A stretch of 35,606 bases of DNA from Bdellovibrio sp. CG22_combo_CG10-13_8_21_14_all_39_27 (lineage in GTDB: Bacteria; Bdellovibrionota; Bacteriovoracia; Bacteriovoracales; Bacteriovoracaceae). The notes beneath the pieces are model-generated. The model searched no databases, was not told the origin of the DNA, and worked only from the letters and a program-made list of their open reading frames with translations. The stretch's first letter is position 1. The number at the start of each line of letters is the position of its first letter. Shown piece after piece: positions 1 through 35,606 of the stretch. Location of the stretch: positions 1-35,606 of the forward strand of contig PCTW01000068.1 in the NCBI GenBank assembly GCA_002786715.1, read 5' to 3'. Position numbers and translations under genes: made by a program.

Positions 1-806
1 TCTACTTTTCCACTGTCGTAATTGAGCTGTGATCCCATGGTTGAATGGGGAATAGAGTAAATGGCGTAGAGAATAACAGCGGCAGTAATGACAGCTCCGC
101 GATTGGGTTTTTTAAAGTTCAAAGCAGCTGCGATAAACCACGAAACGACACCGATTAAAAGTTTGTTGTCAGTTAAGTCCCAGCCAAACGGAATGCCGGC
201 CCAGAAGACACCAAAAGCATATTTTTGCACCATCGGCCCTAAGACCATGCCACCAATAAAAAGTGAGCTAAAAGCAGTCTTAGCAAGCAGTGGATAAGTC
301 TCCGTTTTCGACCAAGCTTCAAGCGCAGCGAGAGAAGCGATCAGCATCGAGAGAAACATAAAGAAAATATGAGGTGCTAAAATAAAAATGGGAACATCAC
401 CTTTAAAGCGAATAGTGATCGGTTCCTTCTCCGTTCCTAAAGTATGGTTAACACCATCGTAAGTGTAGTTTACAAAGTATTGGTGTTTACCGGCCGGAGG
501 TTGAACTGGAAGTGCAGCAACCAGTTGGTTGTCTTTTAATTGCATCGTCACAGTCGTCCAATCATCATTGGTCGGCCATCTTTTATAAGTTAGTGTCGCT
601 ACTGGATCTTTGCCAAGAACTGGTAATTGAACCGGAGCGTCACTTTCGCCACCATGACTTCTCAAGAGCTTAACCTTAACTTCGCCCAGTTCTGAAGGAA
701 GATAAAATTTCTGAGGATAGGTTGGTCCCGTGGCCCGCTGATAAAGTACTGAAATGAGAGTGATAATGATCGCGAGAGGAATATTGACTTTAAATCGATT
801 TTGCAT
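1..806 (-). CDS. Multi-pass membrane protein, C-terminal part cut by window edge
   Basis: The minus frame is open from an ATG at 806 to the left edge with no stop, giving 268 visible codons. The product starts MQNRFKVNIPLAIIITLISV, an N-terminal membrane segment. A soluble, beta-rich region of about 110 residues follows (roughly 27-133). Then come four hydrophobic segments near residues 137-162, 172-197, 210-226 and 234-254. The layout suggests one extracytoplasmic domain anchored by a helical bundle. I do not recognise the family. An in-frame GTG lies four codons upstream (818); the ATG is preferred because AGTGGA sits about seven bases before it. It is divergent from the gene at 842 with only 35 bases between, so promoters for the two probably overlap coding sequence. 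The true C-terminus lies outside the window. Confidence 0.75.
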   Translation of the reverse strand, partial: MQNRFKVNIPLAIIITLISVLYQRATGPTYPQKFYLPSELGEVKVKLLRSHGGESDAPVQLPVLGKDPVATLTYKRWPTNDDWTTVTMQLKDNQLVAALPVQPPAGKHQYFVNYTYDGVNHTLGTEKEPITIRFKGDVPIFILAPHIFFMFLSMLIASLAALEAWSKTETYPLLAKTAFSSLFIGGMVLGPMVQKYAFGVFWAGIPFGWDLTDNKLLIGVVSWFIAAALNFKKPNRGAVITAAVILYAIYSIPHSTMGSQLNYDSGKV

Positions 807-841
807 GATGTTGTCCACTAAATTTTTAATAGGTTTGATAT

Positions 842-1663
842 ATGAAACTTTTCGGATTTTGTCTCCTGATTATTGCTTATTCATCTTCACTATTTGCCAA
901 TGGCGAGAACACTTCTTTTACCCATTACAACCCAGAGAAACCTTTGGCGCTGGAGATGGTCTACACGGCCGAGCAAACTCGCGATTATCAAAACTTTGAG
1001 CAAGATGGAATATATAATCAACTTGATTTAAGTGCTGTTTATTCGCTTACTCCTAAAGATGATTTGCGCCTCTACGGTTCTATGCTCTATCAATCTTATG
1101 AAGATGAAAGAAAAGGCGAGTTTACTTGGGACCTGGCCGAGTTTATGTACCGAAGAAATAATTTACTCAATGAAGCTGATCATGGAGTTCAGCTTTCTAT
1201 CGAACTAAAGAATTATTATCTGCTTGATGTCGATCGTCGCGATCGCTATGGCTTTGATGGAGCTTTTGTTCCTCAGCTTATTTTCAAGAAACATTTTACT
1301 CGTAAATTCATAACAGAAGCCAAACTTCGCCACCATTTTTATTATGTGAACAATGGCAAAGAGAGTACTTTGGGTAATGAATATCGTGCTTATCTTACCC
1401 CTATATATGTTATCACTCGCAACTTCTTTGTGATGACGGAATTCAAATGGCGTCACAAAATAAGAGAAGCAAAAACTTTTCAACCAGAGAAAACTGATCA
1501 AGTTTATGTTCGTCCATCCATGCTTTATCTCGCTAACAGTAAGCTGCTAGTCGAAGGTTATTGGTCGACCGAGCTTTTCAAGTCTCACGACAATCAAGTT
1601 CTAGCGGAGAATTGGGATAAGTCGGGAGTCTTTGGACTTTCTGCTTATATTACGGCATTCTAA
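842..1663 (+). CDS. Exported outer-membrane-like beta-barrel protein
   Basis: This 273-residue protein starts with a clear signal peptide (residues 1-20, hydrophobic core FCLLIIAYSSSLFA, then NGEN). The rest is rich in alternating aromatic and polar residues typical of transmembrane beta-strands, for example near residues 60-75 and 110-130. It ends in Phe, as outer-membrane proteins recognised by the BAM machinery usually do. No catalytic motif is visible. The stop lies six bases before the glycosyltransferase start at 1670, so the two are probably co-transcribed; that would fit a role in envelope or surface polysaccharide biology, but this is inference. I cannot assign a family. Confidence 0.75.
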   Translation: MKLFGFCLLIIAYSSSLFANGENTSFTHYNPEKPLALEMVYTAEQTRDYQNFEQDGIYNQLDLSAVYSLTPKDDLRLYGSMLYQSYEDERKGEFTWDLAEFMYRRNNLLNEADHGVQLSIELKNYYLLDVDRRDRYGFDGAFVPQLIFKKHFTRKFITEAKLRHHFYYVNNGKESTLGNEYRAYLTPIYVITRNFFVMTEFKWRHKIREAKTFQPEKTDQVYVRPSMLYLANSKLLVEGYWSTELFKSHDNQVLAENWDKSGVFGLSAYITAF

Positions 1664-1669
1664 AAGGGC

Positions 1670-2434
1670 ATGATCAAAATCTCAGTCGCTATTATTACCT
1701 TCAACGAAGAAGACAACATTTTACGTTGTTTGAATTCCGTTGCTCCCATTGCTGATGAAATCGTCGTGGTTGATAGTTTCTCTACAGATCGAACTCCTCA
1801 AATTTGCCAAGAGTTTGGAGTTAAGTTTGTTCAGAATCATTTCAAAGGACATATCGAACAAAAAAACTTTGCTCTCGATCAATGCCAATATGATCATGTG
1901 CTCTCTCTCGATGCCGATGAGGCTTTGAGCTCCGAGCTGACACAATCCATAGACTCAGTGAAAAAAAACTGGCGAGGACCTGGCTATTCTTTTAATCGTC
2001 TCACCAATTACGTTGGCCACTGGGTGCGCCATTGTGGTTGGTATCCCGATACTAAACTTCGTTTGGTTGAAAAAAAGAGAGCGAGTTGGGTTGGCGTTAA
2101 CCCTCACGATATTTTGAAACTCCAACAGGGAAGTGAACAATTTATAGCAGGTGACCTTCTCCACTATAGTTATAAATCAATCACCGCTCATATAAATCAA
2201 ACCAATCGCTTCACTACCATCGCGGCGAAGGAAGCTCATGCCCGTGGCGTGCGCTCTAGTCAGTTTAAAATTGCCTCGAGACCTGTGCTCAAATTCTTGC
2301 GCGATTATATTTGGAAACGAGGCTTCCTCGATGGTCGTTATGGACTCATTATTTGCACCATTAATGCTCTTAGCGCTTTTTTAAAATATTCAAAAATTAA
2401 AGAACTAGAAGCTCAAAAAAGTATCGAAGCTTAA
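1670..2434 (+). CDS. Family 2 glycosyltransferase, WaaE/KdtX-like (LPS core type)
   Basis: The 254-residue protein has the GT-A fold signature of family 2 glycosyltransferases. It opens with ISVAIITFNEEDNILRCLNS. The nucleotide-binding strand EIVVVDSFSTDRT is at about 30-42, and the metal-binding DADE (LSLDADEAL) lies near 80-88. The C-terminal part (WYPDTKLRLV, then LLHYSYKS) matches the pattern I know from bacterial LPS-core glucosyltransferases of the WaaE/LpsA group. Such enzymes act at the cytoplasmic face of the inner membrane and add a sugar to the LPS core or a similar glycan. Its start is six bases after the upstream outer-membrane-like gene. The last four bases overlap the end of the convergent VOC gene. 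Donor and acceptor cannot be read from sequence. Confidence 0.85.
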   Translation: MIKISVAIITFNEEDNILRCLNSVAPIADEIVVVDSFSTDRTPQICQEFGVKFVQNHFKGHIEQKNFALDQCQYDHVLSLDADEALSSELTQSIDSVKKNWRGPGYSFNRLTNYVGHWVRHCGWYPDTKLRLVEKKRASWVGVNPHDILKLQQGSEQFIAGDLLHYSYKSITAHINQTNRFTTIAAKEAHARGVRSSQFKIASRPVLKFLRDYIWKRGFLDGRYGLIICTINALSAFLKYSKIKELEAQKSIEA

Positions 2435-2865
2435 TCTTCTTGTATCAGCTCTATTAAAAAACCATTGGTATCGCGAATCAGAGCGAAGAGATCGCCGCTA
2501 GAACTTTTATTAGGTGTTTGCACTGAAATCGCTCCAACAGTGAGAGCTTGATTAAAGGTGTGATGGATATTGGGAGTGAGGAGAGTAAGATTAGTAAGTT
2601 CACGATTAACACCTGTGCTTACAATGCGACACCAGCCATTAGTGAGTTCTGCAAGATTCAAATTTTCATGGACGAATTCACACTTGAGACCAAAAGCTTT
2701 TATGTAAAAATGCAGGGCCTTCTTAACATCGCCCGAATACAAAATGGTGTGGTCTTCATTGTCTAGTCCTCCATGAAAAAGACTATTGCGGTCGCAGATG
2801 AAGAGAGACTGTTTTTCCTGATTTGTTGTAACAGAACGCTTTTTGAAATACGACGCTAATGACAT
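2431..2865 (-). CDS. VOC-fold (glyoxalase/bleomycin-resistance type) protein
   Basis: The product is about 144 residues. From about residue 38 it shows the vicinal-oxygen-chelate pattern: a strand with TILYSGDVKKALHFYIKAFG, then a central strand region, and a final strand DTNGFLIELIQED. That is two beta-alpha-beta-beta-beta modules in one chain. The first 36 residues are an extra N-terminal segment of unknown role. The frame is open to a GTG at 2871, but AAGGAG lies five bases before the ATG at 2865, which decides the start. VOC proteins range from lyases and dioxygenases to binding proteins, so the substrate is open. A sigma-54-like promoter is found at 2938-2953, about 70 bases upstream. 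This suggests control by the neighbouring sigma-54 activator. Confidence 0.75.
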   Translation of the reverse strand: MSLASYFKKRSVTTNQEKQSLFICDRNSLFHGGLDNEDHTILYSGDVKKALHFYIKAFGLKCEFVHENLNLAELTNGWCRIVSTGVNRELTNLTLLTPNIHHTFNQALTVGAISVQTPNKSSSGDLFALIRDTNGFLIELIQED

Positions 2866-2909
2866 AAACACTCCTTGTGTTTGTTAGAATAGAGACTTAA
2901 AGGTGAATG

Positions 2910-2925
2910 GGGTCTGAATCGACCC
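2910..2925 (-). other. Small inverted repeat in the leader of the VOC gene
   Basis: GGGTC and GACCC form a perfect 5-bp stem with a 6-base loop. It lies just downstream of the predicted -24/-12 promoter and so close to the expected transcript start of the VOC gene. It could be a 5' mRNA hairpin or a protein-binding half-site pair. There is no T-run on either strand, so it is not a terminator. Confidence 0.35.
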
Positions 2926-2937
2926 TACGAGCTTAGT

Positions 2938-2953
2938 AGCGAAAAGTGTGCCA
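2938..2953 (-). promoter_or_regulatory. Candidate sigma-54 (-24/-12) promoter for the VOC gene
   Basis: Read on the minus strand this is TGGCACACTTTTCGCT. It has the full -24 element TGGCAC, the exact GG-N10-GC spacing that sigma-54 needs, and a -12 element TCGCT that differs from TTGCT at one base. It lies in the gap between the small gene ending at 2965 and the VOC gene starting at 2865. A sigma-54 activator is encoded directly upstream in the same orientation. The match and the context are what I see; activity is inferred. Confidence 0.55.
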
Positions 2954-2964
2954 AAAAAGAGGCG

Positions 2965-3174
2965 TTATTTCAGAGGCTTAGGAGTGGGATTTGAGACTGA
3001 ATCCTCGACAGTGTTTAGGGAATCGACATTTATCAGCTTTTTTAAACTCAAAATTCGCTCCATCAAATCATCGGCCATATCGCTTTCATAGAACCCTTGC
3101 TTCATCAATTGCGCCATTGATTGCAAGGAAACAAGGATATTGGAGATGTCATGTTGATTATTGCTCAAGTGCAT
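2965..3174 (-). CDS. Small protein resembling a stand-alone histidine-kinase phosphoacceptor (DHp) helix
   Basis: About 69 residues from the ATG at 3174; GGGGG lies five bases before it. A second in-frame ATG at 3186 would add four residues. The N-terminal half, NNQHDISNILVSLQSMAQLM, has the His-Asp/Glu-x-x-Asn pattern of a histidine-kinase H-box. It closely resembles the H-box of the kinase encoded at 5247-6566 (SHDIANPLTAIQNRIELM). No ATPase domain follows; a second helix (DDLMERILSLKKLINV) and a short tail complete the protein. The start overlaps the end of the sigma-54 activator gene by 17 bases, so the two are translationally coupled. This suggests a phosphotransfer partner or inhibitor for that regulator. 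Function is inferred; chance similarity in a short helix is possible. Confidence 0.6.
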   Translation of the reverse strand: MHLSNNQHDISNILVSLQSMAQLMKQGFYESDMADDLMERILSLKKLINVDSLNTVEDSVSNPTPKPLK

Positions 3175-4537
3175 TTGAACCCCCATCTACCATTTCTTGA
3201 ACTCGATAAAAAACTGACTTGCTGATTTGAAGTCGTCTCACAATTTCATTTAAGCGATTGCCATACTCATGACGAGCTTCAAGCAAAGCTTCTTTTTCAA
3301 TTTCATTGATAAGCTTTGGAAGACCATAAGTTTTTATATAATCGCGCATTCTGCCCGACATAAAAGAAGAGGTTAGATCTTCTTTAACTTCGAAAATATT
3401 TGTATTGGTGCAAATATGCTGTGGCAATTGATCAGGTGTAATCATGCCAACAGTTGTACTTCGAAGTTCAGTGATCAGATCTTTTAATTCACGAATATTG
3501 CCATGCCAATCATAAGTTTCGAGTAGTCGGAGAGTCTCTTTTGAAAAAGCAATTTTACGAGGTCCTTGAGCTGCAAAAAAATCAACCAGAGGTAAAATAT
3601 CTTCTCTTCGACTTTTGAGTCCTGGAATTTCAATTTCAATGCCTTTGATTCGAAAATAAAAATCGAGACGCATTTCTTTATTTTGTATTTTCTCAATGAG
3701 ATTTTCACAAGTAGCAGTAATGAGTCTAAAATGAGTATGAATTCGTTCCTGTCCGCCAATTGGAGTAAAGGTTTTCTCTTCAATCACTTTGAGTAGTTTG
3801 GCTTGTAGATGACTTGGGACAGCCCCAATTTCATCTAAAAACAAAGTCCCCCCATTAACCTGTTGGAGAATTCCCACTTTGTCTTGAGTCGCTCCCGTGA
3901 ATGACCCTTTTTTATGTCCAAACAGAATGGACTCGATAAGATTTTCTGGGAATTCACTTAAGTTGACCGACATAAAAGGACCAGAGGTCTTGGAAAAGTT
4001 GTGCAAAAATGAAGCGAGTTGAGTCTTACCAATGCCGGTTGGACCAGTTATTAGTATTTTTTGATCAGTGTTACGAGCCTGAGTTGCGAGAAATTTAATC
4101 TTTGAACGAAGCATTTCATCTTGAGTTAAAAATTGCTGATTAAAAAAGTGATCAAGCGCAGAGTGACTCAAGCTTTCAACAATAGGGCCCATGTACTCAT
4201 GAACGCGGTCAAGAAAATCGCTTTTGGTAAAATAGTGATGGCATCCAGCCTCATAGGCTTGGGTGATAACTTCTTTTGAATTATGTCCGGTTAGGATAAC
4301 CGTCATGATATTTTTCTCGAGACAGTGCTTGAGAAATTGCAGTCCGGTCAGCTCATCTTCGTTTTCGAGATTGAGATCGATAAGGGCCAATTGAATGGGC
4401 TGTTCACTAATCAATTGCTTCGCTAGTTCTAGGTTGGCCGCTTGATGAACCTTTCCGTAGCGCTTCATTTCTTGGCCTAAATTGATTCTAAAATAGCGAT
4501 CGTCTTCAAGCAGGAGAATATGTTGATTGTTTTCCAT
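3158..4537 (-). CDS. NtrC-family sigma-54-dependent response regulator
   Basis: The 459-residue protein has three parts. The receiver domain (1-120) shows acidic pocket residues E11, D12 and D13, phosphoacceptor D54 (LALIDLN), T83 and K105. The AAA+ domain carries Walker A GPTGIGKT (165-172), the sigma-54 contact loop GSFTGA (211-216; GAFTGA is usual), and Walker B GGTLFLDEIG with D235-E236. A short C-terminal helix-turn-helix lies near 425-450 (NEIVRRLQISKSVFYRVQEM). It would bind enhancer DNA and remodel sigma-54 RNA polymerase when activated. The Ala-to-Ser change in the loop is a known variation but can weaken activation. No full kinase gene sits in the same operon, only the small DHp-like gene that overlaps its end. 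A good sigma-70 promoter precedes it at 4570-4598. Confidence 0.95.
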   Translation of the reverse strand: MENNQHILLLEDDRYFRINLGQEMKRYGKVHQAANLELAKQLISEQPIQLALIDLNLENEDELTGLQFLKHCLEKNIMTVILTGHNSKEVITQAYEAGCHHYFTKSDFLDRVHEYMGPIVESLSHSALDHFFNQQFLTQDEMLRSKIKFLATQARNTDQKILITGPTGIGKTQLASFLHNFSKTSGPFMSVNLSEFPENLIESILFGHKKGSFTGATQDKVGILQQVNGGTLFLDEIGAVPSHLQAKLLKVIEEKTFTPIGGQERIHTHFRLITATCENLIEKIQNKEMRLDFYFRIKGIEIEIPGLKSRREDILPLVDFFAAQGPRKIAFSKETLRLLETYDWHGNIRELKDLITELRSTTVGMITPDQLPQHICTNTNIFEVKEDLTSSFMSGRMRDYIKTYGLPKLINEIEKEALLEARHEYGNRLNEIVRRLQISKSVFYRVQEMVDGGSNALEQ

Positions 4538-4569
4538 TATTTGCCCATGGTTTAATTTAAACTGACTGG

Positions 4570-4598
4570 TTTATATGAAACCGAGGTGGGAATGTCAA
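4570..4598 (-). promoter_or_regulatory. Sigma-70-type promoter of the sigma-54 activator gene
   Basis: On the minus strand TTGACA (4598-4593) and TATAAA (4575-4570) are separated by exactly 17 bases. Transcription should start near 4563, about 25 bases before the ATG at 4537. This is one of the best consensus matches in the window, and it suggests basal expression of the activator. Confidence 0.7.
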
Positions 4599-4671
4599 AT
4601 AACTATTGAAGCATAACCCCTTAAATTTAAATAGATCCTGAAGTAAAGTAGGTCATCTTTTGGAGGTTCTT

Positions 4672-5250
4672 ATGATTACTTTGTACGGCTCAACCACTTC
4701 TCCTTATGTTCGTCGCTTTCGTCTTCTATTGAATAAAGCGCCTTATCAATTTGAAAAAATTAATCTCGCTGACCTTAATGATCGCGAGAAACTAAAAACT
4801 TTATCGCCTTTATTGAAAATTCCTCTGATCACAGATGAAGGGACAAAAATTTGGGACTCTCGCCAAATTTTTCGATACTTGCAAGAAAAAGGAATGCATC
4901 AAAATACCAATTGGGATCAAGAGAACCTGCTCACGGCGATAGACGGTATCAGTGATTCACTTATTCAATTGTACTTAGTCGAGAGAAGTGGCACGACCAT
5001 GGATCGCAAGAATACATATGGAAAGGCAAATCTCGATCGCATTGATTTGAGTTCAGAGTTTTTGGATCAAGCGGTATCTCAAAATAAGTTTAACCAATGG
5101 AATTATCTCTCGATAAGTCTTTACTGCTTGATCGATTGGGCAAACTTTAGAGAGCGATATGATTTTAAAAAATATCAAAACCTATGGAGTTGGTATTTGG
5201 AAAATGCACATAACGATGGAATTAAAGAAACGGATCCTCGAAATTCTTAA
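4672..5250 (+). CDS. Glutathione S-transferase-like protein
   Basis: The 192-residue protein begins with a thioredoxin-like GST N-terminal domain: MITLYGSTTSPYVRRFRLLL, then KIPLITDEG (containing the cis-Pro that contacts glutathione) and the DSRQIFRYL helix (about 65-73). The C-terminal half is helical, with conserved-looking SLYCLIDWANFR near residues 150-162. An in-frame TTG at 4660 lies upstream, but GGAGG at 4662-4666 places the start at the ATG 4672. Bacterial GSTs conjugate or reduce electrophiles, and some are stress-response proteins without catalysis. It is divergent from the sigma-54 activator, and its last four bases overlap the end of the convergent histidine kinase gene. Confidence 0.85.
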   Translation: MITLYGSTTSPYVRRFRLLLNKAPYQFEKINLADLNDREKLKTLSPLLKIPLITDEGTKIWDSRQIFRYLQEKGMHQNTNWDQENLLTAIDGISDSLIQLYLVERSGTTMDRKNTYGKANLDRIDLSSEFLDQAVSQNKFNQWNYLSISLYCLIDWANFRERYDFKKYQNLWSWYLENAHNDGIKETDPRNS

Positions 5251-6566
5251 GCGGCTTCATGGTCATTTACTTTTTGAGCCTCGTTAGCGAGGAATTCAAT
5301 ATCAAATTGAGTTCCTCCTCCTATCGCATTATAGACATTAATATGGGCTTCAAATCTATCGAGGAACATTTTCATAATGGGCATGCCAAGTCCTGTTCCC
5401 TTTTCTCCTTTTGAACCAATACGCGTTGTTGGTTTAGTCGGCGAAAATAAATAAGGAATTATTTCTTCAGGAATACCAAAGCCATGATCCCTGATGCTGA
5501 AGAGCACTCTCTCTCCTCTGCGTTTGATATCAAGTTCAATCACTCCGTTAGGATGTGAGAACTTAATCGCATTAGTCAAAAGATTATTAAGAACAGAGAG
5601 ATGAAGTGAAACTTCATCTCCTTTAATCCATATGCTTTCATCAATATTGAAATTTTTTCTAATGCGGATACCTTTGTCTTTAATTTTTATTTCCAATGAT
5701 TCAAGCGATTCAAGAATGGTTTTTGTTAAATCGACGGGCTTTAAGATAATTTGAAGCTTACCACTTTCGATCGCTCTATAATTTCGAACAGAGTCAATGG
5801 CCAAGTGCATTTTTTTAATCTGCTCTAGGATTTTACCCGTTTGATCATTGGCACCGGTTTTTTTGATCATTAATTCAATACGATTTTGAATAGCAGTTAG
5901 GGGATTGGCAATATCGTGACTTACAATATTGAGAAGAGCTGAATTTGTTTCTTTCTGCTCAAAAATATTCTTGTACTGTTGATCCATTTGTTGCTGATAT
6001 TGGGACTCTTCTGTGGTGATTCTGTTCGTAATCGCAAACGCCGAAATTCCCGTAGCGATTATAATTCCAATATTATACTGCAAGATCTCTGCATTTTTAA
6101 AACCTTCTTTAATGATTGGAAAAAAATAAGGAAGTGTTTCAGCTATAATCATAAGAATAATACAAATAACGCCCAGTCTTAAACCATTTTTTTTCCCTAG
6201 AAGATAGTTACTCGAAATGATAATGAGGGGGGCCCATAAGAGATTGCTCCCGAGTCCAAGAGGAGCGATGAGATGTTGCGAGGAAATAACAAACTGGCAT
6301 GTTATGACAAAACCATAAACGCTAATCTTATACTTGCCGGTTGTTTTAAAATGAAATGTCCAAAAGATAAATGAGGCAAGGGCAATCAGGTCCAACTTTG
6401 CCGCGAGAGTTTTACCCGTTAGAAAATTAACAACGGTAAAAATCATTAAGGGGACAATGGTAATATGAAGAAAAGTTACAAAGAGTCTACCATATTTAAT
6501 ATGGTAGAAGTCATTGTCACGTACGAGGGCCTTGGCAGGCATAAAAAAATTAATCATAAAATTCAT
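5247..6566 (-). CDS. Membrane-bound sensor histidine kinase
   Basis: The 439-residue protein has an N-terminal bundle of about six hydrophobic segments (roughly 27-50, 58-72, 80-100, 107-123, 128-150 and 163-180). A short coiled-coil linker (184-208) follows. The DHp domain has phosphoacceptor H217 in SHDIANPLTAIQ. The ATPase domain has an N-box near 327-338 (NNLLTNAIKFS), a G1 box DHGFGIP (360-366) and a G2 box GTGLGM (390-395). There is no large periplasmic domain, so the sensor is probably the membrane bundle itself. No response regulator is adjacent in the same operon. The sigma-54 regulator and the small DHp-like protein 2 kb away are candidate partners, as its H-box resembles the latter. 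No strong ribosome-binding site precedes the first ATG; ATGs at codons 4 and 9 are alternatives. Confidence 0.92.
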   Translation of the reverse strand: MNFMINFFMPAKALVRDNDFYHIKYGRLFVTFLHITIVPLMIFTVVNFLTGKTLAAKLDLIALASFIFWTFHFKTTGKYKISVYGFVITCQFVISSQHLIAPLGLGSNLLWAPLIIISSNYLLGKKNGLRLGVICIILMIIAETLPYFFPIIKEGFKNAEILQYNIGIIIATGISAFAITNRITTEESQYQQQMDQQYKNIFEQKETNSALLNIVSHDIANPLTAIQNRIELMIKKTGANDQTGKILEQIKKMHLAIDSVRNYRAIESGKLQIILKPVDLTKTILESLESLEIKIKDKGIRIRKNFNIDESIWIKGDEVSLHLSVLNNLLTNAIKFSHPNGVIELDIKRRGERVLFSIRDHGFGIPEEIIPYLFSPTKPTTRIGSKGEKGTGLGMPIMKMFLDRFEAHINVYNAIGGGTQFDIEFLANEAQKVNDHEAA

Positions 6567-6661
6567 TCAAATTATTAATCGGCAAACTTGACTAAAAGGA
6601 TGAGTTAAATTTTTTATTTATACGTCCGATAAACCCTCATAAATTCGTATTGAGGTAAATA

Positions 6662-7201
6662 ATGAGTCAGAAAGAAGTGGAAATTTTATTTTGTACTCCC
6701 AAACAATGGCATCTCTCAAGCCAGATTATTAAGTGGACTTTGGGAGCTAAGTTCAGCCACGTTTGTTTAAAAATCAATAGTGAGTTCTACGAAAGAGTAA
6801 TGGTTTACGAAGCAAGTGCAGGTCAAGTTCAGGCAGAGAATTATGATAATTGGTTGAAGCGCAATAAAGTCTTGTCTCGTTTTGATGTGACGGTAAGTTC
6901 AGAACGCAAAAAGAAAATGATTCAATTCTGCATTGATCATCTTCGATATAAATACGGCTTTTGGTCTTTGATTGGCATTTTTTTCAATGATAAATTTGGC
7001 ATCAGGCTTCCACTTGGTATTGATGGTGATAAGAAGTTTATTTGTAGTGAATTTACTTATCTATGTTTGAAAGATGAAATTCTTGAAATGGCCCGTAGTA
7101 AACAAATCGAAATTGATAAAATCGAAGATTATATAGATCCGACAGAGGTTTATAAAATCCTTGCATCAAATGCTCCAGATAAGAAATTAAAATTAGCTTA
7201 A
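6662..7201 (+). CDS. Permuted papain-fold (NlpC/P60 superfamily, YiiX-like) hydrolase
   Basis: The 179-residue protein carries the ordered residues of the circularly permuted NlpC/P60 group: a His early (H33 in AKFSHVCLKI), an acidic residue on the next strand (E50 in MVYEAS) and a late Cys nucleophile (C128 in KFICSEFTYLCL). In standard papain folds the Cys comes first. Family members cleave amide or acyl bonds in peptidoglycan, proteins or lipids. There is no signal peptide, so it probably acts in the cytoplasm or at the membrane, or is carried by another route. GAGGT lies five bases before the ATG. The stop codon overlaps that of the convergent SNF2 gene. The substrate is unknown. Confidence 0.75.
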   Translation: MSQKEVEILFCTPKQWHLSSQIIKWTLGAKFSHVCLKINSEFYERVMVYEASAGQVQAENYDNWLKRNKVLSRFDVTVSSERKKKMIQFCIDHLRYKYGFWSLIGIFFNDKFGIRLPLGIDGDKKFICSEFTYLCLKDEILEMARSKQIEIDKIEDYIDPTEVYKILASNAPDKKLKLA

Positions 7202-10200
7202 GATTCTTCGTCGCCAAAGAGAGAAGTAAAGTCTTTCATCGTTAAACGACCTGAAAAAAGGTTTTCATCATCGTCAGGAAGAAGATCCTTGAAGAGTTCT
7301 TTTTTCATTTGCTGAAGTTCGATAACTTTTTCTTCAACCGAATTTTTAACAATCGGGCGGTAAACGGTCAGAGTATTGAGCTGACCAATTCGGTGGGCGC
7401 GGTCAATCGCTTGCTGTTCTACCGCGGGGTTCCACCACGGGTCCATGATAAAAACATAACTGGCAGCAGTTAAGTTCAAACCAACTCCACCGGCCTTCAA
7501 TGAAATGAGAAAGACGGGACATTTGCCTTCTTGAAACAAATCAACTTGCTCTTGTCTCTTTTTGAGAGATTGAGTGCCATCAATTCTGGCAAGTTTCCAA
7601 TGCTTCTCTCTTAAAATTTTCTGGATGATATCGAGATAAGTCGTAAACTGAGAAAAGACGAGGGCCTGATGACCTTCCTCTATAATTTGCTCTAAGGTTT
7701 CGACTAGGAATTCAATTTTAGTGGAGTCAATACCTCTAAAATCGAGTTCTCCATGAGAAGGCTGGTTTTGCCATAAGCACTTTTGGCGAAGCTCGAGAAG
7801 TCCTCGCAAAATCTCTCCATACTTGTGTTTAGAGGGAGCTTGCTCAATGCGTTTTTTAATCTGCACTAAAGATTGCACATAGGAGGCGCGTTCTTCATCA
7901 TTGAAATTAAGATAGATATTATTTTCAATTTTAGGTGGCAATTCGGTTAAGACTTGGGCCTTGGTTCTTCTTAAAATAAAAGGAGCGGCCGTTTTGCGGG
8001 CAACCAAACGCGATTTTTGATTGGAAGTGGTACGAACGAATTGCATATCGCCCCAAATCCCAGGAATGGCCAGGTCGAGAATATTATAAAATTCTGCCAA
8101 ATCGTTTTCGACGGGAGTACCTGTTAAACAAATCCTAAAATCGGTCTTTATCTTACGAGCGGCAAAAGCTCCAAGTGATCTAATATTCTTGAGATGCTGG
8201 ACTTCATCAAGAATGAGAATATCAAAATGAATCTCTTTAAAAGTATCATCGATTTCTTTCTTCATGACTCCATAAGATGTAAGAACAATCTTGGCATCAG
8301 GTGGAAACTCTCGTGTTCCGCCATGATAAACAAAAGCTTCAATATCAGAAAATTTGCGAAATTCTTTTTCCCAGTTAAGAAGAATAGTCACGGGGCAGAC
8401 AATGAGCACACGATTGATGTCGTTATATATACTTTTGATAAAGGCAATCGTCTGGAGAGTCTTACCAAGACCCATATCATCGGCCAAACAGGCTCCAAGC
8501 TTACTTTCATAAAGAAACTTAAGCCAATGATAACCTGTTGCCTGGTAAGGACGAAGGACATCTCGCATGTTCTCAGGAATTTCGTACTCGGGAATATTCT
8601 CAAGATTGCCAAGTCGTTCACAAAGGGCAAGTTCTTCGGGAGTTAAAGCTCCATCAACGCCAAGTTTTTTTAGCTCAAACAATTCAAAAATTCGAGCGCG
8701 ATTAAATGGCAGAATAAATTTATTTATTTTTTCGCCTTCTTCATCAGTCGTTTGAACTTTTCCTTGAGCATCAATATCCACATAACGCTTCATGAAACGC
8801 ATTAGATCTTTTTGGTCACGCGATAAAAGGACAAGACCTTTGTCTGTTATGGCAATTCCACTATCAAGATCCATCTTTTCAATGATGGCCAGATCATTGG
8901 CCGTCACATTCATTTCAAGATCAAACCATTTGGTTGCGGAAGCTCTTCTTTCAAAACGAACTTTCGAACTCCAGCGCGAGATTTCATTGCGATCATAAAA
9001 GAGCGCAACCCCCATGGTCATGAGTTTTGCATAAAATTCAGAAAGTCCTTGAAAAAGTGCAGAAGCAGTTAAGGTGAACTGCCACTCGTAGGCATCCTCG
9101 TCATATTTTGAAAAGCGCCAGGCTGACTCGCCATAACACTTCTCCACTGAGGATAAAAGTCCAGTGATGAGGGCTTTGTCAAAATAGACAATTGAGCGAG
9201 TTGGAGCATGATAATGAAGATATTCTTTACCATCTAAAATATACTGAATTAAGTGTTGCCACTTATTCTTTTGCGATGAACTCATCAGATGCTTTTTATA
9301 GCTCTCTCCTAGATCATCTAAAGTCATTACGAAAGAAGTGATGAACTCAAAAACATCTTTCTTTTTGCGAAAGCTATTAAAAAGTCCACCGCCGAAGCTA
9401 AATGAGCTCAGCACATCCGGAACGGGAATCATATTCTGATCCTCATCCGCAAAGCGAATATTCATCTTGAGCTGATTCTTTTTATCAGTAGTGAGGACTT
9501 CAACTCTTGCTGTTGTTTGCTTTCTTTTTATATCATTTAGGTTTTGGTCATCGATAATAATATGACAATCTTTCTGAATATCTTCAGAAGCGGTCATCTT
9601 GATATAATCATTGATGGTCAAGGAGTTACCAGCATGGCGAATTTTCTGAACTAAGCTCTTAAGTTCCATCGGAAGATGGTAGGCAGTGCCATGCATCCAA
9701 TCGAATAGGTAAAGATTCTCGAAAACGGATATTTCAGGAATCGTTTCACCATCAACATTTTCATATTTAAATCTCAAGAGAGGAATGAATTCCAATTCAT
9801 GGGTCTGGCTTTCGAAGTATTCGCGAGAAGTTATTTGCAGAACTAATTTACCACTGAAATTTTCGGGAATAGGAAAATTGATTACTTTTTTGTTGTGCAA
9901 GAGATACTGCATACCAGAATAGGTTGGGTTAGTGGGTGCTCCTTGTAGAAGATGAGGTCCACCAACGATTGTGCCATACTCGGCTACATTTACGGCCATC
10001 ACCATGCCTAAAGCGATAGGTGGTAGTGAAGTTAAATTTTGAGAGCCATCAAAATGTTCAGCGTGAAAACGGTGCAAATGATAAGAAATAAATAAGGCAA
10101 TGGTGTGTTGGCAATTGTGTTCTGTTTTCCAATGAGAGCAATCGCAATTGGTGCTTATTGGGCCCTCTGTCGATTCTTCTAAGCGATGCTTGTAGACGAC

Positions 10201-10404
10201 TTTTGATTCATGGGTTCGATCTTCTTTTATAATTCCTGAAACGATAAAATAAGTTTCCGGATCGCCTTTAGTAAATGAAATAGAAACCTTGCCCATGTGC
10301 AAAAGACGCTTGGCCTTCTCAATCGTGTTGAGTGGAAAATATTTTTCCGTCAACGAGATGATTTCGTCGGGAATAAGCTGTCTTTTAAGTTCATTATCAA
10401 GCAT
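7198..10404 (-). CDS. SWIM zinc-finger SNF2-family DNA-dependent ATPase
   Basis: The 1068-residue protein starts with a SWIM zinc finger of the form CxCx8CxH (C87, C89, C98, H100). A long middle region of about 500 residues follows. The SNF2 motor has motif I DDMGLGKTLQT (Walker A 643-649), motif II DEVQ (733-736), motif III LTGTPVEND (760-768), LVFSQF (motif IV) near 900, and the C-terminal motifs GVGLNLTAA and QQAIDRAHRIGQ. Bacterial SWIM-SNF2 proteins translocate on double-stranded DNA and are thought to remodel protein-DNA complexes, for example RNA polymerase, during transcription or repair. It stands alone on the minus strand, with AGG about eight bases before the ATG and a TATAAT element at 10430-10435. 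Confidence 0.93.
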   Translation of the reverse strand: MLDNELKRQLIPDEIISLTEKYFPLNTIEKAKRLLHMGKVSISFTKGDPETYFIVSGIIKEDRTHESKVVYKHRLEESTEGPISTNCDCSHWKTEHNCQHTIALFISYHLHRFHAEHFDGSQNLTSLPPIALGMVMAVNVAEYGTIVGGPHLLQGAPTNPTYSGMQYLLHNKKVINFPIPENFSGKLVLQITSREYFESQTHELEFIPLLRFKYENVDGETIPEISVFENLYLFDWMHGTAYHLPMELKSLVQKIRHAGNSLTINDYIKMTASEDIQKDCHIIIDDQNLNDIKRKQTTARVEVLTTDKKNQLKMNIRFADEDQNMIPVPDVLSSFSFGGGLFNSFRKKKDVFEFITSFVMTLDDLGESYKKHLMSSSQKNKWQHLIQYILDGKEYLHYHAPTRSIVYFDKALITGLLSSVEKCYGESAWRFSKYDEDAYEWQFTLTASALFQGLSEFYAKLMTMGVALFYDRNEISRWSSKVRFERRASATKWFDLEMNVTANDLAIIEKMDLDSGIAITDKGLVLLSRDQKDLMRFMKRYVDIDAQGKVQTTDEEGEKINKFILPFNRARIFELFELKKLGVDGALTPEELALCERLGNLENIPEYEIPENMRDVLRPYQATGYHWLKFLYESKLGACLADDMGLGKTLQTIAFIKSIYNDINRVLIVCPVTILLNWEKEFRKFSDIEAFVYHGGTREFPPDAKIVLTSYGVMKKEIDDTFKEIHFDILILDEVQHLKNIRSLGAFAARKIKTDFRICLTGTPVENDLAEFYNILDLAIPGIWGDMQFVRTTSNQKSRLVARKTAAPFILRRTKAQVLTELPPKIENNIYLNFNDEERASYVQSLVQIKKRIEQAPSKHKYGEILRGLLELRQKCLWQNQPSHGELDFRGIDSTKIEFLVETLEQIIEEGHQALVFSQFTTYLDIIQKILREKHWKLARIDGTQSLKKRQEQVDLFQEGKCPVFLISLKAGGVGLNLTAASYVFIMDPWWNPAVEQQAIDRAHRIGQLNTLTVYRPIVKNSVEEKVIELQQMKKELFKDLLPDDDENLFSGRLTMKDFTSLFGDEES

Positions 10405-10429
10405 TAAGGGACCTAGAGTTAAAGCCCCT

Positions 10430-10435
10430 ATTATA
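10430..10435 (-). promoter_or_regulatory. Possible -10 element for the SNF2 gene
   Basis: A perfect TATAAT lies on the minus strand about 25 bases upstream of the SNF2 start. No convincing -35 sits 16-18 bases further up, so this is only a tentative promoter. Confidence 0.35.
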
Positions 10436-10529
10436 ATCGAATTCTTCCCATTTGGCTTGTACCAATGCTGAACATTTCGTACCCGAGAAAATTAGTTTTC
10501 AGGAGATAAGAGTAAAATAGTCAATTAGC

Positions 10530-10553
10530 TTGTCAAATGACAAAAAGTGACAA
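10530..10553. promoter_or_regulatory. Clustered TTGTCA/TGACAA repeats, possible operator
   Basis: TTGTCA (10530-10535) faces TGACAA (10538-10543) across two bases, making a 14-base palindrome. A further TGACAA begins exactly 10 bases after the first (10548-10553), on the same face of the helix. The cluster is about 50 bases before the lipoprotein start at 10601. TTGTCA could also act as a -35 element. Binding by a regulator is inferred. Confidence 0.4.
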
Positions 10554-10600
10554 CTATTTCTATGCGATTTAAGCTACTATCTTCATCAAGGAGATGCTCT

Positions 10601-11053
10601 ATGAATGCTTTAAAAAGGATTTTACTACTATTACCACTCTTGTTTGTTTCTTGCTCAGGAAATCAAACAAAACAAATAGAAATTGAAAAACGTGAAGTTC
10701 GTGACGTTCACACAAAAGACGACATGGTGAACCGTACCAGAGAGATACTTGAGAAAAGCGGATTAAGTGCAGATCAAAAAGAAAAATTTCTGGAGCTTCA
10801 TGGTCAGATGATTTTTAAAATGAATCAGATGAATGAGGAGTTTCATAAATTAAAAATTCTCTTATTTAAAGAAATGACAAAAAAGAAGCGTAATCGTTCT
10901 AAGATTAACGAGATCACTCGACAGATTAAAAAGCTTCATAATGAAAAACTAACTATCATGCTGGGTTCTCTTGAAAAAGTGGATAAGATCTTAGGCGATA
11001 AAAGTATGAGCATTTATCAAGAAGACTGGTTTCTCGAACATATTAAGCCATAA
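10601..11053 (+). CDS. Small helical lipoprotein, Spy/CpxP-like
   Basis: From the ATG at 10601 (AAGGAG seven bases upstream) the product is 150 residues; the frame is open further upstream to 10547. It has a lipoprotein signal peptide, NALKRILLLLPLLFVSC, with the lipidated Cys at 18; Phe at -3 is unusual for a lipobox. The rest is highly charged and helical. LSADQKEKFLELH near residue 57 recalls the LTxxQ-type helix of periplasmic Spy/CpxP/ZraP proteins, and long amphipathic helices follow. Those proteins act as envelope chaperones or metal-stress sensors; the assignment here is tentative. A strong terminator follows within ten bases, so it is monocistronic. Confidence 0.7.
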   Translation: MNALKRILLLLPLLFVSCSGNQTKQIEIEKREVRDVHTKDDMVNRTREILEKSGLSADQKEKFLELHGQMIFKMNQMNEEFHKLKILLFKEMTKKKRNRSKINEITRQIKKLHNEKLTIMLGSLEKVDKILGDKSMSIYQEDWFLEHIKP

Positions 11054-11085
11054 AAAAAGGGCCCGATGAGGGCCCTTTCTTTTTT
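11052..11085. terminator. Bidirectional intrinsic terminator between the lipoprotein gene and rpoD
   Basis: AAAGGGCCC (11056-11064) pairs perfectly with GGGCCCTTT (11070-11078) around a GATGA loop. A T-rich tract follows on the plus strand (TCTTTTT), and a run of A on the other side supplies the U-tract for minus-strand transcripts. It ends both the lipoprotein transcript and the convergent dnaG-rpoD operon. Confidence 0.9.
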
Positions 11086-11098
11086 AAAACTGTTTTAA

Positions 11099-12865
11099 TT
11101 AATTTCCGCCGCCGCCGCCTGTTCCTTCAAGGTAAGCTTTGAGAAGCTTAGCGCGAGAAGGGTGACGCAATTTGCGAAGAGCTTTCGCTTCAATTTGACG
11201 AATACGTTCACGAGTAACAAAGAAATCCTGACCTACTTCTTCCAAAGTGTGATCTGACTTTTCACCGATACCAAAACGCATACGAAGAACCTTTTCTTCT
11301 CTTGGAGTGAGCGTTGAGAGAACAGAGCGAGTTTGCTCTGCCAAAGTTACGTTAATCACTGCATCGAGTGGAGAAATAGTGTTTTTATCTTCAACGAAAT
11401 CTCCCAATGAGGAATCTTCTTCTTCACCAATTGGAGTTTCAAGCGAGATTGGCTCTTTTGAAATCTTTTGAACTTTCTTCACTTTATCAACTGGAAGTTC
11501 CATTTTCTCTGCAATTTCTTCTGGCGTTGGTTCGCGACCAAGCTCTTGTAGAAGTTGACGTTGAGTACGAAGCATCTTGTTGATTGTTTCAATCATATGC
11601 ACTGGAATACGAATTGTACGGGCTTGATCGGCGATAGCGCGAGTAATGGCCTGACGAATCCACCACGTAGCATAAGTAGAAAATTTATAACCACGGCGAT
11701 ATTCGAACTTATCAACCGCTTTCATAAGACCGATGTTTCCTTCTTGGATCAAATCTAAGAACTGAAGACCGCGGTTTGTGTATTTCTTCGCAATTGAAAC
11801 AACGAGACGAAGGTTGGCCTCAACCAGTTGAGCCTTGGCCTTATCGGCTTTGTATTCGCCTGTACAGATGATGTTGTAAACGCGCTCGAGATCTTCAAAT
11901 TCCATCCCACAGTCGATTGAAAGGCGACGGAGTTTGCGAAGAATATCTTCTTGATTACGAACGAGCTGCTCAATCTTGGCGTCAGTTGTGAAAAGATCTT
12001 TTGCAAGTGAGCGCTTAAACTCATCGCTTTCCATCAATTTGTCGTAAACGACCTTGTAATCCTCGATATCCTTAACTTCTAAAAACTTAAAGATACGATC
12101 TTGTTGATCGTAGAGGTCTTTAAACTGGAGGAAGTATTTCTTCACTGGTTCAACGAAGCTATTAATCACTTTACGGTTAAACGTTAAGTCGGCCAAAGTT
12201 TCAGAAACCTTGTCCATTTGCTTTTGTTGATCCTTGTTGAACTTCTTAAGTGTTCCATCTTCATTTTCAACTTCTTTTACAAGTTCAGCGATTTCGTCGA
12301 TCACTTTATAAATGCGATCGCGAGTTTCGATGATTTCTTGTTGAGTTGATTCATCGTCAAGACCACGAACCAAATCTTTTACATATTCCATTTGGTTTTC
12401 TTGAGTTTCAACTTTTTCTTTAAGCATCTTGATTTCGTGGAGAGCGTGTGACGATTTAAGGGCCGAAAGGATAATTTCTCTTTCACCTTCTTCAATTTCT
12501 TTCGCAATCACGACTTCGCCTTCTCTGGTGAGAAGGGCAACTGAGCCCATGCGCTTTAAATAAAGTTTAACGGGGTCAGTAGAAGCTGAGCGAAGTTCAG
12601 CCTTTTCTTCTCGAGATAAAGCTTCTTCGATAATTTCAGTTCCATCTAAACGAATGCCTTCTTCTTCTTCGTCAACTTCTTGATCTTGAATATCGATTTT
12701 GGCTTCGAGAATTTTGAACATAATTTCATCAATGGCCTCTGTTTCCACAAAGCTTGCGGGGATGGCATCATTGATTTCATCGGGAGTTAAGTAATTCTGA
12801 TCTTTGCCTTTAATAAGCAATTTTGAGAATTCCTTTGAATTGATAAATGCTCCGACGACTGACAT
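11099..12865 (-). CDS. rpoD: Primary sigma factor RpoD (sigma-70)
   Basis: The 588-residue protein has all regions of a housekeeping sigma factor. Region 1.1 covers about 1-60. An acidic linker follows (61-90). Region 1.2 begins near [15 protein letters not shown] (93-107). A non-conserved helical insertion spans roughly 130-330. Region 2 (346-420) includes the -10 recognition part, with [19 protein letters not shown]. Region 3 is about 425-500 and region 4 about 505-580, with the -35 helix-turn-helix [20 protein letters not shown]. It directs RNA polymerase to housekeeping promoters. The C-terminus ends in an unusual Gly-rich tail (GTGGGGGN). It starts 11 bases after dnaG with AGGAGA five bases before the ATG. 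This dnaG-rpoD pair matches the classical macromolecular-synthesis operon, here without rpsU. Confidence 0.98.
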
Positions 12866-12876
12866 TCCTGTCTCCT

Positions 12877-14760
12877 TTAGCGTGCACCTTTCTTACGTGC
12901 ACTTTTGAGTTGAAGTAGTTCTTTATCTATAGCTGCAAGTTCAGTAAAAAAAGTTTGTTGCTCTTCTTTGGTCTCGATCATTTTTAACTTTGCTTCGAGA
13001 TGTTCCCTTTTTTGTTTCAACTGATCTTCTTGCAACCTGTATTTCAGATCATCAATCATGGTTGAGATGACCTTATCGTTTAGCTCAGTTGGTCTGTAGT
13101 TGTACAGGCCAGCACCCGCATACGATACAATATCGATGCCAAAATCTTGCGAGTTCAATTTATTATCAACAACTGATATGTACTCTGAAAGATCAATCTC
13201 ATAGAGCACTTCTCGCAGTTCCGAAACAAACCTTTTTACCTCGGAATTATCCACAAAATCAAGGAGTTCCCCGAGAGAAGAGTGCATGGCGAGTTCTGGA
13301 TGTTGAACAATCTGTTGCAAAAATGTGCATTCAACTTTTGTCAGTGTTTGGTCCCATTTTTGCACTGGTACTGTGGTGTCATTAAGGGGTGCGATAGCAG
13401 TGTCAGTTTCTTCTACAACTGCTTGATTTTCAGTCACAACAGGTCGTTGTGGGGTGCGATGCTCTAGAAAGTGACGATAGTCGTTAGCAATGACACTCGA
13501 CTCAGATTTGAGACCCAATTTTTTTGCCAATGAAGCCAACCTTTCCATCGCCATAATATTTTCGCCGAGAGGGGCCAGCAAAGGATATGATTGCTGCAAG
13601 ATAGCAAGTTGCCGATCAGGCAATTCTGGTAATGGTGTAGGAATAATATTTTTCAATAATTGATCAATAAATGGTTGAGCTTCATCGATTCTCTTTTGAA
13701 ACTCGATGGCCCCCTCCGCTTTCAAAAAGTCATCAGGGTCTTTGTGGGGGTGCAGATTAATAAATCTTGGAATAACCCCTTCAGACATCCACTGCTCATT
13801 TATTCTTTCAGTGGCCTTTAGTCCAGCCTGATCATTATCAAGACAAAGATAGATATTTGTCGTCATCGACATCAAACGTTTTAGGGCACTGTCGCCAAGT
13901 CCTACACCCATGATGGCCACGGAATGTTGAAAGCCTTTCGCATAAAGCGAAATTTGATCCATGTTTCCTTCGACGATAATGACAGAATCTTTTTCACGAA
14001 TGGCATTTTTGGCCAAATGAAATCCGTAAAGGAGTTGTCGCTTGTTGAAAAGAAAAGAATCCGTTGAGTTTAAATATTTAGGGATTTGTTCTTCTCGCAC
14101 TGAACGAGAAGTGTAGCCGATCACATGACCTTGGAAGTCCCAAATCGGGAACATAATTCGATCGCGAAAAGTATCATACTGAGACTGGTTCTTGTCTTTT
14201 AAGAGGCCAATCTCAAAGGCAATTTTAAGAGCGTAGTCGCGGTCTTTTTCAGATGGAATAGAATACAAATATTCAAGCAGGACGTTGCCGTTTGGTGAGT
14301 AGCCAAGCTGGTAAGTCTTGGCGAGTTCTGGATCAACTCCGCGTTTGAGCAAAAAATCTTTGAAGATATTTTGATCGCCTTGCATTCCGTACTTTTGATA
14401 AAGCTGTGAACTTTTTGTCATCAGTTTTTTGCCCATTTCAACATGGGCTGAAACTTGTTTGGGTTTGTCGGCATATTCATCAAAATTCCAATTGAGGGCC
14501 TGACAAATATCTTTCAGAGCTTCGACAAAATCGACACGTTTATAGAGCTGTACAAACTTGATGGCGTCGCCACCGATATTATCAACGAAGCAAAACCACA
14601 TTCCCCTCTGATCATTGACTGTCATCGAAGGTGAGTGGTCATTGTGGAAAGGACAAATCGCAAGCTGTTGTGAGCCTTTGCGAGTCACGTTGATATAGCG
14701 ACCAATAACGCTCGAGATAGGCATGTCCTTAACTCGAGACTTGAGATCGTCGAGTGACAT
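12877..14760 (-). CDS. dnaG: DNA primase DnaG with altered zinc finger
   Basis: The 627-residue protein makes RNA primers for DNA replication. The N-terminal CHC2 zinc-binding domain has C36 and H39 (CPFH) and C57 (WFCF). The fourth ligand position, a Cys two residues further in typical DnaG, is D60 ([12 protein letters not shown]). The RNA-polymerase domain follows, with the Toprim fold: IIVEGNMD (E264 catalytic; EGYMD is usual) and LDNDQAG with D308 and D310. The C-terminal third is the poorly conserved helicase-binding domain and ends in a charged coiled coil. Its ATG overlaps the trmB stop (TAATG), with AAGGAG in the trmB end as ribosome-binding site. rpoD follows in the same operon. Confidence 0.96.
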
Positions 14761-15455
14761 TAATGCTCCTTGCGATTGATAAGCTCAAAGGCCTTAATTT
14801 TTGTGCCTTGGCCAATGAAAATCTTTTCAAATTTTGTTTGTTGGCTTGCCAAAAAATGGTCGGGGTATTCTTGATAGAGGTCACCTGTTTTCATTTTCAA
14901 TTCAAACAGATCATTCTTTTGAATTTCTTCCCACATCCATTCGGCATAACCGTCGTGATCAGTTTTGACCAACAGTTTCCCACCTGGCTTTAAAACTTTT
15001 CGTGCATTGATCATAAAAGGCTGTTGAAATAATCTTTTCTTCCAATGGCGAGTTTTAGGCCACGGGTCAGGAAAAAAATAAAGGAGTTCATCAACTTCAT
15101 TTTCTTCAAAGAGAAATTGAATCCGTTCACCACGGGCACGCAGGTAACGAAAGTACTTGCTAGGGTGGTCTGCAATTTTTTTGGCGAGGTAAAATGTTCT
15201 TTTGAAACGCATATCCATGCCAACAAAATTGACGTGAGGATTTTTAAGACAATACTCCATCATGAATTCGCCGTAGCCACTGCCGATTTCAACAATCAAC
15301 GGGCCGTTTCTCTTGAAAACTTCACTGTTCCATTTGCCTTTAAATGTTTCGGCTTCATCATCGCGAAAAACGAAGTCAGAGAATTCTCCGAGTTTTTCGT
15401 GATAAGGATTATCGTGGGTGTATTTAAAACCCTGCTTGAAAATATTGTCATTCAT
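14760..15455 (-). CDS. trmB: tRNA (guanine-46-N7)-methyltransferase TrmB
   Basis: The 231-residue protein methylates G46 in the variable loop of tRNAs using SAM. The SAM-binding motif LIVEIGSGYGEFM is near 53-65. GMDMRFKRTF follows, then LLYFFPDPWPKTRHWKKRLF with the FPDPWPK-x-RHxKRR signature of TrmB. The C-terminal TKFEKIF matches the family substrate-binding motif. Its length is normal. The stop codon overlaps the dnaG start, so it is part of the dnaG-rpoD operon. No clear ribosome-binding site precedes the ATG at 15455. Confidence 0.96.
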   Translation of the reverse strand: MNDNIFKQGFKYTHDNPYHEKLGEFSDFVFRDDEAETFKGKWNSEVFKRNGPLIVEIGSGYGEFMMEYCLKNPHVNFVGMDMRFKRTFYLAKKIADHPSKYFRYLRARGERIQFLFEENEVDELLYFFPDPWPKTRHWKKRLFQQPFMINARKVLKPGGKLLVKTDHDGYAEWMWEEIQKNDLFELKMKTGDLYQEYPDHFLASQQTKFEKIFIGQGTKIKAFELINRKEH

Positions 15456-15467
15456 AATTAGTCACGG

Positions 15468-15496
15468 AACCTAACAGAAAGCAGCATTAATCTCAA
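15468..15496 (-). promoter_or_regulatory. Possible promoter in front of trmB
   Basis: On the minus strand TTGAGA (15496-15491) and TAGGTT (15473-15468) are 17 bases apart, ending 12 bases before the trmB ATG. The -10 is weak. It would give trmB-dnaG-rpoD its own start in addition to read-through from the aminotransferase gene, after which I see no terminator. Confidence 0.35.
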
Positions 15497-15526
15497 GTTC
15501 TATAATGTGTTGTTGCGGAGCGTATT

Positions 15527-16624
15527 TTAGCTGTAAAACTCTGAAATACTGTCGCGAACATAATCGATCTCAGCTTCTGTTAAAAAGGGGCTCATCGGGA
15601 GACACAGAACGCGTCCAGCCAAGGCTTTTGCCATTTTATCTTCACCTGGAAAATGAGCGACACTCTTCATTTCTGAAAGAGCTGTTTCGTAGAAAGGTTG
15701 AGAAGCTACGCCCTTACTTTTTAAGTGTTCTTGAAGTTGCATCCGCTCTTGTGGTGAACCCAAATGAATAGGGTAGAGGTGCCATGAACTTTGATCTAAG
15801 AAAACTTCATTTAAAAGTTTAATCGGAAGCTTTGAAAGTTTTTGATGATAGCTACGAGCATGATTTTTGCGCGCCTGATTTTGTTGGTCAATAGTTGGCA
15901 ATTTAAGATCTAAAATAGCTGCTTGCATATGATCGCAACGAGAGTTCCTACCTAAACGAGAATCATCGCCACGACCGTGATTGCGAATGACTTTAATGAT
16001 TCTAGCGTGCTCATCATCTTGGCAGAGAATGGCGCCAGCATCTCCTGCTGCTCCTAAATTTTTTGTTGGATAAAAAGAGAATGTCACGAGATTTTGAGTC
16101 GAGCCAACTGGTTTAGTTCCAAGGAAAGTTCCTTGAGCTTGGGCGGCATCTTCAATGATCGCGACTTTTTTTGGATGACAAATTTTTTCTAATTCAGCGA
16201 TAGGTGCTGGAAGTCCGTAGATATGAACGGGCATGATCGCTTTGAGAGAATGCTGATCAATCATTCGTTTCGTTGACTCAGGACAAATAAGACCTGAATC
16301 AATATCCACGTCGATAAAAACAGGAGTCGCACCGACATTGAGAATAGCCTCAACTGTCGCATAAAAAGTAATTCCTGGGACTCCTACTTTATCGCCAGGG
16401 CCTACGTTATGAACATTCAAGGCGATCTCAAGAGCATCAGTTCCATTGGCCAAAAGAAGACAATGTTTAGCTCCTTGCTTCTTAGCAAACTCAGTTTCGA
16501 ATGAATGGTTATATTCACCATCCACAAAAGCATTTGTTTCTAATATTTTTGCGATTCGGGCATTGGCCTGTTCGCGGAAAGCGGCATTGTGGAGTTCTTG
16601 AAAATTATAAAAAGGAACTTGCAT
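15527..16624 (-). CDS. DegT/DnrJ/EryC1/StrS family aminotransferase
   Basis: PLP-dependent sugar aminotransferase, 365 residues from the ATG at 16624. The frame also holds an ATG 13 codons upstream (16663). I prefer 16624 because family members typically begin near VPFxxL (here MQVPFYNFQEL) and AAGG lies eight bases upstream; AGGA is only two bases from the other ATG. Visible motifs are NGTDALEIAL, the PLP-stacking/aspartate motif IIEDAAQAQG, and the Schiff-base lysine in SFYPTKNLGAAGD (about residue 188). DGIHA-type or glycosyl partners are absent nearby. Family members transaminate nucleotide keto-sugars for LPS, capsule or glycoprotein sugars. It probably shares a transcript with the two small genes upstream and perhaps trmB downstream. 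Confidence 0.9.
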   Translation of the reverse strand: MQVPFYNFQELHNAAFREQANARIAKILETNAFVDGEYNHSFETEFAKKQGAKHCLLLANGTDALEIALNVHNVGPGDKVGVPGITFYATVEAILNVGATPVFIDVDIDSGLICPESTKRMIDQHSLKAIMPVHIYGLPAPIAELEKICHPKKVAIIEDAAQAQGTFLGTKPVGSTQNLVTFSFYPTKNLGAAGDAGAILCQDDEHARIIKVIRNHGRGDDSRLGRNSRCDHMQAAILDLKLPTIDQQNQARKNHARSYHQKLSKLPIKLLNEVFLDQSSWHLYPIHLGSPQERMQLQEHLKSKGVASQPFYETALSEMKSVAHFPGEDKMAKALAGRVLCLPMSPFLTEAEIDYVRDSISEFYS

Positions 16625-16722
16625 CGGTTGGACCTTGTTAAGAGTAAAACTTGATTCGATCATAGTCCTACAAACTTCAGTCGTCGATAATGTTTAGATG
16701 GCCAATTGCGTCTTGAAGTTGA

Positions 16723-16992
16723 TCATTCGCCAGACGCTTTTTTATTGAGCATATCCGACAAAATCATGGCCGCTTTTTTCTGCATTTGAGGATCTTGCTT
16801 GAGCTTGTCCCCAATTTTCTTTTGCAGCAATTCTACCACTCGCTTGTCTTCAGCAGAGGCTACCGGAGCTGCAGGTTTCTTTTGAAACTGCAGAACGTTA
16901 GCCTCTGTCTTTGGACTATTGGCCTGAGTCGTTTTATTTTTTGGTTTCTCTTTTTTAAAGAGATTTAAAAAATTTTTCATAAAGGATAACAT
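16723..16992 (-). CDS. Small charged protein, unknown; possible frameshifted C-terminus
   Basis: This 89-residue protein starts MLSFMKNFLNLFKKEKPKNK, a short amphipathic basic helix. A Lys/Pro/Thr/Ala-rich linker follows (about 20-45). A helical domain of about 40 residues ends it (DKRVVELLQKKIGDKLKQ...AAMILSDMLNKK). There is no signal peptide. It starts two bases after the stop of the 72-residue gene upstream and has no ribosome-binding site of its own, so translation is probably coupled. A run of six A in codons near the end (just before 16738) is followed in another frame by a coherent helical extension to about 16673. I do not recognise the family. Confidence 0.6.
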   Translation of the reverse strand: MLSFMKNFLNLFKKEKPKNKTTQANSPKTEANVLQFQKKPAAPVASAEDKRVVELLQKKIGDKLKQDPQMQKKAAMILSDMLNKKASGE

Positions 16993-16994
16993 TT

Positions 16995-17213
16995 TTAAGC
17001 AGCTGTTTCTGCGCGATTTTTTGTGTGCTTGGCAACTTTCATCATGTGCTCTTCGATCACTTCGAAAAGTTCAAGCTTAGTCGTTTTCGGATCCATACCA
17101 ACTGGCAATGCCGAATAAACCATATCGTTATCCACTTCTGTGAATACATACCAAGTACTACCTAATTTTTGGAAAAGAACTTCTTTCTCGAGATGTGCAT
17201 TTTGTTGACTCAT
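16995..17213 (-). CDS. Small conserved-looking protein, unknown
   Basis: The 72-residue product shows a compact beta-beta-beta-alpha pattern: KEVLFQKLGSTWYVFTEV, then MVYSALPVGMDPKTTKLELFEVIEEHMMKV, ending in a basic tail. AGGAGG lies five bases before the ATG, the strongest ribosome-binding site in this cluster, so it is very likely translated well. It is first in a minus-strand run with the 89-residue gene and the aminotransferase. No function is recognisable. Confidence 0.75.
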   Translation of the reverse strand: MSQQNAHLEKEVLFQKLGSTWYVFTEVDNDMVYSALPVGMDPKTTKLELFEVIEEHMMKVAKHTKNRAETAA

Positions 17214-17341
17214 AGACCCTCCTGGTCAGTTGTATTTAACTTTTCGTCGCAATGCGTAAAAACTTTAGACATTTTTTCATCTGTAAAGTGTTGATTTTTT
17301 TGACAATTTTTAGAAAGTGAATTGGTCAGGAATTTAAAATA

Positions 17342-18364
17342 TTAATTCCAAGAAATAATACCGACATTAAGAGACATTTGAGCATTAAAACCATGATTAA
17401 GAGAAGTGGTGTCTCCCCATAAAGTGCTCACCTCAGTTCCAGAGTTAGCATTTGTTGTGTGAGGAAGAATCACTTGAAGATCAAGTCCGATGAAAAAATC
17501 AGTGAAGGGAAAAGCATTTCTAAAGCTATAGAGACCAGAAAACTTTGGTCCGAAGGACCAACCACTAAAAAAGCGCTCTTCTTCTTCTCCCGTGTCTGTT
17601 GATTTTTGAGTAATGATTGAACGGTTATATCGAACCATGAGGGCTGAGAGAACGGTGAAGCGATTCTTCTCTGTGCGATAAACGTCATAACTTAAGAGAG
17701 GTCCTAGGCCCACAAAACCGCGAGTCTCAGTAGTCTTGCGTTCATCAAATAAATCAATTTTGGCTTGTGAAGTTTGAATAGTTGCGAGAGCGCCAAAATA
17801 AAAGCGATCGTAGGGATCCCAACTCACTTTATTCAACCATCCCATGTCTAGTCCGTAGCGATTTGAGAAATCTTCTTTCACAATGGAAGATCCGTAAGCG
17901 AAATTATTTTTCTCATCTGGTCCTGTAACAAATGAAACCAAGGCCTTAAATTTATTTTTTGGAACAAGGGGGTAACCATCAGGAATAGGTTCTGCGATTC
18001 TGTAATCAGTTGGATCATGTTCCCAGGGATTCAAATCTTGAGAAAACTCCCTCTCATCTTTCCAAATTACTTTGACATATTTGGCGGGGATAAAGGCAGG
18101 TTGCCCACTCTTATCCAAGGTTTCGTAAAAGCCATTTTCGGGATAGGCTTCAAAGCGATGATCGGGATTATATTTGGGGTGATTCGGATTGGGTTCATCA
18201 TATTCTGAAGGCAAATAGATTTTTTCGCCCTTGCGAACCAGTTGAACAACTTTCGAATTGAGCTGTGGTTTTTGCAGAAGTGGAGCTTCTAGCGCGATGA
18301 CTTGGGCCTCTAGGGCAAAAGCATTCGAAACAAAGAGTGAGGTCAGTAAAATAAATACTTTCAT
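17342..18364 (-). CDS. Exported SH3-like/beta-barrel protein, probably outer membrane
   Basis: The 340-residue protein has a signal peptide (MKVFILLTSLFVSNAFA, cleavage after FA). Residues 18-110 look like a bacterial SH3-like domain: EAPLLQKPQLNSKVVQLVRKG, and after an insertion, GQPAFIPAKYVKVIWK. From about 140 the chain has many aromatic, alternating strands and Gly/Tyr turns (GRLDL-type GLDMGWLNKVSWD, YFGALATIQ, FVGLGPLLSYDV), consistent with a beta-barrel of eight to ten strands. The C-terminus ends SWN, not the common Phe. Its ATG overlaps the stop of the upstream gene by four bases (ATGA), so the two are co-translated. A shared role in the envelope is likely; the function is unknown. 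Confidence 0.75.
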   Translation of the reverse strand: MKVFILLTSLFVSNAFALEAQVIALEAPLLQKPQLNSKVVQLVRKGEKIYLPSEYDEPNPNHPKYNPDHRFEAYPENGFYETLDKSGQPAFIPAKYVKVIWKDEREFSQDLNPWEHDPTDYRIAEPIPDGYPLVPKNKFKALVSFVTGPDEKNNFAYGSSIVKEDFSNRYGLDMGWLNKVSWDPYDRFYFGALATIQTSQAKIDLFDERKTTETRGFVGLGPLLSYDVYRTEKNRFTVLSALMVRYNRSIITQKSTDTGEEEERFFSGWSFGPKFSGLYSFRNAFPFTDFFIGLDLQVILPHTTNANSGTEVSTLWGDTTSLNHGFNAQMSLNVGIISWN

Positions 18365-19389
18365 AATTCAAAATCCATTCGATAACCGATACCAAGAGAG
18401 AGAGAGGACATTTCTTTAAGCGAAGGATCTGGCTCAAGATACTCTGTAGTATCTGAAACGGACAGCGAGCTTAAGCGATAAGACCCATTTATTACCCAAG
18501 TTCCAAATGAAGTGTTCATCGAGTAATCAATATCCATTTGGTAATTGATGGCCGAAAAAGAGTGACGATCGGGATCTTTACGACTTTCGAAATAAAGAGA
18601 TTTTTGTCCACTCAAGTGAATGGATGAAGAGTTCTCTTCTCCTTGATAAAATTTCCAACGAATAGTTGGTCCAATAAAAACATTAACCCAACTAACGCTA
18701 CCTAAGAGCTCATCTTCCCAAGTTCCTCGACCAGCATTGATATTGGCCCCAATTTGCAGTGGCCAATCATTGTTATAATAGGCTCGAGCTTCGTAGCGCT
18801 CTCCACTGGCCCGCGTTTGCGAACCTCTGAAAGCTTGGGCAAAGTAAGTTCCATCAATTGTCTCTCCACTAAGTTGGAAAGTGGCTTCAATGGGAAATAT
18901 TCGCTCTTCTGAATTGGTGAGATCAGGTTTTTCATAAACAATGGTGGCATCGATCTGGGGGCTGAGCTTCAAATCTTCTTCGACTGAAACAAGCATTCTC
19001 GTATCGACGATATATTTAACTTTATTATCTTTACCATACAGAAAGGAGCGGCTTCCGCCTTCAATTTGCTCTCTCGCGACAACATAGATTGGCTTTCGCA
19101 AAATAAAATCTTGATCGTCTTCAACTCGAGTAATGACAGCTCCAGCACGCAAGCGAGCTTGAAAGGGCTTGGGAGACCATGGATTTACTTTGGGCGGAAT
19201 GAGCTTGAGAACTCGATATCTTTTTTGGCGAGCAATTTCAGCCTCGTCCGTTAAGTGATCAATGGTTTTGAAATCGGCGGAGTTGAGTTCTTGATCGAGC
19301 CAATCATCAGTGAGCTCGATATTCTTCTCCTGTGCCAGCACAAGACTAGTTGAAGTAAGTAAAAAGAGTGCAGAAATCCATTTCAGCAT
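18361..19389 (-). CDS. Exported beta-rich protein, probably outer membrane
   Basis: About 342 residues from the ATG at 19389; a TTG two codons upstream (19395) is less likely. The signal peptide (LKWISALFLLTSTSLVLAQE) is clear. Residues 20-65 are acidic and helical. A beta domain (about 75-150, FQARLRAGAVITRVEDDQDF) follows, then a strand-rich C-terminal half with aromatic alternation such as GTYFAQAFRG, YEARAYYNNDWPLQIGANI and LSLGIGYRMDFEL. It forms a two-gene unit with the SH3/beta-barrel gene at 18364. It resembles no family I can name. A companion role in building or anchoring a barrel is a guess. Confidence 0.75.
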   Translation of the reverse strand: MLKWISALFLLTSTSLVLAQEKNIELTDDWLDQELNSADFKTIDHLTDEAEIARQKRYRVLKLIPPKVNPWSPKPFQARLRAGAVITRVEDDQDFILRKPIYVVAREQIEGGSRSFLYGKDNKVKYIVDTRMLVSVEEDLKLSPQIDATIVYEKPDLTNSEERIFPIEATFQLSGETIDGTYFAQAFRGSQTRASGERYEARAYYNNDWPLQIGANINAGRGTWEDELLGSVSWVNVFIGPTIRWKFYQGEENSSSIHLSGQKSLYFESRKDPDRHSFSAINYQMDIDYSMNTSFGTWVINGSYRLSSLSVSDTTEYLEPDPSLKEMSSLSLGIGYRMDFEL

Positions 19390-19499
19390 ATTCAACCATT
19401 GTAATCTATTTCTCGAGTCGTAACAGTAATTCTAAGGACGTAGTGCCGACTCTGATGGGCACATAATTCGTAATTAGTTGAAATTTGGTATCATAAAAC

Positions 19500-19514
19500 C
19501 GACAAAAATTGTCG
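19500..19514. other. Inverted repeat in divergent intergenic region
   Basis: CGACAA and TTGTCG form a perfect 6-bp palindrome around AAA. The site lies between the divergent exported-protein operon and the hydrolase-PilZ gene, about 65 bases before the latter's ATG. It has the size and symmetry of a dimeric repressor site. A weak -35/-10 (TTGATC, TAAACT, 16 bases apart) lies just downstream on the plus strand. Confidence 0.35.
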
Positions 19515-19579
19515 AATTGATCAGACTTTTTATTTGATTAAACTAGGGGAGCGGTAAAGGTATTAGGGAGAAACGGGAA

Positions 19580-20812
19580 ATGAAAAAGAGTGACATCCTC
19601 TTTCGGTTACGAAGTCGTCCAAACATGATTAAAGTGCGAGACTTTCAAGTAAAATGTTATGCCTTTAATGGCCCTTTCGTGGCCCATAAAACTCCAGTCG
19701 TTATTCTGGCGGATTCTTTAATGCGTCCGACTTTTTTTGCTGAAGAAGTTGAAAAGCTTTTAAAAGATCGCCCCCTTATTGTGATTGATACCACAACAAT
19801 GAGAAGCAACAATAATCAAGAAACGATAAGTGACCTATCGACCAGTCTTAAACATGTTTTAGAAGGGTTGGGAGTTGAAAGATCTATTGTTATGGGGATG
19901 GGATTAAGTTTTCCGTTGGCCTATCAATATGCCATCCAATATGAAAAATTTTGTGATCGTCTCATTATTGGTGGAGTTACTTCAGGCTTAAGAGATTCGA
20001 TTAAAATCCAAATCCAACAGCAGATTGAGTATCTTAATCTTGGTGATCAGAAAAAATTTGCCCAAGGTTTGAGTCTTCTGTTTTCAAATTTTAATTTTAA
20101 AGATCGAATGGATCGTTCAGAATCTTATAGGACGATGTTTGAAAATTACTTGCGAAAATTAGATACGTCTTTAGTTCAAACTCTAAAGACTGAACTTGAG
20201 CAATACTCCCAAGCCAATTTGGCTACAGGTTTAGTTACTTGTCCGGCACTGATTATTCAAGCTGAGTATGACTCGGTAACAACTTGTCATGAGGGCTTTC
20301 AGTTCACCAAGAAATTCCAACAGCCTCAACTGGCCATTTTGGAATGCTTAGATCACTTAGCTCCTCTGCAAAATAAAAAAGTCATGGTTCGATTGCTTCG
20401 AAGATTTCTCTCTGATGAGTCTCTCAGCCGGATGACTGGTGTAGAACTTTATAATAAGAAAAATTATCCATTAAAGAGAATGCAACTCACTCCTCGCTAC
20501 CAATTTCAGCAAGTGGGATTTATCGATGCCGGCAATGGAGTCTTAATTCCAGTTGAAGTGGTCGATATCAACCGCAATGGTTGTCGTCTGTTTACAACTT
20601 TTGCGGATCATAAGGACCTCAAAGGGCGAACCCATTTCAAGTTAACAATCCCTGATCGCGATCTTGAAACGGAAATCCTGCTTTTTGATCGTGGCGAAGG
20701 TGGATCCATGCGTGCCGTTTTTGTGCATGATGACACGGAGCAGTTCAAACGTTTTGAAAACGTCATCGAGTTGATTGCCATGGAATTTGAAGAGGTTCCA
20801 CTTATTGCCTAA
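19580..20812 (+). CDS. Alpha/beta-hydrolase-like protein fused to a PilZ domain
   Basis: The 410-residue protein has two parts. Residues 20-280 look like an alpha/beta hydrolase: TPVVILADSLM strand, the nucleophile-elbow position VMGMGLSF (104-111), an acid site AEYDSV (D231) and a His site CLDHLAPL (H259). The elbow has Gly108 where the catalytic Ser of GxSxG would be, so hydrolysis is doubtful. Residues 295-400 fit a PilZ domain: arginines R300 and R306, then VEVVDINRNGCRLF (329-334, matching DxSxxG with Asn for Ser). PilZ domains bind cyclic di-GMP. The arginine spacing and Asn make nucleotide binding uncertain. It stands alone ahead of the M50-scpA-scpB-rluB run. Confidence 0.8.
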   Translation: MKKSDILFRLRSRPNMIKVRDFQVKCYAFNGPFVAHKTPVVILADSLMRPTFFAEEVEKLLKDRPLIVIDTTTMRSNNNQETISDLSTSLKHVLEGLGVERSIVMGMGLSFPLAYQYAIQYEKFCDRLIIGGVTSGLRDSIKIQIQQQIEYLNLGDQKKFAQGLSLLFSNFNFKDRMDRSESYRTMFENYLRKLDTSLVQTLKTELEQYSQANLATGLVTCPALIIQAEYDSVTTCHEGFQFTKKFQQPQLAILECLDHLAPLQNKKVMVRLLRRFLSDESLSRMTGVELYNKKNYPLKRMQLTPRYQFQQVGFIDAGNGVLIPVEVVDINRNGCRLFTTFADHKDLKGRTHFKLTIPDRDLETEILLFDRGEGGSMRAVFVHDDTEQFKRFENVIELIAMEFEEVPLIA

Positions 20813-20892
20813 GGCGTTAAGCTCTCGGAATTGATCTTTTGAGCGATTGTTTCATTGGCGAACGACTGCGCAAAATGGTATGAAATTAGCTT

Positions 20893-21549
20893 ATGGATAG
20901 TAATTTCATTCAGCATTTAGCAGTTAGTTTACCAGGTTTTCTGTTTGCAATCGTTTTTCACGAAGCTGCTCACGCTTGGATGGCCACCAAATTTGGTGAC
21001 GATACCGCTAAATCTCAAGGTCGCCTTTCGCTCAATCCGGTCGTTCATTACGATTTGGTTGGAACGGTTATTTTTCCTTTAATTGGTGCACTAATGGGCG
21101 GAGTGATGTTTGGTTGGGCCAAACCAGTTCCGATCGATACACGCCGCTTTCGCAATGTTCGTTCGGGAATCTTTTGGGTTTCATTTGCAGGACCTGGAGC
21201 TAATATTTTATTGTCTCTTGTTTCCGCGCTTTTGATGGCCCTCGTTTATGCCAAAGTTCCCCAAACCTTTGAATTTTATGAAATTATTTTACTCATGCTG
21301 AAGAACTCAATGTTCATCAATATCATTTTAGCAGTCTTTAACCTTATTCCCTTTCCTCCTCTCGACGGTTCCAAAATGGTGTCGAGTATGTTGGACTATG
21401 AAGCAGCAAGAAAATATGAGGATTTGCAGCGCTACAGTTTCGTTTTTATTTTGATACTGTGGTTTACTCCGATTTTTAGTTATTTGTTACGACCCGCCAT
21501 TTATTTCGGAAATCAAATGTTTGGGTTGTTTCTCCATTTATTAGGATGA
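20893..21549 (+). CDS. Site-2-protease-like M50 membrane metalloprotease
   Basis: The 218-residue protein is an intramembrane zinc metalloprotease of the small M50 group. The zinc motif HEAAH (H23-E24-H27) lies in the first membrane helix, and the third ligand is D158 in FNLIPFPPLDGSKM. Four to six hydrophobic segments are visible, including 55-75, 92-118, 135-152 and 180-200. RLSLNPVVHYDLVGT and FGWAKPVPID are typical of the family. Small M50 members next to scpA/scpB are common in bacteria, but their substrates are largely unknown. Six bases separate it from scpA, so it is co-transcribed with the condensin genes. Confidence 0.93.
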   Translation: MDSNFIQHLAVSLPGFLFAIVFHEAAHAWMATKFGDDTAKSQGRLSLNPVVHYDLVGTVIFPLIGALMGGVMFGWAKPVPIDTRRFRNVRSGIFWVSFAGPGANILLSLVSALLMALVYAKVPQTFEFYEIILLMLKNSMFINIILAVFNLIPFPPLDGSKMVSSMLDYEAARKYEDLQRYSFVFILILWFTPIFSYLLRPAIYFGNQMFGLFLHLLG

Positions 21550-21555
21550 TGAAAA

Positions 21556-22551
21556 ATGCTGGATACTAAGATCCAAGTTAAAACAGAAAATTTTGATGGC
21601 CCATTGGCCTTGCTTTTGGCGCTTATCCAGAAAGAGGAAATGGATGTTAGATCGCTTGATCTCACAACTATTACTAAGCAATACCTCGACTACTTGGCCC
21701 ATATGCAAGACCTCAACTTTGATGTTGCAGGGGACTATCTCTATCTGGCTTCAACGCTCCTCCTTTTGAAATCAAAAAATTGCGTGACCGAAGAAGATCT
21801 CTCACGTTTGAAAGATCAAATAGGGGTTGAAGGCGATCTTAATATTACTTCTCAAGCCGACCTTATTCGTCGCTTAGAAGAACTTCAACACTTCCAAAAA
21901 ATGGGAGAGCTGCTGTGGAATTTGCCTAAGAAAGGCCATGAGATTTTCACTCGTCCAAAAATTAATCGTCAAGAAATTATCAATTCAATGCTTGTTCCGA
22001 TGGATCTTCAGAAATTGACTGAGTCCATGATGGATTTCTTGTTTAAGCAAAGAAGAAAATACACAGTCGTAAGACGCGACCGTTTATCAATTAAAGAAAA
22101 GTTAGCCTTCTTGAAGTCTAATCTTCAGAAAGGAACAGAAACGGATCTTGATTCGCTGATCGAAAAAGATGGCGGCAAGAATATCGACAATGTGGTTATT
22201 ACTTTTATCTCCCTGCTTGAACTTGCACGTTTGAAAATGCTTGAAATTTTTCAAAATGAAGATCGTTCAACTATTTATGTGAATGTGACTCAGAATCTTC
22301 AAGATTTTGATATCGATTCAGCCAGAGGATTCGAAGAGGAAGGAGAAGCCGCTGGCCCAACTCCTGAAGAGCTTGAACTTCAAGCGATGATCGATGCTGA
22401 GCTCGCAAGTCAAAATGAAAGTATCCAAATTGTGGAAATGGCAGAAGATGAACCAGAAGAAGAAGACACATCCCTCGAACTTCAGGAAGAAGTTTTCGAT
22501 GAAGATAGCGCAACTGAAAATGATGAAGACACACACAACACCCTTCACTGA
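21556..22551 (+). CDS. scpA: Segregation and condensation protein A (ScpA), with acidic tail
   Basis: ScpA is the kleisin that links the SMC head domains in the bacterial condensin complex. The N-terminal domain is clear: VKTENFDGPLALLLALIQKE, followed by VRSLDLTTITKQYLDYL and YLASTLLLLKSK. The C-terminal winged helix lies near 215-255 (VVITFISLLELARLKMLEIFQ). The usual protein ends around 250 residues. Here an extra 60-70 residue tail (EEEGEAAGPTPEELELQ and on) is rich in Glu and Asp. scpB follows 18 bases later. smc is not in the window. Confidence 0.95.
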   Translation: MLDTKIQVKTENFDGPLALLLALIQKEEMDVRSLDLTTITKQYLDYLAHMQDLNFDVAGDYLYLASTLLLLKSKNCVTEEDLSRLKDQIGVEGDLNITSQADLIRRLEELQHFQKMGELLWNLPKKGHEIFTRPKINRQEIINSMLVPMDLQKLTESMMDFLFKQRRKYTVVRRDRLSIKEKLAFLKSNLQKGTETDLDSLIEKDGGKNIDNVVITFISLLELARLKMLEIFQNEDRSTIYVNVTQNLQDFDIDSARGFEEEGEAAGPTPEELELQAMIDAELASQNESIQIVEMAEDEPEEEDTSLELQEEVFDEDSATENDEDTHNTLH

Positions 22552-22569
22552 GATTAAGAGAGACTAATC

Positions 22570-23982
22570 ATGAACGATGAGACAATGAACGAGACAATTG
22601 AAATGGAATTTTTAAGCACTGATGATGAAATGGAACTTAATCTTGAGCTCTACCCATCGGAAGAAGATTTAGAATTCCCTTTAACTCCTTCAGAAGATGA
22701 AGTTCCTGCTTTCCAATTGGAATCAGAATTCTATGATCCAGAAAAACAAGAAGATCATTTATGGCAAGCTCGCACCGGCTTAAATAAAGAAACTCTTTGC
22801 GGAGCGATCGAAACAATTATCTTTATGTCTGAAAAGCCAGTGCCTTTAAATAAAATTCGCGCTGTGATCGATGAAGATCTTCCTTTGAGAGTTGTTCATG
22901 AGTCTCTTTCTCGTCTGCAAGAAGAATATGAAAGCAAGCACCATGGTCTGCGTTTAGTAGAAGTGGCTGATGGTTATCAGTTTAGAACAAAAGCGACATT
23001 CTCAAAGTATGTCCAAGATCTGTTTAAAGTAAATTCACTCGTATTATCTCCAACAGCTCTCGAAGTGTTGGCGATCATTGCTTATAGACAGCCAGCTGCG
23101 AAGACTGAAGTTGACAAGATTCGTGGAGTTGATAGTTCGCATATTGTTCGCGCTCTTATGGATAAACGTTTAGTAAAAGTTGTTGGTCGTTCTGATGAAG
23201 TCGGCCGTCCCGTTCTTTACGGAACTACGCCAGAGTTTTTAGAAGTCTTTAACCTAGCGAACCTTGGTGATCTTCCACCTGAGCACGAACTTGAGAGTAT
23301 GTCTCAGCAGAATGTGGCCAAAATTAGTGATATCTCAACTTTGGTTCACACAGGTGACAAAGAGAAATTTAACTTTGATGAAATTTCTGAACTCGATGAG
23401 CTCTCAGAAGCGATCAAACTTATTTCCCCAGATACTCAGTTTACAAAATCTCTGCAAGACGAAGAAAAGAAGCGTCTTGATAAATCAGAGGGCGTGAAGA
23501 CGGCCTTTGATCTTCTTGAAGAATATTTAGAGAAGCAGATGAACGAAAATCAAAACAAGATGGCTTCTATCTCGGAACTTTTCAGTGCCTACACTGATCC
23601 AAGTGTGATTACTGATCTTGAAGCTGGGCCGTTCAACCTTCCTGAAGCGGAAGAAGAGTTTGAAATGATCGACCTCGATACTGGTGAAACAGTGGCCGAC
23701 GATGAAGATGAGCTCTTAAGTGCCGAAGATTTATTTGAAACCGAAGACCGCGAAGAACTCGAATTATCACGTGCCCTAGACGATGCTTTCAGCCGTCTGA
23801 CAGGTGAGAAGCTCGATGATGAAATGGAAGACCTAGACCAAGACATGAATGATCTTGAAGAGTTAACAGATGAAATGGTAACAAAAGCCCAGGATCTGGA
23901 CCTTGATCTGTCATTCATGAAGCAGGAAAATCTTTCTGACTTCGACTTGGACTCAAATGACACGTTTGACAAAGAGTCTTAA
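22570..23982 (+). CDS. scpB: Segregation and condensation protein B (ScpB), greatly extended
   Basis: ScpB is the winged-helix partner of ScpA in the SMC complex. The core is at about 70-230: LCGAIETIIFMSEKPVPLNKI, then LRLVEVADGYQFRTKATF, LSPTALEVLAIIAYRQPAAKTEVDKIRGVDS and GRPVLYGTTPEFLEVF. A typical ScpB is about 180-250 residues; this one has 470. The first 65 residues are acidic. After the core, some 230 residues are low in hydrophobics and dominated by Asp/Glu (for example DDEDELLSAEDLFETEDREE). The extension lacks recognisable domains and looks disordered with helical stretches. It is co-transcribed with scpA and the M50 protease. Confidence 0.95.
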   Translation: MNDETMNETIEMEFLSTDDEMELNLELYPSEEDLEFPLTPSEDEVPAFQLESEFYDPEKQEDHLWQARTGLNKETLCGAIETIIFMSEKPVPLNKIRAVIDEDLPLRVVHESLSRLQEEYESKHHGLRLVEVADGYQFRTKATFSKYVQDLFKVNSLVLSPTALEVLAIIAYRQPAAKTEVDKIRGVDSSHIVRALMDKRLVKVVGRSDEVGRPVLYGTTPEFLEVFNLANLGDLPPEHELESMSQQNVAKISDISTLVHTGDKEKFNFDEISELDELSEAIKLISPDTQFTKSLQDEEKKRLDKSEGVKTAFDLLEEYLEKQMNENQNKMASISELFSAYTDPSVITDLEAGPFNLPEAEEEFEMIDLDTGETVADDEDELLSAEDLFETEDREELELSRALDDAFSRLTGEKLDDEMEDLDQDMNDLEELTDEMVTKAQDLDLDLSFMKQENLSDFDLDSNDTFDKES

Positions 23983-24053
23983 AGAACGCTAATTAGCTTC
24001 CATCAAGATTGTCTTGACCCAAATAACCGCCGTGAGGCAGATAGGAGGTCCTA

Positions 24054-25082
24054 GTGAAAGCTACGCCTGTTCGTTTACAAAAATTCATTGCAGATTGTGG
24101 AGTAACTTCTCGCCGTAAGGCCGAGCATATGATTACAAGTGGAGTCGTTAAAGTTAACGGCGACGTTGTGACAACTCTTGGAACTAAAGTTAATCCTGAT
24201 TCAGATGTGGTTGAAGTCGAAGATAATGTCATCGATTCAAACCGTGTTGAACCTATTTATCTTCTTCTCCATAAGCCTCGTTGTGTGATGACAACTCTTT
24301 ACGATCCGGAAGGACGTGAAACTGTTATTGACCTTATCAAAGGGGTGAGCGTTCGTATTTATCCTGTTGGACGATTGGATTATTTGTCAGAAGGACTACT
24401 TCTTATGACTAACGATGGAGAAGTTGCCAACTGGATCATGCACCCAAGTCGTGAAATTGAAAAAGTTTATGAAGTGAAAGTTTTCGGTGCTGTGACTCCT
24501 TCAATCATGGCCAAGTTAAAAGATGGTGTGATGACTGAAGTCGGCTTCTTAAAGCCAAAGTCAGTAAGGGTCATTGAGCAATTGGCAGGAAAGACTTGGT
24601 TAGAGTTTAGACTTGTTGAAGGTCGTAACCGTGAAATTCGTCGTTTGGTTGAAGCAGTTGGTATGACTGTTGATAAGCTCAAGCGTGTTTCTATTGCAGG
24701 CTTAACTTGTGACGGAATTTCTCCTGGTAATTGGAGATATTTAACAAAGAAGCAAGTACTCGCCGCACTTGGAATGAATGCCAATGGTGAGGTTATTGAT
24801 AGTGTTGAGTATTGGACGGATAAGAAGACTATCGATCTGAAAAAGAAGGGTCCTCAGCAATCAACTGCTGCCGATGACAAGTCTTATTGGAAGTTTAGAA
24901 GAGAAACTTATTTTGAAACGGTAAAAGAGATACAAGATAAGAACGTTCAAATGGAAAAGGCCAAGAAAATTGAATTCTTTAAAGGGAAAGAAGATGCTCA
25001 CCAAAAGCGTCAGTATAAGAAGATGCAACGGGGAAGTGTTAAAAAAGAAGTTAAGCAATTCGTACATGCTCAAATTGTCTAA
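24054..25082 (+). CDS. rRNA pseudouridine synthase, RluB/RsuA family
   Basis: The 342-residue enzyme isomerises a uridine in rRNA to pseudouridine. The S4 RNA-binding domain is residues 5-55 (RLQKFIADCGVTSRRKAEHM). The catalytic domain has YPVGRLDYLSEGLLLMTNDG with catalytic D109, and the later motif EGRNREIRRLVEAVGM. The C-terminal ~85 residues are Lys-rich and charged and may help RNA binding. The start is GTG, fixed by AGGAGG five bases upstream. It most resembles RluB-type enzymes (23S U2605), but RsuA/RluE/RluF paralogues cannot be excluded. Its position after scpB is a common bacterial arrangement. A terminator follows. Confidence 0.93.
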   Translation: MKATPVRLQKFIADCGVTSRRKAEHMITSGVVKVNGDVVTTLGTKVNPDSDVVEVEDNVIDSNRVEPIYLLLHKPRCVMTTLYDPEGRETVIDLIKGVSVRIYPVGRLDYLSEGLLLMTNDGEVANWIMHPSREIEKVYEVKVFGAVTPSIMAKLKDGVMTEVGFLKPKSVRVIEQLAGKTWLEFRLVEGRNREIRRLVEAVGMTVDKLKRVSIAGLTCDGISPGNWRYLTKKQVLAALGMNANGEVIDSVEYWTDKKTIDLKKKGPQQSTAADDKSYWKFRRETYFETVKEIQDKNVQMEKAKKIEFFKGKEDAHQKRQYKKMQRGSVKKEVKQFVHAQIV

Positions 25083-25084
25083 AA

Positions 25085-25116
25085 AAGTAAAGGCCGCTTA
25101 AAGCGGCCTTTTTTAT
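25085..25116. terminator. Intrinsic terminator after the pseudouridine synthase gene
   Basis: AAGGCCGCT (25090-25098) pairs with AGCGGCCTT (25102-25110) around a TAA loop, followed on the plus strand by six T. On the minus strand the U-tract is interrupted (TTTACTTTTTT), so it may also stop the convergent gene at 25134, less efficiently. Confidence 0.88.
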
Positions 25117-25133
25117 TTCAATATCTTTTAAAA

Positions 25134-25442
25134 TTAATTGTCGTAGGTAACAACTTTTGAATTGGTCATATGCTCTTGAAGAATATCAACCGAAAATTCG
25201 ATCGCTTGTTCCGCATAAGGAATTTTTGAGTCCTTCATAACATCAATAAAGTGAGCTTGCTTGATGATCGAGGCACACATTCTCATCGCCTCAGCTGCAC
25301 TATCAAAATATTCTGACTCTTCGTCAGTTGTCATGATGTGAGAAAGGAGATTGGTTAGTGTTCTTAGTTGTCTAACTTGGGCGGGACTCATTGCCGTCGT
25401 GTCGATTTCGAAGTGAGTTTTCTCTTTTTTTGTTGTTACCAT
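25134..25442 (-). CDS. Small helical protein, unknown
   Basis: 102 residues from the ATG at 25442. AAGGA lies eight bases before it; the in-frame ATG at 25451 would put that site too close. After a Lys-rich start (MVTTKKEKTHFEIDTTAM) the chain forms several predicted amphipathic helices (PAQVRQLRTLTNLLSHIM; FDSAAEAMRMCASIIKQAHF; AEQAIEFSVDILQEHM). There is no signal peptide and no catalytic motif. It converges with the pseudouridine synthase across a terminator. It could be a small cytoplasmic adaptor or a lineage-specific protein; I cannot place it. Confidence 0.7.
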   Translation of the reverse strand: MVTTKKEKTHFEIDTTAMSPAQVRQLRTLTNLLSHIMTTDEESEYFDSAAEAMRMCASIIKQAHFIDVMKDSKIPYAEQAIEFSVDILQEHMTNSKVVTYDN

Positions 25443-25547
25443 GTTATTCATCCTTCAATCAAAACTGTTCACCCATACCCTTTCGACATTATTTTCAATA
25501 ATATTAGGAATTTAAGATCGAGCGGATTAGTCTCTTAATATCTCGTC

Positions 25548-25576
25548 TTTACAAACGATATCAACTTCACTAAGAT
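25548..25576 (+). promoter_or_regulatory. Promoter of the initiator tRNA gene
   Basis: TTTACA (25548-25553) and TAAGAT (25571-25576) are 17 bases apart, and the next bases (GGGCCG) are GC-rich like a stringent discriminator. Transcription would start near 25583, about 27 bases before the mature tRNA 5' end. Confidence 0.6.
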
Positions 25577-25609
25577 GGGCCGATTCATCATTGATTTTCA
25601 ATATGTTGA

Positions 25610-25685
<76 letters not shown>

Positions 25686-25732
25686 ATCTTTCCAAAACTG
25701 TATTAAAATAATAAATAAATCGACTATTTCTT

Positions 25733-26899
25733 TTGGGAATTGAATTGCAAAAAGCGTCCAAAGCTCTTCTCTTTATCCTGCTCATATCTGCTCTTTCAGG
25801 CATCTCTTCATCGCTCTTTCTCTATGCGCTCAAAGCGGTGACCCATTTTCGTGAAGCTCATCTTTATCTCATAGCTTTCTTACCTCTCTTTGCTGTTTTA
25901 CAACTTCATTTTAATTTGGATTGGGCCAGTCGTTGGAATTTATCTGTTCCAGATATCTTAAAAAATTCGACTGCTGCTCATCGAATCCATGAGGCCATGT
26001 CTGCTCTTTTCATTTTGGTAAGTTCTGTAGGGACTCATCTTTTTGGAGGTTCAGCAGGGAGAGAAGGTGTGGGACTTATTATGTCTGCCTCACTCATCGA
26101 CCGATTCTGCGAGTATTTCTCTTCGCTTCTCAATCGATCAGTCATAATTAAGTGTGCGATTGCAGCAGGTTTTTCATCGATGTTTGGAACTCCCATGGCA
26201 GGTGCCATTTTTGCTGTAGAGCTGCTCGGTTTTGGATACAAATCATTTCTTTTTTGCTTAGCTTCGAGTTTTGGAAGTTCTTACGTTACTCATTTGTTGC
26301 ATGCTCCCCACACCACTTATGTTGTTCAAAGTCCTCTGTGGAATTTCAATCTCGTTATTCCTCTATTGGTTATCGCGCTAGTAAGTGGAATAGGTGCTCG
26401 GGTTTTTTATTATGGACTAGCGTTAATGTCATTAGCTGCTCTAAAGGTCGTGAAAAATAAATTTCTCTTAGCCTTTGTATCAACAGTCTTCGTCATTGCA
26501 ATTGCGTATTTTGGAAATCAGTTTCATCTCTTGGGAATTGGAGTATCACATATCCAATTGACTATGAGTGAAGCCGTTCCTCTAAGCGATGGTTTGTTAA
26601 AAATTTTACTTACTGTACTCACTATTGGAGTAGGGCTCAAAGGAGGAGAAGTGACTCCTTTGTTTTTTATAGGAGCTTGTTTGAGTAACTCTATCGGGGC
26701 TCATCTGGGATTCCAACCGCTGTCTGTCTGGAGTGGCTTAGGATTTGTGTCCGTTTTTGCAGCTGCCACAAATACTCCTTTGGCTTCAAGCTTTGTAGCA
26801 CTTGAGCTCTTTGGTCCCCAATATTTACCTCTGGCTCTTATCACTTGTTTCTTGTCAAAGTTGATTATGGCCAAAAAAAGTATATACCGTACTCATTAA
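25733..26899 (+). CDS. CLC-type anion channel/antiporter, resembles the fluoride (CLC-F) group
   Basis: The 388-residue membrane protein has CLC motifs: GGSAGREGV (gating Glu E111), FSSMFGTPMAGAIFAVELL, and KGGEVTPLFFIGACLSN. The GSAGREG and KGGEVTPLFFIGA forms, the short length and the lack of a C-terminal CBS pair resemble the CLC-F group, which exports fluoride in exchange for protons. The usual GSGIP filter is not seen; the matching region reads NLSVPDIL. The assignment to fluoride is inference. No ATG start fits: TTG at 25733 is the first start after an in-frame stop, and TTG at 25745 is an alternative. The gap to the tRNA (47 bases) is too short for a fluoride riboswitch, and none of its motifs is visible. 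Confidence 0.88.
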   Translation: MGIELQKASKALLFILLISALSGISSSLFLYALKAVTHFREAHLYLIAFLPLFAVLQLHFNLDWASRWNLSVPDILKNSTAAHRIHEAMSALFILVSSVGTHLFGGSAGREGVGLIMSASLIDRFCEYFSSLLNRSVIIKCAIAAGFSSMFGTPMAGAIFAVELLGFGYKSFLFCLASSFGSSYVTHLLHAPHTTYVVQSPLWNFNLVIPLLVIALVSGIGARVFYYGLALMSLAALKVVKNKFLLAFVSTVFVIAIAYFGNQFHLLGIGVSHIQLTMSEAVPLSDGLLKILLTVLTIGVGLKGGEVTPLFFIGACLSNSIGAHLGFQPLSVWSGLGFVSVFAAATNTPLASSFVALELFGPQYLPLALITCFLSKLIMAKKSIYRTH

Positions 26900-26954
26900 T
26901 TCAGAATTATTTTTTCAGATCTCATCATTCGTTCTAAAATGTCGATAAGTTATC

Positions 26955-29327
26955 ATGGAGAAAGAGCTGGAATTGTTAAAAACAGATAATCCGAAGTTAA
27001 AATCTCTCGGAGATTGGATCGCAATGAATTTCATTGTCTTCCTTGCTTATTTTTTCTTCGCGAAGTTGGGCAGCTTATTTGCTACTCCTCCGGGATATGC
27101 AACCATTCTTTGGCCATCGGCTGGAATCGCTGTTTTTGCCATGATGTATCTTGGGAAAGATGTCTGGCCAGGAATATTTCTAGGTTCATTTCTTTACAAT
27201 TTTATTCTCATAAACCAAACACTTCCCGATATAAGTCAATTTTCTTTAATAGATTTTCTTACTTGTATAGTAATCGGCTTAGGAGCTTTTTTGCAGGCTT
27301 TTATCGGATCACTTCTTGTGAGAAATATTTTAAGAAATAAAGAAAGTTATTACTCATCAAAAAATATTCTCATTATGCTTTTGATGATTGGACCAGCTTC
27401 TTGCCTTATCAATTCAACCATTGGGGTCAGTATTTTATTTTTCGCAGGAAGAATAACTTCATTTCAATATTTGGAAAGTTGGTTAACATGGTTTGTTGGT
27501 GACGCCATTGGAGTTATGGTATTTACGCCAGCTTGTTTTATATTGTTAACGCCTATTTATTGTATCAATTGGAATCGCAAACTACTTGCGATATTGCCAC
27601 TCGTTATAGCGTTTAGTGCCTCTGTCATTGCTTACTCTGTCGTAATGAAAAATGAAAAAATGCATGCTACTTTAAAATTTGATAATGCAGCCAATGAATT
27701 GGTTTCTAAACTTAATAATAAGTTTCAAGACTATTCCAACTTACTCTACTCATTAAAAAGCTTTCATTATAGTTCGGCTTCAGTTGATACCGAAGAATTT
27801 TCAACTTTTTCCAATACCTTGATGGAATTATCAGGGGCAGTCTTTGCCATCGCCTGGGCTCCAAGAGTAAATAATGAAAACTTAGCAGCCTTCTCAGCAA
27901 AAATGAAAAAAAAATTTCCTGAATTTGACGTTGTCGAAAAAAATCAGCTAGGCGATTTTACCAATGTCGCAAAGAGAAGTTTTTACCTACCGGTTGTGTT
28001 TGTGGAACCTTTTGCTGATGGAAGAGACCAAGCATTGGGTTTTGATTTGATTTCACAACTAGATCGTCGAACGGCAATCTTAAGCAGTATTGAAAAAGGA
28101 AACATCGTTACATCAAGCCCCGTTAACTTGATTTCAGATGATGAGGAAAAAAAATCAGTGATCCTTTTTCTACCTATCTTTAAAAATAAAATTAAGTCCT
28201 TTGAAAACTTTGAAGGAGTTTATCTAACTGCGATACGCATGGAAGATGTTTTTCATATCGTTAATCCTGGCTTGATTGATCTCTTTGACACTCTTACTTT
28301 TGCAGATATTACTGATACCGTTAAGCCACAAGAGCTTTATCATTATGAGGATAAAAATTCTCGAGATAATCATGATGGTATTCATTGGACTCAGAAAATA
28401 AGTTTTGGGGAAAGAATTTTTGAACTAAAGGCCTTTATTACAAAGTCGAAGTTGTATGCGGGGTTAACTTGGCCAATCTGGTTGACTTTAACATTTGGTA
28501 TGTTTCTCACTGGCATTTTAAGTGCCTTTGTTTTGGTCATCTTTGGTCGTTCACGCCTGCTTGAAATTGAGATTGAGAAAAATACCAAGGAAATTAGAAT
28601 TCAGCGAGAGCACGCAGAGCATATCAATCGTTTCAAAAGTTTGGGTATTATGGCCGGTGGAGTTGCCCACGAAATCAATAATCCACTGATGATTATTGCA
28701 GGTAATGCGACAGTTCTAGCTAAAATTTTAGAAAAAGAAAATGTTCATAATCCAAGAGCCTTTGAATCGATTGGAAAAATTAATAAGACTGTGGAAAGAA
28801 TCAGCCGAATTGTGAAGGGTCTTTTGGCCTTGTCTCGAGACCCATCTCAAGATCCTTTTGAAACAAATCAATTTAAAAATATTGTTGATTATGGAATGTT
28901 GCTCTTGTCAGAAAAGTATCGTGCTTTTGGTGTCACGCTTAAGCAGACAGGCGAGATAGACTTGCCCATCAATTGTAAGTTTGCCCAAATCGCACAAGTC
29001 TTAACTGCTCTATTACAGAACTCTCTTGATGCCGTTCGAAATTTAGACAACCCCTGGGTTGAAGTCAGTTGTGTCGATTTAGGTGAAGAAGTTGAAATTA
29101 GCGTTATGGACTCAGGCACTGGTCTAAGTCAGGAAGTTCAAGAGAAGATATTCACTCCCTTTTTCACCACGAAAGACGTGGGAGAGGGAACTGGCTTGGG
29201 CTTGTCAATTTCGAAGGGAATTATTGAATCTCATGGAGGGTCTCTGGTTTTTGATCCGACTTCGCCTCATACTCGCTTCATCATCACTTTGCCCAAGCAT
29301 CAGGCAAAGGTTCTTAATTTTGGCTAA
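26955..29327 (+). CDS. MASE1/CHASE-domain sensor histidine kinase
   Basis: The 790-residue protein starts with a MASE1-like multi-pass membrane sensor (about 20-230, with PPGYATILWPSAGIAVF and GDAIGVMVFTPACF). An extracytoplasmic CHASE-like domain follows (about 240-500; FAIAWAPRV, FVEPFADGRDQALGFDL, LFLPIF), then a membrane helix at 502-532. The DHp domain has H572 in GGVAHEINNPLMIIAGNA. The ATPase domain shows an N-box LLQNSLDAVRNL, a G1 box MDSGTGLS, and GTGLGLSISKGI. CHASE domains bind small extracellular ligands; MASE1 is of unknown specificity. No response regulator is adjacent, so it is an orphan kinase in this window. The start has no strong ribosome-binding site. Confidence 0.94.
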   Translation: MEKELELLKTDNPKLKSLGDWIAMNFIVFLAYFFFAKLGSLFATPPGYATILWPSAGIAVFAMMYLGKDVWPGIFLGSFLYNFILINQTLPDISQFSLIDFLTCIVIGLGAFLQAFIGSLLVRNILRNKESYYSSKNILIMLLMIGPASCLINSTIGVSILFFAGRITSFQYLESWLTWFVGDAIGVMVFTPACFILLTPIYCINWNRKLLAILPLVIAFSASVIAYSVVMKNEKMHATLKFDNAANELVSKLNNKFQDYSNLLYSLKSFHYSSASVDTEEFSTFSNTLMELSGAVFAIAWAPRVNNENLAAFSAKMKKKFPEFDVVEKNQLGDFTNVAKRSFYLPVVFVEPFADGRDQALGFDLISQLDRRTAILSSIEKGNIVTSSPVNLISDDEEKKSVILFLPIFKNKIKSFENFEGVYLTAIRMEDVFHIVNPGLIDLFDTLTFADITDTVKPQELYHYEDKNSRDNHDGIHWTQKISFGERIFELKAFITKSKLYAGLTWPIWLTLTFGMFLTGILSAFVLVIFGRSRLLEIEIEKNTKEIRIQREHAEHINRFKSLGIMAGGVAHEINNPLMIIAGNATVLAKILEKENVHNPRAFESIGKINKTVERISRIVKGLLALSRDPSQDPFETNQFKNIVDYGMLLLSEKYRAFGVTLKQTGEIDLPINCKFAQIAQVLTALLQNSLDAVRNLDNPWVEVSCVDLGEEVEISVMDSGTGLSQEVQEKIFTPFFTTKDVGEGTGLGLSISKGIIESHGGSLVFDPTSPHTRFIITLPKHQAKVLNFG

Positions 29328-29394
29328 GAAGAATTAATTGTGGAGCGCAGCAATACTGGAAGTCTCGTCTTCTTTTATGGTAAAACTTTAGACT

Positions 29395-30399
29395 ATGGAA
29401 AAAATGAAAAAGACACTTTTATCAGGTAGTACTGTCACTGGTGATTTGACCATCGGTAATTATATTGGGGCCATCAATAATTGGAAAAAATTACAAGATG
29501 ATTACAATTGTTTTTATATGGTCGCTGACCTCCATGGTTTAACTGTCTATCAAGATCCGAAAGCCTTTAAAGAGCGTTCACTTAGTTTTTTTGCTCAGTA
29601 TATTGCACTTGGTTTGGACCCTGATAAAAATACAATTTTTCTCCAATCTCATATCCATGAGCACGCAGAGCTGACTTGGATACTTTCATGCTTAACTCCT
29701 ATGGGTTATCTCAATCGTATGACTCAATTTAAAGATAAGTCGGCAAAGAATGAAAAGAATATCAATGCCGGTCTTTATACCTATCCGGTATTGATGGCTT
29801 CGGACATTCTTTTGTACCAGGTTGATTTGGTGCCAGTGGGCGAAGATCAAAAACAACACTTAGAACTTTGTCGCGATATCGTCTCTTTCTTTCAGAATCG
29901 CTATGGCGAAACGTTTAAGTTACCAGAGCCCTATATTGCAAAGATGGGGGCGAGAATTATGTCGCTTCAAGATCCGACCAAAAAAATGTCCAAATCCGAC
30001 GATAATCCAAACTCTTTTATTTCAATCATTGATCCACCAAAGACTATTATTAAAAAAGTGAAGTCGGCTGTGACTGATTCTGGAACGGAAGTTAAGTACG
30101 ATGAGGAGAAGGCGGGAATTTCTAATCTTTTGACGATGTATTCAGTTTTATCAGGGAAAACAATATCTGAAATTGAAAATGATTATGTTGGAAAAATGTA
30201 TGGGCATTTAAAAATCGATTTGGCGGACTTGGTTGTTGAAACCCTAAAGCCAGTTCAAGAAAAATATGCAGATTTAATGAAGAACAAAGACCATCTCCAT
30301 CAACTGATGAAGCAAGGTTCTGAGAAAGCACGAGTCGTAGCTTCAAAAACTCTTGATACTGTTTACGATAAAGTCGGTCTGTACCCGGAACACTTTTAA
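29395..30399 (+). CDS. trpS: Tryptophanyl-tRNA synthetase
   Basis: The 334-residue class I synthetase charges tRNA-Trp. The HIGH-equivalent is TGDLTIGNYIGAINNW (15-30), and the KMSKS loop is KKMSKSDDN (196-204). The intervening family motif YPVLMASDILLYQ and VPVGEDQKQHLEL are as expected. The length is normal. The ATG at 29395 gives MEKMKKTLL; the ATG at 29404 is an alternative. Its stop overlaps the start of the Lrp-type gene (TAATG), so the two are translationally coupled. In many bacteria trpS sits beside the M50-scpA-scpB genes; here it is 4 kb further on. Confidence 0.97.
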   Translation: MEKMKKTLLSGSTVTGDLTIGNYIGAINNWKKLQDDYNCFYMVADLHGLTVYQDPKAFKERSLSFFAQYIALGLDPDKNTIFLQSHIHEHAELTWILSCLTPMGYLNRMTQFKDKSAKNEKNINAGLYTYPVLMASDILLYQVDLVPVGEDQKQHLELCRDIVSFFQNRYGETFKLPEPYIAKMGARIMSLQDPTKKMSKSDDNPNSFISIIDPPKTIIKKVKSAVTDSGTEVKYDEEKAGISNLLTMYSVLSGKTISEIENDYVGKMYGHLKIDLADLVVETLKPVQEKYADLMKNKDHLHQLMKQGSEKARVVASKTLDTVYDKVGLYPEHF

Positions 30400-30863
30400 T
30401 GGAAAATAAGATTGAAATTGATGATCTTGATCGCAAGATTTTAAATCGTCTGCAACAGGATTCACGTTTGTCATATCAAGAATTGGCGAGAGAGCTGATT
30501 GTATCAGGTGGTACCATCCACGTTCGAGTTAACAAGATGAAGGAAGCGGGAATCATCCAAGGTTCTAAGCTTGTGATTGATTTTCAAAAGCTCGGTCTTG
30601 AAGTGACGGCTTTTGTGGGAATCAATCTTGGAAGTGCAGGAGATTATCCCAACGCTTTGAAGAAATTAAAAAAATTTCCAGAAATAACAGAAGTTCATTA
30701 TACGACAGGTAATTACAGCATGTTTGTTAAAGTTGTGGCGAAGTCGACTAAGGATCTTCATCTTTTTCTGATAGAGAAGCTTCAACCAATTCCAGAAGTA
30801 CATTCGACAGAAACTCTCATATCACTTGATTCACCAATAGACAGGGACCCACAAGTTCCTTAG
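30399..30863 (+). CDS. Lrp/AsnC-family transcriptional regulator
   Basis: The 154-residue protein has the Lrp layout: an N-terminal winged helix-turn-helix (LDRKILNRLQQDSRLSYQELA, recognition helix GTIHVRVNKMKEAGIIQG) and a C-terminal RAM/ligand-binding domain (about 70-145; VTAFVGINL, ITEVHYTTGNYSMFVKVV). Members bind DNA as octamers and often sense amino acids. Its start overlaps the trpS stop, and the E2-type acyltransferase gene follows nine bases later, so it may regulate amino-acid or 2-oxoacid metabolism. That role is inference. Confidence 0.93.
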   Translation: MENKIEIDDLDRKILNRLQQDSRLSYQELARELIVSGGTIHVRVNKMKEAGIIQGSKLVIDFQKLGLEVTAFVGINLGSAGDYPNALKKLKKFPEITEVHYTTGNYSMFVKVVAKSTKDLHLFLIEKLQPIPEVHSTETLISLDSPIDRDPQVP

Positions 30864-30872
30864 GAGCCTTCC

Positions 30873-31715
30873 ATGGGAAAAGTCGCTTTAACTAGACTCG
30901 ATGATGTTTCACCTTTTAGAAAAGTCGCCATGGGCACTTGGAAAACGGCAAAAGATCCTTCCGTGTATGGAATCGTCGAAATTGATATGCAAAAAACGCT
31001 TGAGCAGCTTCCCGATTATTGTCAAAGGCATGAAGTGAAAATTACTCCGGCCCATCTTGTTGGTCGGGCTATCGCACGATGTATGAAAAATCGCCCCGAA
31101 ATTAATGGCATGATTCGAGGGAGTCGGATTTATCTGCGAAAAAATGTGTCGATATTTTATCAAGTGAATATTCCGGGAGAAGGAACAGATAAAATTAAAA
31201 AAGCAACGCTCTCAGGTGCCATTCTTCACGAAGTCGAAAAGATGAGCACCGCTCAAATTTCTCAAAACTTGTTTGATAAAGCAGCGCAAATTAGGGCGGG
31301 AAAAGATAAGGAACTGGCTAAAAATCTCAACATGTTCAAGTATCTCCCTTGGTGCTTATCGCGCTTTTATTTAAATCTAGCTTCATTCCTCATTTATGGT
31401 CTCAATTGGAATCTTGCTTGGGCCGGTATTCCGAAAGACCCTTTTGGTTCCATCATGATCACTAATGTTGGAAGCCTGGGAATTGACCTCGCTCTTGCGC
31501 CACTTTGTCCATACACTCGTGTTCCCCTTCTGCTCACCCTTGGAAGTATTCAAGAGAAAGCATGGGTAGTGAGCGGAAAAGTGGAAGTGCGCCCTATCCT
31601 TCCTATCGGTGTCACTTTTGATCATCGCTTGATTGATGGTATTCACGCCTCTCAAATGGCCCAAGAATTTAAGAAATGTTTTGCAGAGCCTGAGAAATAT
31701 CTCTTTAACGACTAA
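30873..31715 (+). CDS. Free-standing 2-oxoacid dehydrogenase acyltransferase (E2) catalytic domain
   Basis: The 280-residue protein matches the catalytic (chloramphenicol-acetyltransferase-fold) domain of E2 enzymes: ITPAHLVGRAIARCMKNRPEIN, the DPFGSIMITNVGSLGID strand, and the active-site motif TFDHRLIDGIHAS with H251 and D255. The lipoyl domain and the E1/E3-binding domain of full E2 proteins are absent, and no other dehydrogenase subunit is nearby. It has an unusual hydrophobic stretch around 155-185. Such lone domains may acyl-transfer to other substrates. AGGAG precedes the ATG. It shares a transcript with trpS and the Lrp-type gene. Its stop is directly adjacent to that of the convergent rlmH. 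Confidence 0.88.
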   Translation: MGKVALTRLDDVSPFRKVAMGTWKTAKDPSVYGIVEIDMQKTLEQLPDYCQRHEVKITPAHLVGRAIARCMKNRPEINGMIRGSRIYLRKNVSIFYQVNIPGEGTDKIKKATLSGAILHEVEKMSTAQISQNLFDKAAQIRAGKDKELAKNLNMFKYLPWCLSRFYLNLASFLIYGLNWNLAWAGIPKDPFGSIMITNVGSLGIDLALAPLCPYTRVPLLLTLGSIQEKAWVVSGKVEVRPILPIGVTFDHRLIDGIHASQMAQEFKKCFAEPEKYLFND

Positions 31716-32177
31716 TTATTTGTGATAGGGATGACCTTGAAGAATGGTTTGAGCACGGTAAAGTTGCTCGACTAAGACCACTCTCGCTAATTGATGGGGG
31801 TAGGTGAGTAGGGACAGTGACATCTTTTCATGAAATAAGGCCTGAACCTCGCTTCCATGACCAGAAGCTCCACCAATAATGAGTATAAGATCGGAACCCG
31901 CTTTAAAATGTTGATCCAACCATTGGGCCAATTGAACTGAGTCACGTTCGCGCCCTTTTTCCATCATGCCAATGATTTTAAGAGCTGCTGAATTTTTCTG
32001 AATGTCTTTAACTTTTAAAATTATGTCTCGCGCTTCAAGATCGAGATCTTCAGCATAAGCTTTGCATTCATGAATTTGAATTTGAAAAAGTTGAAGACGC
32101 TTTAAATATTCAGCTTCAAAATCGCGCAGACCAGACTCTCGCAACTTTCCGGTTGTGAGAATATGAACTATTCGCAT
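31716..32177 (-). CDS. rlmH: 23S rRNA pseudouridine-1915 N3-methyltransferase RlmH
   Basis: The 153-residue SPOUT-class methyltransferase modifies pseudouridine 1915 in helix 69 of 23S rRNA, in assembled 70S ribosomes. The knot motifs are visible: LILIIGGASGHG (SAM-binding Gly-rich loop) and the C-terminal signature VEQLYRAQTILQGHPYHK, invariant in RlmH. The length is typical (about 155). It begins three bases after the rsfS stop and has no clear ribosome-binding site of its own. It ends the obgE-rsfS-rlmH unit and abuts the convergent acyltransferase gene with no terminator between. Confidence 0.97.
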   Translation of the reverse strand: MRIVHILTTGKLRESGLRDFEAEYLKRLQLFQIQIHECKAYAEDLDLEARDIILKVKDIQKNSAALKIIGMMEKGRERDSVQLAQWLDQHFKAGSDLILIIGGASGHGSEVQALFHEKMSLSLLTYPHQLARVVLVEQLYRAQTILQGHPYHK

Positions 32178-32180
32178 GAT

Positions 32181-32633
32181 TTAGAAATAGCCTTTATCTT
32201 CGCTTTGTTCTTCAGGCCCTGAGAAATAATACTCTTGAGGAATTTTGATTTGAGGACAATTTTCATAAACTTCATCAAGACCATAATTATCGCGAGCAAG
32301 ATCCATAAAGATGTGAACAATGACGTCACCAAGATCAAGAAGAATCCAATCAGATTCTCTTAGGCCTTCAATTGAGACAGGAAGTGTTCCATGACGCTTA
32401 AATTGAAAAAGGATTTCTTGCGCCATTGAAGTGGCTTGTGTCGGGTTACTGGCTGAACCAATGATAAAATAATCAGCAAGCGAAGATCTCTTGCTTACAT
32501 CAAGGACCTTAAGATTGAAGCCTTTGAAGTTACCCATTACCCAGGCACAGGCCATGGCATTGTTGAGCGGAAGCTCAAGTTTTGGGTCTTGGATGATTTT
32601 ATCAAACTCAATCTGAGTGTAGGTATTCGACAT
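32181..32633 (-). CDS. rsfS: Ribosomal silencing factor RsfS
   Basis: The 150-residue protein binds L14 and blocks subunit joining when nutrients are low. Family motifs are present: LKVLDVSKRSSLADYFIIGSAS, IEGLRESDWILLDLGDVIVHIF and FMDLARDNYGLDEVY. An N-terminal extension of about 25 residues precedes the core, and the C-terminus has an extra acidic tail (FSGPEEQSEDKGYF). It lies 13 bases after obgE and 3 before rlmH, a common ribosome-assembly gene group. Confidence 0.96.
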   Translation of the reverse strand: MSNTYTQIEFDKIIQDPKLELPLNNAMACAWVMGNFKGFNLKVLDVSKRSSLADYFIIGSASNPTQATSMAQEILFQFKRHGTLPVSIEGLRESDWILLDLGDVIVHIFMDLARDNYGLDEVYENCPQIKIPQEYYFSGPEEQSEDKGYF

Positions 32634-32646
32634 AATTTAAATTCCT

Positions 32647-33669
<1,023 letters not shown>

Positions 33670-33671
33670 TT

Positions 33672-33701
33672 AAAAAAAAGGGGAATTCCTAAGAATTCCC
33701 C
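33672..33701 (-). terminator. Intrinsic terminator between rpmA and obgE
   Basis: On the minus strand a perfect 9-bp stem GGGGAATTC/GAATTCCCC (33701-33693 with 33688-33680) has a four-base loop and is followed by eight T. It lies 26 bases ahead of the downstream gene. It would end the rplU-rpmA transcript, or let a fraction through to obgE. Confidence 0.9.
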
Positions 33702-33727
33702 TCTTCGCATTTACTTTAAATTAAAGA

Positions 33728-33982
33728 CTAAGCTGGAACGATGTGAACGATCTGCTTTTTCTTGTTCCACCAAGTGAATTTCACTTGACCGTCACAAAGA
33801 GCAAACAAAGTGAAGTCACGTCCCATGCCAACGTTTTCACCAGCAAGGAAATGAGTTCCACATTGACGAGCGATGATGTTACCAGTGATAACTTTTTCGC
33901 CGCCGTATTTTTTTACACCGCGCATTTTTGGGTTTGAATCACGCCCGTTCGAAGTAGAACCGCCGGCTTTTTTGTGTGCCAT
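33728..33982 (-). CDS. rpmA: 50S ribosomal protein L27
   Basis: The 84-residue protein reaches to the peptidyl-transferase centre with its N-terminus. The start [19 protein letters not shown] is the conserved L27 head. [29 protein letters not shown] matches the family core. No extra N-terminal leader of the Firmicute type is present. AGGAG is eight bases before the ATG. It follows rplU by 25 bases. Confidence 0.98.
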
Positions 33983-34007
33983 AATTGACTCCTAATTATA
34001 TCAAAAC

Positions 34008-34376
34008 TTATTTTTTTAAATGTTTCTCAGCGTTCTTTGATTTTGCATCGATCTTAGCAGTGTTGCCCTGACCATCAGCAATCTCAGTAATCAAAAGAGC
34101 AGTATACTCTTGTCTATGACCTTTCTTACGCTTGTAACCACCTGGACGACGCTTGAAAACGATTTCCTTGCGGCTTCTGTCGTTTCTTAAAACTTTTGCA
34201 GTCACTTTCGCGCCAGCTACGTTTGGTGCGCCAACAAGATTCTTGTCGCCACCTACAAATAACACTTGGTCGATTGTGATTTGTTTTCCGGCTTCTTCAT
34301 TGAGCTTTTGAACATCCAAAATATCGCCAGCCTGAACGCGATATTGATGTCCTCCGATTTGCACTATTCCGTACAT
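34008..34376 (-). CDS. rplU: 50S ribosomal protein L21
   Basis: The 122-residue protein starts MYGIVQIGGHQYRVQAGD and contains FKRRPGGYKRKKGHRQEYT, both diagnostic of L21. The frame stays open upstream to 34556, but AAGGAG six bases before the ATG at 34376, and family homology, set the start. The C-terminus has an extra charged tail (KIDAKSKNAEKHLKK) beyond the usual ~103 residues. The leader carries a promoter and a hairpin that can cover the ribosome-binding site. Confidence 0.98.
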   Translation of the reverse strand: MYGIVQIGGHQYRVQAGDILDVQKLNEEAGKQITIDQVLFVGGDKNLVGAPNVAGAKVTAKVLRNDRSRKEIVFKRRPGGYKRKKGHRQEYTALLITEIADGQGNTAKIDAKSKNAEKHLKK

Positions 34377-34382
34377 GATGTA

Positions 34383-34410
34383 CTCCTTAAGTATTTGACA
34401 AAACAAGGAG
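34383..34410 (-). promoter_or_regulatory. Possible Shine-Dalgarno-masking hairpin in the rplU leader
   Basis: On the minus strand CTCCTT (34410-34405) is perfectly complementary to the ribosome-binding AAGGAG (34388-34383) of rplU, 16 bases apart. A further short stem, GTCA/TGAC around GTTAA, lies just upstream of it. The arrangement looks like an autogenous translational control site such as ribosomal protein leaders use. Confidence 0.45.
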
Positions 34411-34458
34411 GTCATTAACTGACACTTGGCCCTTACTTTAGTCGATTTGAACCTATGG

Positions 34459-34487
34459 TTTTTAGAACTTCTCTCTCTCCCTGTCAA
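34459..34487 (-). promoter_or_regulatory. Promoter of rplU-rpmA
   Basis: On the minus strand TTGACA (34487-34482) and TAAAAA (34464-34459) are 17 bases apart. Transcription would start near 34452 and give a leader of about 75 bases before the rplU ATG. The -35 is a perfect consensus. Confidence 0.6.
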
Positions 34488-34561
34488 GAAAATCGCAATT
34501 TGCTGCTTAATGCCAATCGCGCTTTTGCCGATAAGATCTATGGACAGGAGAAGCAAAGACC

Positions 34562-35371
34562 ATGGAGCCTAGTAAATTAGCATATTTTCAGTACTTTAAG
34601 GAACAAAATCTTCCCTTATTTATTAAGGTTGATTTGTCCCAATTTGACCCTTCGCTCTACTCACTTTTAGTGAGATCGCGCTTTACTGAGCTCAAAGGAG
34701 TTGAAGTTGAAGCCGCTGAACAGACAGTGAAGAAGAATGTCCACGGTAGAGTTCTTTCGTTGGAATTGGCCGGGCCTATTACCGCGCGACAATTGGATGC
34801 TCCAAGCGAGAGCGATCGTTTTGGCCTTGAATCAGTAACTCCACGAGATAATTTTAAAGTATATCGCTACAAAGGTTTTGCTTTGATGATGTATGCATTT
34901 TCGGTGAAAGAGTGGCGTCTCGGTGCTTTTAACGATTTTGCAGATAAATCCAATGCCTTTGCCGCCCATCAAGTGATCAATCGCTTTTTGTCTTTGGCCT
35001 TAACGCCATTGGGATTTTTAGGTCTCTGGGCCGTACCTGTTGAAGAAGGTCTGGTCGTCATGCGTTCGCGTGAAAGTAAGGGCGAAGCCGTCTTTATTGA
35101 TGTTCTTAATCGTAAAGTGTTCACCCTTGATGGAGTGAAGCCAATTAAATCGCGCTTTAAAATATTGAGACTTGATCCCAATCTTTTTGATCGCAATATT
35201 CGTATGTCTAATGAAGAGTTGCTGAGTTTCTTAACTGTCAATTCAACTTATTTTGATTATCAGGGACCATCGATTCCTGTGCGCCAAATGCTGCAGAGTT
35301 TTGCTCGCTTATGTGATGGACTTATTCATCCAAAAGAAAGCTTTAAGCATCGTTCTGACTTGTCATTGTGA
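34562..35371 (+). CDS. Unknown protein, 269 residues
   Basis: The protein starts MEPSKLAYFQYFKEQNLPL; no signal peptide. It looks mixed alpha/beta: strands around 18-30 and 55-75 (KNVHGRVLSLELAGP), FKVYRYKGFALMMYAFSV near 100-116, and a weakly hydrophobic helix FLSLALTPLGFLGLWAVPV (about 143-161). RESKGEAVFIDVLNRKVFTLDGV follows. No catalytic motif is visible. It is divergent from rplU, with lgt starting 25 bases after its stop. The local order suggests a conserved gene pair with lgt, but I do not know the family. Confidence 0.75.
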   Translation: MEPSKLAYFQYFKEQNLPLFIKVDLSQFDPSLYSLLVRSRFTELKGVEVEAAEQTVKKNVHGRVLSLELAGPITARQLDAPSESDRFGLESVTPRDNFKVYRYKGFALMMYAFSVKEWRLGAFNDFADKSNAFAAHQVINRFLSLALTPLGFLGLWAVPVEEGLVVMRSRESKGEAVFIDVLNRKVFTLDGVKPIKSRFKILRLDPNLFDRNIRMSNEELLSFLTVNSTYFDYQGPSIPVRQMLQSFARLCDGLIHPKESFKHRSDLSL

Positions 35372-35395
35372 TCGGCCAGTGTCACTCTAGAGGGC

Positions 35396-35606
35396 ATGGT
35401 AATTCAAATTGATCCCGTCATTTTTTCGCTAGGGCCACTGCAAGTTCGTTGGTACGGATTGATGTACGTTGTTGGCTTTATGATTGCGGGACATCTTTCA
35501 AAAAAACTCATTGAGAAAAACTATTTTAAAGTTCCTATGGAAAAAGTGGATTCTCTCATTATGACCATGCTCGTATGCATGTTCATTGGCGCGCGTATCA
35601 CTTACG
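35396..35606 (+). CDS. lgt: Prolipoprotein diacylglyceryl transferase Lgt, 5' part
   Basis: Seventy codons are visible before the right edge. [32 protein letters not shown] matches the Lgt N-terminus, including the RWYGLMY motif in the first membrane region. The enzyme transfers diacylglycerol from phosphatidylglycerol to the lipobox Cys of prolipoproteins at the inner membrane. That fits the lipoprotein encoded at 10601. The start follows AGAGGG closely. The rest lies outside the window. Confidence 0.93.

What the first reader, a model, noticed from the sequence alone, without database searches (positions are those of the whole stretch)
2965..3174. A bare histidine-kinase phosphoacceptor-like protein overlapping a sigma-54 activator
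The ~69-residue product reads HDISNILVSLQSMAQLM near its start. It shares H, D, I, N, L, Q, L and M in register with the H-box of the membrane kinase 2 kb away (HDIANPLTAIQNRIELM). It has no ATPase domain, and its start overlaps the activator gene by 17 bases. This could be a stand-alone phosphotransfer module (compare Spo0B or HPt proteins), or a decoy that binds the receiver or the kinase. Sequence resemblance and overlap are seen; function is inferred. The H-box is short, so chance is possible.
Basis: partly seen in the sequence, partly recalled or inferred. Interest (0 to 1): 0.7.

Follow-up and report, generated by a model that had tools for sequence, protein, structure and literature searches.

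The report
Stand-alone kinase phosphoacceptor (DHp-only) protein
A tiny bacterial protein next to a gene switch is a conserved, free-standing copy of the part of a sensor kinase that carries phosphate, and probably passes a phosphate signal from a separate sensor kinase to that switch.

Summary
On the minus strand, 3174→2965 encodes a 69-residue protein whose start overlaps the sigma-54 activator by 17 bases. It is not chance. In 19 genera of the window's family, 39 activators carry such an ORF (46-97 aa), mostly overlapping the activator stop. The His is invariant in 39/39 although identity falls to about 20%; dN/dS in close pairs is 0.03-0.19. A profile of these ORFs, built without kinases, recovers the phosphoacceptor site of true histidine kinases across the phylum (16/16 long-frame hits read). 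Profile-profile comparison with 30 kinases of the window's own genome gives probability 96.5%, score 45 (best of 200 column shuffles 13). So it is a DHp domain with no ATPase domain and no remnant of one. In relatives, the same operon also holds a hybrid kinase (DHp-ATPase-receiver), supplying all four His-Asp-His-Asp sites. Best reading: a minimal dimeric phosphotransferase (Spo0B/ChpT-like in role, not a family member) relaying phosphate to the activator's receiver. The membrane kinase 2 kb away is probably not its special partner: no such neighbour in the closest relatives, and other kinases match equally well. Phosphotransfer itself is inferred. I found no published description of such DHp-only proteins.

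The parts
2965..3174 (-). DHp-only protein, 69 aa (alternative start ATG at 3186 gives 73 aa); phosphoacceptor candidate His8 in the motif HDISN
   Evidence: ORF; His invariant in 39 homologues; profile-profile match to kinase DHp domains
3158..3174 (-). 17-nt overlap between the activator 3' end and the small ORF (translational coupling inferred)
   Evidence: Coordinates; overlaps of 1-38 nt in most homologues
3158..4537 (-). Sigma-54 activator, 459 aa: receiver (D54, T83, K105), AAA+ (Walker A, GSFTGA), C-terminal HTH-like region; proposed phosphate acceptor
   Evidence: Pfam Response_reg 7.6e-11, Sigma54_activat 2.3e-52; receiver D12, D54 and K105 conserved in 39/39 linked activators
5247..6566 (-). 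Membrane histidine kinase, HisKA + HATPase_c, no receiver domain found; not conserved next to this pair in relatives
   Evidence: Pfam; relatives' neighbourhoods
3180..3184 (-). GGGGG run, possible ribosome-binding site for the ATG at 3174
   Evidence: Read from the sequence; not tested

Best explanation
The gene encodes a histidine-kinase DHp domain reduced to its two-helix hairpin, with no ATPase domain. Two copies would pair into the four-helix bundle normally found at the heart of a kinase, each exposing His8. Unable to phosphorylate itself, it would receive phosphate from the receiver domain of a hybrid kinase and pass it to Asp54 of the activator encoded just upstream. That would activate sigma-54-dependent transcription. 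Shown here: homology to DHp domains, the invariant His, coupling to receiver-bearing activators with intact active sites, and co-encoded hybrid kinases in several relatives. Inferred: dimerisation, phosphotransfer and its direction, and which kinase is the donor in this organism.
For: (1) Family: 39 activator-linked ORFs in 19 genera, invariant His followed by D/E/Q; overlapping starts; dN/dS 0.03-0.19. (2) Homology: the profile built without kinases hits kinase DHp domains phylum-wide with His on His, 16/16 long frames read. hhalign against 30 Pfam-picked kinases of the same genome: probability 96.5%, score 45.1; 200 column shuffles reach at most 2.5% and 13.2; reversed 1.1%. Pfam HisKA matches 5/17 members up to 3.9e-4, and NCBIfam ChpT 2/17 up to 5.5e-4. 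(3) Fold: helical hairpin, pLDDT 93.4 for a homologue and 68.8 for the window protein. (4) Partners: activator receivers keep D12, phospho-Asp and Lys in 39/39. Loci L202, L205, L206, L207, L210 and L212 add a kinase ending in one or two receivers. Unlinked hybrids of this type occur in G020, G029, two genus-g3 genomes and the window genome. (5) An activator + DHp-only pair with a 4-nt overlap also occurs in another family of the phylum (L163).
Against: No biochemical data. The operon-linked hybrid kinase is absent next to the window pair and in the type-B loci. The window genome's best hybrid kinases match only the DHp, ATPase and first receiver positions of the query. Classical HPt domains also exist in the same genomes. 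Pfam HisKA does not reach its gathering score in the window protein. The Pro at H+5 of normal H-boxes is absent. Relatives of the small protein in two genera are coupled to an FAA-hydrolase-like gene rather than a regulator, so some members may do something else.
Confidence: 0.6

Rival explanations
1. It is a dedicated phosphatase or brake: the DHp hairpin binds the activator's receiver and removes or drains its phosphate, without being a link in a forward relay.
For: DHp domains of kinases carry phosphatase activity (established knowledge); the window member keeps HDxxN, the usual D/ExxN/T phosphatase pattern; pairs without a linked kinase are common.
Against: The N/T needed at H+4 is N in only 9/39 members (S in 21, A 5, G 3, K 1), while the His itself is invariant, which a phosphatase would not strictly need. 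Hybrid kinases with receivers sit in the same gene cluster in several relatives.
Confidence: 0.2
2. It is a decoy or adaptor: it forms mixed dimers with a full kinase's DHp domain, or blocks the activator's receiver, to tune signalling.
For: Clear homology to kinase DHp domains; a kinase lies 2 kb away in the window.
Against: The nearby kinase is not kept next to the pair in the closest relatives, and its H-box is no closer than that of other kinases. A pure decoy would not need an invariant His in 39/39.
Confidence: 0.1
3. The His is phosphorylated directly, in trans, by the ATPase domain of a separate kinase (split kinase), rather than from a receiver.
For: The D at H+1, used in kinase autophosphorylation, is kept in 34/39.
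Against: The co-encoded kinases are complete, with their own DHp, and carry receivers, which fits a relay better.
Confidence: 0.07

Closest known systems
Spo0B (Bacillus sporulation phosphotransferase)
   Same: Role: His shuttle between two receivers; [quoted passage not shown] H-box without the HisKA proline (from memory).
   Different: Spo0B has a further C-terminal domain (own knowledge); this family is 46-97 aa, hairpin only, and tied to sigma-54 activators. No Pfam Spo0B-type match among 17 members.
ChpT (Caulobacter histidine phosphotransferase)
   Same: DHp-type dimeric phosphotransferase between a hybrid kinase and a response regulator (PMC3433190); weak NCBIfam hits in 2/17 members.
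   Different: ChpT keeps a degenerate ATPase-like C-terminal domain and Pro38 in its H-box (PMC3433190); both are absent here.
Monomeric HPt proteins/domains (Pfam PF01627)
   Same: Role: small His phosphocarrier in relays.
   Different: HPt is a four-helix bundle in one chain; these have two helices. No Pfam Hpt match.
HisKA (PF00512) domain of histidine kinases
   Same: Homologous by profile, His aligned on the phosphoacceptor His.
   Different: No ATPase or sensor domain; no Pro at H+5; scores below Pfam's cut-off for the window protein.

Membership tests
Histidine-kinase DHp/HisKA domain (homology) | Conserved phosphoacceptor His in an H-box homologous to HisKA | tested here: met
   hhalign 96.5%, shuffles at most 2.5%; phylum-wide profile hits land on kinase H-boxes
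Histidine-kinase DHp/HisKA domain (homology) | Pfam HisKA gathering score reached by the window protein | tested here: not met
   Window protein: no HisKA match up to E=1, HWE_HK 0.11 below cut-off; 5/17 homologues match HisKA weakly, best 3.9e-4
Histidine-kinase DHp/HisKA domain (homology) | Two-helix hairpin forming a dimeric four-helix bundle | tested here: inconclusive
   Confident hairpin in the monomer model of a homologue; dimer could not be modelled; fold matches are not specific
Histidine kinase (whole protein) | HATPase_c catalytic domain | tested here: not met
   69 aa with no such domain
Spo0B / ChpT families | DHp hairpin followed by an ATPase-like C-terminal domain | tested here: not met
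   Chain ends after the hairpin in all members, 46-97 aa
Spo0B / ChpT families | His-to-Asp phosphotransfer between receivers | not testable with these tools
   Needs biochemistry; gene context is consistent
HPt (PF01627) | Match to the Hpt model / single-chain four-helix bundle | tested here: not met
   No Hpt match among 17 members; two main helices in the homologue model

The most novel reading that the evidence does not exclude
Bdellovibrionota use a previously undescribed class of minimal phosphotransferases, bare DHp hairpins of 46-97 residues translated together with their receiver-bearing sigma-54 activator, as the middle His of multistep phosphorelays from hybrid kinases. In some species these relays are driven by a modified-peptide signalling operon.
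Probability: 0.5. Interest if true: 0.72.

Novelty: new variant of a known kind. Interest (0 to 1): 0.62.

Why it matters
It would be the smallest dimeric His phosphotransferase known to me. It shows the phosphoacceptor domain of kinases living as an independent gene, conserved across many genera of predatory-bacteria relatives. It gives a natural test of what the DHp hairpin alone can do, and ties unlinked hybrid kinases to sigma-54 activators in lineages whose signalling is little studied. These ORFs are too short and too divergent to match curated models, so they are likely missed in annotation.

Tried and rejected
Single-sequence search with the window protein finds no clear homologue (best 0.012 per genome); the family appeared only by reading the 3' neighbours of activator orthologues and building a profile. 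PDB sequence search gave only weak kinase and ChpT hits (bacteriophytochrome 0.065, ChpT 2.0). Fold search: histidine kinases rank among the top Foldseek matches, but no E-value is significant and any helical hairpin matches, so this was not used as proof. The C-terminal half alone does not match kinases (6.6%), so homology rests mainly on the H-box helix. Chance resemblance was rejected (shuffles, conservation). The nearby kinase as specific partner was rejected as unsupported. Literature searches found no 'DHp-only' protein; the library holds open-licence papers only.

Full report
Observation. The ORF is on the minus strand, 3174→2965, 69 aa, with an alternative in-frame ATG at 3186. It overlaps the end of the sigma-54 activator (3158-4537, minus) by 17 nt. 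The activator has a receiver (Pfam 7.6e-11) and a Sigma54_activat domain (2.3e-52); the kinase at 5247-6566 has HisKA and HATPase_c. The quoted H-box residues are as stated. The likeness to that kinase is not exceptional: another kinase of the genome shares 9/17 residues and one more also 8/17.

Is it a real gene? Alone the protein has no clear homologue. One weak hit, however, lay directly behind an activator orthologue (G005:C50). Reading the 3' side of 30 activator loci showed short ORFs with H-[DEQ]-x-x-x-x-[LIVT] behind 17 of them. A profile of those 17 (A1) found matches in 82 of 129 genomes of the family at E<=0.01. That count includes true kinases; by my reading at least 63 genomes hold a match in a frame under 100 aa. 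Thirty-nine are behind activators in 19 genera, mostly with starts 1-38 nt inside the activator gene. The His is 39/39, the next residue D 34, E 4, Q 1. Close pairs give dN/dS 0.03-0.19 outside the overlap. On a tree of 30 activators the DHp-only label is clustered. One well-supported clade (96/96) has a different downstream gene in its place.

What is it? Searched over 369 genomes of the phylum, the same profile, which contains no kinase, hits long frames. I read 16 of them; every one is an H-[DE]-x-x-[SNT]-P site, with the His aligned, and those printed in full continue into an ATPase domain. As an independent test, I took 30 DHp segments of the window's own genome picked by Pfam HisKA and compared them with the family by hhalign: probability 96.5%, E 8.6e-10 for one comparison, His on His. 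Two hundred column-shuffled versions reached at most 2.5% and score 13.2 against 45.1; reversed gave 1.1%; the part after H+10 alone gave 6.6%. The evidence for homology therefore sits mainly in the first helix. AlphaFold2 gives a two-helix hairpin: pLDDT 93.4 for a Halobacteriovorax homologue, 68.8 for the window protein with its poorly conserved tail. Kinases are among the top Foldseek matches, but hairpins are common and nothing is significant.

How would it work? Without an ATPase domain it cannot phosphorylate itself. The linked activators all keep the receiver's acidic residue D12, phospho-Asp and Lys (39/39). In six loci (L202, L205, L206, L207, L210, L212) the neighbourhood, in most cases the same run of genes, also encodes a kinase. 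After its ATPase domain, each continues into one or two receiver-like domains, by Pfam in L202 (1.4e-10) and weakly in L210, and by comparison with the L202 receiver in the others (3.7e-9 to 5.5e-21 for L212, L206, L207 and L205). Hybrid kinases of this type also occur unlinked in G020, G029, two genus-g3 genomes and, with a single receiver, three times in the window's genome. Receiver-ending kinase + stand-alone His protein + receiver activator is the part list of a multistep phosphorelay. PMC9981736 states that the middle His protein can be an HPt or a pseudo-kinase; PMC3433190 describes Spo0B's bundle as built from two subunits' hairpins and ChpT as a DHp dimer with an ATPase-like tail. The window protein would be the extreme case with nothing but the hairpin. 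The step itself is inferred.

Rivals. A phosphatase role is possible: the window member keeps N at H+4, but most members have S, A or G there, while the His is invariant. A decoy or mixed-dimer role would not need the His, and the nearby kinase is not a conserved neighbour in the closest relatives. Direct phosphorylation in trans by a kinase's ATPase domain cannot be excluded.

Known or new? It is not a member of HPt, Spo0B or ChpT by the features tested, and it falls below Pfam's HisKA cut-off. It is homologous to kinase DHp domains and would work like Spo0B. I found no paper describing DHp-only proteins in the open-licence library. I file it as a new variant of a known kind.

Limits. Counts of genomes and genera depend on a fragmented collection and a threshold. 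No dimer or complex modelling and no biochemistry were possible.

Noticed in passing
L205:3387-9736, L206:7875-15858, L207:4959-11931: Gene clusters of activator, DHp-only protein, short secreted-looking peptide (83-108 aa), solute-binding-like lipoproteins (SBP_bac_5 in L206, 1.4e-15), a YcaO protein (L205:5310-6311, 3.9e-12) or a radical-SAM-like protein (L207, by eye), and a hybrid kinase. They look like modified-peptide signalling systems.
   Followed up: partly
L013, L014, L017, L018, L019, L022, L025, L026, L030, L034, downstream of the activator: One activator clade (96/96 support) lacks the DHp-only ORF and is instead followed ~40-60 bp on by a 101-119 aa 'TGIQxTRVFRIxNG' protein; in several of the loci a ~155-160 aa protein follows.
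   Followed up: partly
L100, L103, L109-L113, L115, L117, L118, L120-L122, L125, L126, L133 (genera g25 and g5): A second subfamily (SHDILNxxERLRIMHDL...) overlaps the 3' end of an FAA-hydrolase-like gene (MDKIICLGKNYAEH..., identified by eye) instead of an activator; why an H-box protein is coupled to a metabolic gene is unexplained.
   Followed up: partly
L098, L114, L123, L124 (genus g33): H-box ORFs (KIKHDIKNALFRIESI...) not behind an activator, overlapping the start of a conserved ~195 aa gene.
   Followed up: no
L135-L148: Type-B loci keep a fixed gene order around the pair: rimO-like, a large lipoprotein, activator, DHp-only, a ~270 aa exported protein, an epmA-like gene and others (names by eye, not tested).
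   Followed up: partly
L162, L163, L164 (other families of the phylum): Stand-alone H-box ORFs outside the window's family: L163 overlaps an NtrC-like activator by 4 nt; L162 lies beside a CheY-like receiver gene and near an NtrC-like gene.
   Followed up: partly
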